From NCBI GenBank assembly GCA_018433765.1, contig JAHDQO010000004.1, positions 248,001-312,000 of the forward strand: a DNA stretch of 64,000 nucleotides. The letters run 5' to 3'. Origin of the DNA: Tissierellales bacterium. GTDB lineage: Bacteria; Bacillota; Clostridia; Tissierellales; Sedimentibacteraceae. The first letter of the stretch is position 1. Each line of letters begins with the position of its first letter. The position numbers and the translations under genes are program-made. This document shows, one piece after another, positions 1-64,000 of the stretch. The notes beneath the pieces were generated by a model. The model ran no database searches, was not told where the DNA came from, and saw nothing but the letters and a program-made list of their open reading frames with translations.

Positions 1-302
1 GCAATATCAAAAATTTGTTTTAGTTTAAAATCTTTTATACCTCTAACACTTATAACTTCTCTAGCAAGGCAGATTCTTTGTGTTAATTCATCATTATCTT
101 TAAGTATTTTATCATCTATTTTTACAGTTCCAGATGTAGGATATAATTGGTTGGCTAATAATTTTAGCAGAGTAGTTTTACCTGCACCATTCCTGCCAAT
201 AAGTCCGTATATTTTATTTAATTCAATTTCTAATGTTAGATTATCAATAGCTTTTGTATCATCAAATACTTTATATACTTCATTTAACATTACGTTATTC
301 AT
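1..302 (-). CDS. ABC transporter ATP-binding protein, N-terminal part only
   Basis: The window edge cuts this gene; 100 codons are visible. They encode the start of an ABC nucleotide-binding domain with Walker A GRNGAGKTT at residues 36-44. The ATG at 302 is preceded by GGAGG at good spacing. The start overlaps the stop of the upstream GntR gene by 8 bases, so the two are translationally coupled. A short GntR regulator followed by an ABC ATPase is the YtrA/YtrB arrangement of Gram-positive cell-envelope or antibiotic-responsive transporters. The substrate cannot be inferred from this fragment. Confidence 0.9.
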   Translation of the reverse strand, partial: MNNVMLNEVYKVFDDTKAIDNLTLEIELNKIYGLIGRNGAGKTTLLKLLANQLYPTSGTVKIDDKILKDNDELTQRICLAREVISVRGIKDFKLKQIFDI

Positions 303-678
303 TGTTATCAATACCTCCTGGGTAAGATTTTATACTTTCTATTATATCTTCCTTATTTAAGCCTAATTTTTCAGCTTCCTGCATCATCTTGATTATATAA
401 TTTTGAAAAAAACTATTCATTCTCTTTGTTTTAATAATTTGAGTTGCACCTTCCTTAACAAACATTCCTATACCTCTTTTCTTATATATAATTTCTTCAT
501 TAACCAATAAATTAAGTCCCTTTCTTGCAGTTGCTGGATTAACGTGTAATAAAGTTGCTAGCTCATTCGTTGAATATACTCTTTCTTGCTCTTCAATAAT
601 TTTCTTTAATATTTGATCTTCTATCATTTCTGCAATTTGTATAAAGATAGGTGTTGTTAAATTTGTTTTAAGCTCCAA
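295..678 (-). CDS. GntR-family transcriptional regulator, YtrA subfamily
   Basis: This 127-aa protein has a winged helix-turn-helix over about residues 10-75 (ELATLLHVNPATARKGLNLL is the recognition region) and only a short C-terminal tail. It lacks the large ligand-binding domain of most GntR proteins, which is typical of the YtrA subfamily. It is the first gene of an operon with the ABC ATPase, which it overlaps. It has a strong AGGTGAAAT-type ribosome binding site. YtrA-type repressors usually repress their own operon; a palindrome lies just downstream of the predicted transcription start (see 715-734). Confidence 0.92.
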   Translation of the reverse strand: MELKTNLTTPIFIQIAEMIEDQILKKIIEEQERVYSTNELATLLHVNPATARKGLNLLVNEEIIYKKRGIGMFVKEGATQIIKTKRMNSFFQNYIIKMMQEAEKLGLNKEDIIESIKSYPGGIDNNE

Positions 679-714
679 TTAATTTCACCTCCACATAGTG
701 AAAAAGTTATATGG

Positions 715-734
715 TTAATTACTCAGGTAACTAA
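715..734. promoter_or_regulatory. Probable GntR (YtrA-type) operator
   Basis: A 20-bp imperfect palindrome with arms TTAATTAC and GTAACTAA around TCAG. It sits between the predicted -10 box and the GntR start codon, where bound repressor would block transcription. That the neighbouring GntR protein binds it is inference. Confidence 0.5.
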
Positions 735-744
735 CTATATAACT

Positions 745-773
745 AATATATTATATAATATTCTATTTGTCAA
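745..773 (-). promoter_or_regulatory. Sigma-A promoter of the GntR-ABC operon
   Basis: On the minus strand a TTGACA -35 box (768-773) is followed after 17 bases by TATATT (745-750). It reads toward the GntR gene, with the palindrome immediately downstream. Confidence 0.6.
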
Positions 774-783
774 TAAATAATAA

Positions 784-816
784 GAAAGATATCAAATAAT
801 ATTGATATCTTTTTTA
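784..816. terminator. Hairpin terminator
   Basis: Arms AAGATATCAA and TTGATATCTT around a 6-base loop, right after the stop of the LspA-like gene. The T-run is better on the plus strand, but the position fits termination of the minus-strand LspA-like transcript. Confidence 0.55.
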
Positions 817-1347
817 TTATCTACTTAAGATGAACCTAACAAATTTTTTGATAAAATCTTTTTCATTTACAGTTCTTAAACCTTTATAGTTAAATATTAA
901 CATTATTATAATTAAACCAGTAAACACACTAACATATACGTCTTTTAAATCAAATGTAAAGAAACCCTTTACTAAAATATAATCTAAACTGCCATTCCAA
1001 AAGACTTTATCAATAAGCGAACATGCTGCACCCGAAAAAATAAATAAAAATGTTGTATTTATTAATGGTGTTAAGTGATTAAACTTGTTTAGAAATTTGT
1101 AAAATAAAAATATTAATATTAAAATAACTGAAACTAAAATAATATGAAGCCATTTACTTATGCCTAATTGCAACATTGAATTAAACCAAGAATAGTCTCT
1201 ATTAAACATAGGATTAAAGTATATGTAGGGTTCTAGTATTGGAAATGTTGTATTTAAATAGCTATTATTTATTATAATTTTTATACCTTGTTCTATTATT
1301 ATCAAAACAAACGTAAGTATCCAAATAGTATTTTTACTGTTTTTCAT
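817..1347 (-). CDS. Signal peptidase II (LspA)-like integral membrane protein
   Basis: About 176 residues with four hydrophobic segments. The motif GAACSLIDK and the later FDLKDVYV match the two catalytic-aspartate boxes of lipoprotein signal peptidase (GGALGNLIDR and FNxAD). The N-terminal DxxTK box is altered to EQGIK, so it is a diverged paralogue rather than an obvious housekeeping lspA. The start is set at the second ATG (1347), because the first ATG touches the GGAGGT Shine-Dalgarno sequence. It faces away from the Gly/Cys peptide genes about 620 bp upstream. A role in processing is possible but not shown. Alternative: a degenerate membrane protein without protease activity. Confidence 0.7.
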   Translation of the reverse strand: MKNSKNTIWILTFVLIIIEQGIKIIINNSYLNTTFPILEPYIYFNPMFNRDYSWFNSMLQLGISKWLHIILVSVILILIFLFYKFLNKFNHLTPLINTTFLFIFSGAACSLIDKVFWNGSLDYILVKGFFTFDLKDVYVSVFTGLIIIMLIFNYKGLRTVNEKDFIKKFVRFILSR

Positions 1348-1946
1348 ATATAGCATACCTCCAAATTATACTATTAATTATAGCATAATGTAGAAAATTA
1401 AAAAAATTACAAAAAATACCTATTAAAAATATAGAAAATATGTTATAATATGGTATAAGTAATTTATACATATGACTAATGATGATATATTGAGTTAAGA
1501 AAGTTGTTTTAGTTTTTTTATTCAAAATATTAGATGAAATATAATTTTATATGATAAAAACAACGAAATGAGTACGTAAGATTGTAAGATGTACAACCAT
1601 TACTTTAATATTTATTCGATGTATATATTGTTATGGGGCATGAAGATAAACTATAACAAGAAATTTATAATAGTTTAGTGTATTTTTTTAGAATATCATA
1701 TGAAAGTATGAAGTAAGATGTGTTAATGGTAGGGTACACGGTGGTTCTCATATGTGAAACTCAGAATTTTGTGAAAAGGAAATTAAACAATTAATAACTG
1801 AATATGTATAATAACTATTTAATATTACAATTTCTATAGGCAGAAATAGACATATAATTTCTAAACACATAAAAAAGGGAAGGTCATAGGAGTTTAACAT
1901 TTTAAGAGAAGCATATTATTACTAGATGTAAATTATTAGAAAGTTT
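1348..1946. other. Intergenic region upstream of the peptide genes
   Basis: About 600 bases without a supportable gene. It must contain the promoter of the plus-strand peptide cluster, but no convincing -35/-10 pair stands out. A weak inverted repeat (TAAACTAT with ATAGTTTA, about 1648-1680) followed by a T-run could be a terminator or leader hairpin. A minus-strand reading frame at 1334-1525 has no ribosome binding site and is not called. Confidence 0.4.
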
Positions 1947-1970
1947 ATTATTAATAGAAAGGAGAAAAAA

Positions 1971-2123
1971 ATGGTAGTTAAAAGAAAGAAGTATGTACCA
2001 GGACCAGGAGGTGGAGGCGGAAGCAGTAATAGTGGCTGTGGCTGTGGATGCAATAATGGTAGAGGCTGTAACTGTACAGGTGGTAGAGGCTGTGGCTGTG
2101 GTTGTAATGTAGTAAATAAATAA
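1971..2123 (+). CDS. Gly/Cys-rich small peptide 1
   Basis: A 50-residue peptide with a strong AAAGGAG ribosome binding site. It has a basic N-terminus (MVVKRKKYV), a PGPGGGGGSS linker and a C-terminal half with eight cysteines in the pattern GCGCGC, GCNC, GCGCGC, ending NVVNK. It is the first of three tandem paralogues; the repeated unit includes the preceding TTTATTATTAATA leader. The layout (short conserved leader, poly-Gly spacer, alternating Gly-Cys core) resembles precursors of ribosomally made, modified peptides such as microcin B17-like thiazole peptides, but no modifying enzyme is visible here. Metal binding is the main alternative. Local base composition is much richer in G and C than the neighbourhood. 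Confidence 0.8.
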   Translation: MVVKRKKYVPGPGGGGGSSNSGCGCGCNNGRGCNCTGGRGCGCGCNVVNK

Positions 2124-2180
2124 TATGTATAGAATCTTTTTGAAACGCCTAAATTTATTATTAATAAAAAGGAGAAAACA

Positions 2181-2345
2181 ATGGAAGTTAAAAGAGCGAT
2201 GTACGTAGAGGATCCAGGAGGCGGAGGCACAGGTGGAGGCGGAAGCAGTAATAGTGGCTGTGGCTGTGGATGCAATAAGGGTAGAGGTTGTAACTGTACA
2301 AGTGGTAGAGGATGTGGCTGTGGTTGTAATGTAGTAAATAAATAA
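2181..2345 (+). CDS. Gly/Cys-rich small peptide 2
   Basis: A 54-residue paralogue of peptide 1, starting MEVKRAMYVEDP, followed by a GGGGTGGGGSS linker and eight cysteines spaced as GCGCGC, GCNC and GCGCGC, ending NVVNK. The ribosome binding site AAAAGGAG and the 15-20 bases before it are nearly identical to those of the other two copies. The Gly linker is longer by a GGGT-like insertion. Function unknown; see peptide 1. Confidence 0.8.
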   Translation: MEVKRAMYVEDPGGGGTGGGGSSNSGCGCGCNKGRGCNCTSGRGCGCGCNVVNK

Positions 2346-2402
2346 TATACATAGAATATTTTTGAAAGCGCCTAAATTTATTATTAATAGAAAGGAGAAA
2401 CA

Positions 2403-2528
2403 ATGGAAGTTAAAAGAGCGATGTACGTAGATGATCCAGGAGGCGGAGGCGGAGGCAGCCATGGTAATGGCTGTGGCTGTGGATGCGGCTGTGGATGCGG
2501 CTGTGGTTGTAACGTAGAAAATATATAA
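2403..2528 (+). CDS. Gly/Cys-rich small peptide 3
   Basis: A 41-residue paralogue starting MEVKRAMYVDDP, followed by six glycines, SHGN and an uninterrupted run of seven Gly-Cys pairs, ending NVENI. The polar insert between the Gly-Cys blocks of the other copies has collapsed, giving a pure alternating repeat. It keeps the AAAGGAG ribosome binding site and the conserved leader. With copies 1 and 2 it forms a tandem array with a period of about 210-220 bases upstream of an ABC exporter. Confidence 0.8.
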   Translation: MEVKRAMYVDDPGGGGGGSHGNGCGCGCGCGCGCGCNVENI

Positions 2529-2836
2529 TGTTATAAAATCTAATTTAATAAAATCTAATCCTAAGATTTTTAGGAAAGTAGATTAAGTAAGTTAAATTAT
2601 ACGTTAAGAACTATACAAAATGGAATTAATCCTTGCTTGGGTTGTGGTTGTCTATAGTTGTAGTAATTAATATTTAAATAGTTATTAACATTAAAAGCAA
2701 ATAAAACAGATATATAATGTAGTAAATAATATTTCAACTCTCATTTAATTTTATATGAGTTGAAATATTATTTTTATGAACTATGTATAGAATAAATACA
2801 AAAAGATAATTTTTAAATAATGGAAGGAAAGCTATA
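2529..2836 (+). other. Gap between peptide genes and exporter
   Basis: Holds a stretch at about 2626-2655 that reads NPCLGCGCL then a stop, without a start codon or ribosome binding site; it could be the decayed tail of a fourth peptide gene. It also holds the terminator at 2728-2776. Confidence 0.35.
2728..2776 (+). terminator. Terminator between peptide genes and ABC exporter
   Basis: A 13-bp perfect stem (AATATTTCAACTC with GAGTTGAAATATT) followed by ATTTTTA. It would let the peptide genes be transcribed more than the exporter, with limited readthrough. Confidence 0.75.
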
Positions 2837-4633
2837 ATGAAATTCATAAAAAATTTAAAAAATAATTTGTATTTTTTAAAGCATGTAATAGATTTTAGTA
2901 AATCGTATGTTGTTGGACAAGGATTAGTAGCTTTGATTAACGGATTATCACCTTTAGCTCTTATAATAATTCCTAAACTTATTATAGATGAATTAATAGA
3001 TGGTTCAAATTTTAACATAATTATATTGTATGTTGTTATTCTTGTTTTATTTCAGCTAGTAACGTCTTTAATATCTACATATATAACAGAAAAATTCATA
3101 AATTTAAATGGTCATTTATATGCAATGCATTTCCTTATTACTATAAATAGAAAAATAGTAAGTTTAGATATGGAACAATTAGATTTACCAGATACACATC
3201 AGAAAATTGCTCTTGCACAAGATATAATATACAAAGGCATAGGAATAGATTTAATTAATAGCTTCTTTAGATGGATTACTAGTATTATACTTGTTGTATC
3301 AACATCAATAATTGTAATTTCAGCAGATATTAAAATTTTATTTGTAATAATAATTTTTTCATTTTTATCTATATATCTTAATTTAAAAAACGAAAATTGG
3401 CGTATAACTCAAAGAGAGGAAAATATCTATTTAACAAGAGTTTTAAATTATTATATTAGAATAATGGGTGATAAAAATCATACAAAAGAAATGCGGATTT
3501 TTGGCTTTTCCGATTGGCTTATGAGAAAATATTATAAAACACTAAAAACATTAAGGATAAGACTTTCTAGATTATACTCAAAAAGTTTACATATAAAAAT
3601 ATTAAGTATAATTTCAGAAAACATAAAAAGCAATGGTATTTATCTATTTTTAGCTTGGAAAGCTTTTAATGCTCAAATTACTATAGGAAGTTTTACTCAA
3701 TATTTTACTGCTACATCACAATTATCTACATCAATAATAAATTTTATGAATTTCTTCACTCAATTAAATATTACTGGAAGATATATAGATTCTTATCGTA
3801 ATTTTATGGAGTTAAAAAGTAATATAGAAGCAAATAATATACCGTCTCAACCAAATCTAATCCTTAAAAAAATAAAATTAGAAAATGTTAGTTTTGCATA
3901 TCCAAATTCACAATCAAATGTTTTAGAAAATATTAATTTTACTTTTGATTGTGGAAAAGTTTATTTAATCGTTGGTGAAAATGGTGCTGGAAAAACTACT
4001 TTAGTAAATTTGTTAGCTAGGTTATATGAACCGACAAAAGGAAAAATATTTGCTAATGAAATTCCTATAGTTGAAATAAATCGTAAAGATTATAGAAACA
4101 ATTTTAGTATTGTCTTTCAAGATTTTAAATATTTTGCATTTACAATTGCTGAGAATGTAGCAGTTGATAAATATAAGGAAAATTCAGAAACTATAAATCA
4201 AAAAATTATAAAAAGTCTAAAAAAGGCTGGAATATGGAATAAGGTTAATTCTTTACCCAATAATATAGATACAAATTTAGATAAAATATTTTATGAAGAC
4301 GGTGTAATATTATCTGGCGGAGAAAATCAAAAGCTTGCTTTAGCAAGAGCATTATTTAGAAATTCCAATATAATTGTTCTTGATGAGCCATCTTCTGCAC
4401 TTGATCCTATATCTGAAGATGAACTCTTAAATAGTTTTAAAAAAATTGCACCAAATAAAATGGTTATTTTTATTTCACATAGATTATCGTGTGCTAAATC
4501 AGCTGATCAAATTATTTTTATAAAAAATAAAACAATACATGAAACGGGTTCCCACAAACAGTTGATGTACAAAAATGGAGATTACGCAAAATATTATAAT
4601 ACCCAAGCAAAACATTATGATTCAAATTATTGA
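2837..4633 (+). CDS. ABC exporter, fused membrane and ATP-binding domains
   Basis: A 598-aa protein. Residues 1-320 form a six-helix type I exporter membrane domain; residues 340-590 form the ATPase. Visible motifs are Walker A GENGAGKTT, Q-loop VFQDF, signature LSGGENQK, Walker B IIVLDEPSSALD and H-loop ISHR. It has no N-terminal C39 peptidase, so any leader would be removed by another protease or kept. Fused exporters of this kind often serve RiPP, lantibiotic or bacteriocin clusters. Its place directly after the three peptide genes suggests it exports them or confers immunity, which is inference. Confidence 0.92.
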   Translation: MKFIKNLKNNLYFLKHVIDFSKSYVVGQGLVALINGLSPLALIIIPKLIIDELIDGSNFNIIILYVVILVLFQLVTSLISTYITEKFINLNGHLYAMHFLITINRKIVSLDMEQLDLPDTHQKIALAQDIIYKGIGIDLINSFFRWITSIILVVSTSIIVISADIKILFVIIIFSFLSIYLNLKNENWRITQREENIYLTRVLNYYIRIMGDKNHTKEMRIFGFSDWLMRKYYKTLKTLRIRLSRLYSKSLHIKILSIISENIKSNGIYLFLAWKAFNAQITIGSFTQYFTATSQLSTSIINFMNFFTQLNITGRYIDSYRNFMELKSNIEANNIPSQPNLILKKIKLENVSFAYPNSQSNVLENINFTFDCGKVYLIVGENGAGKTTLVNLLARLYEPTKGKIFANEIPIVEINRKDYRNNFSIVFQDFKYFAFTIAENVAVDKYKENSETINQKIIKSLKKAGIWNKVNSLPNNIDTNLDKIFYEDGVILSGGENQKLALARALFRNSNIIVLDEPSSALDPISEDELLNSFKKIAPNKMVIFISHRLSCAKSADQIIFIKNKTIHETGSHKQLMYKNGDYAKYYNTQAKHYDSNY

Positions 4634-4691
4634 TTTAATATGTATTATCTATAATATTTTAATAACTTAAAATATTTATTAACAAGTATAA

Positions 4692-4745
4692 AATAGTAAA
4701 ACAGTATCTATGTTAGGATACTGTTTTACTATTTTTATTTTTATT
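4692..4745. terminator. Bidirectional terminator between convergent genes
   Basis: A 17-bp perfect stem (AATAGTAAAACAGTATC and its complement) with a short loop and T-runs on both sides. The stop codon of the minus-strand FlxA-like gene lies in the loop. Confidence 0.85.
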
Positions 4746-5357
4746 ATCATTATTTTTATCATCTTTATCTTTATTATTATTTTCTATCTCTTCATTTTTT
4801 GTCTGTTCAACTTGTTCCTGTGCAGTTTTATTTATTTTTCCAACTTCTTTTTCAAGAGTTTGTTTTTTTAATTCTATTTCTTGGAGCTCTTTTCTTTTTG
4901 CTGAAGCTTTGCTTCCCGATAAACTTCTTGATTCATCTATCTCGATTTCTTTTTTTAATATCTTACTTTTTCCATTTAAATTATTCTTTACTTTATTCAT
5001 AATTTTAGCTTTTGAATATGTGATGTCTGCATCAATTAACTGAGTCATACCAGAAAAACTGGTACTAGATTGTTCAACATTACTAGGTTGCTTTTTTTTA
5101 TTTGCTTTATCTGTATTATGCTGTCTATTTAATTTTTCGTTTTGTTTCTGCTGAATTCGTGTTTCAATTTGCTGTATTTGATCTTGTAACTGTTTGATTT
5201 TTTCCTGCTTAGTTTTAGTATCAGTTTTACTTTCATTAATTTTTTGAATCTGTTCTTGCAGTTGTACTTTTTGTTTTTCAAGTAATTCAATTTCTTTGTT
5301 GTTATTTAATGGTGAAAAACGCATACTTGAATTAGCAGAAATTGATGAAATATTCAT
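4713..5357 (-). CDS. FlxA-like coiled-coil protein
   Basis: A 214-aa hydrophilic protein starting MNISSISANSSMRF. A heptad-rich Gln/Lys/Glu coiled coil spans about residues 22-80, the arrangement of the FlxA-like family. A second helical, charged region covers residues 120-190, and the tail is an Asn/Asp/Lys low-complexity stretch. There is no signal peptide. In clostridia such proteins occur as orphans with uncertain function; a link to flagella cannot be supported here. Its mRNA ends in the shared terminator. Confidence 0.7.
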   Translation of the reverse strand: MNISSISANSSMRFSPLNNNKEIELLEKQKVQLQEQIQKINESKTDTKTKQEKIKQLQDQIQQIETRIQQKQNEKLNRQHNTDKANKKKQPSNVEQSSTSFSGMTQLIDADITYSKAKIMNKVKNNLNGKSKILKKEIEIDESRSLSGSKASAKRKELQEIELKKQTLEKEVGKINKTAQEQVEQTKNEEIENNNKDKDDKNNDNKNKNSKTVS

Positions 5358-5435
5358 TTCAAATCCTCCAATATATAATTAAGTCCTTAAAATATATATC
5401 GGAACAATTTTAAAAATGTTGAGTTATCTTATAGA

Positions 5436-5861
5436 TTAATTACTTATATCAACATAAATTATTTTATATACAAAACCATCTTTTATGTAAAATCTCATAG
5501 AATTACTTTGAAAAATAAAAAATTCAGATGTTATTTCAAGATCGTTTACTTTTAATAACTTATCTTTTAAAGTACTATTGTCAATAGTAATATTCTTTCT
5601 GAGTATATTTCCATCTTGAACTGCTTTAATGAATAGATTTATTATTGTGTCTTTATAATTATCTGGTATTACATCTGATTTATATTTATTACACTTTTTA
5701 CAGCAAGTTACTAAATTAAATATTTCATCTTTTCCACCTTTACTCAATGGTAGGTAATGATCAAGCGTTATCTGTCTAAAATTAAGTCTTTTGCCGCAAT
5801 AAAAACACTTTTTATTATCTCTAATAAATATATAAATCTTATCCTTATTACCAATTCTCAA
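5436..5861 (-). CDS. HNH endonuclease family protein
   Basis: A 141-aa protein starting with TTG behind AAGGAG. The first 70 residues carry a classic HNH module: zinc-binding CFYCGKR, catalytic TLDHYLPLSKGG, Asn in IFNLV, then CCKKCN. The C-terminal half is not recognised. Small stand-alone HNH proteins of this type occur in phage, mobile and housekeeping contexts; the target here is unknown. Confidence 0.85.
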   Translation of the reverse strand: MRIGNKDKIYIFIRDNKKCFYCGKRLNFRQITLDHYLPLSKGGKDEIFNLVTCCKKCNKYKSDVIPDNYKDTIINLFIKAVQDGNILRKNITIDNSTLKDKLLKVNDLEITSEFFIFQSNSMRFYIKDGFVYKIIYVDISN

Positions 5862-5886
5862 ATTTTATCTCCTTATCTGTATAAGA

Positions 5887-6029
5887 AAGGGAGAGAATTA
5901 ATCTATTTTATTTTCTCTCCAACTTTTATTTTTAGTATTTACAAGTTTACTTTTTATATTTTATTCTGATTTTGAAGCAAATTAATCTTCTTTTTATATA
6001 TTAAGAAAAAAATATATCCAATGATTGAT
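5887..6029 (-). pseudogene. Remnant of an MFS transporter 3' end with its terminator
   Basis: About 143 bases that closely match 8440-8584, the 3' end and terminator of the MFS gene. On the minus strand it still reads SIIGYIFFLIYKKKIN, like VIGYIFFLIYKRKIN in the intact gene. It includes the GGAGAGAA/TTCTCTCC hairpin. The likely origin is a duplication of the MFS gene of which only this tail survives. Confidence 0.75.
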
Positions 6030-6060
6030 TTTTTTAGCGCATTATTTATATTAGCTCTTT

Positions 6061-7137
6061 TTATTTTTTATAATTGTTATTTTTTCTTCTATTAATACTT
6101 ATTTTCTTAAATTTTGCCCAATATTCCTTTTCAGCGTCTTTGTCAGTTTTTCTCTTATAGTATTCTATTTCTTTTTTCATTTTAAGATAGTTATTCCATC
6201 TATCTGCATCAAGTGTTCCATTTTTTAATGCTTCTTTAATGGCACACCCTGGCTCTGAATTGTGCTGACAATCTGAAAACTTACAACTTTTCGCTAATTC
6301 TTCTATATCGGAGAATGTTCTATCTAATGAATTATCTAAATCAATTATTTGAATTTCTCTCATTCCTGGTGTGTCAATTATTAATCCACCATTAGGAATA
6401 GATACTAACTGTCTGTGCGTAGTAGTATGTCTACCTTTGTCATCATCTCTAAGTTCATTTACGTTCATAATATTTTTGCCTTTTATATAGTTTAGAATAG
6501 ATGATTTTCCAACGCCTGATGAACCAATAAATGCACAAGTTATACCTTCTTTTATATAGTTTTTTATTTCGTTTATACCTTCACCAGTAACTGTACTAGA
6601 TATTAAAATATCTACACCTATAGCAACTTCATTAACTTCTATAGATTTTTGAACTAAATCGTTACATAAATCTGATTTAGTAAGAACAATTATAGGTATA
6701 GACATACTATCCCAAACAATAGTTAAATATCTTTCAAGTCTTCTTATGTTAAAGTCATTATTTAATGACATACATATAAAAGTATAATCTATATTTGCTG
6801 CAATTATTTGTTCATCTGTTCTATTACCAGCAGTCTTTCTTGAAATTTTGCTTTTCCTTGTTAGTACTTTTTTTATTATAGCATTACCATTTGTATTACT
6901 ATTTCTATCTAATATTACCCAATCTCCTACAGCTGGAAAATCTTCTGTACCAAGAGCTTTATAAATAAATTTACCTTGTATCTCACCAAATAGCTCACCA
7001 TTTTCAGTTATTACTTTATAAATTTTATTACCTTCAGTGATTATTCGTCCAATATATGAATTTTCTTGATAATTTTTAAATTCTTTCTTTGTTGTGTCTG
7101 ATAGACCCCATTGCTTTAAATTTACTTTATTAACCAT
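6061..7137 (-). CDS. rsgA: Ribosome small-subunit-dependent GTPase A
   Basis: A 358-aa circularly permuted GTPase that acts late in 30S subunit maturation. An N-terminal OB-fold (about 30-110) precedes G4 LTKSD, then G1 GSSGVGKS, G2/switch GRHTTTHR and G3 DTPGMRE, in the permuted order that defines the family. The C-terminal zinc site is CKFSDCQHNSEPGC. Length fits the longer RsgA form. ATG with GGAGG just upstream. It lies behind a leader peptide and terminator (7174-7299), so expression is probably controlled by attenuation. Confidence 0.95.
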   Translation of the reverse strand: MVNKVNLKQWGLSDTTKKEFKNYQENSYIGRIITEGNKIYKVITENGELFGEIQGKFIYKALGTEDFPAVGDWVILDRNSNTNGNAIIKKVLTRKSKISRKTAGNRTDEQIIAANIDYTFICMSLNNDFNIRRLERYLTIVWDSMSIPIIVLTKSDLCNDLVQKSIEVNEVAIGVDILISSTVTGEGINEIKNYIKEGITCAFIGSSGVGKSSILNYIKGKNIMNVNELRDDDKGRHTTTHRQLVSIPNGGLIIDTPGMREIQIIDLDNSLDRTFSDIEELAKSCKFSDCQHNSEPGCAIKEALKNGTLDADRWNNYLKMKKEIEYYKRKTDKDAEKEYWAKFKKISINRRKNNNYKK

Positions 7138-7173
7138 GCATCCTCCAAATAATATTTATTTTAAATTTGGGTA

Positions 7174-7206
7174 TAAAAAACCCTTGAAACTTTTACCGCT
7201 TCAAGG
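7174..7206 (-). terminator. Leader terminator (attenuator) upstream of rsgA
   Basis: On the minus strand CCTTGAAGC, a 7-base loop, GTTTCAAGG and then GTTTTTT. This intrinsic terminator stands about 36 bases before the rsgA start and after a short leader reading frame, the layout of a transcription attenuator. Confidence 0.75.
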
Positions 7207-7236
7207 ATTTATAATACAGCATTAATAAAAGTAAAC

Positions 7237-7299
7237 TTATTTATTTACACTCCAAGAAGCAGTATTTATGAATTTTATAACAATTAAATTTTTCATCAT
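7237..7299 (-). CDS. Putative 20-residue leader peptide of rsgA
   Basis: A short reading frame, MMKNLIVIKF INTASWSVNK, with a good AAAGGAAG ribosome binding site 8-9 bases upstream. It ends about 30 bases before the leader terminator. The size, position and hydrophobic LIVIKF segment recall stalling leader peptides of antibiotic-inducible genes. That it senses ribosome stalling is inference. Confidence 0.5.
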   Translation of the reverse strand: MMKNLIVIKFINTASWSVNK

Positions 7300-7348
7300 G
7301 TAAACCACTTCCTTTCAATTATTTTCTAAAACCTATATTACCATATAT

Positions 7349-7377
7349 AGTATAAATTAGCAAATAATTTTTTGAAA
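7349..7377 (-). promoter_or_regulatory. Promoter of the rsgA leader transcript
   Basis: On the minus strand TTTCAA (7372-7377), a 17-base spacer and TATACT (7349-7354), about 50 bases upstream of the leader peptide start. Confidence 0.45.
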
Positions 7378-7584
7378 CTATATTATCTAAAATTTGCTAA
7401 ACTATATTTTGATAATCATGTATTAGTTGACGAAATTGTAAAAATGAATGAATTTCATAAATATATCCAATTAGATTATTTATGTAAATAAAATGATTAT
7501 TATAAAAAGTTTCATGTTAAAATAAAAAGGTTATAGTAAAAAAACTTTGACTAATAGACAATTTTAAAAAGGAGATAAACTTTT

Positions 7585-8391
7585 ATGGAAAATAAGATAA
7601 ATGCCATGTATTTTAGTCCAACAGGAACTACGAAAAGAATTGTTACAGGTATAGCGAATAATATATTTAAAACATCAAATATATGTGATATTGATTTTAC
7701 TTTACCTAAGGCACGAGACAAAAGTGTATCTTTTTCAAAGAGTGATATTGTTATTATGGGAGTTCCTGTATATGCAGGAAGAGTTCCTAATATACTTTTA
7801 AATTATCTTAATACAATTAATGGAAATAACGCATTAGCTATAGCTATAGTTGTTTATGGAAATAGAAATTATGATGATGCTCTAATAGAGCTAAAAGATA
7901 TTTTACATACAACAGGTTTTAAAGTAGTTGCAGCAGGAGCATTTATAGGTGAGCATTCTTTTTCAAAGAAATTGGCTAAAAATAGACCAGATGAAAGAGA
8001 CATGAAAGTTATAAAAAATTTTGCTAAAAAAATTAATATAAAAATTAATCAAAATTATAATATTGAAGAATTATTTGTAAGAGGAAATAAACCGTATAGA
8101 AAGTATTATAAACCTAAAGATAAAGATGGTAGTCTAGTTGATATAAGAAAAGTTAAACCAAAAACTAATGGAAATTGTATTAATTGTAAAGTATGTGCAG
8201 AGGTATGTCCAATGGGTTCTATTGATTATCAAGATGTTTCAAAACTTAATGGAATTTGTATTAAATGTGGATCATGTATAAAGAATTGTCCAACTAATGC
8301 GAAATATTATGATGATGAAAATTATTTAAGACATAAAAAAGAATTAGAAATTGAGTTTTCAATAAGAAAAGAACCAGAAGTATTTATATGA
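7585..8391 (+). CDS. EFR1-type flavodoxin-ferredoxin fusion
   Basis: A 268-aa protein. Residues 1-150 are a flavodoxin-like domain with the FMN-phosphate loop SPTGTTKR near the start. Residues 190-245 hold two 4Fe-4S motifs, CINCKVCAEVCP and CIKCGSCIKNCP. This is the EFR1-family domain order, an electron carrier of anaerobes. It is a single gene with an AGGAG site and its own upstream region, divergent from rsgA. The redox partner is not indicated by its neighbours. Confidence 0.9.
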   Translation: MENKINAMYFSPTGTTKRIVTGIANNIFKTSNICDIDFTLPKARDKSVSFSKSDIVIMGVPVYAGRVPNILLNYLNTINGNNALAIAIVVYGNRNYDDALIELKDILHTTGFKVVAAGAFIGEHSFSKKLAKNRPDERDMKVIKNFAKKINIKINQNYNIEELFVRGNKPYRKYYKPKDKDGSLVDIRKVKPKTNGNCINCKVCAEVCPMGSIDYQDVSKLNGICIKCGSCIKNCPTNAKYYDDENYLRHKKELEIEFSIRKEPEVFI

Positions 8392-8439
8392 TTTTTATGA
8401 TACCTAAAACTTAATTGATTAAAAGTATCTTTAAATTAA

Positions 8440-8584
8440 AAGGGAGAGAATTAATCTATTTGATTTTCTCTCCAACTTTTATTTTTAGTATTTACAAGTT
8501 TACTTTTTATATTTTAATTCTAATTTCAAAGCAAAATTAATCTTTCTTTTATATATCAAGAAAAATATATATCCGATGACTGAT
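8440..8584. repeat. Dispersed direct repeat, second copy, with terminator hairpin
   Basis: Matches 5887-6029. It covers the last codons of the MFS gene and the hairpin GGAGAGAA/TTCTCTCC at about 8443-8473, which can terminate transcripts from both sides. Confidence 0.75.
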
Positions 8585-9687
8585 ATAATTACGCATGTAA
8601 TGAATGAAGTTTGTAAAGAAATATCAGCAGCCTTTCCAATGACTGGATTAATTGCAGCAGCAACAATGTCACCTGCCATAGCATACATTGACAAAATTGT
8701 TGCTCTGTCTCCTGTAATTATAGATTTATTTTGTATCTCTAAAACTATAGGATTAATAAGAGATATGCTGCCTGCAACGAGTATGATTAATAATACAGAC
8801 AAAAAAGGACTTTGGGTAAATATTAATAAAAAACAACAAATTATTATTAAAAGCATTAAAATTTCAATACTTCTATTATTACCAATCTTTTTACTTAGTT
8901 TATGTGACTTAGTGGAACTTAAACATGCAATTTGAATTATAACCATCAAAATACCAAAATACTTAATGTCTATTCCACTTCTTATATACTGAAGCTGATT
9001 TAAAAATACATTAATGGCTTGAAATACTTCACGAAATAAAGATATAGATATTACCAAAATTATTATTTCCATCTTACTAAAAGCATTTGTAAAACTATTC
9101 CTCAACTTAGACTTTTCCTTGTTATTAACTGGAATATCTTTTATGAATAGAGTTAATATAAGAGCAATTACATAAGGAAAAATAGTATAAAATGCTGTTA
9201 GATAGATAGAATATTTTACTATTATTGTTGACATTAAAGAAGCTATTATATAACCAGCAGCAGCCAATGCATCATATCTTCCAAATACTTTTTGAGATTC
9301 GTTTTCTTCTATTGAGCCATATATTAATGCAGTGTCACAGCCTGTTAGTCCTGAAATCGCCATTGCTAATAATATTCTCTCAAAAAGAAACATTTCAAAA
9401 GAAAGAGCTTTATAAAAAACAATCTTTGATATAAGAAACAATAAATTTGAAATAATTAATGTTTTCTTATATCCAAACCTGTCTGCAAACCATCCCCAAG
9501 GAATTTCAAAAACTATCATTAGTATCCAAAATACAGATTCAATTAAAAAAATTTGATACATTGAAATGCCTCTGCCTTGCCTGTACAATGTCGCAACAGG
9601 TCCATAAAAAACAAAACCTTGAAAAAATATAATTAGGTACATTAAATAAACGTTTAATCTATTATTAAACTTTGTATTGTTATCCAA
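8500..9687 (-). CDS. MFS transporter
   Basis: About 395 residues with 12 predicted membrane segments. The loop WFADRFGYKK between helices 2 and 3 is the MFS signature motif. The likely start is a TTG at 9687, eight bases after GGAGG; an upstream in-frame ATG at 9714 would overlap that site. MFS proteins of this clade are usually drug or sugar efflux permeases; the substrate is unknown. The remnant of a second copy lies at 5887-6029, so the gene was once duplicated around rsgA. Confidence 0.85.
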   Translation of the reverse strand: MDNNTKFNNRLNVYLMYLIIFFQGFVFYGPVATLYRQGRGISMYQIFLIESVFWILMIVFEIPWGWFADRFGYKKTLIISNLLFLISKIVFYKALSFEMFLFERILLAMAISGLTGCDTALIYGSIEENESQKVFGRYDALAAAGYIIASLMSTIIVKYSIYLTAFYTIFPYVIALILTLFIKDIPVNNKEKSKLRNSFTNAFSKMEIIILVISISLFREVFQAINVFLNQLQYIRSGIDIKYFGILMVIIQIACLSSTKSHKLSKKIGNNRSIEILMLLIIICCFLLIFTQSPFLSVLLIILVAGSISLINPIVLEIQNKSIITGDRATILSMYAMAGDIVAAAINPVIGKAADISLQTSFITCVIISVIGYIFFLIYKRKINFALKLELKYKK

Positions 9688-9844
9688 TTTTAAGACCTCC
9701 AAAATTTTTATCAAAACAAGGCCTTTTAAAAAAGACCTAAATAAAATTATATTTTGAAAATGTCTTTAAATTGGATTGCTCATATATATAACCCCTTTAC
9801 AAAATTGTTTTTTATTTTATAAATATTTTATACTATAATGATTA

Positions 9845-10597
9845 TTATATATTTTTATTATTTATCTCAATAAGTTTATCATTATCATATTTATAATAAA
9901 ATTTTTGTAACTTATCATTTTCAAATTTTCCTGATTCAATAATCCAATTTCCTTCTTTGTTATATAAGTTTGCATAATCATTATTAGTTATTTCAGTAAT
10001 ACTGACTTTCTCAAATTTGTCGTCTTGCCATCTATAAATATTAACAAAACTTGGAAGACTACCTGTAGAAACAGCAGTTAGTTCTTCTATGCCATCATCA
10101 TTTAAGTCAGCAAATAAAGGACTTCCCATTACTAAGAGAGCTGTCCAAGTCTCTTGATTGTATCCTATAACTTTCATTTCTGAATATGATGTGCCCATAT
10201 TACCAATTATCTCAATTTCTTTAACACCATCAAAAGTTCTATCTATTAAATTTATGCTTACATCTTCAATACTGTAATTACTTACACTACCAATTTCATA
10301 GAACTTACCCTCATGCTCTAAGAAAGCATAAACACAGTTAACTCCTTGTTCAACAATTCCAGTATTTTTTTCTTGGTATAAATGAACTGTACAATCTATT
10401 TGATTGTTAAGTTTTTCAAAGTAAATGCTTTTTTCTTTAATCCAGTTTTCTTTAGGCTGTCCTTCCTTTAGTTGCTTTGCAGTAACAGGAGTATAGGTTA
10501 GATTGATAGTCTGTTGATTATTACTGGTAGTAGATTGTGTACAAGCTGTTAAAATTATTGTTACAGCTAAAATTATAAATAATATTTTTGCTTTCAT
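9845..10597 (-). CDS. Predicted lipoprotein with FG-GAP-like segment
   Basis: A 250-aa protein with a type II signal peptide; the lipobox LTAC is at residues 16-19. The mature part is hydrophilic. It has an FADLNDDGIEELTA segment resembling the calcium-binding DxNxDG loops of FG-GAP/VCBS repeats. It probably sits on the outer face of the cell membrane. Function unknown. Weak ribosome binding site. Confidence 0.75.
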   Translation of the reverse strand: MKAKILFIILAVTIILTACTQSTTSNNQQTINLTYTPVTAKQLKEGQPKENWIKEKSIYFEKLNNQIDCTVHLYQEKNTGIVEQGVNCVYAFLEHEGKFYEIGSVSNYSIEDVSINLIDRTFDGVKEIEIIGNMGTSYSEMKVIGYNQETWTALLVMGSPLFADLNDDGIEELTAVSTGSLPSFVNIYRWQDDKFEKVSITEITNNDYANLYNKEGNWIIESGKFENDKLQKFYYKYDNDKLIEINNKNI

Positions 10598-10633
10598 TTT
10601 GGATTCACTATCCTTTTATAGTTTATGTAACTA

Positions 10634-11245
10634 TTATAGCATAATTTGTAAAAAACTATAACCAAGTTTTAGCCCATAATAAATTAATATTATTCCGCAA
10701 ATAACGTTTATTATTTTAATAACTCTATTATTAAAATTGTTCCTAAATATAGAAACTATGGTTGTTATTCCTAAAAACCATGTAGTAGAAGCTAAACATA
10801 CACCTAAAATAAACAATTTGGAAGCTTCTGACGACAATGCAGCTTTAAAACATCCTAGAAGTAAGGAACCATCGATGAGTGCTTGAGGATTAGCCCAAGT
10901 TACCAGTAAGCAAGTTATAACTATTTGTGGAAGTGTTTTATTTACATCTACTTCCTTTGTTTCCGGTTTACTCCTTAAAAGCTGAATGCCAATATATATG
11001 ACAGCTATACAACCAATAAAAAGAATAACTAACTTAAGAGTTGTAAATCTTTCCATTACAGCTCCCATTCCAAAGAAACAAGCGAGAGCCAATGATATAT
11101 CAAAAAAAATAGTTATTAAAGCTACTGTATAAGCTCTTAGCCTATTACTAGATATTGCATTATTTATTACATAAATATTTTGCATACCGATAGGTGCAAC
11201 ATATGCAAAACCCAACATTAATCCTTGAAATAGATATTTTATCAA
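10634..11245 (-). CDS. LysE-family amino acid exporter
   Basis: A 203-aa membrane protein with six hydrophobic segments and the family motif GFAYVAPIGMQN near the N-terminus, which matches the LysE/ArgO group exporting basic amino acids. It is on the same strand as, and about 105 bases downstream of, a MocR-type regulator, which is its likely controller. Exporter function is family knowledge; the exact amino acid is not shown. Confidence 0.88.
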   Translation of the reverse strand: MIKYLFQGLMLGFAYVAPIGMQNIYVINNAISSNRLRAYTVALITIFFDISLALACFFGMGAVMERFTTLKLVILFIGCIAVIYIGIQLLRSKPETKEVDVNKTLPQIVITCLLVTWANPQALIDGSLLLGCFKAALSSEASKLFILGVCLASTTWFLGITTIVSIFRNNFNNRVIKIINVICGIILIYYGLKLGYSFLQIML

Positions 11246-11350
11246 TTAAGTTTCCTCCTTATAATTTCTTTATGTATATTAATTATATATATAAAGAGTA
11301 ATAAAGTCTCCAACCTAATAAGATAAATTTTAACCCAACCAAAATAATTC

Positions 11351-12796
11351 TTAATTACAAATTAAAATCAGCTCAGATAACCTTTTCAAGCCTTTTTCTA
11401 AATTTTTCAAAGAGGCATATGAATATGAAATTCTAATATATTGTTCATTTGAAAAATCATATATACTTCCGGGATTTATTAACAAGCCTTCTCTAGCTGA
11501 TAATTCAAATAGTTTTTTCATAGAAATTTGTTTATTCAATTTAAGCCAAATATAAAATCCACCAGTAGGTTTATTCCATGTTGCAATATCAAGGTAATAT
11601 TTTTGTAAAGAATCTAGTGCAATTTGCCTTCGCATTTTTAGATTATCTCTCAATTCAGTTAAGTATCTTTCATAATATTCGCTGTTTAATAGTTCAGCTA
11701 CTACGCATTGAGAAAGTGAACTTGCACCATAGTCTAGCTGCATCTTAATATCTCCTAGTCGTTCAATAACAGTTTGAGGACCTATTAACCAGCCAATTCG
11801 CAGACCAGCAGCTAAAGATTTTGATATACTTCCCATATACAAAACAATACCATTTCTATCTATTGCTTTGAGAGGTAATGGAGGTGTACCTTCAAAGCCT
11901 AACTCTCTATATGCATCATCTTCAATTATTGGTATCCTATATTTCTCACAAATTTCTATTATGTCATTACGTCTTTTTTGTGTCATGACTGTTCCTGTGG
12001 GATTTTGAAATGTTGGAATAGTATACAATAATGTTGTATTATTTTTGGTTCTGTTTTTTACAATTTCATTAATTTTCACCCCGTATTTGTCCATTGTAAC
12101 ACCTTTTAATCTCATTCCAACTGATTCAAAAATATGTAAAGACTTCAAGTAAGATGGGTTTTCTAAAAGAACAGTCGAAGATTGATGCAGTATACCTATA
12201 GATATTAGTTGTAGTGCTTGTAATGAACCTGAAACTATCAAAATGCATGATGGATCAACTTCTATACCAAATTTTTTTAGATACTTACTTAATGATTTTC
12301 TTAAATGTAATGATCCCTTAGGTTCTTCATATCCTAAAGATACTATTTTATTTGATGCATTATTTAGTACATTTTTCATCATTTTTTTAGGATATAATTC
12401 TGGTGAAAGTTCTCCAGTTCCTAACCTAATAATACCTTTTTTAAATTCTAATTTATTTATAATTTGAATAGTTGGCTTATTTGGTTTGTATAAGCCGCCT
12501 TTTACATATTCTTCCCAGTTAGGAGGAGGAGTTGATGCTAATAGAGACCATGTATTATTAACTATTATTGTTCCTCCACGACCTTTTGATTCAATTAATC
12601 CTTCAGCTTTAAGTTCATCTAAAGCTTCTATAACTGTACTTCTATTGATATTAAAAGTTTTTGCTAATTCTCTTTGTGTAGGTAATTTACTTCCTACAGT
12701 CCATTGCCCAGTAGATATTTTTTTCTTTATATATTCTACTAATTGTTTATATAGAGGTATATTTAAAGTTTTATTAGGTTTCCAATCAATAATCAT
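11351..12796 (-). CDS. MocR-type transcriptional regulator (GntR plus aminotransferase domain)
   Basis: A 481-aa fusion. Residues 10-75 form a GntR winged helix. Residues 110-480 form a class I aminotransferase-like domain with the PLP-lysine motif SISKSLAAGLRIGW. MocR proteins use PLP to sense an amine or amino acid and activate nearby genes. The adjacent LysE-type exporter is the probable target. The start is supported by AAAGGAG. Confidence 0.93.
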   Translation of the reverse strand: MIIDWKPNKTLNIPLYKQLVEYIKKKISTGQWTVGSKLPTQRELAKTFNINRSTVIEALDELKAEGLIESKGRGGTIIVNNTWSLLASTPPPNWEEYVKGGLYKPNKPTIQIINKLEFKKGIIRLGTGELSPELYPKKMMKNVLNNASNKIVSLGYEEPKGSLHLRKSLSKYLKKFGIEVDPSCILIVSGSLQALQLISIGILHQSSTVLLENPSYLKSLHIFESVGMRLKGVTMDKYGVKINEIVKNRTKNNTTLLYTIPTFQNPTGTVMTQKRRNDIIEICEKYRIPIIEDDAYRELGFEGTPPLPLKAIDRNGIVLYMGSISKSLAAGLRIGWLIGPQTVIERLGDIKMQLDYGASSLSQCVVAELLNSEYYERYLTELRDNLKMRRQIALDSLQKYYLDIATWNKPTGGFYIWLKLNKQISMKKLFELSAREGLLINPGSIYDFSNEQYIRISYSYASLKNLEKGLKRLSELILICN

Positions 12797-12862
12797 AATA
12801 TAACTCCTTTAAATGTATTCACCGTATTTAATTAATTTTACTGTTAATAATAAAAATATAAA

Positions 12863-13396
12863 TTATTGGTTTTTATTTATATTAAAATCTTTACATATGC
12901 ATGATTGCTTTAATTTTTTAGACTTTAAGAGATATCTAATATCAGATATATTATCGTATGAAAGTTGAATGTGATAATAATTAATATACTCAAGAAGTGA
13001 AAAAAAATAAATAAATCCAGAAATATATAATCCTTTTAAAGGTAATGCTTGATAGCATTTAAGAAAATCCATATAAAGTAAAATTGGACATAAAAAAATT
13101 AATAAAATATTTATTTTTTTTAAAAATTTTAATAGATTAATAATTTTGTTAGGCGTTATAGATATGTTTTCATTTCTTAATCTTTTCCATTTTGCACGCC
13201 AGTAAATAATTCCTTGTAGTAAAATAAACTCTAAAAGAAAAAAAGAACCCCAAAAGAAATAGAGTGAAAATAATTGTAATTCAGGATAAACAAGATTAAG
13301 TAAACAGCTTATAAGTATAAAACTAATAATCGCAAGTAATTCACCTGTATATAAATACAAAAATCTTTTTTTAAATTTTTCTCTCAAATGCTTCAC
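12863..13396 (-). CDS. Integral membrane protein of unknown function
   Basis: A 177-aa protein with four hydrophobic segments at about residues 15-35, 42-62, 90-110 and 122-140. The ends are basic, and two cysteines lie near the C-terminus (CICKDF). GAAGGTG precedes the ATG. I do not recognise a family. It stands alone between the MocR and cupin genes on the same strand. Confidence 0.65.
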   Translation of the reverse strand: MKHLREKFKKRFLYLYTGELLAIISFILISCLLNLVYPELQLFSLYFFWGSFFLLEFILLQGIIYWRAKWKRLRNENISITPNKIINLLKFLKKINILLIFLCPILLYMDFLKCYQALPLKGLYISGFIYFFSLLEYINYYHIQLSYDNISDIRYLLKSKKLKQSCICKDFNINKNQ

Positions 13397-13650
13397 CTTC
13401 TAATGATTTACAATTCTTATATCTTAACTGCGGCTATTAAGCTTTTTAAACAGTTATCCTAAACGTGTCATTTTTCTATGTAATCAAAAAATATTATATC
13501 ATAATTTTATAAATAGTATATGCTAAATACAACTCTACTCTGCAACTTGCAATGAAAATGGCATAATTGCTTAATATTACTGTAGATGAACTATTTATTT
13601 TATATGATTAATACTAATAATACATATTACTAGAGAATCTAGGCAGTATA

Positions 13651-13691
13651 AAAAAAGTAGTGAGTATCTAATTATTACTCACTACTTTTTT
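13651..13691. terminator. Terminator of the cupin gene
   Basis: A 16-bp perfect stem AAAAAAGTAGTGAGTA with its complement, flanked by A- and T-runs. The cupin stop codon lies at the edge of the loop. Confidence 0.85.
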
Positions 13692-14022
13692 GTTTTATTT
13701 TATAACGGTCTTTTTCATTGAAAAAAGTTATGTCAGCATAACCAGCATATATTTTCCCGTGGTGTTTTACGCCAGAGGGAATATAATATCTATTTCCTTT
13801 TGTGTAGCTTTTCATAACACCATCAATGTTCAAATCAATACGCCCTTCTAATACAATACCATATTGAGCTTCATGAGCATGTTCAGTCAACTTTGTATCT
13901 TCTTCAAATTGCATATAAAGTATTTGGTGATTTTGCCCTTGAGATAGATATGCTGTTAATCCTTTTATAGGAATATCTGCTATTGGTAAATTTTTAATAG
14001 CTTCTGGAAATATAGTTTCCAT
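13675..14022 (-). CDS. Cupin-domain protein
   Basis: A 115-aa single-domain cupin. The first metal motif is HAHEAQYGIVLEGRIDL and the second is YYIPSGVKHHGKIYAG. It has a strong GGAGG site. Small cupins of this kind are metal-dependent isomerases, ligand sensors or dioxygenase-like folds; the substrate is unknown. Its upstream region begins with a repeat also found next to rlmH (20401-20480), suggesting that it was the gene after rlmH before an insertion. Confidence 0.85.
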   Translation of the reverse strand: METIFPEAIKNLPIADIPIKGLTAYLSQGQNHQILYMQFEEDTKLTEHAHEAQYGIVLEGRIDLNIDGVMKSYTKGNRYYIPSGVKHHGKIYAGYADITFFNEKDRYKIKQKSSE

Positions 14023-14041
14023 AATGCTCCCTCCTTATTTC

Positions 14042-14120
14042 ACTTTATAATATAGATGCAAATATTTATAGTTAACTTTAGAGTATATGTATATATTTCT
14101 TTAGTATTTTTTAACACTTA
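14042..14120. repeat. Direct repeat A, left copy
   Basis: Nearly identical to 20401-20480: the first 38 bases match exactly, then there is a small indel, then another block of about 23 identical bases. It flanks the island at the cupin side. Its inner end resembles the tail of the small gene at 20477-20689. Confidence 0.8.
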
Positions 14121-14155
14121 TTAATATCTATAATAGTATCTCATTAATTTTAGTA

Positions 14156-14188
14156 TCATTTATGGTAAGGTTCACCATAAGATATTTT
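14156..14188 (-). pseudogene. Remnant of the rlmH 3' end
   Basis: On the minus strand these bases read KISYGEPYHK then TGA. The intact rlmH at 20788 ends KIFNGEPYHK then TAA. Eight of ten residues and the stop match, while several synonymous bases differ. Similarity stops just upstream. This is what an attachment-site copy left by an element inserted at the rlmH 3' end would look like. Confidence 0.6.
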
Positions 14189-14262
14189 ATTATAAAATTC
14201 ATTTTATATACATAATACAACAATATATCTATATATTATTATATTATGTATATAAAAAACTT

Positions 14263-14278
14263 TCAAGCTATAGCTTGA
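14263..14278. repeat. Perfect 16-bp palindrome
   Basis: TCAAGCTATAGCTTGA inside the island's left edge. A second perfect short inverted repeat, TCATATA-CA-TATATGA, follows at about 14347-14362. They could be protein-binding or recombination sites; no function is shown. Confidence 0.4.
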
Positions 14279-14412
14279 TTCTAACTCTATTTTCACTTAT
14301 AGCTATATTTGTTTAAACTATCAAAAAATCTTTTTAAACCTACAACTCATATACATATATGAAGTTTTTTCTCATATGGATTAATATTTTTTGCTATTTT
14401 TAACATTTATGC

Positions 14413-14446
14413 TTGACTTGTTGTAAGTATTTCTGTATAATACAAC
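14413..14446 (+). promoter_or_regulatory. Promoter and possible operator of the AAA ATPase gene
   Basis: TTGACT (14413-14418), a 17-base spacer and TATAAT (14436-14441) form a strong sigma-A promoter. Inverted arms GTTGTA (14420) and TACAAC (ends 14446) lie across the spacer and -10, a good repressor site. Confidence 0.6.
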
Positions 14447-14502
14447 TATGATCATTTGAGTAAATTTCTCATAAGACAATACATGTTAAAGAAGGTGTAA
14501 TT

Positions 14503-15738
14503 ATGTTACGATACTTTAAATTCTCAAACTTTAAATCTTTTAAAGATAATACTCTATTGGACTTAAGAGCAAAAAATATTACAGATCATAAGAATCAAAT
14601 TAATAAAGTTAGTTCTGATAAAAATATAAAAATTGTTTCAATATTTGGTCTAAATTCTGCTGGCAAGTCAAATATATATTCAGCTTTTAAACATATGAGT
14701 CTTTATGTAATTAACTCATTTGCTTTTGAAGATATAAATAATAAAAAAAGGTTTAAAACGCCATACTTTGCATTTGATAAAACATCATCAGAAATACCTA
14801 CAAAATTTGAAGTAAGTTGCATAACAGCCTTTAAAGGTAAAAAGAAAATTATTAATTACTCTTTTAGTATAAAGAATAATAAGGTTGATGAAGAAATGTT
14901 AAAGATAAGAGCAATAAGTTCTAAAAATTATACAACCATTTTTAAGCGTCAAGGTTTGGATTTACATAGTGAATATAAAGAATTTTTAAATCATATTACT
15001 AATTTAAAACAAGCTTTAACTAATAACACTTTAGTAGTTTCTTTAGGTGCTAAATTAAATATAGAATTCTTATCGAGCGTTCGAGACTGGTTTTTAAATA
15101 ATAATGTTATTAACTTTGGTAATGACATAGAAAGTTTAGTAACTGAAGCTAATTTACCAGATTGTTTGATAGACGATAATGAAAATAATCCTACTAAAGC
15201 AAAACTTATTAAGTACTTAAGATGTTTTGATAATAATATTGTTGATTTTGATGTGAAAGAATTACCCTCAGATGATGAAGAATCTAGAAATTATTATGTG
15301 GATGTGGTCTATAAAATTGATGATAATAGAGATGTTAGTATACCTCTTGCAGACTTATCTGCTGGGACTAGAAAAATGTTCTCACTATTTCAATTTATAT
15401 TAGATACAGTAAACAATAATTCTGTTTTATTTATAGATGAAATTAATGCTAAAATACATCCTTATTTACACAAATTTATTATTCAAGTATTTGAGAATGC
15501 AAAAGAGTCAAATGCACAGTTGATATTTACAACTCATGAAACTTGGTTGCTTTATGAAAAGTTAATTCGCAGAGATGGGTTCTACTTTACAGAAAAACAA
15601 AATTTTACTTCTACCATAGTTTCATTATTTGATTGTATTGATGATAAAGGTAATCGCATTCGCAAGGATGCAAATTTTTTAGAATATTATCTAAAAAACA
15701 AGTCTGGTAATAGTATAGAAACTGAAAACATTTTTTAG
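14503..15738 (+). CDS. AAA family (AAA15/SMC-like) ATPase
   Basis: A 411-aa ABC/SMC-type ATPase of the group common in defence islands. Walker A GLNSAGKSN is at residues 49-57, a signature-like LSAGTRKMF at about 286-294, Walker B SVLFIDEINAK at about 307-316, and a histidine switch in IFTTHE near 344. It lacks the long coiled coil of SMC proteins and has no fused TOPRIM nuclease. Partners of such ATPases in abortive-infection systems are usually encoded next door; the neighbour at 16061 is of unknown type. It lies inside the island bounded by rlmH-end copies. A defence role is inference. Confidence 0.82.
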   Translation: MLRYFKFSNFKSFKDNTLLDLRAKNITDHKNQINKVSSDKNIKIVSIFGLNSAGKSNIYSAFKHMSLYVINSFAFEDINNKKRFKTPYFAFDKTSSEIPTKFEVSCITAFKGKKKIINYSFSIKNNKVDEEMLKIRAISSKNYTTIFKRQGLDLHSEYKEFLNHITNLKQALTNNTLVVSLGAKLNIEFLSSVRDWFLNNNVINFGNDIESLVTEANLPDCLIDDNENNPTKAKLIKYLRCFDNNIVDFDVKELPSDDEESRNYYVDVVYKIDDNRDVSIPLADLSAGTRKMFSLFQFILDTVNNNSVLFIDEINAKIHPYLHKFIIQVFENAKESNAQLIFTTHETWLLYEKLIRRDGFYFTEKQNFTSTIVSLFDCIDDKGNRIRKDANFLEYYLKNKSGNSIETENIF

Positions 15739-16060
15739 ATGTCACAAACTAACTAAAAAGTTCATTAAAAGAAAAAACACATAAAGATAACTTTATGTGC
15801 TTAAAAACTATCCGAAGACAAGATACTACCAATATCTTATCCTCTTCCTATTATATAATAGTGCATAATTAACTATGTATACAATATTATTTTAACCTAT
15901 TAATTCTTATTATATACATCCAACGAGAAATATGCAATAGTTTTAAGTATATCTCCAATATTTTCAAATTTATAGATATGTTTTCTTCTTTTAATTTTCA
16001 ATATATGCAATAACAAATCTCTTTATAGAGATAATAAAATTAAATTTAGGAGGAAAACTA
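15739..16060. other. Intergenic region after the AAA ATPase
   Basis: Holds a hairpin CACATAAAG-ATAA-CTTTATGTG at 15778-15799 with a weak T-run, probably the terminator of the ATPase gene, and no reading frame. The next gene therefore likely has its own promoter. Confidence 0.45.
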
Positions 16061-17014
16061 TTGCAAAAAAAATTTATAACAGTAACTGATAGCTACAATT
16101 TAACATTATGTCAAAGTCATATTGATTTCGTTGATGTACCTCTAGATAATGATTTAGAGTTATTTATTGATCCTTTCAAGCTTGAGGTAAAGGGTCATGA
16201 TTATATAACTAAAATGAATTATCTACTAAGTAAACATTTTTCACATTTGATTAAACTAATCAAGTGTGAGCAGAAAATTGAGGCGTTAAAATTTATTAAT
16301 GGATGTTCTGAAAGATATACACACGGTGTTCATCTAGGTTATTCTAATAGTAAATACGGTAAAAGTGTAGGTCCTACTAAAACTTTGAAAATTTACAATT
16401 CCTTTTCTAAAAGCAATGCTGTCAAATCTGGTAATTTACGCGATATTGAAGAATCAATATTGTTACTTAAGGATATTTCTTATGATACTATATCAGATAT
16501 AATTTTAAGTATCTGTAAAGAGGCTTTGTTAGAATATTCTACTACTCAGCAAGCTAAAAAACATGGTTTGAATACTAAAGCATATACTATTAGAGTACTC
16601 GATAATAATAGTATGTGGGTAGATAAAAAATATAATCTACCATATAATCAGCAGAATCCAGATGAATATATTATTCTAGTACCTAAAGATATAGTTACTC
16701 ATAATCCAAGATTAACAATGGATCGAGCTTATTCATATATGTGGTATAAACTCAAGAACTATGAAAATAAAGAACTCAATCTAGCTTTAGCCTTAGTTAT
16801 TAAAGGTAATGTCCTTGACCAGCCTATATCAAAGAAAGATTTTCAGAAGATTATACCAAAAACTAAAGATAACATCATTGCTTTCTTTGAACAGAATCCA
16901 CAGGAGCTTCAATTAATTACACAGAAATATAAAATGTCGTCTAGTAATATATTAAGTGCTGATAAAGAAATTGAGAAAGCTTTCACAAAACTTCATACTC
17001 GTTTAAGTGCTTAA
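16061..17014 (+). CDS. Protein of unknown function in the island
   Basis: A 317-aa soluble protein starting with TTG after a strong AGGAGG site. I do not recognise a family. Visible features are DFVDVPLDNDLELFIDPFKL near residues 20-40, a polar Tyr/Ser-rich middle, and a helical C-terminus. There is no signal peptide or membrane segment. Its position after the AAA ATPase in a mobile island suggests the effector or partner of a defence system, but the 320-base gap and hairpin allow it to be independent. It ends before the terminator at 17027. Confidence 0.6.
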   Translation: MQKKFITVTDSYNLTLCQSHIDFVDVPLDNDLELFIDPFKLEVKGHDYITKMNYLLSKHFSHLIKLIKCEQKIEALKFINGCSERYTHGVHLGYSNSKYGKSVGPTKTLKIYNSFSKSNAVKSGNLRDIEESILLLKDISYDTISDIILSICKEALLEYSTTQQAKKHGLNTKAYTIRVLDNNSMWVDKKYNLPYNQQNPDEYIILVPKDIVTHNPRLTMDRAYSYMWYKLKNYENKELNLALALVIKGNVLDQPISKKDFQKIIPKTKDNIIAFFEQNPQELQLITQKYKMSSSNILSADKEIEKAFTKLHTRLSA

Positions 17015-17026
17015 TTAACATGAAAG

Positions 17027-17055
17027 AAGGATAGTTGTTTAGCTATCCTTTACTT
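17027..17055 (+). terminator. Terminator after the 317-aa gene
   Basis: AAGGATAG, an 8-base loop and CTATCCTT followed by TACTT. Confidence 0.6.
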
Positions 17056-17324
17056 ATCTATTGGTACATATATTCTTATTAAATTAAGTGGTAGACTATA
17101 AAAAACTACTATAACACTATTCATCAATTTATATTATCACAATTAATAATTAAGAATACTTCTACCATGTATTTAAAATATATCTCTCTATACATTCATT
17201 GATGTTCAATTCATGATATAATAAGAAAGAATTTATTCAAAGTATCTTGCTAACTTAATCCTTCATTTTTTAAAATATAGTATTTCTTATAAATGTCAAG
17301 CACAATTTCCCCGAAAATGTGCAC

Positions 17325-18089
17325 CTAAGATTCCTCACTTTTTTTCGTATTATATTTAAGCTTATCTTTTATCCTATAGGATGGACCTGTTATGTTAAAT
17401 AAATATGAATGATGAAGTAATCTATCTAGTATTGCTTTTGTTATCATCTCATCATTACCTAATATTTGTGGCCATTTTTCAAAAGTTATGTTGCTAGTTA
17501 TGATGGTTGATCTTTTTTCATATCTCATATCAACTAATTGAAAAAATAACTTTGATTCTAGTTCTGATATTTCATTAAATCCAACTTCATCAATAATTAA
17601 AAGTTTATATTTATAGTAAAGCTTTAGCTTTTTTTCAATTGTTCCTTCGTTATGTGCTTGTTTTAAGTTGTTGATTAGTTTTGAGAATTTAATAAAATAC
17701 ACACTGTTTCTTTTTATTGCAACTGCATATCCTATAGCAACTGCCAAATGACTTTTTCCTACCCCGGGATTTCCTACAAATAATACATTTGTTCCATCTT
17801 CATAAAAGTTAGAATTGATAATCGCCTGTATTTTTTCTTCCTTGATGGATGGTTGAAAAGAAAAATCGTAATCATTTATCGTTTTAACAAAAGGAAATGC
17901 AGCTACTTTGACATTATATAATTTATTGTTTTCTTCCTTTGCATCTACTTATTTATTTAGGACTTTATTTAATCCTTTTAGTTCAGCGTTTGTTATATTG
18001 TCATTGATATGTAATTCCTTTAAATAGGCATGTGCTGATTTCAATTTTAAATATTCAAGTTTATCTAAAACTTCATTAATCATTGTCAT
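17325..18089 (-). pseudogene. istB: istB-like transposition helper ATPase with an internal stop
   Basis: The frame reads continuously from ATG at 18089, overlapping the istA stop, to 17325, about 254 codons. It has Walker A GNPGVGKSH and Walker B LLIIDEVGF, the IstB/DnaC-type AAA ATPase that brings target DNA to the transposase. Codon 47 (17949-17951) is TAA, in the context KVLNK-stop-VDAKEEN. A fragment restarted downstream would lack the N-terminal region. Confidence 0.85.
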
Positions 18090-19344
18090 ATGCTATTGCC
18101 TCCATCTCTTCAAGTATTATTGTCGGTGTATTCTTATCTGGTCGTAACTGCTTTTCATAAAATAAGTTGTGATTTTCTTTTATATTTAATTTTTTATTAG
18201 TTATTTGATGATTAGTTATGATTTTACTGTTATAATAAACTTGAAGTTTGTTGTTTTTAATGATTCTTCCTACTTTTTTACCTATAAACTGTTTGGGCAC
18301 AGAATATTTGTTAGATTTGTAAGAGATTAACGATTCATTACTAACAACGACTTCTTTTAATTTTAGATAGTAATTCGCTCGAATCTCTTGATTGGGTAAT
18401 GGTTGAAGTTTTTCTTTCTCGTACTTAAAAAGAAAAACAGGCGGAAGATTTGTTCCTTGTGATATGGATTCATTATCTTCGTTATTTATTATTTCAAGTA
18501 TTCTATGAGCATCATGAACATCTTGATATGTACCACCATAATTTTTAAGTTGAGCAGGTACTTTATTCTGCGTTTCAGTTTTGCCTTTTGTTTGAGGCCT
18601 TCCTGGTATGCATGGGAATATTTCTAGGTTATAATCTTTTGCGAATTGCATAAACTTTACATTTAATTTTGCCTCATTTCCATTTCTTCTTGGTTGATCT
18701 ACGAGACATTTAATGTTATCAATCACTAATTCCTTTGGAATACCTCCTATTTCTTCAAATGAACTTGCTAGAAACGAGATAACCGTTTCATATGATGTAT
18801 CAGGAACAATTTTTCTTACATTAAATCTGCTAAATCCTAACGTAAGCGTTGCAACATGTACTGTCGTTTTATTGCCCAACGTATCAATAATAGGGACTTT
18901 TTCTTTAAGGTCAAACTGTGCTTGTTTACCTGATTCTGTCTCAAATCTTCTTATAAATACATCTCCTTTCTTAGATTTATGAAACAGTTTTGACAACTTA
19001 TCATCCATTGAGATATACCTTCTAAACGTGGAATATTAGCATTCAATGCCATTTTCACGTTTCATAAAGTTATACAAATGCTGAATATACTCAAAATCTT
19101 TGTATTCATCATTTAACAGATCAATCATTATGTTTTTAAAATCATCTAGATACTTTCCGCGAGATTTTGTTTTAGCTGGAATAAACCCGTTTAAAGCTTT
19201 TCTCACAGTTTTTCTATCAGCACCAATAGCTTTAGATAGTTTTGTTATATTCGGTTTCATAATTACACCTTTCAAATATGCTGAAGACAACATTCTTATG
19301 TCTTCTATAGATTTTAATAGTCCGTAGTTTATACTTATTTCCAT
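18076..19344 (-). pseudogene. istA: istA-like transposase with an internal stop
   Basis: The frame runs from ATG at 19344 (six bases after GAGGTG) to 18076, about 422 codons, interrupted only by TAA at 19036-19038. The N-terminal part has an HTH (ITKLSKAIGADRKTVRKAL). The second part has the DDE integrase core, including TLTLGFSRF and the region PRPQTKGKTETQN-like at IPGRPQTKGKTETQNK. Both halves are in the same frame, so a single base change inactivated it. Confidence 0.85.
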
Positions 19345-19430
19345 TTTCATCACCTCGAAATAAGTATAAACGAAAATGCACCCAAGTGGGGAATTTCTCC
19401 TGCATTTTTTTGGGTACATTTAGTTTAACA

Positions 19431-19795
19431 TTTATATTTCTCTTGCACTACCATTTTTCTTATACAATATTTATCTTATATTGTACTTATCAAAGCCTAT
19501 ACTCTATAGACTCTTATTTAAAAACTTATTTACACTCTTGGAATGTATATTAACAACCTTTTTTAATACTATTTAGATATTCAATATCTTGTTTTTTAAC
19601 TATATTTTTTTTGTAAGTTAAGTATTATTCATAAGTTTAGATATATAGAAATCAATAATAAATATACTAGTTTTGCATATTATAGAAATCAAAAGTTCAA
19701 GCAATGTTGAAATCGTTATTTTAGGCTATAATTATGATACTTAAACAAAAGAATTATATATAAATAATAAAGAATTTATTAATGACATTCTTACG
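19431..19795. other. Gap between IS21 and the decayed transposase
   Basis: A/T-rich, without a supportable gene. Contains a short inverted repeat, TACAATAT-TTATCTT-ATATTGTA, at 19463-19485. Confidence 0.4.
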
Positions 19796-20218
19796 AAACT
19801 GTTGTTAGAATTAATGGTAAGCGTTACTATCTTTTGGTACTAATAGATTTGGAAACTAGGTTCGTAATATATTTTCACCTTACTTCTTACAGGGAGGTTT
19901 CTCAAACATTTTCTTTATTTAAAGATTCAGCTCATTTTGGTGTTCGTATTGTTACTGATAGATTGCCTTCTTATAATATCCCGCTAATTCTATTTTCTAT
20001 AGTTCAAAACACATTGGTGTTGAATCTTTTAAGGATGTTATTTCCAATAACCTTATCGAATTTTTTTATGATACTCTCAAGACTTAATACAAGTCCAAGT
20101 GTGGATTTAATTCTTTAGAAAGTGCGAATAACTGTTTTTTATTATAACTTTATTCGTCCTAATTTTTCTTTGAATAACTTTCACCTGCTCAAGTTGCTGG
20201 TGGTAGATACTCAGATTA
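19796..20218 (+). pseudogene. Decayed DDE transposase (IS6-like), frameshifted
   Basis: In one frame: YETVVRINGKRYYLLVLID, ETRFVIYFHL and IVTDRLPSYN, with the first two catalytic aspartates. After a frameshift near 20005: HIGVESFKDVISNNLIEFF with the catalytic glutamate, then KCGFNSLESANN and SPAQVAGGRYSD, broken by several stops. The order is that of the rve/DDE core of IS6-like elements. The 5' part is missing. Confidence 0.75.
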
Positions 20219-20476
20219 AGATAAGTTCAAATGACTTTTAACAGCTTAAATTATTTAAACAATGATATTTAGATGTTCTTATCCTTACAGCCCATAGCTG
20301 CTGTTTTATTTTCGAGTTGTATTTGTATGCTTTATTGAGCATTTTTTAGAATTTCTATGCTTGATTACATTAATTTATTATATTTAGTTAACAGTTCTTT
20401 ACTTTATAATATAGATGCAAATATTTATAGTTAACTTATAGAGTATATGTATATATTTCTTTAATGCTTTTAGCAC
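20219..20476. other. Gap with direct repeat A, right copy
   Basis: No gene. The part 20401-20476 is the right copy of direct repeat A; the rest is A/T-rich DNA next to the decayed transposase, with a GC-rich stem near 20300 that may be that element's end. Confidence 0.5.
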
Positions 20477-20480
20477 TTAA
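20401..20480. repeat. Direct repeat A, right copy
   Basis: Matches 14042-14120. It lies at the 3' side of the small gene downstream of rlmH, as the left copy lies upstream of the cupin gene. Confidence 0.8.
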
Positions 20481-20689
20481 TCTAAATCCCCCATCATGTC
20501 TTTCATTTTTTTAAACATTTCAAGGTTTTTTATTAGTTCTTTTTTAGGTACATTATTTGGTAATTTATTTAAGTAATCATTTAATTTATTTTTATCTCCA
20601 TTTTCATATATTTCAATAATCTCTTCCATTAGTTTTTCATCCAAACTAGCAAGAAATAATTCAATTGATTCATTAAAGTAATTGTCCAT
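20477..20689 (-). CDS. Small acidic protein of unknown function
   Basis: A 70-aa helical protein, MDNYFNESIELFLASLDEKL at the start, rich in Glu, Lys and Asn, ending MKDMMGDLD. An AAAGGAAA site precedes the ATG. I do not recognise a family. It follows rlmH on the same strand. A fragment resembling its last codons occurs at about 14118-14130 in the left repeat, so it appears to predate the duplication. Confidence 0.6.
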   Translation of the reverse strand: MDNYFNESIELFLASLDEKLMEEIIEIYENGDKNKLNDYLNKLPNNVPKKELIKNLEMFKKMKDMMGDLD

Positions 20690-20787
20690 TTTTTTTCCTT
20701 TCTAAAAAATATACATCTTTATTTCTAAATTTTCTTAACAGTCATCAATGGTTCGTATAAATCAACGTTCTTTTACTTCCGTATGCT

Positions 20788-21267
20788 TTACTTATGATAA
20801 GGTTCGCCGTTAAATATCTTAAATCCTCTATAGATTTGTTCGAGAAGTATAACTTTAAATAGCTGATGAGGAAATGTCATTTTTGAGAAAGATATCATTA
20901 GATTAGCTCTATTTAAAACATCTTTAGATAATCCATTACTACCACCTATAATAAAAACAATATCAGATATACCATCTAAGCCTAGATTGGTTATTTTTTT
21001 TGAAAATTCTTCAGATGATAACTGTTTGCCTTCAATAGCCATGGCAATAACATATGAGCTGTCTTTTATATTTTTTAGTATTTTCAAGCCTTCTTTAACT
21101 TTAATTTGATTTACTTCCTTGTCTGAGAGTTTTTCAGGTGCTTTTTCATCAGGTACAGTTATTTCATTTAAAGCACAATATCTCGATAGTCTTTTTTTAT
21201 ATTCATTTATGGCATTTTTAAAGAAATTTTCTTTTATTTTTCCCACTGAAAGTATCGTTATTTTCAT
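20788..21267 (-). CDS. rlmH: 23S rRNA pseudouridine(1915) N3-methyltransferase RlmH
   Basis: A 159-aa SPOUT methyltransferase that modifies helix 69 of 23S rRNA. Family features: MKITILSVGKIK at the start, the SAM-knot IIGGSNGLS, and the conserved C-terminus KMTFPHQLFKVILLEQIYRG followed by GEPYHK. Length is standard. In staphylococci the last codons of this gene are the insertion site of SCC elements; here a second, diverged copy of those codons lies 6.6 kb away. Confidence 0.96.
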   Translation of the reverse strand: MKITILSVGKIKENFFKNAINEYKKRLSRYCALNEITVPDEKAPEKLSDKEVNQIKVKEGLKILKNIKDSSYVIAMAIEGKQLSSEEFSKKITNLGLDGISDIVFIIGGSNGLSKDVLNRANLMISFSKMTFPHQLFKVILLEQIYRGFKIFNGEPYHK

Positions 21268-21302
21268 AATTGTTGTTTTCCTTTTCTTTGAAGATAAGTG
21301 TT

Positions 21303-21923
21303 TTATTTATTTTTATAATTTGGCCCTGCTATACCTTTAAAAATCATATTTAGAAACAATTCAAATTGAATTTCAGATGTAGAAATTGAAATATTACCAT
21401 TTTTCATCCATTTAAAAAATGCTGCAAAATACATACCTAATAAGCTTTTAGCGACATTTTCAGGATTTAGTTCTCCTAATATTTCACCCTTTTTTTGTGC
21501 TTCTTCTATTAAAACGAGAAGAATATCTTCTATTTCTTTGATAGGCATAGGATAGTTCTCATCTTTAAATACAGTGAACCATATCACTCTACGAGTGAGA
21601 CGTAAAAAAGAAATACTATCTTCAGCAAAGTGTTTTAAAGCAATTTGTATCTTTTCTACTGGACTTTCTACTCCAACTAAATCAGCTTCTATTAAATATT
21701 TTATTTCTTCTATTTCATCGGCTGCAATACCGTCAAGTAAGCTTTCTTTTGTAGGAAAATAATTAAAAAATGTACTCTTAGATACATCAGCTTTTTCTGC
21801 AATTTCTCCTATTGATGTATTATCGTAATCTTTTTCTTGAAAAAGTGCTCTCGCAGCTTTTAATATTCTTGCTTTACTTTCAAGCTTTTTACGCTCACGG
21901 CGGGATAACTCTGTACTAGCCAT
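21303..21923 (-). CDS. TetR-family transcriptional regulator
   Basis: A 206-aa protein with a TetR helix-turn-helix (IGEIAEKADVSKSTFFNYFP) at about residues 35-55 and an all-helical ligand domain. AGGAGG precedes the ATG. It lies downstream of, and on the same strand as, the ferredoxin-nitroreductase gene, and could control it. The ligand is unknown. Confidence 0.92.
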   Translation of the reverse strand: MASTELSRRERKKLESKARILKAARALFQEKDYDNTSIGEIAEKADVSKSTFFNYFPTKESLLDGIAADEIEEIKYLIEADLVGVESPVEKIQIALKHFAEDSISFLRLTRRVIWFTVFKDENYPMPIKEIEDILLVLIEEAQKKGEILGELNPENVAKSLLGMYFAAFFKWMKNGNISISTSEIQFELFLNMIFKGIAGPNYKNK

Positions 21924-22010
21924 AAATTGCGCCTCCTTTTATATAAATGCATAAAATGTATCTTATAGTTATTTATAACATACTACAATTCATATTACAA
22001 CTTCAAATTG

Positions 22011-22910
22011 CTATTTTATACCCCACTTAATTTCGGGTGTTCTTTTAGGTACTCCACAGTAAAATGAATATTTGGGATAACCTAATATTATAGCTACCTG
22101 TGGTATGCATCCTGCTGGTAATTTTAGCTGCTTTCTTAATCCTGTATTATTATTTAGAGCAACTATAAAGTATCCTATTTGTCTACTTCCCAATCCCAGT
22201 TTATGAGCTGCTAACATTATGTTATAAGAAGCATATATAGAATCATCTCTGCCGAAATAAACATTAGAGGGAGTATATCCAATGAGTACTACAGGTGCAT
22301 TATAAAATATAGGGTCTTCACCATTTCTATACCTTTTATTCAAGTCAGAGAAACTAACAGCACTATGCATTGTTTCCTTATATTTTTTCTTACCTAAAAC
22401 TATATTTATAAATGGTTTATATACAGGATTATGTAAAATTTTGCTCAAGCCAAACAATACTTCAACTGTTTTTTTACTGAAATATTTTATTTCAGTATTT
22501 TTATTTAGTATTAACCAATCTACTGATTGTTTATTTTGAGAACTTGGAACCCATCGAGAAATTTCTATAAGTTTTTCTATTAATGACTTATCAACAGGTT
22601 TTGATGAAAAATTTTTAATTGATCTTCTAGATTTAAAAAGTGTAACCATTTCTTCAAGTTTAGGCTGATTTTGTTCTGAAAATTGAGGACATTTGTTTAA
22701 AGGTAACAGATTATGTTGTATTGCACCGTATCTACAAGCTGCAATACAATGTCCGCAAGCTTTACACTCCTTGTCTTGCATTATTTTTATTTGATTATCT
22801 TCAATTTTAAAAATTTCTTCATTGCATACATCTACACATGTACCGCAGCGAGAACATTTATCAGCATTTATAGATATTTTATATTTGGTATTATTATTTA
22901 TAGTAATCAT
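22011..22910 (-). CDS. Ferredoxin-nitroreductase fusion protein
   Basis: About 299 residues. Two 4Fe-4S motifs at the N-terminus (CSRCGTCVDVC and CKACGHCIAAC) are followed from about residue 75 by a nitroreductase domain, with the FMN-binding SRRSIKNF and WVPSSQNKQ. These flavoproteins of anaerobes take electrons from ferredoxin. The start is uncertain: the ATG at 22910 directly abuts AAGGAG, and a longer frame to 22961 lacks any ribosome binding site. It is separated from the aminotransferase upstream by a terminator. Confidence 0.88.
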   Translation of the reverse strand: MITINNNTKYKISINADKCSRCGTCVDVCNEEIFKIEDNQIKIMQDKECKACGHCIAACRYGAIQHNLLPLNKCPQFSEQNQPKLEEMVTLFKSRRSIKNFSSKPVDKSLIEKLIEISRWVPSSQNKQSVDWLILNKNTEIKYFSKKTVEVLFGLSKILHNPVYKPFINIVLGKKKYKETMHSAVSFSDLNKRYRNGEDPIFYNAPVVLIGYTPSNVYFGRDDSIYASYNIMLAAHKLGLGSRQIGYFIVALNNNTGLRKQLKLPAGCIPQVAIILGYPKYSFYCGVPKRTPEIKWGIK

Positions 22911-22991
22911 CTCCTTCAAAAGTAATTGTAGTATCTTATATTTTTGTTTCTTTATATACATATATGTTTGTTTTATGTATCAATGTATAAA

Positions 22992-23036
22992 AAACTTCGG
23001 AGATAAGAAGTTAATTTTTTATTTCTCCGAAGTTTA
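22992..23036 (-). terminator. Terminator of the kinase-RLP-aminotransferase operon
   Basis: AACTTCGGAGA, a 20-base loop and TCTCCGAAGTT followed by TTTT on the minus strand, just after the aminotransferase stop. Confidence 0.8.
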
Positions 23037-23045
23037 TTTACAGAT

Positions 23046-24491
23046 TTATATTTCTATATTCTCAAATACTCTCTCAAATCTTTGCAGAACATCATCTATA
23101 ATATCGTCTGTGTCAGCCATACTAGTATATATACGACTTCCTGCAAGAGTAATCATTCTTTCAGCAGTATATGCAGAACCTATCTCTTCTAGTCTATACT
23201 TACGTTTTGTAATCTGCTCTAAAAAATCAGGTTTTCTTATATCTATGAACATAAGCCCTGTTGTTTCAAGATGGCATATTGATGCTTGATTATAAACTAC
23301 GAAAGGTAGCTTATATTTATTAATAAGCTTCTTAAGTCCATCACATAATTTGTCTCCTGCTTTTGCTGCTTTGATTGCTGCATCAGTTTCTTCTATTGCT
23401 TTTAAAGTATAGTAGCCAGCAGCACAGCTTAAAGGATTAGCAGAGAGAGTTCCACCTACATATGCACGTTTTTTAGTTCCTGCAACTCCCGAAGCTAAGC
23501 AGGCCATTACATCTTCTCTACCTCCAAGTCCACCAGCTCCTGGATATCCACCAGCGACTATTTTTCCAAATACGGTAAGATCAGGTTTTATTTCGAAATA
23601 GCCTTGAGCTCCACCCATACCAAGTCTAAATCCGGTTACAACTTCATCAAATATGAGTAAAGCACCAAATTCATCACAAAGCTCACGAACCTGTTGATTA
23701 TAGTCTTTAAAAACTGGTCTAGTACCACTTTCTGGGCCTACTGGTTCAAGTAAAACAGCAGCAGTACCACCATCTTTTTCATTGTTTTTCATCATTTTTC
23801 TCAAACCTTCTATATCATTCGGAAAAACTTCTTGAGTATCAGCAAGACAAGCTTTTGGAATACCATGGGACTCAAAAGCTCCTGTTCCAGGAATATGTAT
23901 GCCATAGACAAGTTGGTCACTCCACCCGTGGTAAGCTCCTCCAACTTTTATAATTTTGTTTTTACCGGTAAAAGTTCTTGCAGTACGAATAGCGGCCATA
24001 TCCGACTCTGTACCGCTTCCCAGCATTCTAAACATATCAACTGCAGGCATATGTTTATTTATGAATTCAGCTAGCTTGAGTTCATACTCATGAAATAAAC
24101 CCGTAACAGGACCGCACTCGTTTAGAAGATTTATAACTTTTTCACGAACCGGTTTATAATTACTTCCTAACAGCGTTGGGCCTCCAGCTTGTAAAAAATC
24201 AATATACTGGTTGCCATCAATATCCCACAAATAAGCACCTTCTGCTTTATTTATAGCTAGAGGAAAAGGATGATTAAATGCAAGATTGTGCTGAACTCCA
24301 CCTGGAATATATTTTTTGGCTCTATCTGTCATCTTTTTAGATTCTTTACATTTTGTTTCAAAGTATTCATTATATTCTTTCATTTTGTTACTATTAATTT
24401 TACAAACAGGTATATTAACAAGCTCACTTAATTTTTTTAATATTTCACCTGTGTTGTGCCATTCTGATATTGCATACTTTTGGTTAACCAT
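23046..24491 (-). CDS. Class III aminotransferase, glutamate-1-semialdehyde aminomutase-like
   Basis: About 481 residues with the full PLP fold of class III enzymes. Visible are YIPGGVQHNL, GSGTESDMAAIRTARTFTGK, GGAYHGWSD, the IFDEVVTGFR aspartate and the PLP lysine in FGKIVAGGYP. It is HemL-like, but the catabolic context without other heme genes argues against tetrapyrrole synthesis. The start is at 24491 after AAAGGAG. It lies 28 bases after the RuBisCO-like gene in one operon, so it probably aminates or deaminates a product of that pathway (inference). Confidence 0.88.
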   Translation of the reverse strand: MVNQKYAISEWHNTGEILKKLSELVNIPVCKINSNKMKEYNEYFETKCKESKKMTDRAKKYIPGGVQHNLAFNHPFPLAINKAEGAYLWDIDGNQYIDFLQAGGPTLLGSNYKPVREKVINLLNECGPVTGLFHEYELKLAEFINKHMPAVDMFRMLGSGTESDMAAIRTARTFTGKNKIIKVGGAYHGWSDQLVYGIHIPGTGAFESHGIPKACLADTQEVFPNDIEGLRKMMKNNEKDGGTAAVLLEPVGPESGTRPVFKDYNQQVRELCDEFGALLIFDEVVTGFRLGMGGAQGYFEIKPDLTVFGKIVAGGYPGAGGLGGREDVMACLASGVAGTKKRAYVGGTLSANPLSCAAGYYTLKAIEETDAAIKAAKAGDKLCDGLKKLINKYKLPFVVYNQASICHLETTGLMFIDIRKPDFLEQITKRKYRLEEIGSAYTAERMITLAGSRIYTSMADTDDIIDDVLQRFERVFENIEI

Positions 24492-24519
24492 CTTTACATT
24501 CTCCTTTATCATAATATTT

Positions 24520-25833
24520 TTATTTTTTACCTACTATTGAAAAAGGATCTTTCCAAGCTGTAAGGGAAGCTGCCAATTCTTTATGTTCTTTTGCTGCTTC
24601 TTCTAAAGAAACACCAGACATTGTAGCATCTATTGCCTGTCTAAAGGCTTTGGCACCTGCTGTTGCTCCTTGTGGATGTGCATGTATTCCTCCTCCTGAG
24701 CCTATAACAATATTTGGACCTAAATCTTTAATTACTTGAGGTACATTGGCAGGTGTTATACCACCTGAAGGCATTGGGAATGTAGGTTTGATGTGGTACA
24801 TAGGGAATGATAGATTCATAGCTATTCTTGAGAATTTTTCAGGTAAAACAGTGGCTTTACCATATGGTGCAGGATGTACAACTATATCAGCACCTGCTAA
24901 ACGAGCTAATTTACCCAGCATGATATGTGAACTCATTCCATATTCAGGTGACATGTGAAGTGCGCCAGCTACATCCATATGAGCTAATATAGGAACATTT
25001 ATATTAGGGTCTTCTGCTAAAGCTTTAAGAACAGGAAGTCCAGTAGCTACAAAATTAACCATTATTGCATTACATCCTAATTCAATAGCTCTTTTTGCAT
25101 TTTCAAATACTTTAGGAATATCATCTGTAATATTTACAGTATAAAGAGTTCTTTCTCCTTTTTCTTCGTAAATTTCTTTTTCAGCTTCCATATACAGCTT
25201 TACTCTTTGCTCTACTGTATTGAAAGAAGCATTTGCAATTAACTCATCATCTTTAACTATATCTACTCCACCTAATGCAGCTTCTTTAAACAATTGCACT
25301 CCTACTTCAGGTGTATATCCTGTACATGGTTTTATCATATTATTAAGTATAGGACGTTTAGGGACTCCTAATAATTTTCTTATTCCAGCTATACCAAACT
25401 TCGGACCTTTAAATCCTTCAACATATTTTTTAGGTAGATATAAATCAATTAACTTTATTTGACCAGCTAAAGAAATATTTCCAACAACGGTTGACATCAT
25501 CATAGCTATTTGTGAACCGAAATTTACTATAGGATAAGCTATCTGGATTATATAATTTCTTATTTTAACATCTGAAGGTACTATATACTCATAATCTGGC
25601 ACTTCATATAATGCTACTACTTTTGCAACGTGTTTTTGTCTAACTTCTTCAGTTTCTCCCGGTACAGGGATCCATGTTCCTGTAGACTGTTCTACAGCCA
25701 TTGCTGGAGCTAGCTTTGCTACTGGTATATTTGCTGGAAACTTAGCGAAATAAGTACCAATCATAAAATTTTCCATGTCTATATCTTCTTTTAATGAAAT
25801 GGGCATAGATTTAACATTAATATTACTTAACAT
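24520..25833 (-). CDS. RuBisCO-like protein (form IV)
   Basis: A 437-aa member of the RuBisCO large-chain family. The metal-site motif GGVDIVKDDE (188-197) with the lysine that is carbamylated in RuBisCO is intact. The catalytic-lysine region has become MIKPCTGYTPE (Lys168 kept, the second Lys lost). GSGGGIHAHPQGATAGA near the C-terminus is the phosphate-binding loop. Loop 6 differs from true RuBisCO, so carbon fixation is not expected. Known relatives are the MtnW enolase of methionine salvage and OiaX of apionate catabolism. The cotranscribed FGGY kinase suggests that it acts on a phosphorylated sugar acid. Good AGGAGG site. Confidence 0.93.
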   Translation of the reverse strand: MLSNINVKSMPISLKEDIDMENFMIGTYFAKFPANIPVAKLAPAMAVEQSTGTWIPVPGETEEVRQKHVAKVVALYEVPDYEYIVPSDVKIRNYIIQIAYPIVNFGSQIAMMMSTVVGNISLAGQIKLIDLYLPKKYVEGFKGPKFGIAGIRKLLGVPKRPILNNMIKPCTGYTPEVGVQLFKEAALGGVDIVKDDELIANASFNTVEQRVKLYMEAEKEIYEEKGERTLYTVNITDDIPKVFENAKRAIELGCNAIMVNFVATGLPVLKALAEDPNINVPILAHMDVAGALHMSPEYGMSSHIMLGKLARLAGADIVVHPAPYGKATVLPEKFSRIAMNLSFPMYHIKPTFPMPSGGITPANVPQVIKDLGPNIVIGSGGGIHAHPQGATAGAKAFRQAIDATMSGVSLEEAAKEHKELAASLTAWKDPFSIVGKK

Positions 25834-25921
25834 ATTTTTACCTCCTAATATTTTAAATTTTTTAATATTAATTATGTTTTTGTCTTTAAAGTTAATAAAT
25901 AAGATATGTTTTTATTTTAAT

Positions 25922-27493
25922 TTAAACAGTTTCAGCTATAGGTACTTCAATACTTGAATTAATTTCTTGGTGTGAATTAATATCTTTATATAATCTTTTC
26001 AGACATTTATATACCAATTTATAACCAGTATATAATCTGTCGTAAACGTATTTGTTTTCAAATCTTGGTGTGTATATTTTTTCAACTTTAACTTTATTCG
26101 AAGTAGCTTCAAAGTTAGGATATATCTTAAGACCTACAGCTGCTATGAAAGCTGCACCTACAGCACCGCACATTTGAGATTGTTCAACTTTCTTTATAGG
26201 ACGATGAATTATGTCTGCCATTATCTGCATCCATTCATCTGATTTTGAACCTCCTCCTATAACTTTTATAGTTGAAAGCGAGAAGCCATATTTCTTCTCA
26301 ATTATTTCTATTATCCATCTAAAATTAAAAGCTACACCTTCATATACAGCTTTTAGCATATGTTCACGTTTATGAGATGCACTTAAATTGAAAAAAGTTG
26401 ATCTTACGTATGTATCGCTAACAGGGCATCTTTCACCATAAATCCATGGTGTGAAAATTAAGTAATCTGACCCGGGTGGAATGTTTTTAATGCTTTCATC
26501 CATTAATCCATAAATATTTTTACAGTTAGAATCTTTTTGTTCATACCTATAAAATTCATTTTTAATCCATTCTAAACATACTCCAGCAGTTTCCATTTCT
26601 CCTAGTAGAATGTTTTTAAAAGGGTCTCCCGATTTTAGCATTACTACTCCGTTTTTGCCTACTGGTGTTTTAGCGGTTATTACTCCTACCCAACCAGATG
26701 TTCCAAGGCAGATATGGCCTTCACCTTCTCCTACTGCACCAGCACCAATAGCTGCACTTTGCATATCACCGCATCCTCCGAAAACAGGAGTACCCTCTAG
26801 CAGTCCGCATTGAATTGCAGCTTTTTTGCTAATCTCACCTACTTTATCTGTAGAATTAACTAGCTTAGGAAATTTTGTTATTTCTAATCCGATGTGTTTC
26901 ATGATTCCTCTCAGCCAATCTTGTTTCTTTAAATTAGCTCCTATTGTTGAAGCACATGACCATTCATAAACTTCATTGCCTGTCATTTTAAAAGTTAAAT
27001 AACCATTAACATCTAAAAAATATTTTGTCATTTCATAAATATTTGGTTTATTTTGCTTTATCCATAGCAATTTTGATAGTCCATCTTTTCCAGAGAGTGC
27101 TGTGCCGGCTATAGTAGAAAATAATCTTTTTCCCCCGAATTTGTTCATTATTTCATCAGCTTGTTTAGAAGCACGACCATCCATCCATATTATTGCAGGA
27201 TATATATTTTTCTTATCTTTGCCCATAGGAATTATACCAATTGTCTGAGTTGTAAATACTACACCTGCGATATCAGAAGGAGAAATACCTGTTTTCTTTA
27301 AAACTCTTCTTGTACTTTTACATACAGCATCCCAGTAATCCTCAGGATTTTGTTCAGCCCAATTAATTTTTGGATAGCTAATAGAATATGCTTCAGTACA
27401 ATAAGCTTCTATCTTCCCATCTAACCCTACTATTACTGCCTTATTACTACTTGTGCCTACATCATGAGAAATAATATATTGAGGTTTTGACAT
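25922..27493 (-). CDS. FGGY-family carbohydrate kinase
   Basis: About 523 residues of the xylulokinase/gluconokinase fold. The ATP phosphate-1 motif DVGTSSNKAVI opens the protein, with phosphate-2 CLGTSGWVG in the middle and adenosine motif IGGGSKSDEWMQIMADI toward the end. The start at 27493 follows CGAGGAGG; a longer frame has no site. First gene of the operon with the RuBisCO-like protein and aminotransferase, so it probably phosphorylates the pathway's entering sugar or sugar acid. Most known RuBisCO-like catabolic pathways use other kinase families, so this pairing is of interest. Confidence 0.92.
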   Translation of the reverse strand: MSKPQYIISHDVGTSSNKAVIVGLDGKIEAYCTEAYSISYPKINWAEQNPEDYWDAVCKSTRRVLKKTGISPSDIAGVVFTTQTIGIIPMGKDKKNIYPAIIWMDGRASKQADEIMNKFGGKRLFSTIAGTALSGKDGLSKLLWIKQNKPNIYEMTKYFLDVNGYLTFKMTGNEVYEWSCASTIGANLKKQDWLRGIMKHIGLEITKFPKLVNSTDKVGEISKKAAIQCGLLEGTPVFGGCGDMQSAAIGAGAVGEGEGHICLGTSGWVGVITAKTPVGKNGVVMLKSGDPFKNILLGEMETAGVCLEWIKNEFYRYEQKDSNCKNIYGLMDESIKNIPPGSDYLIFTPWIYGERCPVSDTYVRSTFFNLSASHKREHMLKAVYEGVAFNFRWIIEIIEKKYGFSLSTIKVIGGGSKSDEWMQIMADIIHRPIKKVEQSQMCGAVGAAFIAAVGLKIYPNFEATSNKVKVEKIYTPRFENKYVYDRLYTGYKLVYKCLKRLYKDINSHQEINSSIEVPIAETV

Positions 27494-28070
27494 ATTATAA
27501 GCCTCCTCGAACAATATTCTTATACACAATGCTTTAGCATAGTGTATTTATCTTAAAAAAGAACATAGCATTTACTTTTGAGGGCAGATTGAATAATGGT
27601 GTGCTGTCTTTAATAATTTGTATTTATAGAATTAATAATAGTGATGTAAATATAGATGGATTTTAAGAAGTTATAAAGTTAGATAAGAAATTTACGATGT
27701 GAGATGATGCTTTATGCAAATAGAAGCAATTCCATTTTAATTCATGGTTAGTTTTGCTATACTCTTTTCAAGGAACATTATGATTATATATAAATGTTAT
27801 AGCTAAATATTTAGTCACCTCCCATAGATTGAATTTATTATGAAAGTTAGGGTTGATTATATTATGAGTGATACTTGAGTAGTTTTTTACGGAGTTTACG
27901 TAGAATAAGAAATGCTTAATTTGAAATTATTATACCATAGTACAAAATTATTGTAAAGTACAATTTTAAAGTTTAGTACAAAAATTTATAGTTTACAATT
28001 TCACAAATCATAACAAAATATATGGTATAATGAAAGAAAAACCTTAAAAAAGAAAGGAATGGCGCATAAA
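27494..28070. other. Divergent intergenic region with 18-bp iterons
   Basis: Between the kinase operon (minus) and the glycosylase gene (plus). No gene. Three AGTACAA repeats at 27939, 27957 and 27975 are spaced exactly 18 bases apart, and a related TTTACAA lies at 27992. A TATAAT box at about 28026 may serve the glycosylase gene. GTGATGTAA at 27641 matches a half-site seen before a sigma-54 promoter at 43725. Confidence 0.5.
27939..27998. repeat. Short iteron array, 18-bp period
   Basis: AGTACAA occurs three times at an 18-base period, with a fourth degenerate copy, each followed by an A/T run. Tandem sites of this kind usually bind a regulator on one face of the helix. Confidence 0.5.
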
Positions 28071-28658
28071 ATGATTAATAAGACAAAAAAACGCTGTTCA
28101 TGGTGTTTAAAAGATCATATCTATATCAAGTATCATGATGAAGAATGGGGCGTTCCTGTACATAATGATAGGAAGCATTTTGAATTTCTTGTATTGGAAT
28201 CTGCTCAAGCTGGTTTAAGCTGGCTTACTATATTAAAGCGAAGAGAAGGTTATAGATTAGCTTATGATGGATTCGATCTAGTTAAAGTAGCTGGATATGG
28301 TGAAAAAAAAGTTGAGGAAATGATGAATTATGAAGGTATTATACGAAATAGGAGAAAAATAGAATCATCAATAAAAAATGCAAAAGTATTTTTAAAAATA
28401 CAAGATGAATTTGGAAGTTTTGATAAATACATTTGGTCATATACAGACCAAAAAACTATATTAAATTGTTTTAAAGAATTAAAAGAAATGCCTGCAAAAA
28501 CAGAACTTTCAGAAAAAATAAGCAAAGATTTAAAAAAACGAGGATGTTCATTCTTGGGACCTACAATTATTTATTCATATTTGCAAGCTGTAGGAATTAT
28601 AAACGATCATTTGGTTGATTGTTTTAGGTATGAAGAGTTAAAAAATATTAAGGAGTAA
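28071..28658 (+). CDS. tag: DNA-3-methyladenine glycosylase I
   Basis: About 195 residues that excise 3-methyladenine from DNA. The Tag signature is complete: RCSWCLKDHIYIKYHDEEWG with the zinc cysteine, LESAQAGLSWLTILKRREGY, and the C-terminal GCSFLGPTIIYSYLQAVGIINDH region with the zinc histidine. An ATG 12 bases upstream (28059) abuts AAAGGA, so the second ATG is preferred. The MarR gene starts 5 bases after the stop. Confidence 0.95.
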   Translation: MINKTKKRCSWCLKDHIYIKYHDEEWGVPVHNDRKHFEFLVLESAQAGLSWLTILKRREGYRLAYDGFDLVKVAGYGEKKVEEMMNYEGIIRNRRKIESSIKNAKVFLKIQDEFGSFDKYIWSYTDQKTILNCFKELKEMPAKTELSEKISKDLKKRGCSFLGPTIIYSYLQAVGIINDHLVDCFRYEELKNIKE

Positions 28659-28662
28659 TAGA

Positions 28663-29091
28663 ATGGATGAATTTAATCTTGATAGATGTGTAGGATATGT
28701 TACAGAAAATTCAATGAAATTAGTATCTGAAGCTTTCAGTCGAGAACTAAAAGGCAGCGGAGTAACAAGAATACAGTGGATAGCATTATATTATCTTGGA
28801 AGATACGAAAAAATAAGACAGGTTCATTTAGCAAAAATGATGAAGTTGAAACCTTCTACAATTACTAGATTATTAGATAGACTTGAAAGAGAAGGATTGA
28901 TTGATAGAAATGTAAATATAGAGGATAAAAGGGAAGTATTTGTTTCATTAACTCAAGAAGGCAAAGAAAAAAGAGAAGAAGTATATAAATTTGGAAAAAT
29001 ATTTAATGAAAAACTTGTAAAAAATATAAGTGAAAAAGAATTACAAACTTTTGAAATTATCTTAAATAAAATAGTAAATAATGTTAAATAG
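28663..29091 (+). CDS. MarR-family transcriptional regulator
   Basis: A 142-aa protein with the MarR winged helix: VHLAKMMKLKPSTITRLLDR as recognition helix and the DKREVFVSLT wing. It is cotranscribed with tag and followed by a terminator. The ligand and targets are unknown; the operon or the downstream AhpD-like gene are candidates. Confidence 0.93.
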   Translation: MDEFNLDRCVGYVTENSMKLVSEAFSRELKGSGVTRIQWIALYYLGRYEKIRQVHLAKMMKLKPSTITRLLDRLEREGLIDRNVNIEDKREVFVSLTQEGKEKREEVYKFGKIFNEKLVKNISEKELQTFEIILNKIVNNVK

Positions 29092-29096
29092 TTTAT

Positions 29097-29128
29097 AAAC
29101 CTACGGTCACAAGATTGTAGGTTTTTCA
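29097..29128 (+). terminator. Terminator after the MarR gene
   Basis: AAACCTAC, a 12-base loop, GTAGGTTT and TTC. Confidence 0.7.
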
Positions 29129-29247
29129 ATATTTTACTATGGAATTAAGGAATAAAAGCTACTAATAACGCTAATAAATAAAGTAGAAGATAAAATAGAA
29201 AAAATTTTGTAATAAGTATATGCAGTTTAAGACTTTTTGTTAATTTA

Positions 29248-29276
29248 TTGACAAATCTTTAAAAAGTTGCTATACT
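29248..29276 (+). promoter_or_regulatory. Promoter of the AhpD-like gene
   Basis: TTGACA (29248-29253), a 17-base spacer and TATACT (29271-29276), about 37 bases before the start codon. Confidence 0.75.
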
Positions 29277-29313
29277 AATAATTGCATATACAACAAATAG
29301 GAGGGATGAGAAA

Positions 29314-29667
29314 ATGTCATATAATGTAAGAGAAAAATTAAATAGTTTTGTAAATGGTTTGCAGGAAATTTCTAAAACAAATGGCAATGCTGTAGAATCT
29401 TTTATGAACTTATTGGGTTCAGTTTATGAACCAAAAGCACTTGACTTAAAAACTAAAGAGCTTATGAGTGTAGCTATAGGTATATATAATAGATGTGAAT
29501 ACTGCATAGTATATCATAGTTACAAAGCATTTGAAGCTGGAGCTAGTAAAGAAGAGATACTAGAGGCTGCAATGGTAGCTGTTGCTTTTGCTGGAGGACC
29601 TGCAATGGCGTATAGTGTAACACTGCTAAAAGAATGTATTGAAGAATTTGAAAACGATTTCAAATAG
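29314..29667 (+). CDS. Carboxymuconolactone decarboxylase-family (AhpD-like) protein
   Basis: A 117-aa all-helical protein with the redox motif CEYCIVYHSYKA, the CxxC plus histidine of AhpD-like peroxidase partners. AGGAGGG precedes the ATG. The next gene is a dihydrolipoamide dehydrogenase with its own lipoyl domain. Since AhpD is reduced through lipoyl groups in other bacteria, the two may form a thiol peroxide-reducing pair. That pairing is inference. Confidence 0.85.
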   Translation: MSYNVREKLNSFVNGLQEISKTNGNAVESFMNLLGSVYEPKALDLKTKELMSVAIGIYNRCEYCIVYHSYKAFEAGASKEEILEAAMVAVAFAGGPAMAYSVTLLKECIEEFENDFK

Positions 29668-29670
29668 AAT

Positions 29671-29697
29671 AGAGCAGTTTTAACTGCTCTTTTTAAA
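29671..29697 (+). terminator. Terminator or attenuator between the AhpD-like and lipoyl dehydrogenase genes
   Basis: AGAGCAG, TTTTAA loop, CTGCTCT followed by TTTT. The distance to the next start is only 16 bases, so the downstream gene depends on readthrough. Confidence 0.7.
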
Positions 29698-29712
29698 CTA
29701 GGAGATGGAATA

Positions 29713-31392
29713 TTGGATATAAAGTTAACTAAAATAACTGGACATGAAACAAAAGGTAAGGTTGGAAGTATAAATGTAAAGAAAGATGATTCTATAAAGG
29801 TAGGAGATACTCTTTTAACTATAGAGTCATCTAAAGCTAGTGTAGAAGTAGAATCTGAATATGAAGGTACAATTAATGAAGTTCTTATAGAAGAGGGACA
29901 AGAGATATCTATAGGAACAGTAATGTTCAAAATAGACGGGAAAAAGCAAGAAAAAAAGGCTGCTTATAAATTTGGTTTAGCAGTAGCAAAAAAAGAAAAA
30001 CTAGAAGTTGATTTATTAGTTATAGGTGCAGGACCGGGAGGATATGCAGCTGCTATAAAGGCATCAAAAGAAGGTCTGAAAACGGCAATAATTGAAAAAG
30101 AAGAATTAGGTGGCACATGTTTAAACCACGGCTGTATTCCCACTAAATCATTTGTTAAGTCAGCAAATATGTATAACGATATAATTAATTCAGAATTATA
30201 TGGTATTAAAACTGAAAATACATCAATTTCTATAAGCACAATAGTAAACAGAAAAAATAACATTGTAAATACTCTTAAATCAGGTATTGAATATCTTTTA
30301 AAAACTAATAATGTAAAACTTGTTAAGGGTGAGGCAAATATTGAATCTTTAGACTGTATAAAAGTAAAAAATGATAAAGTTGATATAGAAATAAATCCAA
30401 AGTATTTAATGCTAGCAATGGGTTCAGAAGCTGTAAAACTAAACATTCCGGGAACTAATCTTGAAGGTGTTTTAACTAGTAAAGAAATATTAAATATTGA
30501 AACATTACCAAAAACACTTACTATTATCGGTGGCGGAGTAATAGGTATGGAATTTGCTTTTATATTTGCTTCTTTAGGATCAAAAGTAACGATTATAGAA
30601 TATATGGATGAAATACTTACCGCTTTAGATGATGATATATTACAAGAAATAAAGAAATGCTGTGAAGAAAAGGGAATAGATGTTTATACAAATGCAAAAG
30701 CAGAAGAAATTATAAAAGATGAAAATGGAAACTTAATTACAAAGTTTAAGCAACAAAACAATGAAAAATATGTAACAAGTGAAAAAGTTCTAATGTCAGT
30801 AGGGAGAAGAGCAAATATTCAAAATCAAGATTGGGATAAACTTAAAATTAAATTGACTGAAAGAAAAAATGCTATACAAGTGAATGATAAAATGGAGACT
30901 TCAGTCAAAAATGTTTATGCTATAGGAGATGTTAATGGTAAAGTACAGCTCGCTCATGTAGCTACTCATCAAGGAATGGTAGCAGTAGACAATATGGTTA
31001 ATAAAGAAAGTATAATGTATTATGATAATATACCTAGTGTTGTATTTACAATGCCTGAAATAGCAATGACAGGCATGTCAGAGACGATGGCAAAGAAGAA
31101 TAATATTCCTATTAAGATAGGAAAGATTCCTTTTTCTTCAAATGGTAAAGCATTAACTGAAGGTAAAGGTAAGGGATTTGCAAAAATAATAATAGATAAA
31201 AACAGCAATCAAGTTTTAGGAGGAGCTGTAATAGGACCACATGCATCAGATATAATAGCAGTAATAACAAATCTTGTAGAAATTAAAGCTAATGTTGAAG
31301 AAGCAGCTGAAACTATTTATGCCCATCCAACAACATCTGAAGTAATACATGAATCATTGCTAGATACAATGGGTAAAGCAATACATGTATAA
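29713..31392 (+). CDS. lpdA: Dihydrolipoamide dehydrogenase with N-terminal lipoyl domain
   Basis: A 559-aa flavoprotein that oxidises dihydrolipoyl groups with NAD. Residues 1-75 are a biotinyl/lipoyl domain with the modified lysine in ESSKASVEV. The FAD site is GAGPGGYAAAI, the redox pair is GGTCLNHGC, and the NAD site is IGGGVIGMEF. The C-terminal dimer domain ends with the HPTTSE active-site histidine region. It starts with TTG after AGGAGATGG. No pyruvate or 2-oxoacid dehydrogenase genes are adjacent. With the AhpD-like protein it may serve peroxide reduction. Confidence 0.93.
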   Translation: MDIKLTKITGHETKGKVGSINVKKDDSIKVGDTLLTIESSKASVEVESEYEGTINEVLIEEGQEISIGTVMFKIDGKKQEKKAAYKFGLAVAKKEKLEVDLLVIGAGPGGYAAAIKASKEGLKTAIIEKEELGGTCLNHGCIPTKSFVKSANMYNDIINSELYGIKTENTSISISTIVNRKNNIVNTLKSGIEYLLKTNNVKLVKGEANIESLDCIKVKNDKVDIEINPKYLMLAMGSEAVKLNIPGTNLEGVLTSKEILNIETLPKTLTIIGGGVIGMEFAFIFASLGSKVTIIEYMDEILTALDDDILQEIKKCCEEKGIDVYTNAKAEEIIKDENGNLITKFKQQNNEKYVTSEKVLMSVGRRANIQNQDWDKLKIKLTERKNAIQVNDKMETSVKNVYAIGDVNGKVQLAHVATHQGMVAVDNMVNKESIMYYDNIPSVVFTMPEIAMTGMSETMAKKNNIPIKIGKIPFSSNGKALTEGKGKGFAKIIIDKNSNQVLGGAVIGPHASDIIAVITNLVEIKANVEEAAETIYAHPTTSEVIHESLLDTMGKAIHV

Positions 31393-31397
31393 ATGAA

Positions 31398-31438
31398 GAG
31401 ACTATTAAAAAGTAAATTCACCTTTTAATAGTCTCATA
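31398..31438. terminator. Terminator between convergent genes
   Basis: GAGACTATTAAAA with perfect complement TTTTAATAGTCTC around a 12-base loop. Confidence 0.8.
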
Positions 31439-31469
31439 TATATATAAACAGCGCTGGTTTGTAATATTA

Positions 31470-32852
31470 TTATTTTTTAATTTCTAGTTTAGAAATTGTG
31501 TTATCCCCAAGTAAAGTTAATTTGACAGTCTTTCCTAAATAAGCATCTTTTAAGTTTCCACGTTTACCGTCAATATAGATTTTAATATCTTCTGCAAAGT
31601 TAAATTTTTGTTCATCTTCAGAATCTTTGGTTTCTATTCTTATACCTGTTATTTCGTCATCATCTTCAATTATTTTAGTTAGTTTACCGCTAACTTCTTC
31701 TAAATATACTTTTACTTTATATATTAAATCATCACTTCCTACAACTATAACAGTTGTACATCCAATATATTTATCTTCTAATTCATAATCTTTACCTTCA
31801 ATGCTTATATCAACATTTTCAGCTAATTTATAATTATCTGTTGGAGAAGAACCGATTTTTATATCAATGCTTTTAATTTCGTCATCTTTTGCTCTATTTA
31901 TGTCTTTCAATACACCCTTGTATCTAACAAATATTTTTGCTTCATTATCATCTTCATCGGTTACTTCAATATTAATTACTTGATTATCTTCGATTTCTAG
32001 TTCTGCGGTCATTCCTTTTTCTAAATCTTCTATTTCTTTTTCTTTATCTTCAATATAAACAGATACTTCTTCAGATAATTTGTATTTTTTATTATGACCA
32101 TCAACTTTTAAAGTTATATAATCATCAGTTACAACTTTAATTTCACCCTCAACAGTATAAGACATATCAGTATCTACTATATCGTCTACTCTTGAAAGAA
32201 GAACTGCTAATTCTGCTCTTCCTATAGGTTTATTTGGATTAAAGTTATTTTTATAACCAATCATTAAACCTAAATCATTAACTACATATACATATCCAAT
32301 ATGTTCATCTGGTATAGAATTAAAGTCATTGAAATCAAGTATTTCATCCATATGTTTTTGTGCTTCTTTATCAAGTCCTAAAGTTCTTGTTATGTACATT
32401 GCAGTTTTTGAACGTGTTGAAGGATTATTAGGATTAAAGTCTTCAAGTTCATCATCTGTAATTAATCCTTTTTCATTTGCTCTAGTTATATAAGGAGTCA
32501 TCCAATCATCAGATGCTTCATCTAAATCATCGTCCCAATCCATTATACGCAAACATAAGATAATTGTTTCTATTTCTTTAGATGCTCTTGCAGGTGCAAA
32601 TTTTCCATTACCTATACCTTTAATTATGTTTTTCTTAGACATTTTATTGATACATTTTTCTGCCCATTTGTAACCTAATAAGTCACAAAAATCAATTCTT
32701 TCTATTATCTTTTCAATGATTTGACCATTTATTTTTTTGTTATTATTGAATTTTGCTTTGTTATTGTTTTTCCAAGGAAAAGCATAAGCAGATGTAATAA
32801 CCATGGTAAAAATCATGATAGATATTAAAAAGATTTTCAAAATTTTTTTCAT
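31470..32852 (-). CDS. SLH-domain cell-surface protein
   Basis: About 460 residues with a Sec signal peptide (basic start, hydrophobic core, cleavage near AYA). Three S-layer homology modules span about residues 45-225, with LGYKWAEKCINKMSKKNIIKG, FNPNNPSTRSKTAMYITR and FNPNKPIGRAELAVLLSR as landmarks. The rest is a repetitive acidic beta-rich region. SLH modules anchor proteins to secondary wall polymers, so it lies on the cell surface. The start follows GGAGGT at 32852. The role of the C-terminal region is unknown. Confidence 0.9.
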   Translation of the reverse strand: MKKILKIFLISIMIFTMVITSAYAFPWKNNNKAKFNNNKKINGQIIEKIIERIDFCDLLGYKWAEKCINKMSKKNIIKGIGNGKFAPARASKEIETIILCLRIMDWDDDLDEASDDWMTPYITRANEKGLITDDELEDFNPNNPSTRSKTAMYITRTLGLDKEAQKHMDEILDFNDFNSIPDEHIGYVYVVNDLGLMIGYKNNFNPNKPIGRAELAVLLSRVDDIVDTDMSYTVEGEIKVVTDDYITLKVDGHNKKYKLSEEVSVYIEDKEKEIEDLEKGMTAELEIEDNQVINIEVTDEDDNEAKIFVRYKGVLKDINRAKDDEIKSIDIKIGSSPTDNYKLAENVDISIEGKDYELEDKYIGCTTVIVVGSDDLIYKVKVYLEEVSGKLTKIIEDDDEITGIRIETKDSEDEQKFNFAEDIKIYIDGKRGNLKDAYLGKTVKLTLLGDNTISKLEIKK

Positions 32853-32986
32853 TTTTAATACCTCCATTTTATATTTATAATTAATCCCCTCTACACTATA
32901 TATATTCGATTACACTTTTATTTTTTCTGGGGTATTATAAAAAAAATAAAAAATAATCTATAAAAATAAAAAAATATATAATAATA

Positions 32987-33015
32987 TTGACAAACAATGA
33001 CTACAATAGTAGTAT
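32987..33015 (+). promoter_or_regulatory. Promoter of the BlaI-BlaR1 operon with BlaI-type operator
   Basis: TTGACA (32987-32992), 17 bases, then TAGTAT (33010-33015). The palindrome ACTAC-AATA-GTAGT (33000-33013) covers the spacer and -10 and resembles the ACTACA/TGTAGT operators of BlaI/MecI repressors. Confidence 0.7.
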
Positions 33016-33058
33016 AAAATTAGATTATCATTTAAATAGTTAAACAAGGAGAGATAAA

Positions 33059-33415
33059 ATGATTAAGTTGTTTGATTCAGAATTAAAGGTGATGGAAGAG
33101 TTATGGAAACGAGGAGTCTTAACAGCAGGTCAACTAGCTAAGATATTAAAAGAAGAAACTGGTTGGAATAGAAATACAACTTATACTGTAATAAAAAAAT
33201 GCATTAAAAAAAATGCTATAGAAAGAATAGAACCTAACTTTAAGTGTAGAGCATTGATTACAAAAGAAGAAGTACAGGAGATGGAGACAGTAAAATTAAT
33301 TGATAAGATGTTTGAGGGTTCTAATGAAATGTTTTTCTCTGCATTTATCAATGAAAAGAATTTATCAAAAGATGAAATTAATAAATTAAAAAAAATTGTT
33401 GATAAACTAAAGTGA
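33059..33415 (+). CDS. blaI: BlaI/MecI-family repressor
   Basis: A 118-aa winged-helix repressor. LFDSELKVMEELWKRGVLTA and TGWNRNTTYTVIKKCIKK match the DNA-binding domain of BlaI/MecI; the C-terminal half would be the dimer domain cut by the sensor protease. It stands 10 bases before the BlaR1-like gene, and a matching operator overlaps its promoter. No beta-lactamase gene is adjacent, so the regulated output may be elsewhere. Confidence 0.9.
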   Translation: MIKLFDSELKVMEELWKRGVLTAGQLAKILKEETGWNRNTTYTVIKKCIKKNAIERIEPNFKCRALITKEEVQEMETVKLIDKMFEGSNEMFFSAFINEKNLSKDEINKLKKIVDKLK

Positions 33416-33425
33416 GGTGTATTAA

Positions 33426-34835
33426 GTGAGTATACTTCAAATGAGTATTTCAGCAGGTGTTTTGATTATTATTGTTGTAATTTTAAGAGCACTTGCAATT
33501 AATAAGCTGCCTAAAAAAACATTTTTAGTGCTATGGGGAATAGTATTGTGTAGATTAATAATTCCTTTTTCTATACCATCACAATTTAGTGTATATAATA
33601 TATTTAATTATGCTAAATTACCTTTACAATCTGAAATACAAGTAACAAATATGTCATTGAGTAATAGTAATGCAGTTTATAAATATGCAGATAATCAAAT
33701 AATTGCTGATAAGGTTTTGCAGTTAGATATAGCAATGATTATTTGGATTATAGGAATAATAGCTGTAACATCATTTTTCTTAATAATGTTTTTAAAGAAT
33801 TATAGAGAGTTAAGAACATCGCTGCCAATAAAAAATCATCCTATAATTAGTAAGTGGCTTAGTAAACAAAAAACAATTCGTCCTATACAAGTTTTAATTT
33901 CGGATAAAATCACAACACCACTTTCTTATGGATTAATAAAACCTAAAATTATTTTACCGAAATCTATGGATTTAAGTAGTGAATCGTTATTGATACATAT
34001 ATTAACTCACGAATTAAATCATATAAAGCATTTTGATACTTTTTGGAAGATTATAATGAATATTGCATTATGCTTACATTGGTTTAATCCTTTGGTATGG
34101 GTGTTATATATATTAATGAATAGAGATTTAGAGCTTTTTTGTGACGAAAAAGTAATTAAAAAGTTTGGAGAAAATAAAAAATCTGAATATGCTTTGTCAT
34201 TAATTGAAATGGCTGAACAAAAAAGTAAAATTACTCCACTGTATAATGGCTTTAGTAAGAATGCTGTTGAAGAAAGAATTGTATCAATTATGAAATTTAA
34301 AAAGACATCAATATTTACTATAGTCCTATCTTTCTTACTTATTGGTGGAATAGCTACAGTATTTGCAACAAGTATAGATGATAATACTACTGCTGTTATT
34401 TCAACAAGTATAGATAATTCAGATTTTACTATAAGTACAGATACTCAAACTATTATAACTATGGTAGATGCTGATGATAGTACATATTATATAACTACAG
34501 ATGGTTTATCAGAAAGTCAAGTCATAAATAATTATGACGTTAAAACTTCCAATAATTTTACTCTTTCTGACTTTGATAACACCAATATTTCATATATAGT
34601 TAAAGATTATGATGACAATTTAGAAGACCAAAGTACAATAATAAAAAAAGTTGTACTTTCAAACAGAGAAGCTAATATGAGAACTGAGGAAGATAATGTG
34701 TATTACTCTGTTACAGGATATGAAGATAGTAATAAGGATTTGTATTCAATAGTAAAAATACTTAGTAATAATCAAATCGAGAAAGTAGAAAATACACAGC
34801 AGAATTATGCGGGCTTTAATATATTTTCTGATTAG
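33426..34835 (+). CDS. BlaR1/MecR1-like M56 membrane metallopeptidase
   Basis: A 469-aa protein starting with GTG. Hydrophobic helices near residues 5-25, 35-55 and 100-120 precede the zinc-protease motif THELNHIKHFD (near residue 196) and a helix near 295-315. The extracellular C-terminal 150 residues are acidic and are not a penicillin-binding domain. It is therefore a BlaR1-type anti-repressor protease with a different or unknown sensor part. Cotranscribed with the BlaI-like repressor. Confidence 0.88.
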   Translation: MSILQMSISAGVLIIIVVILRALAINKLPKKTFLVLWGIVLCRLIIPFSIPSQFSVYNIFNYAKLPLQSEIQVTNMSLSNSNAVYKYADNQIIADKVLQLDIAMIIWIIGIIAVTSFFLIMFLKNYRELRTSLPIKNHPIISKWLSKQKTIRPIQVLISDKITTPLSYGLIKPKIILPKSMDLSSESLLIHILTHELNHIKHFDTFWKIIMNIALCLHWFNPLVWVLYILMNRDLELFCDEKVIKKFGENKKSEYALSLIEMAEQKSKITPLYNGFSKNAVEERIVSIMKFKKTSIFTIVLSFLLIGGIATVFATSIDDNTTAVISTSIDNSDFTISTDTQTIITMVDADDSTYYITTDGLSESQVINNYDVKTSNNFTLSDFDNTNISYIVKDYDDNLEDQSTIIKKVVLSNREANMRTEEDNVYYSVTGYEDSNKDLYSIVKILSNNQIEKVENTQQNYAGFNIFSD

Positions 34836-34862
34836 AGTTAAGATTAAATAAACCATAAAAAT

Positions 34863-34894
34863 AAATTACATAGTGATCTATGTAATTTTTTTTT
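34863..34894 (+). terminator. Terminator of the BlaI-BlaR1 operon
   Basis: AAATTACATAG-TGAT-CTATGTAATTT with nine T residues. A second longer inverted repeat (AGCAGCTATAAT with its complement, about 34900-34950) follows. Confidence 0.85.
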
Positions 34895-34986
34895 CTTAAG
34901 CAGCTATAATTTTGATGGTATAAACTTGACTAACAATATTATAGCTGCTATTTTATTTTTTGGTTAAATGTTAAATAATTTAAAAT

Positions 34987-35024
34987 TGATGCATTTTTAC
35001 AAAAAGTGATGGAAAACTGCATCA
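34987..35024. promoter_or_regulatory. Candidate upstream activator site for the sigma-54 activator
   Basis: Inverted arms TGATGCA and TGCATCA enclose GTGATGG. The string ATGCATTTTTACA recurs exactly at 52437, also upstream of a sigma-54 promoter. It lies about 90-125 bases before the -24 element. Confidence 0.55.
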
Positions 35025-35110
35025 GAATTTTTGTATTAATAATATTTAAATAGAAGTTTTATTTTAATTAAATGGCTAATGTAACACACATAATAAAAGT
35101 CAAATAAAAA

Positions 35111-35128
35111 TTGGCATAACATTTGCTA
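35111..35128 (+). promoter_or_regulatory. Sigma-54 (-24/-12) promoter 1
   Basis: TTGGCATAACATTTGCTA: GG and GC are separated by exactly 10 bases, as sigma-54 RNA polymerase requires. It lies about 70 bases before the hydroxyacid dehydrogenase start. Confidence 0.85.
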
Positions 35129-35196
35129 ATATTAAAAACACAAACAAGGTAAAAAAATTTAAGTAAAATTATAAATAGTTAAGTGGAGGTAAAATT

Positions 35197-36156
35197 GTGA
35201 GAAAAGTGTTAGTTACAGAACCTATCCATGAAGAAGGAATAAAGCTATTAAAGGAAGAAGTTAAAATCGTAATGGGGGAAAGTGTTTCTCCGCAATTATT
35301 AACTAAACAAGCAAATGATTGCAGTGGTATTTTGATTCGTTCAGCTAAAATATCAGGTGAAATGATGAGAAATTTACCTAAGTTAAAGGTAATAGCTAAA
35401 CATGGAATAGGTGTAGATAATATAGATGTAAAAACAGCTTCAGAATTAGGTATATTAGTAGTTAATGCACCTGAATCTAATATAAATGCAGTTGCAGAAC
35501 ATACTTTGGGCATGATTTTATTGCTTTCTAAAAACTTCGTTGAATTAAACAAAAAAGTTAGAAGTGGTCAATTCGACATGCGTAATAAAATTGTTAACAT
35601 GGAATTAAAGGGAAAAACGGTAGGTTTAATTGGATTCGGAAAGATAGCGAGACTTTTAGCTAAAAAACTACGTGCATTAGATGTTAACTTAATTGTTTAT
35701 GATCCATATGTTAATCCTATTGAGGCAGAAAAAATGGGTTCAGAACTAACTAAAAATATAGATGAAGTTTTGATGTGTGCAGATTTTGTTTCTGTACATG
35801 TTCCTTTAAACGAATCAACTAGAGGATTGATGGGAAAAGAACAATTTAATAAAATGAAAAAAGATGCGTATTTTATTAATGCTGCAAGAGGAGCTATTGT
35901 AAAAGAGAAAGATTTATTTGAAGCATTAAAAGAAAGGCGTATTAAGGGAGCTGCCATTGATGTATTTGAGCAAGAGCCTCCAGATAATAATAATCCATTA
36001 TTCCAATTAGAAAATATACTACTTTCACCGCATAATGCAGCATTAACAGATGAAGCACTTGTTGCAATGGCAACACAATCTGCTCAAGGAATTTTAGATT
36101 ATTTTAATAATAAACGTCCTAAATATGTTGTTAATCCTCAGGTTTTGGAAGCATAG
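35197..36156 (+). CDS. D-isomer 2-hydroxyacid dehydrogenase (SerA-like)
   Basis: A 319-aa NAD-dependent dehydrogenase. The cofactor site is GLIGFGKIARLLAKKL. Catalytic residues are visible as the arginine in NAARGAIV, the glutamate in FEQEPP and the histidine in LSPHNAAL. It lacks the ACT domain of biosynthetic SerA and no serine genes are near, so a catabolic 2-hydroxyacid is the likely substrate. GTG start after GGAGG. First gene of a sigma-54 operon. Confidence 0.9.
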   Translation: MRKVLVTEPIHEEGIKLLKEEVKIVMGESVSPQLLTKQANDCSGILIRSAKISGEMMRNLPKLKVIAKHGIGVDNIDVKTASELGILVVNAPESNINAVAEHTLGMILLLSKNFVELNKKVRSGQFDMRNKIVNMELKGKTVGLIGFGKIARLLAKKLRALDVNLIVYDPYVNPIEAEKMGSELTKNIDEVLMCADFVSVHVPLNESTRGLMGKEQFNKMKKDAYFINAARGAIVKEKDLFEALKERRIKGAAIDVFEQEPPDNNNPLFQLENILLSPHNAALTDEALVAMATQSAQGILDYFNNKRPKYVVNPQVLEA

Positions 36157-36192
36157 TTAAAAACATTAATTAAATTAAAAGGAGATAGTAAA

Positions 36193-37038
36193 ATGCAACG
36201 TACAAGATTACATCAATTTACTAAAGACACAGGTTATGAAAAGGTTATTACATCTGAAAATTCTAAACTAGAATATTTAGGCTTTGACCGTATTGTTCTT
36301 GAAGCCGGTCAAAAAATTGAACATGAAGTTAAAGGAGAAGAGATAGCGGTTGTTTTACAAAAAGGTGACTTTAAGGCTTCTGTAGAATGGAACGGCAAGA
36401 AATTTTTTAATAATATTAGTGGAGAAAGAAATGATGTATTTGATGAACTACCTACATCTATATATCTTCCACCAGATAGTAAAATTACTATTGAAAGCAA
36501 GAAAGGAATGGAAGCAAGAATATTTACTGCCCCTTGTAAAGAAGGAAACCCACCTTATTTTTGTGTCCCTAATGATGTAGAAGAAGGATCTCCCGGTGCT
36601 CATATTTGGAAGAGAAAATATAGATTTATTTTCGGACCAAAATCTAAACATAATGGAGATGTTACTAAAAAACTCATAGTTGGTGAATCAGTATCTGTAC
36701 CGGGTGGTTGGATTGGGTTTCCCGGACACAGACATGATTACAATAATGATAATGAATATCCTTTAGAAGAAATATTTTCTATTAGAGTTAAAGGACCGAA
36801 TGAAGGGCCGGGTACTGTTATGCAATATTCTTCAGATGTTGAGAATGGAGAAAGATGGAACGAGTTTTTTGTAATAGAAAATGATAATAATGCAATTTCT
36901 CTTCCAGTTGGTTTCCATACATCTTTCGCTGCACCTGGATGTACAGAATACTTATTATGGGGATTAGCTGGTGAAGAAAAAATTTATAAAGTACAATTTG
37001 ATGAAAGATATACAAGTTTAGAGAACGCATTATATTAA
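36193..37038 (+). CDS. IolB/KduI-family isomerase (5-deoxy-glucuronate isomerase-like)
   Basis: A 281-aa bicupin. The metal site GFPGHRHDYNNDNEYPLEEIF and the late histidine in LPVGFHTSFAAPG match IolB, which isomerises 5-deoxyglucuronate in inositol breakdown. No other iol genes are present, so the true substrate is likely a related uronate or keto-sugar acid. It lies 36 bases after the dehydrogenase and before the GAPDH-like gene. Confidence 0.85.
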   Translation: MQRTRLHQFTKDTGYEKVITSENSKLEYLGFDRIVLEAGQKIEHEVKGEEIAVVLQKGDFKASVEWNGKKFFNNISGERNDVFDELPTSIYLPPDSKITIESKKGMEARIFTAPCKEGNPPYFCVPNDVEEGSPGAHIWKRKYRFIFGPKSKHNGDVTKKLIVGESVSVPGGWIGFPGHRHDYNNDNEYPLEEIFSIRVKGPNEGPGTVMQYSSDVENGERWNEFFVIENDNNAISLPVGFHTSFAAPGCTEYLLWGLAGEEKIYKVQFDERYTSLENALY

Positions 37039-37067
37039 CAATTAAATAATTCTAGGAGGAATAAGAA

Positions 37068-38093
37068 ATGGAAAAAATTAAAGTTGGAGTAGCTGGTTAT
37101 GGAGTAATAGGTCAAAGATTAGCTGATGGAGTTGCACTTCAGAAAGATATGGAGCTTGTTGGAGTTGCTGATGTAGCACCTACACTTTCAATAAGAGCAT
37201 TGAAAGAAAAAGGTATGCCATATGATTTATATTGTGCAATAGATGATACAACTGCACTAGATAATGCAGGCATACCTGTTTCAGGTAAAATGGACGATTT
37301 GCTGCAGAAAGTAGACATAATGCTTGATGCAACAAGTGCAGGTATTGGTGCTAAGAACAAGAAATTGTATGAAAAATATGGTTTGAAAGCAATTTTTCAA
37401 GGTGGAGAAAAAAATGAAGTAGCAGATGTATTTTTTCATGGATATGCTAATTATGAAAAGGGTATAGACCAGCAGTTTTTAAAACTAACTTCTTGTAATA
37501 CAACAGGACTTATAAGAGCGGTCGATTGTATTGATAGGGAAGTAGGAGTAGAGAAGGTTGCAATTACTATCATAAGACGTGTGGCAGATCCGGGAGATTA
37601 TCATAGAGGTCTTACTAATGCACTAAAAGTTGATGAAGCTCCAAATCATCAAGCAGTAGATCTTATGTCTATAATGCCTCATGTAAATGCTACTGGTATA
37701 TTAGTACATACTCCAGTAACTCACGGGCATATTATTACGGTAGTTGCAACACCAAAGAAAAAAATTGGCAAGAGTGAATTACTAGAAATGTTTTATAACC
37801 ATCCAAGAATTAGAGTAGTAAAAATTAAAGATGGATTTTTAGGAAATGCTTCTTTATTTAGATATGCAAGAGATCTTGGTAATCCAAGAGGAGATATGTA
37901 TGAGATTGCAGTGTGGGAAGAATCAATTGTAAATTCTGGAGATGATATTATGTTCGCAATTAATATTCCTCAAGAAGCAGTTGTAATTCCTGAAAATATG
38001 GATGCAATTAGAGCAGCTACATGTATGCAAACAGATAGATTAGAAGGTGTAAATTTAACCAATAAATACTTGGGGATGGGAAGATGGAAATAA
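37068..38093 (+). CDS. Type II (archaeal-type) glyceraldehyde-3-phosphate dehydrogenase
   Basis: A 341-aa protein. The nucleotide site GVAGYGVIGQRLADGV and the catalytic cysteine in TSCNTTGL (Cys143) are those of the type II GAPDH of archaea, not the common bacterial GapA. It would oxidise an aldehyde phosphate to an acyl phosphate. Its last 10 bases overlap the start of the kinase gene that follows, which implies coupled translation. As a second GAPDH inside a catabolic operon it may act on a sugar-phosphate analogue. Confidence 0.92.
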   Translation: MEKIKVGVAGYGVIGQRLADGVALQKDMELVGVADVAPTLSIRALKEKGMPYDLYCAIDDTTALDNAGIPVSGKMDDLLQKVDIMLDATSAGIGAKNKKLYEKYGLKAIFQGGEKNEVADVFFHGYANYEKGIDQQFLKLTSCNTTGLIRAVDCIDREVGVEKVAITIIRRVADPGDYHRGLTNALKVDEAPNHQAVDLMSIMPHVNATGILVHTPVTHGHIITVVATPKKKIGKSELLEMFYNHPRIRVVKIKDGFLGNASLFRYARDLGNPRGDMYEIAVWEESIVNSGDDIMFAINIPQEAVVIPENMDAIRAATCMQTDRLEGVNLTNKYLGMGRWK

Positions 38094-39340
38094 AATCTAT
38101 ACAGGGCATGAGGTCAATAACAGAATTTGAATATCAAAATAAAACGGTTTTATTAAGAGTAGATATAAATTCACCTATTGACTCTAAAACAAAAAAAATA
38201 GTTAACGAAAACAGAATAAATATGAGTCTTCCCACTATTGAGTATTTGATAAATCACAAAGCAAAAGTAGCAATAATTGCACACCAAGGTGATACATTAG
38301 ATTATCAAAATCTTATTCCTATGGAAGAACATGCAGAAAAGTTATCTCAAAAGTTGGGAATTCATGTTAATTATATTGATGATGTTGCTGGCCCTGCTGC
38401 TAGAGGGGCTATTAAAAACTTACAACCCGGAAAGGTAGTGCTGCTTGGCAATTTAAGATATCTTACAGAAGAAATTTCAACATTTGAAGATGCAGTTAAA
38501 TTAAAACCTAAAGAAATGTTGGATACATATTTAGTAAGAAACCTAGCTCCATTGGTAGATTATTATGTAAATGATGCTTTTGCAGCAGCTCATAGAAATG
38601 CACCTTCTATGGTGGCGTTTCAAGAATTATTACCATCAGCATGTGGTAAGCTGATGCTTGATGAGATATCAGCACTTACTAAAGTTATGGAAAGTGAAAA
38701 AAGACCAACTGTTTTTGTTCTAGGAGGAGCAAAAATATCTGACGCTTTTGGTATGATGAAACAAGTTCTAGAAAATGGAATAGCTGATAAAATTCTCACT
38801 TGCGGAATTACAGGTCATATTATGCTGCTAGCAAAAGGATATAGAATTGGAGAGAAAAATTTAAATTTTATTAGAGAACGATCATTAGATATATTTATAG
38901 AACCTGCAAGAGAATATTTGTTTAAATATGGTGATAAGATAGTCTATCCAATAGACATTGCATTTGATCAAAATGGTAAGCGTGAAGAAATATATATAGA
39001 AAAACTACCTATTAGTGAACTGGCAATGGATATTGGTCAAAACACTATAAATATTTATAAAAAGTATATTAAGCAAGCGAGTACTATTTTTGTAAATGGA
39101 CCTGCAGGAGTATATGAAAATACTCTCTTTGAAAAGGGAACACAAGAAATATGGAATGCTATTTATTGCGCAGAAGGATATTCTGTCATTGGGGGAGGAG
39201 ATACAGTAAGTGCTGCATCTCGATATATTGATCTTAAAAATATTAATTATGTATGCACAGCTGGAGGAGCTATGGTTAGATTCTTATCCGGAGTTAAACT
39301 GCCGCTTATCCAAGCTATGAAGAAAGTGTATAAAAAATAA
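38084..39340 (+). CDS. Divergent phosphoglycerate kinase
   Basis: A 418-aa PGK-fold protein. Recognisable blocks are LLRVDINSP, YVNDAFAAAHRNAPS, VLGGAKISD, NGPAGVYE, GGGDTVSAA and CTAGGAMVRFL. The usual SHLGRP substrate loop reads AHQGDT and LLENVRF reads LLGNLRY, so substrate contacts have changed. With the overlapping GAPDH it forms a pair that would make ATP from an acyl phosphate. The substrate may not be glycerate 1,3-bisphosphate. Confidence 0.88.
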   Translation: MEIKSIQGMRSITEFEYQNKTVLLRVDINSPIDSKTKKIVNENRINMSLPTIEYLINHKAKVAIIAHQGDTLDYQNLIPMEEHAEKLSQKLGIHVNYIDDVAGPAARGAIKNLQPGKVVLLGNLRYLTEEISTFEDAVKLKPKEMLDTYLVRNLAPLVDYYVNDAFAAAHRNAPSMVAFQELLPSACGKLMLDEISALTKVMESEKRPTVFVLGGAKISDAFGMMKQVLENGIADKILTCGITGHIMLLAKGYRIGEKNLNFIRERSLDIFIEPAREYLFKYGDKIVYPIDIAFDQNGKREEIYIEKLPISELAMDIGQNTINIYKKYIKQASTIFVNGPAGVYENTLFEKGTQEIWNAIYCAEGYSVIGGGDTVSAASRYIDLKNINYVCTAGGAMVRFLSGVKLPLIQAMKKVYKK

Positions 39341-39365
39341 TAAATGAAATTTAGGAGGTATTATA

Positions 39366-40028
39366 ATGTCAAAGAAAAAAGTTGCCGTAATCCACACATT
39401 TTTATATTCGGTAGAAGATTTAAAAAAATTATTTAGAGAAAAGTTACCAGAAGTTGAGATGATTAATATTATTGATGATAGTTTACTTGAAGAAGCATTA
39501 GCTAATAAAGGAATAACACCTAATATTATTAGAAGAATATCAAAATATGCTGTAGAAGCTGAAGCATTAGGAGCTGATTGTATATTAAATCAATGCTCTT
39601 CTGTAGGAGAGGCTGCAGATATTGCTAGAAAGCAGATAAATATACCTTATGTTAAAATTGATGCACCTATGGCAAAAGAAGCAGTTAAAATCGGAAAAAA
39701 TATAGCAGTTATAGCTACAGCAATATCTACAATTGAACCATCTTCACGATTAGTTGAAAATACAGCAAAAGAGATGGGAAAAAAAGTAAAAGTAAATCGT
39801 TGTTTTGCAGAAGGTGCTTATGAAGCATTACTTAAAGAGAATAATACTGAAAAACATAACCAAATAGTTATAGATACTATTAAGAAAGCAGAAAAGGAAA
39901 ATGATGTAATAGTTCTTGCACAAGGAAGCATGTATCATCTGTTACCTTTATTAAAAGATGTTAAAAAACCTATTCTCACTAGTTTAGAATCAGGTGTTGA
40001 ACAAATAAGAGAAGTATTAGGTTTATAA
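39366..40028 (+). CDS. Aspartate/glutamate racemase-family protein
   Basis: A 220-aa protein of the Asp/Glu/hydantoin racemase fold. The first catalytic cysteine is present in NQCSSVGE. The second position reads LAQGSM with no cysteine, so a two-base racemase mechanism is unlikely; an isomerase or decarboxylase-like reaction is possible. AGGAGG precedes the ATG. It follows the PGK-like gene in the operon. Confidence 0.8.
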   Translation: MSKKKVAVIHTFLYSVEDLKKLFREKLPEVEMINIIDDSLLEEALANKGITPNIIRRISKYAVEAEALGADCILNQCSSVGEAADIARKQINIPYVKIDAPMAKEAVKIGKNIAVIATAISTIEPSSRLVENTAKEMGKKVKVNRCFAEGAYEALLKENNTEKHNQIVIDTIKKAEKENDVIVLAQGSMYHLLPLLKDVKKPILTSLESGVEQIREVLGL

Positions 40029-40061
40029 GATAATAAAATTAACTTTTATACTTAATTAATG

Positions 40062-40098
40062 CTCCGACGATTCATAGTCAATTGTCGGAGTTTATTAG
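40062..40098 (+). terminator. Intra-operon hairpin
   Basis: CTCCGAC, loop, GTCGGAG followed by TTTATTAG. It is probably a partial terminator or processing site between the racemase-like and malic enzyme genes. Confidence 0.55.
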
Positions 40099-40126
40099 TA
40101 AAATACTTAAGCATAGAAAGGAGAAT

Positions 40127-41302
40127 ATGATGAATAATAAAGAGAAAGCTTTAAAGATGCATAGGCAGTGGAAAGGAAAAATTGAAGTTGTTAGTACCGT
40201 ACCGATAGAAAATAAAGAAGATTTATCTTTAGCTTATACTCCGGGAGTGGCAGAACCCTGTCTTGAGATAGAGAAAGATATAAATAAATCTTTTACATTA
40301 ACAAGAAGATGGAATTTAGTAGCAGTTGTTACTGATGGATCAGCTGTTTTAGGATTAGGAAATATAGGACCTGAAGCTGGAATGCCTGTAATGGAAGGAA
40401 AATGTGCTTTATTTAAAACATTTGGAAATATAGATGCTTTTCCATTGTGTATTCGTTCTAATGATGTAGACAAAATTGTTGATACTATTAAGCTTCTTGA
40501 AGGAAATTTTGGAGGCATTAATTTAGAAGATATTTCAGCTCCAAGATGTTTTGAAATCGAAAGAAGACTAAAAGAAGAATGTGATATACCTATTTTTCAT
40601 GATGACCAGCATGGAACTGCAGTTGTAGTTCTTGCAGGCATGATTAATGCTTTAAAATTAATTAATAAGAAAATGAAGGATTTGGAGGTAGTAGTAAACG
40701 GTTCAGGAGCAGCGGGTATTGCTATAACAAAATTACTCATAAGTGTAGGATTAAGAAAAGTTATTCTTTGTGACAGACAAGGTGCAATTTATGAAGGTAG
40801 AGATAATTTGAATGATGAAAAATTACGTATGGCTAAGATTTCTAATCTTGAACATAAAAAAGGATTATTAAAAGATGTTTTAGTAGGAGCAGATGCGTTT
40901 GTTGGAGTATCAGCAGGTGGTATTGTTACACCAGAGATGATAAAAACTATGGCTAAAGATCCTATAATATTCGCAATGGCTAATCCTGTACCTGAGATTA
41001 TGCCGGAACTTGCTAAAGAAGCGGGTGCAAGAGTTGTAGGAACAGGAAGATCAGATTTTCCTAACCAAGTAAATAATGTACTTGCTTTTCCGGGAATATT
41101 TAGAGGAACATTAGATGTAAGAGCGAGTGATATTAATGATGAAATGAAAATATCAGCTGCTAATGCTATTGCCTCATTGATTAGTGATGAAGAATTGAAT
41201 GAAAACTACGTTATACCTGCAGCATTTGATAAAAGAGTAGGAAAGGCAGTGTCTAAAGCAGTTTCACAAACTGCAATAAAATTGGGAATTGCAAGAATAT
41301 GA
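40127..41302 (+). CDS. NAD(P)-dependent malic enzyme
   Basis: About 391 residues that decarboxylate malate to pyruvate. Landmarks are LAYTPGVAEPC, the metal region CFEIERRL with FHDDQHGTA, NGSGAAGIAITKLL for the dinucleotide, and MANPVPEIMPE. Two adjacent ATGs (40127 and 40130) follow AAAGGAG; either may be used. Its presence suggests that the pathway of this operon yields a C4 acid feeding pyruvate. Confidence 0.94.
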   Translation: MMNNKEKALKMHRQWKGKIEVVSTVPIENKEDLSLAYTPGVAEPCLEIEKDINKSFTLTRRWNLVAVVTDGSAVLGLGNIGPEAGMPVMEGKCALFKTFGNIDAFPLCIRSNDVDKIVDTIKLLEGNFGGINLEDISAPRCFEIERRLKEECDIPIFHDDQHGTAVVVLAGMINALKLINKKMKDLEVVVNGSGAAGIAITKLLISVGLRKVILCDRQGAIYEGRDNLNDEKLRMAKISNLEHKKGLLKDVLVGADAFVGVSAGGIVTPEMIKTMAKDPIIFAMANPVPEIMPELAKEAGARVVGTGRSDFPNQVNNVLAFPGIFRGTLDVRASDINDEMKISAANAIASLISDEELNENYVIPAAFDKRVGKAVSKAVSQTAIKLGIARI

Positions 41303-41407
41303 ATTAGCTTAGTAGAGAAGGTATAATTATTCTCCTTGTTGAATAGGCTATCACTAGCTGATATACTAAATAATTAAACTATGTTTAAATTGCAAGGAGG
41401 AAAGAAC

Positions 41408-42859
41408 ATGGAGAACAGTGAAAAAAAAGAATATAGTACGTGTATTGGTAATGAATCTAAATTAGAAATACCTAGAGATATGAAGCAAATTTTAGAATCC
41501 TTCTATGATGGAATATGGATTACTGATGGACAAGGCCGTATTTTATACATGAATAGTGCGAATGAAAGAATATCAGGTTTTAAAAGAGAAGAAGTGTTGG
41601 GTAAATATACACAAGAATTATTAGATAAAAAATTGTTTTCAAAATCTGCGATTATGGAAGTTCTAAAATCAAAGAAACGTGTAACTCTAATGGGATACAA
41701 TTATAATACAAAGAAACATGTTCTTATTACAGGTAATCCTATTTTTAATGATGATGGAAATATAAAATATATTGTAAACAATGTTAGAGATATTACTGAC
41801 TTAGAGAGAAAATCAAAAATACTTAAAGATAAAGAAAATATAATTAATAGACAAAAACAAGAAATAGAACACTTAAAATCACTAAAAAATAATGCAGACA
41901 GCATAAAAAGATGTGGAATTATAGCTAATAGTTCCAAAATGCTTAGAGTATTTGAACTATCTCAAAGAGTTGGAAAATTTGATTCTACAGTACTTATATT
42001 AGGTGAATCTGGATGTGGAAAAGAAGTAGTTGCAAAGAGTATAGTATATGCGAGTGAACGTAAAGAATCCCCATTTATTAAAGTTAATTGTGGAGCTATA
42101 CCGGAAAATCTTATGGAATCAGAATTTTTTGGGTATGATAAAGGTGCTTTTACTGGAGCAAACCAAAAAGGTAAAATAGGATTATTTGAAATGGCTAATA
42201 ATGGAACTATTTTTTTAGATGAGGTAGCTGATCTTCCTTTAAATCTTCAAGTTAAGATTTTAAGAGTACTGCAGGAGAAGGAGTTAATTCGTGTTGGAGG
42301 ATTGAGCCCTATTAAGCTAGATGTACGTATTATTGCTGCTACTAATAAAGACATTGAAGAGATGGTATTGAAAGGCAATTTTCGTGAAGATCTTTATTAC
42401 CGATTAAATGTTGTCACAATTACTGTGCCACCGTTACGCGATCGTCAGGATGACATTCCAGCACTTACTAATCTTTTTTTAAAACAATTTAATAAAAAGT
42501 ATAACCTCAATAAAGTAATTTCGCCACAAGTAATAAATTATTTTATTGAATACTCTTGGCCCGGCAATGTGCGAGAACTGGAGAATGTTATTGAAAATAT
42601 TGTTGTAATTTCACAAGAACAAGAAATTACAGATAAACATATACCTCTCAGAATATTAAATGGGTTGAGGATAGGTAAATCGGCGGTAGAAGTTAAGGAT
42701 ATATTACCTTTAAAAGAAGCTGTAGATTTAACAGAAGAAGTGCTGATAAAAAAAGCTATGAAAAAATATGGAACAACACGTAAAGCTGCTTCTGTATTAA
42801 AGGTAGATCAATCAACAATTGTTAGAAAAATGCAGAAATTTAATTCTGATACCTTATAA
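41408..42859 (+). CDS. PAS-domain sigma-54-dependent transcriptional activator
   Basis: About 483 residues. A PAS domain (about 20-130) is followed by a short coiled coil and an AAA+ domain: Walker A GESGCGKE, the sigma-54 contact loop GAFTGA, and Walker B GTIFLDEVADLP. A Fis-type HTH (RKAASVLKVDQSTIVRKM) ends the protein. AGGAGG lies before the ATG at 41408. As the only such activator seen, with four sigma-54 promoters within 19 kb, it is the likely regulator of the whole catabolic region, sensing its ligand through PAS. Confidence 0.95.
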   Translation: MENSEKKEYSTCIGNESKLEIPRDMKQILESFYDGIWITDGQGRILYMNSANERISGFKREEVLGKYTQELLDKKLFSKSAIMEVLKSKKRVTLMGYNYNTKKHVLITGNPIFNDDGNIKYIVNNVRDITDLERKSKILKDKENIINRQKQEIEHLKSLKNNADSIKRCGIIANSSKMLRVFELSQRVGKFDSTVLILGESGCGKEVVAKSIVYASERKESPFIKVNCGAIPENLMESEFFGYDKGAFTGANQKGKIGLFEMANNGTIFLDEVADLPLNLQVKILRVLQEKELIRVGGLSPIKLDVRIIAATNKDIEEMVLKGNFREDLYYRLNVVTITVPPLRDRQDDIPALTNLFLKQFNKKYNLNKVISPQVINYFIEYSWPGNVRELENVIENIVVISQEQEITDKHIPLRILNGLRIGKSAVEVKDILPLKEAVDLTEEVLIKKAMKKYGTTRKAASVLKVDQSTIVRKMQKFNSDTL

Positions 42860-42886
42860 AGCAATATATGTAGAAAGGATAATAAT

Positions 42887-43651
42887 TTGAATTTACAAAA
42901 TAAAATAATGACCACAAGTGTCAATAATAATGAAATAGCATTATATTGGTTAGGACAAGCTGGATTTATTATTAAAAGTTATAATAATATAATCGCAATC
43001 GATCCATACTTGACTGATTGTGGCGAGAGAATAAAAGGATTTAAGAGATTAACACCTAAATTAATATCTCCAAGTGAATTGAAAGCAGATATATATATAA
43101 CAACGCATATTCATTTTGATCATTTTGACTTTGATGCTGTTCCTATTGCTGCAAAATGTAATAAAACAAAATTTTATGGACCAAAAACTTGCGTAGATAA
43201 ATATAGAGAAATAGGAATTAAAAATAAAAGAATTACACTGTTAGAGTTAGATAAAGAAATAAATATTAATGATATAACTATTAAAGCTGTTTATGCTGAT
43301 CATGGTACTTTAGCTCCTGATGCAATAGGTATATTATTGAAAGTTAATGGCATAAAACTATATTTTTCAGGGGATACTGCATATCATCCTGAAAAAATGT
43401 CTCAAGTCATAGATTTTAAGCCGGATATAGCAGTGCTATCTGTTAACGGTAAATTTGGAAATTTGACTCCCGCTGAAGGTGCAAACCTGTCTAGTATTAT
43501 AAATTCAAAAATTGCAATTCCATGTCACTTTTGGACTTTTAAGGAACATGGAGGTGATCCACTGCTATTTGAAATAGAGATGAGCAAACAAGCACCGGAA
43601 TGTGAAGTAAAATTCATGAGTCAAGGAGAAATGTTTAAGTATTCTAAGTAA
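42887..43651 (+). CDS. Metallo-beta-lactamase-fold hydrolase (UlaG-like)
   Basis: A 254-aa protein starting TTG after AAAGGAT. The motif THIHFDHFD gives the metal histidines and aspartates; FSGDTAYHPE and IPCHFWTF supply the rest. Relatives include the UlaG L-ascorbate-6-phosphate lactonase, so a sugar lactone or phosphodiester is plausible. Last gene of the first sigma-54 operon. Confidence 0.88.
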   Translation: MNLQNKIMTTSVNNNEIALYWLGQAGFIIKSYNNIIAIDPYLTDCGERIKGFKRLTPKLISPSELKADIYITTHIHFDHFDFDAVPIAAKCNKTKFYGPKTCVDKYREIGIKNKRITLLELDKEININDITIKAVYADHGTLAPDAIGILLKVNGIKLYFSGDTAYHPEKMSQVIDFKPDIAVLSVNGKFGNLTPAEGANLSSIINSKIAIPCHFWTFKEHGGDPLLFEIEMSKQAPECEVKFMSQGEMFKYSK

Positions 43652-43662
43652 ATATAATTCGA

Positions 43663-43704
43663 AAAAATGAACTCTGCTTACTAGAGTAGTGTTCATTTTT
43701 GTTA
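43663..43704 (+). terminator. Terminator of the first sigma-54 operon
   Basis: AAAAATGAAC and GTTCATTTTT arms with an 18-base loop. Confidence 0.75.
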
Positions 43705-44164
43705 TTGGTAATTTTTGTATAAAAGTGATGTAATGCTGAATAAATACGATGTCAATATGCATCTAAAAATAACAATTATTGGCAAAAAATAAACAAACGT
43801 TTGCAATATTTAAAAATAAAATTCATTAATATTACTCTTCTAGAGAACAAAACAAGCTAACAAAAATATTAAAGGTTATGTTGGCATAAGAATTGCTTAT
43901 TTATACGATTGGAATTCAAGTAAATTAGCTTATCCTTCACCTTAAATATTATGATGTTCTAATATTAATATGTTAATTATACTTCGTAATATTTCTGCGA
44001 AAATTTTTATTTAGACAATGATTTATTATATCAAAACATGATAGATGTAATATATTCATTTCAATAAATAATTTTACTAGCTGATATCAAGTTTAAGACT
44101 AAATGAAGAAATAAATGAGATGTCACATGTAATTAAGTAGCATTTGAATAATTAATTATAGATT
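43705..44164 (+). promoter_or_regulatory. Regulatory region with upstream sites and long leader
   Basis: Between the terminator and the DUF3311 gene. It holds a candidate activator site (43712-43764, with GTGATGTAATGC and ATGCATC), the sigma-54 promoter at 43881, and then about 260 bases of leader without a recognisable riboswitch. Confidence 0.5.
43881..43898 (+). promoter_or_regulatory. Sigma-54 (-24/-12) promoter 2
   Basis: TTGGCATAAGAATTGCTT, GG to GC spacing of 10. Upstream of the transporter operon. Confidence 0.85.
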
Positions 44165-44398
44165 ATGAAAGGAGGAAAATCTATGCGTAAGATTATTGGA
44201 GTGTTGGTAGCGATTTGTTACTTGATGGCATTTCCACCGTTTATTAATTTGTACAATCGTCCTGGATTTGTACTTGGTATACCTACATTCATATTTGGTT
44301 TGATTATGAACGCCATTTGCCTAGTTTTGTCGGTGCTTGTTTTGTATTGTTATGAGAACAAGCGAGATGAAGATGAGCAGAAAAAATATGCAAAGTAA
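44165..44398 (+). CDS. DUF3311 small membrane protein
   Basis: A 77-aa protein with two hydrophobic helices and the family feature PPFINLYNRPGFVLGIPTF. Members are encoded just before sodium:solute symporters, as here (17 bases before the next start), and probably form a small subunit. A frame starting further upstream at 44165 begins MKGGKS and contains the AAAGGAGG site; the real start may be MRKIIG at 44183. Confidence 0.8.
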   Translation: MKGGKSMRKIIGVLVAICYLMAFPPFINLYNRPGFVLGIPTFIFGLIMNAICLVLSVLVLYCYENKRDEDEQKKYAK

Positions 44399-44415
44399 AA
44401 GAGAGGAGAAAACGT

Positions 44416-46035
44416 ATGTCAATTTATTTAAATAGTCCTATTCCACTAATTATGATGGGTATATATATTTTAATTGTTATTTTCTTATCCTATAGGGCAA
44501 GTTTTACAAAGAAAAAACGTATAAAAAATAAGGGAGAAACATTTGAAGAATATTATACTGCTGGTAAGTCTATGAATGGTTTTGTTGTAGCTATGATTAC
44601 AATTGTAACATTTTATTCTGGTACAACCTTTACTGGACGTGTTGGGTTTTTTTATGAATACGGAGTTGTATCACTGACAAGCGTGTTTTCATGTGCAATT
44701 GTTGGAGCTATAATGTTTATTTTAAGTGAAAAAATATGGCCTCTCTCAAAAAAATATAGACTATCTACTCTTTCAGACATGCTTGAGCTGCGTTATCAAA
44801 CTAAGTGGATAAAATTATTAACTGGTCTTACTATTATTTGTTTTAATATTATCTGGTTGATTACTGAAATACGAACTTTAGGATTTGCAATGAATATAGC
44901 TTCTGGTGGCAATATTCAAGTAGAGATTGGTTCAGCAATTGCATTTACTATTATTATTCTGTATGTTATGACTGGCGGTATTCGTTCAGTATCAGCAGTT
45001 GATAGCTTTTCTGCCATTGTTATGCTAGGTGGCTCTTTAGTTACTCTTATATATATTGTTGTTCATTTTTATGGAGGTAGTATTACAGAGGTGTTCAGGG
45101 CAGGAGTAGCTGCTAGACCAGATATTATGACTATTAATAGTAGTGTTGAGTTTCGTATGCCTTATTGGATTTCTTACGTGTTTTTAGGAACTATTGTAAT
45201 GCTGGTTTATCCTTCTAACTATATGAGTATCTGCCTTGCGAAGAGTACCAAAGAAGTTAAGAAAGCTTCTATAACAACATCTGTGTCAGGTTTGTGGCTT
45301 ATTATATATGGTATTTTTGGTTTGGCTGCCTTAGGTATTGCAAGCAAAGGTTTTACTATTGCTAATCCAGAGAGTTCTTTACTTGAAATACTGAGTTTCA
45401 GTGGCAATGCTGTTTTATTAGGTTTAGCTTCAACCTTTATTTTGGCAGCTTCTTTAGGAACTATTGATAGCACATTGATTTCTTTATCAGGTTTGTTATC
45501 TAACGATGTTATCACTAATGCACAACGTATTAAAAATAACGAACCTTGTATAGGTGAAATGGGTGATGATGTTGCAGTTATAGAAGAGCGTGTTTCTAGG
45601 AATGCAAAAGTTGAGATTTTTCGTACTCGTGTGATTGTTGTTGTTTTGGGCATCATTGCATTTTGCTTTAGTTTGACTGATTTACCAATGTTGGTTGTAT
45701 TGACTTTGCATGCAACTAATGGTTTATGCCAGATAATTCCTGCAGCAGTAGGAGGTATGTATTGGAAAAAAGCCACTCCTCAAGCGGCGATATGTTCTCT
45801 AATGGGTGGTGTTGCATCTTATCTTATTATGGATGCTATAGTTAAAAAGATGACAATAGACCTTGGGGGTATGATGCTAGGTATCCCTGCATTGGCTATT
45901 TCGTCTGCCATTTTTATAGTTGTTAGCTTGTTTACTAACAAGAAGTATTATGAAGAACATCGTGAATTTCAGGGAATATATGACGATTTTTTTGTAAAGA
46001 ACCGTGTAGAAAAATATATCAAAGAGAACCTCTAA
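44416..46035 (+). CDS. Sodium:solute symporter (SSS family)
   Basis: A 539-aa transporter with about 13 membrane helices. The family core includes TFTGRVGFFYEYG and the sodium-site region ILAASLGTIDSTLISLSGL. It couples sodium entry to uptake of a small organic solute. With the DUF3311 partner it resembles pantothenate-type symporters, but the substrate is unknown. AGGAG site 8 bases before the ATG. Confidence 0.92.
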   Translation: MSIYLNSPIPLIMMGIYILIVIFLSYRASFTKKKRIKNKGETFEEYYTAGKSMNGFVVAMITIVTFYSGTTFTGRVGFFYEYGVVSLTSVFSCAIVGAIMFILSEKIWPLSKKYRLSTLSDMLELRYQTKWIKLLTGLTIICFNIIWLITEIRTLGFAMNIASGGNIQVEIGSAIAFTIIILYVMTGGIRSVSAVDSFSAIVMLGGSLVTLIYIVVHFYGGSITEVFRAGVAARPDIMTINSSVEFRMPYWISYVFLGTIVMLVYPSNYMSICLAKSTKEVKKASITTSVSGLWLIIYGIFGLAALGIASKGFTIANPESSLLEILSFSGNAVLLGLASTFILAASLGTIDSTLISLSGLLSNDVITNAQRIKNNEPCIGEMGDDVAVIEERVSRNAKVEIFRTRVIVVVLGIIAFCFSLTDLPMLVVLTLHATNGLCQIIPAAVGGMYWKKATPQAAICSLMGGVASYLIMDAIVKKMTIDLGGMMLGIPALAISSAIFIVVSLFTNKKYYEEHREFQGIYDDFFVKNRVEKYIKENL

Positions 46036-46197
46036 TTTTTTATTAAAGATTTTAACAAAATTAAGTTAATTTAATTTTATTATATAAATTGCTTCAATAT
46101 TTGAATCTTGAAATTAATATTAGAAAACAAATATAAAATTTAAAGATAGTTTTAAAATACATTACATTAAAAATACATAAAGCAGGAGGCTATTTTA

Positions 46198-47790
46198 ATG
46201 AGTTTGATAGATGTTATTATTGTTATTGTTTATTTGATAGGTCTAATTTATATGGGATATAGGCTTAGTAAGGGAAATGAAACTCAAGAGGATTATTTTG
46301 TAGGTGGAAGAAAAATTGCTGTACTTCCTATTGCTTTGTCAGTAGCAGCTACAACTATGAGCGCAAACAGTTTTATAGGTGGTCCGGGTTGGTCATATAG
46401 TCTAGGTATGATGGCATTTATGAATCAATTTTCTGTTCCTTTAGTCTTGGCAATTGTTTTAACAGTATTTATACCGTTTCTATATAACTTAAAAGTTACA
46501 TCTGTTTATGAATATATAGAAATGCGTTTTGGAGGAATAAGTAGATTGCTTGTTGTTATTGGATATAGTTTGACAAGTTTAATCTTAGTAGGTGGGTTTT
46601 TATACATTCCTTCTTTAATTATACAAAATTTTACTGGGTGGTCGCTAGCTTTAGTTGTTCCTATTGTTGTAGTTATTGCTATATTGTATACTATGCTAGG
46701 GGGAATTAAAGCAGTTATCTGGACAGATACTATACAGATGATAATACTGTGGGGAGGCATAATAGCCATTATAAAATTAGTATTAAATGGCTTAAATGTT
46801 GGATTTTTTGAAGCTATGAGTATTGCAAAAGAAGCCGGTAGGCTAACAGCCTTAGATGCATCGTTTGATTTGACACTAGAAAATGGTGTATGGGGTACAT
46901 TGATAGGTTTAGGTTTTATGTGGCTTGAATATTTTGCGTGTGATCAATCTCAGACTCAAAGAATGTTTGCTTCAAAATCAGTAAATAATGTTAGAAAATC
47001 TATCTGTATTAGTTCATTTGCTATGAATATTACATATTTTATATTCATGATTGTTGGAATACTGCTATTTGTTTTCTATGGTGGAAGAGAATTTAATAAT
47101 GAAAACAATATAATGATTGATTTTATTACTACTCAAATTCCAGCAGGATTACTTGGATTAATAATTGCTGCTATATTTGCTGGAGCAATGTCAAGCGTCG
47201 ATTCTGTATTAAATTCAGTTACAACTGTATTCACAAAAGATATCTATGAGAAATATTTTTCTAACGGTAAACGAGCTTCACTAAAAGTTTCTAGGATATT
47301 TACATTAATATTTGGTATAGCCATTATAGGTGTTACACTTTTAGCTTATGGTGGAACTACATCATCTATATTAAAAGTTATTAATGTGTATATGGGTTAT
47401 ATTTCCGGTTCTATATTAGGTTTATTTATACTAGCAATGTTTACTAAGAAAGCAAATGACAAAGGAGCTGCTATTGGTTTTGTGCTAGGAATTATTATAA
47501 CAGCATATACAGGAAAATCTGGAGTAATAAACTGGGCTTGGACGTATTTAGTAGGTTGTATATCAACAATCATTATTGGATATGTGTTTAGTTTAATTAT
47601 AAAACAAAAACAAAAACTTGGATTTGAAGAGTTTACTTTTATGGGTCAAAGAAAGAAACTTATGGCAGAAGGAAAGACTACTGATGAAGATGGAGGTGTT
47701 ATAATTCCAGGTGCTGTAGACAAATACACATATATTTCTATAGGATTTTTTGTAGTACAATTTATAATTTTATTATTAATACAAATATAA
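46198..47790 (+). CDS. Sodium:solute symporter (SSS family), second
   Basis: A 530-aa transporter with about 13 helices. Landmarks are SVAATTMSANSFIGGPGWSY, GGIKAVIWTDTIQM and AAIFAGAMSSVDSVLNS, the last being the sodium-binding helix. It differs clearly from the symporter before it, so the operon may import two related compounds or an alternative form. CAGGAGG precedes the ATG. The next gene starts 32 bases after the stop. Confidence 0.93.
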   Translation: MSLIDVIIVIVYLIGLIYMGYRLSKGNETQEDYFVGGRKIAVLPIALSVAATTMSANSFIGGPGWSYSLGMMAFMNQFSVPLVLAIVLTVFIPFLYNLKVTSVYEYIEMRFGGISRLLVVIGYSLTSLILVGGFLYIPSLIIQNFTGWSLALVVPIVVVIAILYTMLGGIKAVIWTDTIQMIILWGGIIAIIKLVLNGLNVGFFEAMSIAKEAGRLTALDASFDLTLENGVWGTLIGLGFMWLEYFACDQSQTQRMFASKSVNNVRKSICISSFAMNITYFIFMIVGILLFVFYGGREFNNENNIMIDFITTQIPAGLLGLIIAAIFAGAMSSVDSVLNSVTTVFTKDIYEKYFSNGKRASLKVSRIFTLIFGIAIIGVTLLAYGGTTSSILKVINVYMGYISGSILGLFILAMFTKKANDKGAAIGFVLGIIITAYTGKSGVINWAWTYLVGCISTIIIGYVFSLIIKQKQKLGFEEFTFMGQRKKLMAEGKTTDEDGGVIIPGAVDKYTYISIGFFVVQFIILLLIQI

Positions 47791-47822
47791 CATATTATTG
47801 TAAAGAGAGGAGATAGACTAAA

Positions 47823-48845
47823 ATGAATAAAAAACATCAAAACAAAATAATTGTTAATAATTTTAATAAAGAAATTTATGAGGCGACTTCAAGTACTATT
47901 GGTAATATTGTTAAAGAATACTATCATGAAGATGTTAACTGGTATGGCCCGCAACCATTCAATAATTTAAATGGAAGAGATGAACTATTAAATAAGTTTT
48001 GGAAGCCATTTTTATCAGCATTTCCAGATTTACAAAAGGATGTTTCTATGCATTTCGCAGGCAAAGATCCTTCACAGCCTGAAAATGATTGGGTTGTAAC
48101 ATCGGGAAATTATGTAGGTACATTTGAAAACGATTGGATTTGTATACCGGCAAGTAAAGGTCCAATATGGATAAGATATATAGAATTTAATAGGTTAGTA
48201 GATAAAAAGATAAAAGAAACTTTTACTATAATTGATATATTGGATGTTATGCGTCAAGCAGGATTTATATTTGTTCCATCTTTGGCACCTGAAATAGTTA
48301 TTCCGGGACCTGCTACTAATGATGGAGTATTAATGGGAGAATACGATGAAAAGGAGACTAATAAGACTTTTCAAATCATGTATGACATGGTTTACAAAGG
48401 ATTGTATTCTTTTGAAGATGTAGGAATGGGAAAAATGGGTATGGAAAAATACTTTAGTAAAGATTTCATTTGGTATGGTCCATGTGGAATAGGTACAACA
48501 AGAGGAATTAAAGGTTTTGAAAAGTACCATCAAAATCCTTTCCTTAAAGCTGTTCCTGATAGAAAAGGTATCGACAATGCTAAACATAGAATATATTTTG
48601 CAGAAGGTAAATATAGTGCTTTAATAGAATGGGATGGTTTTGTAGCAACTCATACCGGTCCAGACTGGTTAGGTGCTCCTGCAACGGGTAAGCGTTTGGT
48701 AATGCGTGATTCAGATATATACAGAAGAGAAGGCGATAAATTTGTTGAAAACTGGTGCTACATGGATGTAATAGATGTTCTTCTTCAAATGGGTGTAGAT
48801 GTTTTTGAACGTTTGAAAAATAAAAGATACTTTACAATAAGATAA
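47823..48845 (+). CDS. Two-domain NTF2/SnoaL-like protein
   Basis: A 340-aa protein made of two SnoaL-type alpha+beta barrels, about residues 15-150 and 180-330. Each has the WYGP and DWxGAPATGK/DWICIPASKG type motifs and a conserved acidic/aromatic pocket. Such folds act as ketosteroid isomerase-like isomerases, cyclases or binding proteins. Between the symporter and the dipeptidases it probably acts on the imported compound. Confidence 0.8.
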   Translation: MNKKHQNKIIVNNFNKEIYEATSSTIGNIVKEYYHEDVNWYGPQPFNNLNGRDELLNKFWKPFLSAFPDLQKDVSMHFAGKDPSQPENDWVVTSGNYVGTFENDWICIPASKGPIWIRYIEFNRLVDKKIKETFTIIDILDVMRQAGFIFVPSLAPEIVIPGPATNDGVLMGEYDEKETNKTFQIMYDMVYKGLYSFEDVGMGKMGMEKYFSKDFIWYGPCGIGTTRGIKGFEKYHQNPFLKAVPDRKGIDNAKHRIYFAEGKYSALIEWDGFVATHTGPDWLGAPATGKRLVMRDSDIYRREGDKFVENWCYMDVIDVLLQMGVDVFERLKNKRYFTIR

Positions 48846-48863
48846 TTTTACAGGAGGCTAAAT

Positions 48864-49994
48864 ATGGCAGATTATACTTTGAAGAAAAAAGAATTTCAAG
48901 AAATAAGCGAAAGAGCCAAAAGACTTAATAATGAATGTACTTTTATTGATGTTCATAATCATATGATGTTTGAATTTGCTATAAGACAAGCTTTGGGAGA
49001 AAAGAATATTTTTGATACTTATTATGCACCTGTTTTAAAAAAAGGGAAAATAAATGTGATAGCTACTAGCGTAGGTTCTAATTCTCCATGCCTTTGCAAT
49101 TTGACTGATGATCTTGAATTCGGCTGTTTTGAACAAATAGACATGCTTAGAAGAGAAGAAAAGATAAGTAAAACTTTTAGAATTTGTACTAATTATAAAG
49201 ATATTGAACAGACATTAAAAGATGGCAAGATTGGTGTTATTTTAGCTTTTGAGGGTGCAAGAGCACTTGAAGGACGTTCAGGAGAAGAAAGTCTTGTTAT
49301 GCTACGTACTTTTTATGAGTTAGGCTTACGTGTTAATTGTATTTGTGGTGCAGCTCGTACTGCTTTTGCAGATGGAATGGGAGAAAATATTGCAGACGCA
49401 GGAATAACAACATTTGGTGTAAAACTAATAGAAGAAATGAATAAAATAGGTATGCTGATAGACTTAACACATATGAATGATAGAAGTTTTTTTGACTGTA
49501 TAGAGGTTTCAACTAAACCTATTATAGTATCACATATAGGAACTCAAGCAGTTTGTAATAATCCTAACAATTTAAGTGATGAAAGAATAAAAGCCATAGG
49601 TAAAAATGGTGGAGTTATTGGGCTTGAAATGGTTAAGACTGAAATAAAATACAAATCTCAAGAAACTGGAGAGATTGTTACTTTTGATGATGTAATAAAC
49701 CATATAGATCATATTGTAGAGTTAATTGGACCCGAACACGTGGGAATTGGACTAGACTTTGATAATTTTGATTTAGTTCATAATGTACATCGTGCTATGT
49801 GCCCATTTCCAGGGTCTATTGAAGGTTTTTATACAGGTATTCCTAAAGGAAACCATATGTTAAATGATCCCGACAACCTTTCAAGAGCTTATATTATTGC
49901 CGAATATTTAGTAAAACGAGGATATTCTGATAAGGATATAAGAGGAATTTTAGGCGATAATTTAATTCGTGTATTCAAAAAAACTATTGGTTAA
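48864..49994 (+). CDS. Membrane dipeptidase-family (peptidase M19) hydrolase
   Basis: A 376-aa TIM-barrel metallohydrolase. Metal-site landmarks are TFIDVHNHMMFEF at the start, VSHIGTQAVCNNPNNLSDERIKA-type segment, and HVGIGLDFDNFD. No signal peptide, so cytoplasmic. M19 enzymes hydrolyse dipeptides, beta-lactams or cyclic amides. The first motif is DVHNH rather than the usual DxHxD, so metal binding may be altered. AGGAGG site; overlaps no gene. Confidence 0.88.
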   Translation: MADYTLKKKEFQEISERAKRLNNECTFIDVHNHMMFEFAIRQALGEKNIFDTYYAPVLKKGKINVIATSVGSNSPCLCNLTDDLEFGCFEQIDMLRREEKISKTFRICTNYKDIEQTLKDGKIGVILAFEGARALEGRSGEESLVMLRTFYELGLRVNCICGAARTAFADGMGENIADAGITTFGVKLIEEMNKIGMLIDLTHMNDRSFFDCIEVSTKPIIVSHIGTQAVCNNPNNLSDERIKAIGKNGGVIGLEMVKTEIKYKSQETGEIVTFDDVINHIDHIVELIGPEHVGIGLDFDNFDLVHNVHRAMCPFPGSIEGFYTGIPKGNHMLNDPDNLSRAYIIAEYLVKRGYSDKDIRGILGDNLIRVFKKTIG

Positions 49995-50007
49995 TGGAGG
50001 GACTATT

Positions 50008-51171
50008 ATGGTTAAATGTATAAACAAAAGTAAAGATTTTATATTAGCAGATGCACACCAAGAAATACTTGATGAATATGTATATGAATTTCTAAAAAAT
50101 GAAGAACAAGCAGTTTTAGGTAAGGTACATATATTTGACAAAGTTTACAAGCCTATACTTGAAAAACAAGGGGTTAATGTAGTAAACATGTCTGTTGGAG
50201 GAGATCATGTAGCACAAGTAATGTATAGTGCAACAGATAAATTTCGATTTTGGGATGCTCATAAAAAATTAGATGTTTTAAATTCTGAATTAGAAGCAGG
50301 ATGTAATTCATTTGTTTTGTGTCGAAATGCTGAAGATATAGATTATGCAATAGAAAATGAAAAAATAGCTATTATAGCAACTTTAGTAGGAGGAAAACCT
50401 TTAGAAGGAAAGCCTAATTTAAACTTGCTATCTAGTTTACGTTCTTTGTATAGAATGGGGCTTAGAGGCTTACAGTTAACTGGAAATACTAGAAATAGAT
50501 TAGGTGATGGTATAGCTCAAACAAGAACAAAAGGTAAATTAACTGGATTTGGAAGAGAAGTAGTAAGTGAATGTGATAGGTTAGGCATAGTAATTGATAC
50601 TGCACAGCTCTCAGATTATGGATTCTTTGATTTAATAGAACAAACAGATAATCCAGTAATAGATTCTCACAGTTGTGCAAAAGCAGTGTTTAATCATCCA
50701 CGTAATATTAGTGATGAGAGAATAAAGGCTATAGCACAAGAAGGAGGAGTTTTAGCAGTAAGTTTTTGGGCTGCATTAGTTGCTGGTGATAAAGAACAAG
50801 CACATGTAGACGATTTATTAAAACATATTGATCATATCGTGAAGATAGCGGGTATTGACCATATAGCTCTAGGACCAGATTATTGTGCATACAAGACACC
50901 AGTAAACAGAGAGGTAGTAAAAGGGTTTGCTAATTTAGGCCCAGACTTTTGTAAGATGAATAGGCTTACACCTGTTCAAAGTGAAAAATATCCGGGCTGG
51001 ATTGATGGAATTTGGTATGGAATTAAAAAAAGTGATTTTATAGAAGGACCAAACTGCCATGAAAAATTTTCTAATGTTATAGATATATTGTTAAATCACG
51101 GGTATAGTAAAAATGATTGTAGGAAAATTTTAGGCCAAAACTTAATTCGTGTGTATAAGCAAGTATTATAA
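50008..51171 (+). CDS. Membrane dipeptidase-family (peptidase M19) hydrolase, second
   Basis: About 387 residues, paralogous to the preceding enzyme but clearly diverged. Landmarks are LADAHQEILDEYVYE, IDSHSCAKAVFNHPRNISDE and HIALGPDYCAY. The start is at 50008 after GGAGGG, 14 bases beyond the previous stop. Two adjacent M19 genes may form a heteromer or hydrolyse successive amide bonds. Confidence 0.88.
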   Translation: MVKCINKSKDFILADAHQEILDEYVYEFLKNEEQAVLGKVHIFDKVYKPILEKQGVNVVNMSVGGDHVAQVMYSATDKFRFWDAHKKLDVLNSELEAGCNSFVLCRNAEDIDYAIENEKIAIIATLVGGKPLEGKPNLNLLSSLRSLYRMGLRGLQLTGNTRNRLGDGIAQTRTKGKLTGFGREVVSECDRLGIVIDTAQLSDYGFFDLIEQTDNPVIDSHSCAKAVFNHPRNISDERIKAIAQEGGVLAVSFWAALVAGDKEQAHVDDLLKHIDHIVKIAGIDHIALGPDYCAYKTPVNREVVKGFANLGPDFCKMNRLTPVQSEKYPGWIDGIWYGIKKSDFIEGPNCHEKFSNVIDILLNHGYSKNDCRKILGQNLIRVYKQVL

Positions 51172-51203
51172 TAATAAATATCGTGAAAAGGAGATTTATA
51201 AAA

Positions 51204-52415
51204 ATGGTGAAAAATGATAGTAAAAGTAAGGAAAAAGATAATTGCTTAAATGTGGATAATGTAAATAAAGAAGTAAAAACACGCAAAAGCGATTCAAATA
51301 ATAAAAAGCAGAAAGTATATTATGGAGATAATAGTTTAGTTAATCCCTTAGGAAACCATGACTATGGAAGCTATATGAAACTGGACAGTAAAAATAAACA
51401 GAGTATGAAGGGCTTTGACCTAAAATATAATGATTTTGTACATTATATTTTGAAAATAACTCATGAAATATGGGAAGAAAAAGGCATAGGAGTAATATAT
51501 GATACTTATGCAACTAATGTTATAGTTCATGCTTCGGCTGGTACTAAGTATGGAGTATATGGAGTAATATCTGGAACCTTACAAGACTTACATGCATTTC
51601 CTGATAGAAAACTACTAGGACAAAATGTTATATGGTCTGAAAGTGAAAACGGTAATCTATTATCATCACATAGAATAGAGAGCATAGGAACAAGTTATGG
51701 TGACAATGTATTTGGAAAGGCTACAGGTAAAAGAATTTGTTATAGGACAATAGCAGACTGTATGGCAAAGAATAATAAAATTTATGAAGAATGGCTTGTT
51801 AGAGATAATCTATGGATAGTAAAACAATTAGGTTATGACCCTCATGAAGTTGCAAAAAAATTAGCAAAACAATCTAAAGATAAACAACCTGCGCTTCAAA
51901 GTAAGTTTGGTATGGGTGAATCAATGAAAGGTCAAATAAGTCCAGAATTATATACTGCTAAGGATTCCAGTGTTGGAGAATTGATACTTGAAATGATAAG
52001 TCATATATGGAATTATAAACTTATTAATGAAGTGAAAAATTACTATTATGATAATGCTGTAAATCATTTTATATGTGATACAGAACTAAATGGACATGAT
52101 GATATACAAGGCATGTTTGTAAGTTTCTTTGCATCTTTTCCAAATGCAGCTATAGAAGTAGAAAGAATTACTTGTAATCAAAGAGGTGATCAAAATTCTT
52201 GGGATGTTGCAGTAAGATGGAGAATAAACGGTGTTCATGAAGGATATGGATACTTTGGAAAACCATCAGGAGAAAGAGTTGAAATCATGGGTATAAATCA
52301 CTATAACATAATTGACAATAAGGTAAAAGAAGAATGGATGACGTTTGATGGATTAGAAGTTCTGCGTCAAATATATTTAAATGAAGTAGATGAAGAAGAC
52401 ACAATAGAAGATTAA
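51204..52415 (+). CDS. Two-domain NTF2/SnoaL-like protein, second
   Basis: About 403 residues, related in design to the protein at 47823. A charged, disordered N-terminal 70 residues precede two SnoaL-like barrels, about 75-210 and 265-400. The segments DLHAFPDRKLLGQN and ASFPNAAIEVERI mark equivalent positions. AAAGGAGA precedes the ATG at 51204. Last gene of the second sigma-54 operon. Confidence 0.78.
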   Translation: MVKNDSKSKEKDNCLNVDNVNKEVKTRKSDSNNKKQKVYYGDNSLVNPLGNHDYGSYMKLDSKNKQSMKGFDLKYNDFVHYILKITHEIWEEKGIGVIYDTYATNVIVHASAGTKYGVYGVISGTLQDLHAFPDRKLLGQNVIWSESENGNLLSSHRIESIGTSYGDNVFGKATGKRICYRTIADCMAKNNKIYEEWLVRDNLWIVKQLGYDPHEVAKKLAKQSKDKQPALQSKFGMGESMKGQISPELYTAKDSSVGELILEMISHIWNYKLINEVKNYYYDNAVNHFICDTELNGHDDIQGMFVSFFASFPNAAIEVERITCNQRGDQNSWDVAVRWRINGVHEGYGYFGKPSGERVEIMGINHYNIIDNKVKEEWMTFDGLEVLRQIYLNEVDEEDTIED

Positions 52416-52433
52416 GAAGTATATATAAAAAGA

Positions 52434-52474
52434 TATATGCATTTTTACATCACAATTACGCAGAATCACATCAA
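52434..52474. promoter_or_regulatory. Candidate upstream activator site, third promoter
   Basis: Contains ATGCATTTTTACA, identical to 34989-35001, followed by ATCACAATT and AATCACATCA. It lies 58-98 bases before the -24 element at 52532. Confidence 0.5.
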
Positions 52475-52529
52475 ATACCTATTTTTTAATTAGAATTTAG
52501 AGAGAAAAGAATAAAATCATATAATTTTT

Positions 52530-52547
52530 TTGGTATAAGAATTGCAT
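52530..52547 (+). promoter_or_regulatory. Sigma-54 (-24/-12) promoter 3
   Basis: TTGGTATAAGAATTGCAT, with GG to GC spacing of 10, about 57 bases before the creatininase-family start. Confidence 0.8.
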
Positions 52548-52603
52548 ATGTAATAGATTAAAATATTAAAATACTAGTTTGATAATATTGGAGGTAATCA
52601 AAA

Positions 52604-53509
52604 ATGAAAGAATCAAAATTAAAAAACAGAAATTCAATATGGTTTCAGGAAAATTCAGCAAAAGTAAATATTAATTATGCAAAGAATGTATGTGATGTAG
52701 CAATTTTACCTATTGGAGCTATTGAACAGCATGGACCTCACTGCCCATGTGGATCTGATACTTTTAATGCAATAGGTATAGCTGAGAAAGTAGCAGAAAA
52801 ATCAGGTGCAATGCTTCTGCCTTGTCCTATGTATGGATCACATCCTTATATGCATTGGGGAATGGAAGGAACAATACCTTTAAGATATGAAACACATATA
52901 GCCTTATTAGAAGATATAATAAGGGGTGCAGCTAACGCAGGTTATAATAAATTTATTATAATTTCAGCACATGGACAAGTTGCAGCAATGATTGTAGCAG
53001 TTAATAAATTAGGACTAGAAGGATATTTTACTTTAGGTTCTACTTGGTATGATTTTTTAAGAGATGATAAAACAGTACTTAAAGATTATATGTGGCATGC
53101 TGATGAAGCAGAGACATCTTTAGCATTATATCTTTATCCAGAATTTGTTGATATGGATCTTGCTGTTGCAGGTGGTGGAACACCATTAATTGATTCTAAG
53201 TGGAAAATTGCACCGGGACAAGGAACTTCTCCTGGTTCAATGTATCACTTTGAGGGAACTTTTGCTTTGCCTGAAAAAGATGATTTAGCCGTTGGTGTAA
53301 TAGGAGACCCAACAAGAGCTACAGCTGAAAAAGGAGAAAAATTAGTTACAGCTACAGTAAATCATTATTGTGAATTAATTAAAGAAATTAGAGGAAAATA
53401 TCCATGTGGTATTAATCCGCTAGGATTTAGAAATGCAATGGGTTATACAGGAACACCATCGATAGAATATGATAAATTTCACAATGAAAAAGGTCAGTTG
53501 TTAAAATAG
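52604..53509 (+). CDS. Creatininase-family amidohydrolase
   Basis: A 301-aa protein. The metal motif PIGAIEQHGPHCPCGSD, the later ISAHGQ and the EAETSLALYL glutamate match creatininase. Relatives cleave creatinine, cyclic amides or formamides in cofactor pathways. It is a single-gene unit with its own sigma-54 promoter and terminator. In this context it could open a cyclic amide or lactam of the imported compound. Confidence 0.9.
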   Translation: MKESKLKNRNSIWFQENSAKVNINYAKNVCDVAILPIGAIEQHGPHCPCGSDTFNAIGIAEKVAEKSGAMLLPCPMYGSHPYMHWGMEGTIPLRYETHIALLEDIIRGAANAGYNKFIIISAHGQVAAMIVAVNKLGLEGYFTLGSTWYDFLRDDKTVLKDYMWHADEAETSLALYLYPEFVDMDLAVAGGGTPLIDSKWKIAPGQGTSPGSMYHFEGTFALPEKDDLAVGVIGDPTRATAEKGEKLVTATVNHYCELIKEIRGKYPCGINPLGFRNAMGYTGTPSIEYDKFHNEKGQLLK

Positions 53510-53523
53510 ATTAATTAATTAAG

Positions 53524-53567
53524 AAAAAATACTTACGATAAATTATTTATCGTAAGTATTTTTTTAT
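53524..53567 (+). terminator. Terminator of the creatininase gene
   Basis: Long perfect stem around ATACTTACGATA and TATCGTAAGTAT with a run of seven T residues. Confidence 0.85.
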
Positions 53568-53599
53568 TATAAAAGTTTTGATTATATTTATATTTCTTA

Positions 53600-53617
53600 T
53601 TGGCATAAAAGTTGCAT
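53600..53617 (+). promoter_or_regulatory. Sigma-54 (-24/-12) promoter 4
   Basis: TTGGCATAAAAGTTGCAT, GG to GC spacing of 10, about 80 bases before the SDR start. No clear copy of the activator-site motif was found in the 90 bases upstream. Confidence 0.82.
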
Positions 53618-53697
53618 TACTTAAAGTATGTTAGGAGTTAGTTATATTATTACAAATATTGAAAATATAATCAAACAAAAGAAAGGAGAAGTTTAAA

Positions 53698-54459
53698 ATG
53701 AGTAAAACAGCACTTGTAACTGGCTCATCCAAAGGGATTGGACGAGCAATTGTAATAGAACTTGCAAGACAAGGATATGATGTAGCAATAAATCATTCCA
53801 ATAGTGAAAAAGAAGCATTAGAAGTACAAGAAATATGTAAAGAATATGGTGTTAATGCAATAACCATTAAAGCAGATATTTCTAAAATGGAGGGTATAGA
53901 ATATCTTTTTAAAACGTTCTTTGATAAATACGACCATATTGATGTAATGGTCAATAATGCAGGAATTACTAGAATGATTCCATATCTTGAAGTAACAGAG
54001 CAGAATTGGAATGAAACTATAAATTTAAATTTTAAAGGAGCATTTTTCTGTGGGCAAAAAGCTGCACAGAAAATGGTAGATTGCGGTACTAAAGGATTGA
54101 TAATTAACATTACATCCATTCACCAGCAAATATTATTTCCTCATGCCAGTGTTTATGGATCAGGTAAAGCAGGGTTATTAAAACTTACAAAGCATATGGC
54201 TCTTGAACTAGCTAAATATGGAATAAGAGTAGTATCAATAGCACCCGGCTGTATTCTTAATGATCCTAGTAAAAAAGAAGCAAAAAGAACAAAACTGCTT
54301 AAGTCACGTATACCTTTGAGACTGTATGGAGAATGTGAAGATATTGCACAGGTTGTAGGTTTCTTATCATCTGGTAAAGCTGATTATATTACAGGGGTAA
54401 CGATACCAGTAGAAGGCGGAGTACTTCTCCCACCATTGATTGATTATGACATATATTAG
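53698..54459 (+). CDS. Short-chain dehydrogenase/reductase
   Basis: A 253-aa SDR. TGSSKGIGRAIV gives the cofactor glycines, NNAG is present, the catalytic serine is in NITSI and the YGSGK tetrad completes the site. Oxidises or reduces a hydroxyl group; with the aldolase and LarA-type enzyme downstream it likely handles a hydroxy-acid intermediate. AAAGGAG site; first gene of the fourth sigma-54 unit. Confidence 0.92.
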   Translation: MSKTALVTGSSKGIGRAIVIELARQGYDVAINHSNSEKEALEVQEICKEYGVNAITIKADISKMEGIEYLFKTFFDKYDHIDVMVNNAGITRMIPYLEVTEQNWNETINLNFKGAFFCGQKAAQKMVDCGTKGLIINITSIHQQILFPHASVYGSGKAGLLKLTKHMALELAKYGIRVVSIAPGCILNDPSKKEAKRTKLLKSRIPLRLYGECEDIAQVVGFLSSGKADYITGVTIPVEGGVLLPPLIDYDIY

Positions 54460-54505
54460 AAACTTATTATTAATTTTATGATTAAATAATTGGAGGAATG
54501 TAAAG

Positions 54506-55276
54506 ATGAGAGAAAATAAGATAAAAAAAATAATAAAAGAAGGCGGATATGCTATTGGTACTTTTGTTAAAATCAATGATCCTTCTGTAGTTGAAATATT
54601 AGGTTTATTGGAATATGACTTTTTTGTATTAGATAATGAACATGTTTCAATGAATAAGGAGACTATGGTAAGTATGGTACGAGGTGCAGATGTTACTGAT
54701 ATTGTACCAATAGTAAGAGTTAGAAAAAATGTAGACGTAGAAGTATTGCAAGCGTTAGATTCAGGTGCTTTAGGAGTCCAAGTACCTAATGTAGATACTG
54801 TGCAACAAGCAAAAAATCTAGCATCTTATGTTAAATATACTCCTGTAGGCAAGAGAGGTTTTTCGCCTTCAGTGAGAGCAGCTAATTATGGATTATTTGA
54901 CAAAAAAGAATATGTAAAGTATGCAAATGAAAATACATTGATAGTATCACATTGTGAAACTGTAGAATGTGTAAACAATCTAGATGAGATATTAAAAATT
55001 CCTGAAATAGATGTTATATTCATAGGACCAATGGATTTGTCACAGTCATTAGGTGTTATAGGGGAAGCAAAACATCCAAAAGTTCTTGAATGCATAGATA
55101 TTATTATTAAGAAAACAAAAGATGCAGGTAAAGCTGTTGGAATTGTATCAACAGCTGAAGCAGCTCATGATTATATAGATCGAGGTGTTCAATATTTGTT
55201 AATAAGTACAGATCAAGGAATGATAGTATCGGCAGGAAAACAAACTATAAAGAAAATAAGAGGAGACTTAAAATAA
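54506..55276 (+). CDS. HpcH/HpaI-family aldolase
   Basis: A 256-aa class II aldolase of the HpcH/HpaI/citrate-lyase fold. Landmarks are FFVLDNEHVSMN, VPIVRVRKN, VQVPNVDT and FIGPMDLSQSLG. These enzymes split a 2-keto-3-deoxy or 4-hydroxy-2-keto acid into pyruvate and an aldehyde, using a divalent metal. It follows the SDR, which could make the keto substrate. Confidence 0.92.
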   Translation: MRENKIKKIIKEGGYAIGTFVKINDPSVVEILGLLEYDFFVLDNEHVSMNKETMVSMVRGADVTDIVPIVRVRKNVDVEVLQALDSGALGVQVPNVDTVQQAKNLASYVKYTPVGKRGFSPSVRAANYGLFDKKEYVKYANENTLIVSHCETVECVNNLDEILKIPEIDVIFIGPMDLSQSLGVIGEAKHPKVLECIDIIIKKTKDAGKAVGIVSTAEAAHDYIDRGVQYLLISTDQGMIVSAGKQTIKKIRGDLK

Positions 55277-55297
55277 TAATTTAAAAGGATGATATAT

Positions 55298-56548
55298 ATG
55301 AAGATATCTTTAGGTTATGGAAAAAAAATATTAAATTTAGATATTAATAATAAGAATCTCATAAAAATATTAAAGCCTAATGATGTTGAAATTAAAAGTA
55401 CAGGTGAAAGTGAAATAAAAAGAGCAATGCTTCAACCTATACATTCTCAAAGACTTAAAAACATTGTTAGAAGAGGAGAAAAAGTTGCAATTATTACTAG
55501 TGATATCACTAGACCTATGCCTAGCAAAATAGTTATACCAGTAGTATTAGAAGAATTATATGAAGCAGGTATACAAGATAAAGATATAAAGATAGTTTTT
55601 GCCTTAGGCAGTCATAGAAAACATACCGAAGCTGAAAAAAAGTATCTTGTGGGTGAAGAGATTTATAAAAGGATAGAGTGTTTAGATTTAGATGTAGATG
55701 ATTGCATTAATTTAGGTACAACATCTTCTGGTACTCCTGTAAACATATTTAGAACTGTAGCTGAAGCAGATAGAAGAATTTGTCTTGGTAACATTGAATA
55801 CCATTATTTTGCGGGTTACAGCGGAGGTGCTAAGGCAATTATGCCTGGAGTCGCCACAAAAGAATCTATACAGGCAAATCACAGTATGATGGTAAAAAAA
55901 GAAGCAAGAACTGGAGAAGTAATAAATAATCCTGTCAGAAGTGATATAGATGAAGTTGCTCAATATATTTCTATAGATTTTATAGTTAATGTTGTTTTAG
56001 ATGAAAAAAAGGATATAATAAAAGCTACTGCTGGTAACTATATAGACGCTCATAGAGAAGGCTGCAAGTTTCTTGACAGGCTGTATAAAATAACTATTGA
56101 AAAACCGGCAGATATAGTAATTGTTTCACTAGGAGGTTATCCAAAAGATATAAATCTTTATCAAGCACAGAAAGGATTAGATAATGCAAAATATGCTGTA
56201 AAGGACGGAGGTATAATTATATTGACTGCGTCTTGCGTAGAGGGGCTTGGTGCGTGTACTTTTGAGCAATGGATGACATCATCCATGACTCCTGAAGAAA
56301 TGATAGATAGGATTCAGGAAAAATTTGAACTTGGCGGACACAAAGCTGCTGCAATTGCAATGGTTTTAAAAAAGGCACAAATATTCTTAATATCTGAACT
56401 TGAAGATGATTTAGTAAGAGGTATGAATTTTAAATCATATAATAGTTTAAATACTGCGCTAAAAGATGCATTACAAGAAAAAGGAAAAGATGCAGAAGTT
56501 ATTGTGATGCCATATGGTGGTTCGACTTTACCAGTAGTAAAAGTATAA
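55298..56548 (+). CDS. LarA-type nickel-dependent racemase/epimerase
   Basis: About 416 residues. Landmarks of lactate racemase family are ITSDITRPMP, ALGSHRKHTEAE with paired histidines, and YHYFAGYSGGAKAIMPG containing the lysine and histidine that hold the nickel-pincer cofactor. LarA relatives racemise many 2-hydroxy acids, so the substrate is not necessarily lactate. The cofactor genes larB, larC and larE are not in this window. The start is set at 55298 after AAAGGA. Confidence 0.9.
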   Translation: MKISLGYGKKILNLDINNKNLIKILKPNDVEIKSTGESEIKRAMLQPIHSQRLKNIVRRGEKVAIITSDITRPMPSKIVIPVVLEELYEAGIQDKDIKIVFALGSHRKHTEAEKKYLVGEEIYKRIECLDLDVDDCINLGTTSSGTPVNIFRTVAEADRRICLGNIEYHYFAGYSGGAKAIMPGVATKESIQANHSMMVKKEARTGEVINNPVRSDIDEVAQYISIDFIVNVVLDEKKDIIKATAGNYIDAHREGCKFLDRLYKITIEKPADIVIVSLGGYPKDINLYQAQKGLDNAKYAVKDGGIIILTASCVEGLGACTFEQWMTSSMTPEEMIDRIQEKFELGGHKAAAIAMVLKKAQIFLISELEDDLVRGMNFKSYNSLNTALKDALQEKGKDAEVIVMPYGGSTLPVVKV

Positions 56549-56580
56549 TCTACAAAAATCAATTTATGGAGGTATTTTAA

Positions 56581-57219
56581 ATGAAAATTACAGACCAAAT
56601 ATCTGAAAGCTTACAGCAAGGTAAATTAGAAGATGTCAAAGAGTTAATTAATAAAGCTTTAGAAGATGGAATATTGCCTAAAGTTATACTTAATGAAGGA
56701 TTGTTAGAAGGAATGAGTACTATTGGTCAAAAATTTAAAAATAATGAAGTTTTTGTTCCAGATGTTTTAATTGCAGCAAGGGCAATGAATGGTGGAATTG
56801 AAATTTTAAAACCTAAATTAGTTGATGGAGATGTAAAGCCTATAGCAAGAGCTATTTTATGTACTGTAAAAGGTGATATGCATGATATTGGAAAGAATTT
56901 AGTTAAAATGATGCTAGAAGGCAAAGGTATAGAAGTTATCGATCTTGGAGTAAATGTTTCTGAAGATAGTATAGTTGAAGCTGTTAAGAAGTACAAGCCT
57001 CAAATTGTAGGTTTATCCGCACTTCTTACAACTACAATGCATCAGCAAAAGGTAGTTATAAATTCGCTGGAAGAAGCAGGATTAAGAGATAAAGTAAAAG
57101 TAATGGTTGGGGGAGCACCAGTAACGCAAACCTTTGCATCTAAAATAGGTGCAGATGCTTATACATCTGATGCAGCAACATGTTCAGAAGTGGCTGAAAA
57201 GTTTGCATTAGAAGTATAA
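56581..57219 (+). CDS. Corrinoid (cobalamin-binding) methyl-carrier protein
   Basis: A 212-aa protein of the MtaC/MtbC type. A helical cap (1-85) precedes the B12 Rossmann domain with DMHDIGKN (His101 as lower cobalt ligand) and the MVGGAPVT region. It carries a methyl group between two methyltransferases. The next gene is the matching UroD-type methyltransferase. No reductive activator (RamA/RACo) is encoded nearby. Confidence 0.93.
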   Translation: MKITDQISESLQQGKLEDVKELINKALEDGILPKVILNEGLLEGMSTIGQKFKNNEVFVPDVLIAARAMNGGIEILKPKLVDGDVKPIARAILCTVKGDMHDIGKNLVKMMLEGKGIEVIDLGVNVSEDSIVEAVKKYKPQIVGLSALLTTTMHQQKVVINSLEEAGLRDKVKVMVGGAPVTQTFASKIGADAYTSDAATCSEVAEKFALEV

Positions 57220-57276
57220 GAAATGAAATTTAAATTATATTTATAATAAAAAAAGTGCTTAACAAGGAGGAAAATA

Positions 57277-58446
57277 ATGTCTAGTCTTAAATCTCGAGAA
57301 AGAGTTATTAGAGCATTAAATCATAAAGAAACAGATAGAATACCAATTGATATAGGAGGTATTTATAATTTAACAACTCTTCATAAAGATGCGTATAAAA
57401 AACTTCAAAAATATTTAGGTTATAATAATAAAATTACTATATCATCTATGCTTTCACAAACTGCTTTTCCTGATGAATATGTTCGTCAGCGTTTTAAAGC
57501 TGATTGTTATCCGTTATATATGCCTTTGGATAAAATGAATATTAATCTCCAATGGGACAAAGATGGGTCTTCATGGTACAAGGACGAGTGGGGAGTAAAA
57601 TGGATGTGTCCTGCAAATGGGTTATATTATGATCCTGTTGGACACCCATTAGAAGGCTGCACATTAGAAGATATAGATAAGTTTAATTGGCCTGATCCAA
57701 ATGATAATAGTAAATGGCTTGGCATGGGAAAAAGAGCAAAAGACTTATACGAAAATACAGATTATGCACTTGTAGTTAATGGCCCATTTAATGGAGGAGT
57801 TTATGTACCATGTCAATGGTTAATGGGATATGAAGATTTCTTTATTAAGATGATGATAGAACCTGAAATAATAGAGGCAATGCTTGAAAAAATAGTAGAG
57901 TATCACATAGGACAGTGGAATTTAATATTAGATGAAGTTGGCAAGTATGCTCAAGTAGTAGTCTTATCTGATGATTTAGGAACTCAAAATGCTCCATTGA
58001 TGAGACCATCATTATATAGACAATTGATAAAACCTGCTCAAGCTAAAGTAGTCAATTTTATAAAATCAAAAGCAGATGTTAAAATAGTTTATCATTGTGA
58101 TGGAGCGATAAGTGAGTTTATATCTGATTTTATAGATATAGGAGTAGATGCATGGAATCCTGTACAAGTTTCTGCTGATGGTATGGATGATACTGCAAAA
58201 TTGAAAAAGGAATATGGAGACAAGTTAACATTTTGGGGAGCTGGATGTGAAAGTCAAACAGTTCTTTCAACAAAAACTCCTGAAGATATTCGTGAAGAAG
58301 TAAAAAGAAGAATAAATGATTTGGGATCAGATGGAGGTTTAATTTTAGCATCCATTCATAATATACAAAAAGACGTACCTATAGAAAATATTGTAGCATT
58401 TTATGATGCACTTTATGAATTTGGTACAGCTTTTTATCAAAAATAG
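57277..58446 (+). CDS. Uroporphyrinogen decarboxylase-family corrinoid methyltransferase
   Basis: A 389-aa TIM-barrel protein of the UroD/MtaA group. The zinc ligands of the methyltransferase branch are visible as H-x-C in IVYHCDGAI and a cysteine in WGAGCES, so it is not a heme enzyme. With the corrinoid protein it probably demethylates a methoxylated or methylated substrate, or passes the methyl group on. Only one methyltransferase is present in the window. AGGAGG site; last gene of the unit. Confidence 0.9.
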   Translation: MSSLKSRERVIRALNHKETDRIPIDIGGIYNLTTLHKDAYKKLQKYLGYNNKITISSMLSQTAFPDEYVRQRFKADCYPLYMPLDKMNINLQWDKDGSSWYKDEWGVKWMCPANGLYYDPVGHPLEGCTLEDIDKFNWPDPNDNSKWLGMGKRAKDLYENTDYALVVNGPFNGGVYVPCQWLMGYEDFFIKMMIEPEIIEAMLEKIVEYHIGQWNLILDEVGKYAQVVVLSDDLGTQNAPLMRPSLYRQLIKPAQAKVVNFIKSKADVKIVYHCDGAISEFISDFIDIGVDAWNPVQVSADGMDDTAKLKKEYGDKLTFWGAGCESQTVLSTKTPEDIREEVKRRINDLGSDGGLILASIHNIQKDVPIENIVAFYDALYEFGTAFYQK

Positions 58447-58477
58447 TCTCATAGACAAAAGTCTTAATAGATAAATA

Positions 58478-58522
58478 ATAAAAATACCTATAATAACAAT
58501 TTTGTTAATAGGTATTTTTTAT
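58478..58522 (+). terminator. Terminator of the fourth sigma-54 unit
   Basis: AAAATACCTAT and ATAGGTATTTT with an inner AACAA/TTGTT stem and T-run. Confidence 0.85.
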
Positions 58523-58630
58523 TTGTAAAATAATGTTTCAAAAAGTTTTCATTTGTATTTATAAATAAATGCAGGAAATTAATTATATAATTTTTATATA
58601 AATATATAAATGAAAAGATAAAGAAAACAT

Positions 58631-58699
58631 TTGAAAATTGCTGTAAAAAGTGTATAATTTATAGAGTTGAAATTGCATAATAATCTATGCAATTTTTTA
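58631..58699 (+). promoter_or_regulatory. Promoter and leader hairpin of the ABC-F gene
   Basis: TTGAAA (58631) and TATAAT (58653-58658) with a 16-base spacer. A few bases after the expected start lies AAATTGCATA and TATGCAATTT followed by TTT, a terminator-like hairpin, before the GGAAGGAGG site. It could act as an attenuator or protect the RNA end. Confidence 0.5.
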
Positions 58700-58739
58700 G
58701 TATTGGAAGGAGGACGTTATACTTATATTTGTGGTATAA

Positions 58740-60365
<1,626 letters not shown>

Positions 60366-60402
60366 AAAGTATAATTAAGTTTAATAAAACAAGGAGTTCA
60401 AT

Positions 60403-60945
60403 ATGATAAGAAAAGCTATAGATTTTGCTAATGAAAAGCACAAAAATCAAAAGAGGAAAGGTTCAAATATTCCATATATATTTCATTTAATAGATACTGC
60501 AAACATCATTGCACAAGTAAAAAATGATGAAGAACTAATAACAGCAGCTATACTTCATGATTCTGTTGAAGACGCTGGTGTAAGTTTAGAAGAAATTAGA
60601 AATATATTCGGTGCAAGAGTTGCAGAACTTGTTGAAGGAGTGAGTGAACCTGATAAATCAAAGCCCTGGAAGCAAAGAAAGCAGCATACAATAAATCATT
60701 TAAGAGATGAATCAACATATGATATACAGCTGCTTGAATGTGCAGATAAACTTAGCAATATTAGAAGCATATATATAGACATGCAGATAATAGGTGATAA
60801 AATTTGGGATAAATTTAATGCAGATTATAATAAACAAAAATGGTATTATATTGAACTAGTAAAAAGTTTAAAAAATCTTGGAGAAAATTTTATATATATT
60901 CAATTTTGTGAAATGGTAAATAAAGTATTTAATATTAAAGAGTAA
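60403..60945 (+). CDS. HD-domain phosphohydrolase (small alarmone hydrolase-like)
   Basis: A 180-aa protein with the HD signature HxxxxH...HD as ILHDSVEDAG, preceded by HKNQKRKGSNIPYIFHL, the pattern of the hydrolase half of RelA/SpoT and of MESH1-type small alarmone hydrolases. No synthetase domain follows. It may degrade (p)ppGpp or a related nucleotide; activity is inferred from family. AAGGAG site. Confidence 0.88.
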   Translation: MIRKAIDFANEKHKNQKRKGSNIPYIFHLIDTANIIAQVKNDEELITAAILHDSVEDAGVSLEEIRNIFGARVAELVEGVSEPDKSKPWKQRKQHTINHLRDESTYDIQLLECADKLSNIRSIYIDMQIIGDKIWDKFNADYNKQKWYYIELVKSLKNLGENFIYIQFCEMVNKVFNIKE

Positions 60946-60979
60946 GCATGACATGTGCTTACTCTTTAGTTTTATGTAC
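60943..60979 (+). terminator. Terminator of the HD gene
   Basis: AAGAGTAAGCA, short loop, TGCTTACTCTT, then TAGTTTT. Also usable by the convergent transporter gene. Confidence 0.8.
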
Positions 60980-60983
60980 TAAA

Positions 60984-61865
60984 TTATACAGTATTTTTAC
61001 CAAATTTAATTTTAAATTTTGATAAGTCAATTTGTGATATTAATGTTCCAGTTAAAATTAAAAATACTCCTAAATATTGTTTAGGCGTTAATACTTCATT
61101 TGCGAAAATATATGCTATTAAACCATTGAATATTGGTTCAAGAGTAAAAATCAATCCTGCATCTGTAGGTGTGGTGTGCGGCTGTGCTATAGTTTGAAGC
61201 ACAAATGTCAGTCCTGTACAAAATACGCTTAGCATAATAATTATAAACCATGATTGCGGTGTAGCAGGGAGACTAGGATTTTCAAAAACAAAAGTTGAAA
61301 TAGTACTTAAAGCTGCAACAACTCCAAGTTGTAATATACCAAGAACTAGTGTATCTACTTTTTTGCCGTGTATATTTAGCAGTACTATATAGAAGGTGTA
61401 AAGTATTGCACTAATTAGTACTAATAAGTCACCAAAATTAACTTTTAGATTATCTTGAAGTGATAAAAGTCCCATTCCTATTATTGCAAACACAACACCT
61501 ACTATCATTTTATTTTTAGGTTTTTGTTTAAAAATCAAAGTTGATAATATTGGAATGAATACAACTTTTGTACTTCCTAAAAATCCTGCATTGGAAGTAG
61601 ATGTATACTTTAATCCAAAGATATTAAAAGTAAACATGATAAAAAGCATAGTTCCAAATAACAAGGAATATTTAAAAGTTTCTTTATTGCAACTCTTTAC
61701 TCTTTTGAAAAATATTAATCCTGTTACAATAAATCCGATTATAAATCTTAATGCTATTACGTTAAGAACTGGTAATTCATTTGTAATGATTTTAGTTGAA
61801 ATGTAAGTTGTACTCCACAAAAAAGTAACTAATAACAATAGTAAATTTGCATTTTTCTGTTTCAT
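60984..61865 (-). CDS. EamA-family (DMT superfamily) transporter
   Basis: About 293 residues with ten membrane helices in two EamA repeats, about 5-135 and 148-285. The segments FLWSTTYISTKI and EPIFNGLIAYIF are typical. Members export amino acids, nucleosides or drugs; the substrate is unknown. The start at 61865 follows GAGGAAAA; the annotated-length alternative at 61880 would overlap that site. Confidence 0.9.
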   Translation of the reverse strand: MKQKNANLLLLLVTFLWSTTYISTKIITNELPVLNVIALRFIIGFIVTGLIFFKRVKSCNKETFKYSLLFGTMLFIMFTFNIFGLKYTSTSNAGFLGSTKVVFIPILSTLIFKQKPKNKMIVGVVFAIIGMGLLSLQDNLKVNFGDLLVLISAILYTFYIVLLNIHGKKVDTLVLGILQLGVVAALSTISTFVFENPSLPATPQSWFIIIMLSVFCTGLTFVLQTIAQPHTTPTDAGLIFTLEPIFNGLIAYIFANEVLTPKQYLGVFLILTGTLISQIDLSKFKIKFGKNTV

Positions 61866-62212
61866 ATAAATTTTCCTCATTTCTTTTGTATCAAATGTTT
61901 GATTTTTAAATTATATATGAGATTATCTTTGTTATCAAATTCCGTGAAAACGGTTTTTTGAAAATATTTTAATAGATATTTTCCTTATAATAAAGTATTT
62001 ATAAAAAAGCTATTATAATGAGACAAGTGCACATCAATAATAGCTTAATTTAACAATTTTATTGTATTTATAAGAAATATAGTTATTTAACTTGCAGAAT
62101 AGTTTATTGCTATAATAGTAGATTGACAGAAATGTTAATAGATAAAGAATATATAAATTAAGAAATTCTTTGGGTAGGATTAAATGAGAATAAAATAGTA
62201 AGCTCACGCTTA
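61866..62212. other. Intergenic region between transporter and peptidase T genes
   Basis: Mostly plain A/T-rich DNA with a long inverted repeat (AAGCTATTAT with ATAATAGCTT, about 62005-62046) and the peptidase T terminator at its right end. No gene is supported. Confidence 0.5.
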
Positions 62213-62219
62213 CTATTTA
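62193..62219 (-). terminator. Terminator of peptidase T
   Basis: AAATAGTAAGC, TCAC loop and complement, overlapping the stop codon. Confidence 0.7.
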
Positions 62220-63439
62220 GATGAATATAACTCTATTATTTTCAATATTACTTTTACAGAATCAATCATAGATGGTATAGGTATATATTCAAATTTGCCA
62301 TGGAAATTATGACCTCCTGTAAATAAATTAGGTGTAGGAATTCCTTTATATGAAAGCATAGCTCCATCAGTACCGCCTCTAATTGGATGAATTATGGGTT
62401 CTATGTCCAATTCCTCCATTGCCTGCTTTGCAGTTTCTACTATATGAAATACTGGTTCAATCTTACTCTTCATATTATAATATTGGTCTTTTAATTCTAG
62501 ATTAACAGTATTAGGTAAATATTTTTTATTTAAAAATTCTATAACCTTTTCTATTAATGCCTTTTTATTTTCAAATTTAGTCTTATCATGATCTCTTATA
62601 ATGTATTTCATAGTAGTATTTTCAACATCTCCACTGATATTCAAAAGATGAAAAAATCCTTCATAACCTTCTGTATACTCGGGCTTTTGATCTGTAGGAA
62701 GCATATTGTTTAATTCAAATGCTATTCTCATAGAATTAATCATCTTGTTCTTTGAAGAACCTGGATGAATATTGTTTCCCTTTATAGTAATTTTAGCTTC
62801 AGCAGCATTAAATGTTTCATATTCAAGTTCACCTTTTTTTGAACCATCTACTGTGTAAGCAAAATCTGCCCCGAATTTTTTAATATCAAAGTTATCTGTT
62901 CCTCTTCCAACTTCTTCATCAGGAGTAAAAGCTATTTTAATATTGCCGTGCTTAATTTGAGGATTATTTACAAGATATTCAACAGCTGTCATTATTTCTG
63001 CTACACCTGCTTTGTCATCTGCTCCTAATAAAGTAGTTCCATCAGTTGTAATAATATCTTGTCCAATATATTTCAATATATCGGGGAAGTCATTAGTTTT
63101 AAGAACTATTTCTTTTTCTTTATTTAACACTATATCTTTTCCATCGTAATTTTTGACTATTTGAGGTTTAACATTAGTGCCAGTAAAATCTGTTGCAGTG
63201 TCCATATGAGCTAGAAAACCAATTATAGGTATTTCTTTATTAGTATTTGAAGGAAGTTCAGCCCATACATTACAGTATTCATCTAGTTCTACATTACTAA
63301 CACCTATTTCTTTTAACTCTTCTACTAATAATTTAGCCAAATTAAATTGCTTTTCTGTGCTTGGACTGCTTTTTGAATCGTCATCTGATTGTGTGTCAAT
63401 TTTTGCATACCTTAAAAATCTTTCAACTACTTTTTCCAT
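62213..63439 (-). CDS. pepT: Peptidase T (tripeptide aminopeptidase)
   Basis: About 408 residues of the M20 family, the usual PepT length. Zinc and catalytic residues are visible in GFLAHMDTATD, LLGADDKAGVAEI, FTPDEEVGRG and HNFHGKFEYIP. It removes the N-terminal residue from tripeptides in the cytoplasm. The start at 63439 follows GGAGG; a longer ATG at 63451 contains that site. Confidence 0.95.
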   Translation of the reverse strand: MEKVVERFLRYAKIDTQSDDDSKSSPSTEKQFNLAKLLVEELKEIGVSNVELDEYCNVWAELPSNTNKEIPIIGFLAHMDTATDFTGTNVKPQIVKNYDGKDIVLNKEKEIVLKTNDFPDILKYIGQDIITTDGTTLLGADDKAGVAEIMTAVEYLVNNPQIKHGNIKIAFTPDEEVGRGTDNFDIKKFGADFAYTVDGSKKGELEYETFNAAEAKITIKGNNIHPGSSKNKMINSMRIAFELNNMLPTDQKPEYTEGYEGFFHLLNISGDVENTTMKYIIRDHDKTKFENKKALIEKVIEFLNKKYLPNTVNLELKDQYYNMKSKIEPVFHIVETAKQAMEELDIEPIIHPIRGGTDGAMLSYKGIPTPNLFTGGHNFHGKFEYIPIPSMIDSVKVILKIIELYSSK

Positions 63440-63560
63440 CTTATCCTCCATTAAATTTATTTAAGTTTTATTGACTTCCAAACTTGTGAGTATTGAAATT
63501 TATAGCTCCTTTATTATACAATAATTTCCTAATAAATGAAACATAGCTATAAAATATAAA

Positions 63561-64000
63561 TTATTTTATAGTTTGTTTATATTTTAAAACTCTTAAAATG
63601 TTAACTATAGAAATTATTCCGCAAATAAAGCCAAATATTATAAATGTATCTTTTAGACCTAGTACATCGCCTAATTTACCAAACAAAGGAAAGCCTAGTA
63701 TCATTGCAAAGCTAAAAGTCATGCTTTGAAAGGATATTATGGTGGCTCTTTTATCACTATCTACTAATTGATTAATATAATTTGAAATAGTTACAAACAT
63801 TATACTATCCATAAATCCCATGATTAAAAAAGATAACCTGCTTAAATTTATATCTGCAAGTCCAAAGATAGCAAAGGTTAAAATAACAGGACTAAAAACC
63901 AGCAAAAATTTTTGGCTAACTTTCTTTTCTATTTTGTCTGTTAATATTCCTCCAACTGCGCCTGCTAAAGAGCTAAAAGCTAATGATATTCCAATCCATA
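63561..64000 (-). CDS. MFS transporter, C-terminal part
   Basis: The frame is open to the window edge, so only about 145 C-terminal residues are visible. They contain four hydrophobic helices, the inter-helix motif GGILTDKIEKK typical of MFS proteins, and NYINQLVDSDKRATIIS before a helix pair. The rest lies outside the window, as does the substrate information. Confidence 0.8.
   Translation of the reverse strand, partial: WIGISLAFSSLAGAVGGILTDKIEKKVSQKFLLVFSPVILTFAIFGLADINLSRLSFLIMGFMDSIMFVTISNYINQLVDSDKRATIISFQSMTFSFAMILGFPLFGKLGDVLGLKDTFIIFGFICGIISIVNILRVLKYKQTIK

Follow-up and report, generated by a model that had tools for sequence, protein, structure and literature searches.

Three adjacent genes of a Tissierellales bacterium, which encode an FGGY-family kinase, a RuBisCO-like protein (RLP) and a class III aminotransferase, probably represent a new variant of the catabolic RLP pathways, as judged from sequence: an amine route equipped with an RLP, whose place is taken by an aldolase in sister units. 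The operon is predicted to serve the catabolism of an amine bearing a neighbouring CH2OH group, which would be processed via a 1-phospho-2-ketone to RLP chemistry at C2–C3. We estimate the probability of this reading at about one in two. RLPs are the relatives from which the evolution of RuBisCO has been argued, and few of them have a known reaction. In the open-access part of PMC, no paper on a route made up of a kinase, an amine enzyme and an RLP was present among the matches listed, in agreement with the initial annotation, which had proposed an undescribed route.

The window analysed, 64,000 nucleotides in total, carries the three genes co-directionally in the order kinase, RLP, aminotransferase from 5' to 3' (Table 1). 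All three were found where they had been annotated, and the Pfam domains of all three products were over the gathering scores. The spacing is close (88 nt between the kinase and RLP genes, 7 nt between the RLP and aminotransferase genes), and a strong hairpin follows the last gene, in line with the single terminator described initially. The mechanical open reading frame of the kinase starts from TTG at 27529, and the ATG chosen in Table 1 has a ribosome-binding site, GAGGAGG, just upstream. RNA folding, which covered the 76-nt stretch of the hairpin and the RLP/aminotransferase gap, gave −18.4 kcal/mol for the former (z −5.48; 1 of 200 shuffles as good). Since the simple terminator scanner allows an 8-nt loop and this hairpin has a loop of 20 nt, it was not listed; the scan returned 2 other terminator-like sites versus 3.3 expected by chance. 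Promoter and terminator scans yielded nothing beyond the shuffle level, and Rfam gave no match over 20500–28500.

Table 1. Features of the operon and of the adjoining region in the window
Feature	Position	Strand	Basis
FGGY-family kinase (first operon gene)	25922..27493	-	523 aa from ATG 27493; PF00370/PF02782 over cut-off
RuBisCO-like protein (RLP)	24520..25833	-	437 aa; PF02788 and PF00016, structure model, 44-row clade, residues
Class III HemL-like aminotransferase	23046..24512	-	488 aa; PF00202; hemL model below cut-off
Terminator-like hairpin 3' of the aminotransferase gene	22992..23035	-	RNA fold, 12-bp stem, U run
Nitroreductase with ferredoxin-type 4Fe-4S domain	22011..22961	-	PF00881 and Fer4 models; downstream of the hairpin
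TetR-type regulator	21303..21923	-	PF00440

The RLP contains the domains RuBisCO_large_N (PF02788, 43.8 bits) and RuBisCO_large (PF00016, 166.9 bits), both over cut-off, and is the sole PF00016 match in the genome. Its structure model, a ligand-free monomer in which the pocket is not visible, has a pLDDT of 91.2, and the nearest solved folds are MtnW followed by other RLPs and RuBisCO; the closest is MtnW 2zvi (Z 50.1, rmsd 2.0 over 382). Both RuBisCO domains, this fold and losses in the active site identify it as a Form IV RuBisCO-like protein. It was not assigned as a bona fide Form III RuBisCO (TIGR03326, 272 bits versus a cut-off of 497.45; K177 and R295 lost). In the tree, it falls into its own clade of 44 rows, which comprises several bacterial phyla as well as archaea. 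A second RLP tree had 129 rows representing 126 different loci, with the copies L213–L215 retained and the Vibrio locus L098 and the photo-type locus L093 dropped.

The alignment, read in RuBisCO residue numbers (E60, T173, K177, R295 and others), revealed that the RLP retains E60, N123, K175, K201, D203, E204, H294 and K334 as well as the phosphate-1 site, whereas K177 is replaced by Cys (C170) and both R295 and T173 by Met. The carbamylated lysine of the KDDE motif is K194, the equivalent of K175 is K168, and the loop-6 lysine K334 aligns with K326. The initial annotation had stated that the carbamylated-lysine motif and one catalytic lysine are kept but not the second; this is correct for K194, K168 and C170, but K334 is also kept. 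R295, the phosphate-2 arginine, is Met in 42 of the 44 clade members, and this exchange together with the kept phosphate-1 site was counted for the proposed module. The H327 column was excluded because of an indel nearby, which leaves 6 rather than 7 residues to K334, and the copies L213–L215 are among the 104 of the E60/K334 count.

The aminotransferase matched PF00202 with 188.7 bits, over cut-off, and carries the PDLTVFGKIVAGGYP motif with the PLP lysine. The hemL models match from residue 55–58 on, indicating an N-terminal extension, and identity with HemL was rejected (TIGR00713, 292.8 bits versus a cut-off of 527.3). No match to hemL or hemA in the genome exceeded its cut-off (best hemA 28.9 versus 209.55 bits). 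A HemL role in tetrapyrrole synthesis was rejected for the lack of hemA over cut-off, and the lack of both was counted for a catabolic module.

Placement of the RLP in a family tree and collection of its genome neighbourhoods, as had been proposed at the outset, disclosed that the RLP clade has a conserved amine-enzyme partner. By tblastn, with queries for amine enzymes, kinases and aldehyde dehydrogenases drawn from loci within the counts, so that the source loci match themselves, 24/44 loci of the clade were found to have an amine enzyme at most 6 kb from the RLP, as were 5/5 of a second (HAD) group and 1/65 of the other RLPs. The flanks reached 6 kb on both sides in 41/65 of these other loci versus 17/44 of the clade loci, and the neighbour counts exclude L007 (a fragment), L084, and also L213–L215 (copies of L057, L085 and L066). 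The numbers were unchanged (24/44, 5/5, 1/65) in a control in which the limit was relaxed to E 1e-4 and four more class III aminotransferases from the genome that carries the operon served as queries. The HemL-like partner, which had been called unusual, thus belongs to a conserved feature of the clade.

The amine enzymes near the clade members are HemL-like in 12 cases, GABA/acetylornithine-like in 5 and saccharopine-dehydrogenase-like in 7. The first two kinds are distant class III aminotransferases (22–32% identity over the aligned parts; those of L009, L018, L022 and L035 are GABA-like and separate from the HemL-like kind), while the third, which we infer also acts on an amine, is from another fold family. 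Since three non-orthologous amine enzymes occupy one place in the operons, it is the amine step that is the conserved element. Within 6 kb, none was detected in the 14 Loki- and Thorarchaeal rows, several of which lie on short contigs, or in L045, L046 and L190, which indicates that the RLP also occurs without an amine enzyme or with an unlinked one. The proportion is 24/30 once the 14 archaeal rows are left out.

The kinase was over cut-off for FGGY_N (188.1 bits) and FGGY_C (104.2 bits), and its best NCBIfam match, the xylulokinase model TIGR01312 (XylB), stayed below cut-off (339.5 versus 380.25 bits), so that a xylulokinase proper was rejected. FGGY kinases lie at most 6 kb from the RLP in 27/44 loci of the clade but also beside 18/65 RLPs of other clades, so that the kinase, which the initial annotation had set apart from the kinases of known catabolic RLP pathways, is not distinctive.

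Sister modules with a class II aldolase were found for this aminotransferase. A paralogue with 62% identity in the same genome resides in an operon with a class II aldolase, an MFS transporter and an FGGY kinase but no RLP. Among 391 genomes of the same class, 15 loci of this aminotransferase were present, with an RLP beside 4, a class II aldolase beside 9 and an FBA-type aldolase near 1, the remaining locus being cut. The distribution of RLP and aldolase over the aminotransferase tree requires 3 changes, of which one is forced by well-supported branches alone, and kinase subfamilies cross between the two module types. Aldehyde dehydrogenases of the ALDH3 or fatty type were located at most 6 kb from the aminotransferase gene for 5/12 aldolase modules versus 0/30 RLP modules (p 0.0009), and for 3/10 versus 0/30 (p 0.012) without the query-source loci L124, an aldolase-type module of the culturable Butyrivibrio fibrisolvens D1, and L125; L132 also has one but was not counted because its contig ends behind the aminotransferase. 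GtrA proteins occur in 3 aldolase modules. None of the module aldolases was over the cut-off of a curated model. The class II aldolase superfamily also contains decarboxylases, dehydratases and epimerases. A link to hopanoids via an HpnA-like gene beside L030/L031 was rejected (L030 scanned, 228.5 bits versus a cut-off of 367.65).

In the pathway that we propose, the aminotransferase would convert C–NH2 to C=O and the FGGY kinase would phosphorylate the terminal CH2OH before or after the amine step. Together they would generate a 1-phospho-2-ketone, the type of compound bound by RuBisCO-family enzymes. In the RLP, the C1 phosphate would occupy the phosphate-1 site known from RuBisCO and the carbamylated Lys194 would carry Mg2+; the enzyme would act at C2–C3, most simply by abstraction of the C3 proton as in RuBisCO. 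In the sister modules, a class II aldolase of the fuculose-phosphate type takes the place of the RLP and would yield DHAP and an aldehyde. Fuculose and rhamnulose are degraded by an FGGY kinase and a class II aldolase giving DHAP. The sister modules share this kinase–aldolase logic, although an aminotransferase would replace the isomerase as the maker of the ketose-like intermediate, and in the operon the RLP replaces the aldolase. The neighbours of the clade point to an amine as substrate, with conversion to a 1-phospho-2-ketone, and weakly favour an apolar tail, so that the phosphorylated sugar acid or amino sugar of the initial annotation appears overspecific. The reaction would be testable with a small panel.

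The most likely substrates are 2-amino-1,3-diols, possibly those with a long alkyl tail, i.e., a sphingoid base. The latter idea comes from indirect signs and from the analogy with FumI, although the two are not closely related: 6hbs matched the operon aminotransferase with only 91.8 bits, and HemL and D-phenylglycine aminotransferase scored higher. FumI is reported to remove the C2 amine of the sphingoid-like base aminopentol (hydrolysed fumonisin) without oxygen (PMC2933618). With a sphingoid base as substrate, the operon would serve an oxygen-free breakdown of sphingolipid backbones. Retro-aldol cleavage requires a C4 hydroxyl, which is absent in sphinganine, and the two module types may therefore not share exactly one substrate.

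The RLP reaction itself would be that of an isomerase, a decarboxylase or, most boldly, a carboxylase. That the RLP is only an isomerase, which would shift the carbonyl of a 1-phospho-2-keto-3-hydroxy compound to C3 while later steps are encoded elsewhere, is a tentative but serious possibility. Such chemistry is known for RLPs: in Rhodospirillum rubrum, the MTRu-1-P 1,3-isomerase, a Form IV enzyme of the DeepYkr group, acts on a ketose 1-phosphate that bears a single phosphate, as is proposed for the RLP here (PMC6302742), and most RLPs are viewed as isomerases or epimerases in another source (PMC7325909). The RLP matched 3qfw, of the DeepYkr group, with 111.8 bits, against 303.4 for MtnW. 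In L003, L004, L060 and L061 the RLP is followed by an MtnX-like phosphatase (two of the four were scanned and were below the mtnX cut-off), and in L126 a HAD protein comes after the aminotransferase. On the other hand, L014, L015 and L017 have, by eye, no obvious further enzyme beside the kinase, amine enzyme and RLP, and the RLP keeps E60 and K334, both of which are lost by the enolase MtnW.

The compound degraded might instead be hydrophilic, with an amino sugar or an amino sugar alcohol in place of a lipid base, which we consider somewhat unlikely. FGGY kinases and FucA-like aldolases normally work on sugars, MFS transporters are present in L061, L109, L150 and others, and in L138 an aminotransferase relative (47% identity) is accompanied by a nagA deacetylase (319.2 bits, over the cut-off of 225.65), an FGGY kinase and an FBA-type aldolase. 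The Met at R295 and, in part of the sister modules, the ALDH3-type dehydrogenases and GtrA proteins argue against it.

An OiaX-like decarboxylase appears unlikely. A beta-amino acid would be converted to a 3-oxo acid, phosphorylated at the 4-OH and decarboxylated by the RLP, and an OtnC-like member of the aldolase family would do likewise in the sister modules. The RLP OiaX and the 3-oxo-tetronate-4-phosphate decarboxylase of the aldolase family exemplify this pairing, and three module aldolases weakly matched the model of the latter (59.9, 73 and 88.4 bits versus a cut-off of 250). OiaX (3-oxo-isoapionate-4-phosphate decarboxylase) resembles the RLP in lying beside a kinase gene in a catabolic operon, and 6/6 RLPs of the OiaX/DUF1537 type retain E60 (E or D) together with K334. 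However, these also keep R295 (6/6), which is Met here, and OiaX differs from the RLP in sequence (~27–31% identity), in its DUF1537-type instead of FGGY kinase and in that no amine enzyme was seen; identity with OiaX was rejected (NF042437, 197.5 bits versus 700). A separate clade of 18 RLP rows lacks E60 and K334 in 18/18 although some of its operons resemble the OiaX route (TPI, RpiB, FGGY: L071, L082), so that keeping both residues does not simply mark a decarboxylase. This reading also gives no account of the aldehyde dehydrogenases found with aldolase modules.

The boldest reading, quite improbable, makes the RLP a genuine carboxylase whose substrate is not RuBP. It would enolise the 1-phospho-3-hydroxy-2-ketone formed through aminotransferase and kinase, add CO2 at C2 and cleave C2–C3, with 3-phosphoglycerate and a carboxylic acid as products (the latter a fatty acid in the case of a sphingoid base), and the three genes would then complete a pathway without an aldolase or aldehyde dehydrogenase. 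This would explain that aldehyde dehydrogenases were detected near 5 of 12 aldolase modules but near none of the 30 RLP modules, the retention of E60, N123 and K334 with Met for the far-phosphate arginine, and the handling of substrates that lack the C4 hydroxyl required by a DHAP aldolase. With respect to carboxylation, the eight residues listed above are kept and K177 is lost. An RLP with a nearly whole RuBisCO active site is a good place to ask about CO2 handling on a non-RuBP substrate.

It is very doubtful that the genes work in the biosynthetic direction, towards an amino-polyol or a compound of sphingoid type; transamination and aldol reactions can run both ways, but an ATP-dependent kinase together with TetR regulators, and with MFS transporters in some loci, fits breakdown better. 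An MtnW (2,3-diketo-5-methylthiopentyl-1-phosphate enolase, Form IV YkrW) of methionine salvage with an unusual kinase and transaminase is highly improbable: MtnW is the nearest family by score and fold, shares ~38–43% identity and the carbamyl-lysine motif, and has a pathway likewise with kinase, phosphatase and transaminase, and MtnX-like phosphatases occur in four HAD-group relatives, but the kinase and transaminase families differ, both models stayed below cut-off (TIGR03332, 348 versus 513.6; PRK09549, 394.4 versus 409), the RLP is outside the MtnW clade in the trees, and no mtn gene was among the neighbours read. Lys98 is catalytic in MtnW; the aligned position of K98 of 2oek is Asn in the RLP (N119) and in 44/44 clade rows but Lys in 3/3 MtnW, and the RLP has Glu for Gly at E60 and Lys for Ser at K334. 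Acireductone dioxygenase had no match in the genome, and mtnA lies elsewhere beside a gene that by eye encodes a class II aldolase, as is the case in the DHAP shunt. The refuting outcome named in the initial annotation, placement squarely in the MtnW clade with methionine-salvage genes nearby, was thus not obtained.

Downstream of the hairpin, the nitroreductase gene has a counterpart with 62% identity in operon L126, and L016 has a different nitroreductase (PF14512) at a like position; it is a possible accessory gene of the operon. The TetR-type protein is possibly its regulator. TetR-type genes are found at a like position in L126 (81%) and L016 (64%), and also adjoin L060, L061, L127 and several aldolase modules.

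The kinase, RuBisCO-like protein (RLP) and aminotransferase genes lie on the same strand with intergenic gaps of 88 nt (kinase/RLP) and 7 nt (RLP/aminotransferase) and are followed by a strong hairpin, which bears out the closely spaced, terminated operon of the initial annotation. The window belongs to contig C32 of a genome of 4.19 Mb (completeness 100, contamination 3.25), which is not the only one with this arrangement. The same gene order was found at locus L126 of genome G267, with 77%, 88%, and 86% identity, respectively, and its aminotransferase is followed by a HAD protein, a nitroreductase (62%), an amidohydrolase, and a TetR regulator (81%). A Tepidanaerobacteraceae MAG (L016) has a partial copy consisting of the RLP (75% identity), the aminotransferase, another nitroreductase, and TetR. 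Two adjacent ORFs at 18076-19419 of the window read by eye like parts of an insertion-sequence transposase.

Features of the operon and its downstream flank in the window
Feature	Coordinates	Strand	Remark
FGGY kinase	27493-25922	-	
RuBisCO-like protein	25833-24520	-	
Class III aminotransferase	24512-23046	-	
Strong hairpin	22992-23035		closes the operon
Nitroreductase with ferredoxin-type domain	22961-22011	-	next after the hairpin
TetR regulator	21923-21303	-	after the nitroreductase

The window RLP scored below the cut-off for all six RuBisCO-family models that it matched (bits/cut-off: MtnW 348/513.6 and 394.4/409; Form III 272/497.45; OiaX 197.5/700). Trees obtained by quick searches with a midpoint root, in which deep joins were weakly supported and some rows were long, placed it in a clade of 41 among 98 rows (SH-aLRT 97) and a clade of 44 among 129 rows (SH-aLRT 98). 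This window clade contains sequences of Chloroflexota, Actinomycetota, Thermodesulfobacteriota, spirochaetes, and Asgard and other archaea. Genuine MtnW (L087, and L088 and L089 in mtn operons) formed a separate clade with a support of 100, and the window RLP stood outside it in both trees, as the undescribed route proposed in the initial annotation demands. The predicted fold (pLDDT 91.2, pTM 0.90) was closest to MtnW (2zvi, Z 50.1, rmsd 2.0, 382 aligned), with Form III RuBisCO a near second (3a12, Z 45.6, rmsd 2.0, 411 aligned). Contig C7 of the genome carries, at L110:8759-10535, mtnA (423.4 bits against a cut-off of 279) and, 52 nt from it, a same-strand gene reading by eye as a class II aldolase. 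This arrangement is that of the DHAP shunt (PMC6302742), and the pair is likely to serve as one for methylthioadenosine or 5-deoxyadenosine. Given this pair, and with no match to acireductone dioxygenase in the window's genome, methylthioadenosine disposal need not involve the RLP.

Active-site columns were read from MAFFT alignments that included an RbcL of Form I and another of Form II, and are numbered as in plant RuBisCO (window RLP in brackets). The window RLP retains E60 (E48), T65, W66, N123 (N119), K175 (K168), K201/D203/E204 (K194/D196/E197), H294 (H285), K334 (K326), S379 (S356), and the phosphate-1 site glycines, with changes of T173 to Met, K177 to Cys, and R295 to Met. The initial annotation had credited the protein with the carbamylated-lysine motif and one of two catalytic lysines; this is right for K201, K175, and the lost K177, but K334 is kept as well. 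Across the window clade, N123, K175, and K201 are each present in 44/44 rows, E60 and K334 in 43/43 rows with a letter, and R295 is Met in 42/44. MtnW differs in having a Lys (Lys98 of 2oek), the lysine that it uses, at the N123 column. Because this lysine is absent from the window clade, C3 deprotonation as in RuBisCO is the simpler assumption. In RuBisCO, K334 and E60 position CO2 as a pair. Of the 129 rows, 104 retained the pair (with E or D at position 60), 21 had lost both residues, 1 had only one of them, and 3 had gaps; the losses comprised MtnW (3/3) and an 18-row clade (18/18), some of whose operons have TPI and RpiB genes, and nearly all other rows retained the pair. It is mainly because the pair stays together that we do not call the window RLP a plain enolase. 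The pair is no proof of CO2 chemistry, since it is common to most other clades and the clade with the most decarboxylase-like context lacks it.

RLP loci were the best 80 from a contig scan with an alignment of five RLPs, and further searches covered 249 genomes of the window's order (6 matches, own genome included), 301 genomes of the phylum of the Dehalococcoidia MAG L013 (4 at E<=1e-110), and 398 genomes of the window's phylum (30 at E<=1e-90). Neighbours within 6 kb of the RLP were counted by tblastn at 114 loci. An amine enzyme (HemL-like or GABA/acetylornithine-like aminotransferase, or saccharopine-dehydrogenase-like protein) was found in 24/44 loci of the window clade, 5/5 of a second RLP group, the HAD group (L003, L004, L060, L061, L127), and 1/65 of other RLPs, the single case being L137 in a third clade; these counts, like all other gene-context counts given here, come from a limited, similarity-ranked sample with many MAG contigs, mechanical gene calls, and queries drawn from the counted loci, and related genomes are not independent. 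The difference between 24/44 and 1/65 gave a Fisher p of 4e-11 with related rows treated as independent. A laxer recount (E 1e-4, with four same-genome class III aminotransferase queries added) left the numbers unchanged. FGGY kinases were detected in 27/44, 3/5, and 18/65, respectively, and both misses in the HAD group have 1.5-kb flanks. No amine enzyme lay within 6 kb in the 14 Loki- and Thorarchaeal rows, several of which are on short contigs, and without them the window clade had 24/30; the six misses are three cut contigs (L025, L026, L039) and L045, L046, and L190.

The amine enzyme of the window clade was HemL-like in 12 loci, a GABA/acetylornithine-like class III aminotransferase in 5 (L009, L018, L022, L035, L189; 22-32% identity to the HemL-like type over aligned parts), and a saccharopine-dehydrogenase-like protein in 7 (L008, L011, L012, L014, L015, L017, L019). 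The last would, by its family, exchange amine and carbonyl, and a search of the seven genomes with a limit of 1e-60 found no copy of the HemL-like subfamily (best 40%). That three non-orthologous amine/carbonyl enzymes occupy a single position is our strongest hint that the pathway contains an amine-to-ketone step or its reverse. Asgard RLPs of this clade (Thorarchaeota L021, L024, L027, L029, L032; Lokiarchaeota L034, L037, L038, L041-L044, L047) had neither a kinase nor an amine enzyme close by on their own strand; by eye, the Thorarchaeal ones adjoin genes reading as formate-THF ligase, with folD in 4/5.

A second aminotransferase of the subfamily (62%) is encoded on contig C17 of the window's genome, in an operon of TetR / aminotransferase - class II aldolase - MFS - FGGY kinase. 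The aldolase has two domains, the first with the FucA His and Glu positions (by eye). The subfamily was found in 13/391 genomes of the class at E<=1e-100. Its 15 loci have an RLP beside the aminotransferase in 4 (window, L126, L127, L137) and a class II aldolase in 9 (L109, L128-L131, L133-L136); the other two are L138, with an FBA-type aldolase and nagA, and L132, cut at a contig end. Aldolase modules were also present on Butyrivibrio fibrisolvens and Burkholderia ambifaria plasmids (L124, L125), and both module types occur together in the window's genome, G267, and the spirochaete of L033 (G635; L150, L151). To explain the distribution of RLP and aldolase, the tree of aminotransferases needs 3 label changes, versus 9.7 when shuffled; well-supported branches alone force only 1. 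Kinases cross as well: that of the aldolase locus L134 is window-type (47% vs 32%), and those of the RLP loci L127, L060, and L061 are C17-type (43-51% vs 28-32%). Thus, RLP and class II aldolase look like alternatives acting on one phosphorylated ketone or on two that closely resemble each other.

From these sequences, we infer a pathway in which the aminotransferase would convert an amine to a ketone and the FGGY kinase would phosphorylate a CH2OH to give CH2OP-CO-CH(OH)-R, the equivalent of RuBP carbons 1-3. The aldolase version would require a C4 hydroxyl and yield DHAP and an aldehyde, which an aldehyde dehydrogenase (ALDH) would then oxidise, and the RLP version would require the C3 hydroxyl alone. 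We rank a carbonyl-shifting isomerase first for the RLP and a decarboxylase, if the substrate is an acid, second, mainly because, to our knowledge, these alone are known RLP chemistry. An isomerase RLP is described in PMC6302742. Carboxylation with C2-C3 cleavage to 3-phosphoglycerate and an acid is unlikely.

By its scores, the ALDH of L125 belongs to the ALDH3 type: it reached 329.2 bits with benzaldehyde dehydrogenase 5ucd, 326-328 with class 3 chains, and 319.5 with fatty aldehyde dehydrogenase 4qgk, against 171 or less with the next classes. The best NCBIfam model for the L124, L125, L130, and L131 ALDHs was benzaldehyde dehydrogenase MdlD, below cut-off. An ALDH3-type gene lies <=6 kb from the aminotransferase in 5/12 aldolase modules (L124, with IS66 genes between, L125, L130, L131, L133) and another at 6.9 kb in L134, versus 0/30 RLP loci with an amine enzyme (0/114 overall; p 0.0009, or 0.012 without the query sources L124 and L125). 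Three aldolase modules (L124, L134, L136) have GtrA-type membrane proteins, and L125 has an Mpo1-like gene (2-hydroxy-palmitate dioxygenase family) on the opposite strand behind the ALDH gene. According to PMC2933618, a sphingoid-like base can lose its C2 amine through the aminotransferase FumI. These signs fit, indirectly, a long-tailed 2-amino-1,3-diol, and an aromatic aldehyde fits the ALDH equally well. The cousin module L138 (6035-13898; nagA, FGGY kinase, 47% aminotransferase, FBA-type aldolase, alcohol-dehydrogenase-like gene) probably acts on a derivative of an N-acetyl amino sugar, possibly in an N-acetyl amino-alditol pathway.

A 13-row sister clade of RLPs from genomes of the window's phylum (L192-L204; 54-60% identical to the window RLP, Leu at R295 in 13/13) adjoins a PEP-hydrolase-like protein, and most of its loci also encode another PEP-hydrolase-like protein, one like Tm-1, and a small one that by eye resembles ComB phosphosulfolactate phosphatase; we know of no function for this pathway. 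L217 (52%) has a similar neighbourhood and a different tree place. In the clade of L071 and L082, cluster labels place an FGGY kinase, RpiB, and relatives of 2-hydroxyacid dehydrogenase and triosephosphate isomerase close to the RLP; this resembles the OiaX route (compare L096) with another kinase, but E60 and K334 are lost. RLPs of L052-L054, L059, L063, L070, L074, L078, and L086 lie near GlpA/GlpB-type anaerobic glycerol-3-phosphate dehydrogenase genes, mostly also with an FGGY kinase. A distant RLP on a Vibrio nigripulchritudo plasmid (L098) is accompanied by an ABC transporter, two transketolase-type genes, and an FGGY kinase.
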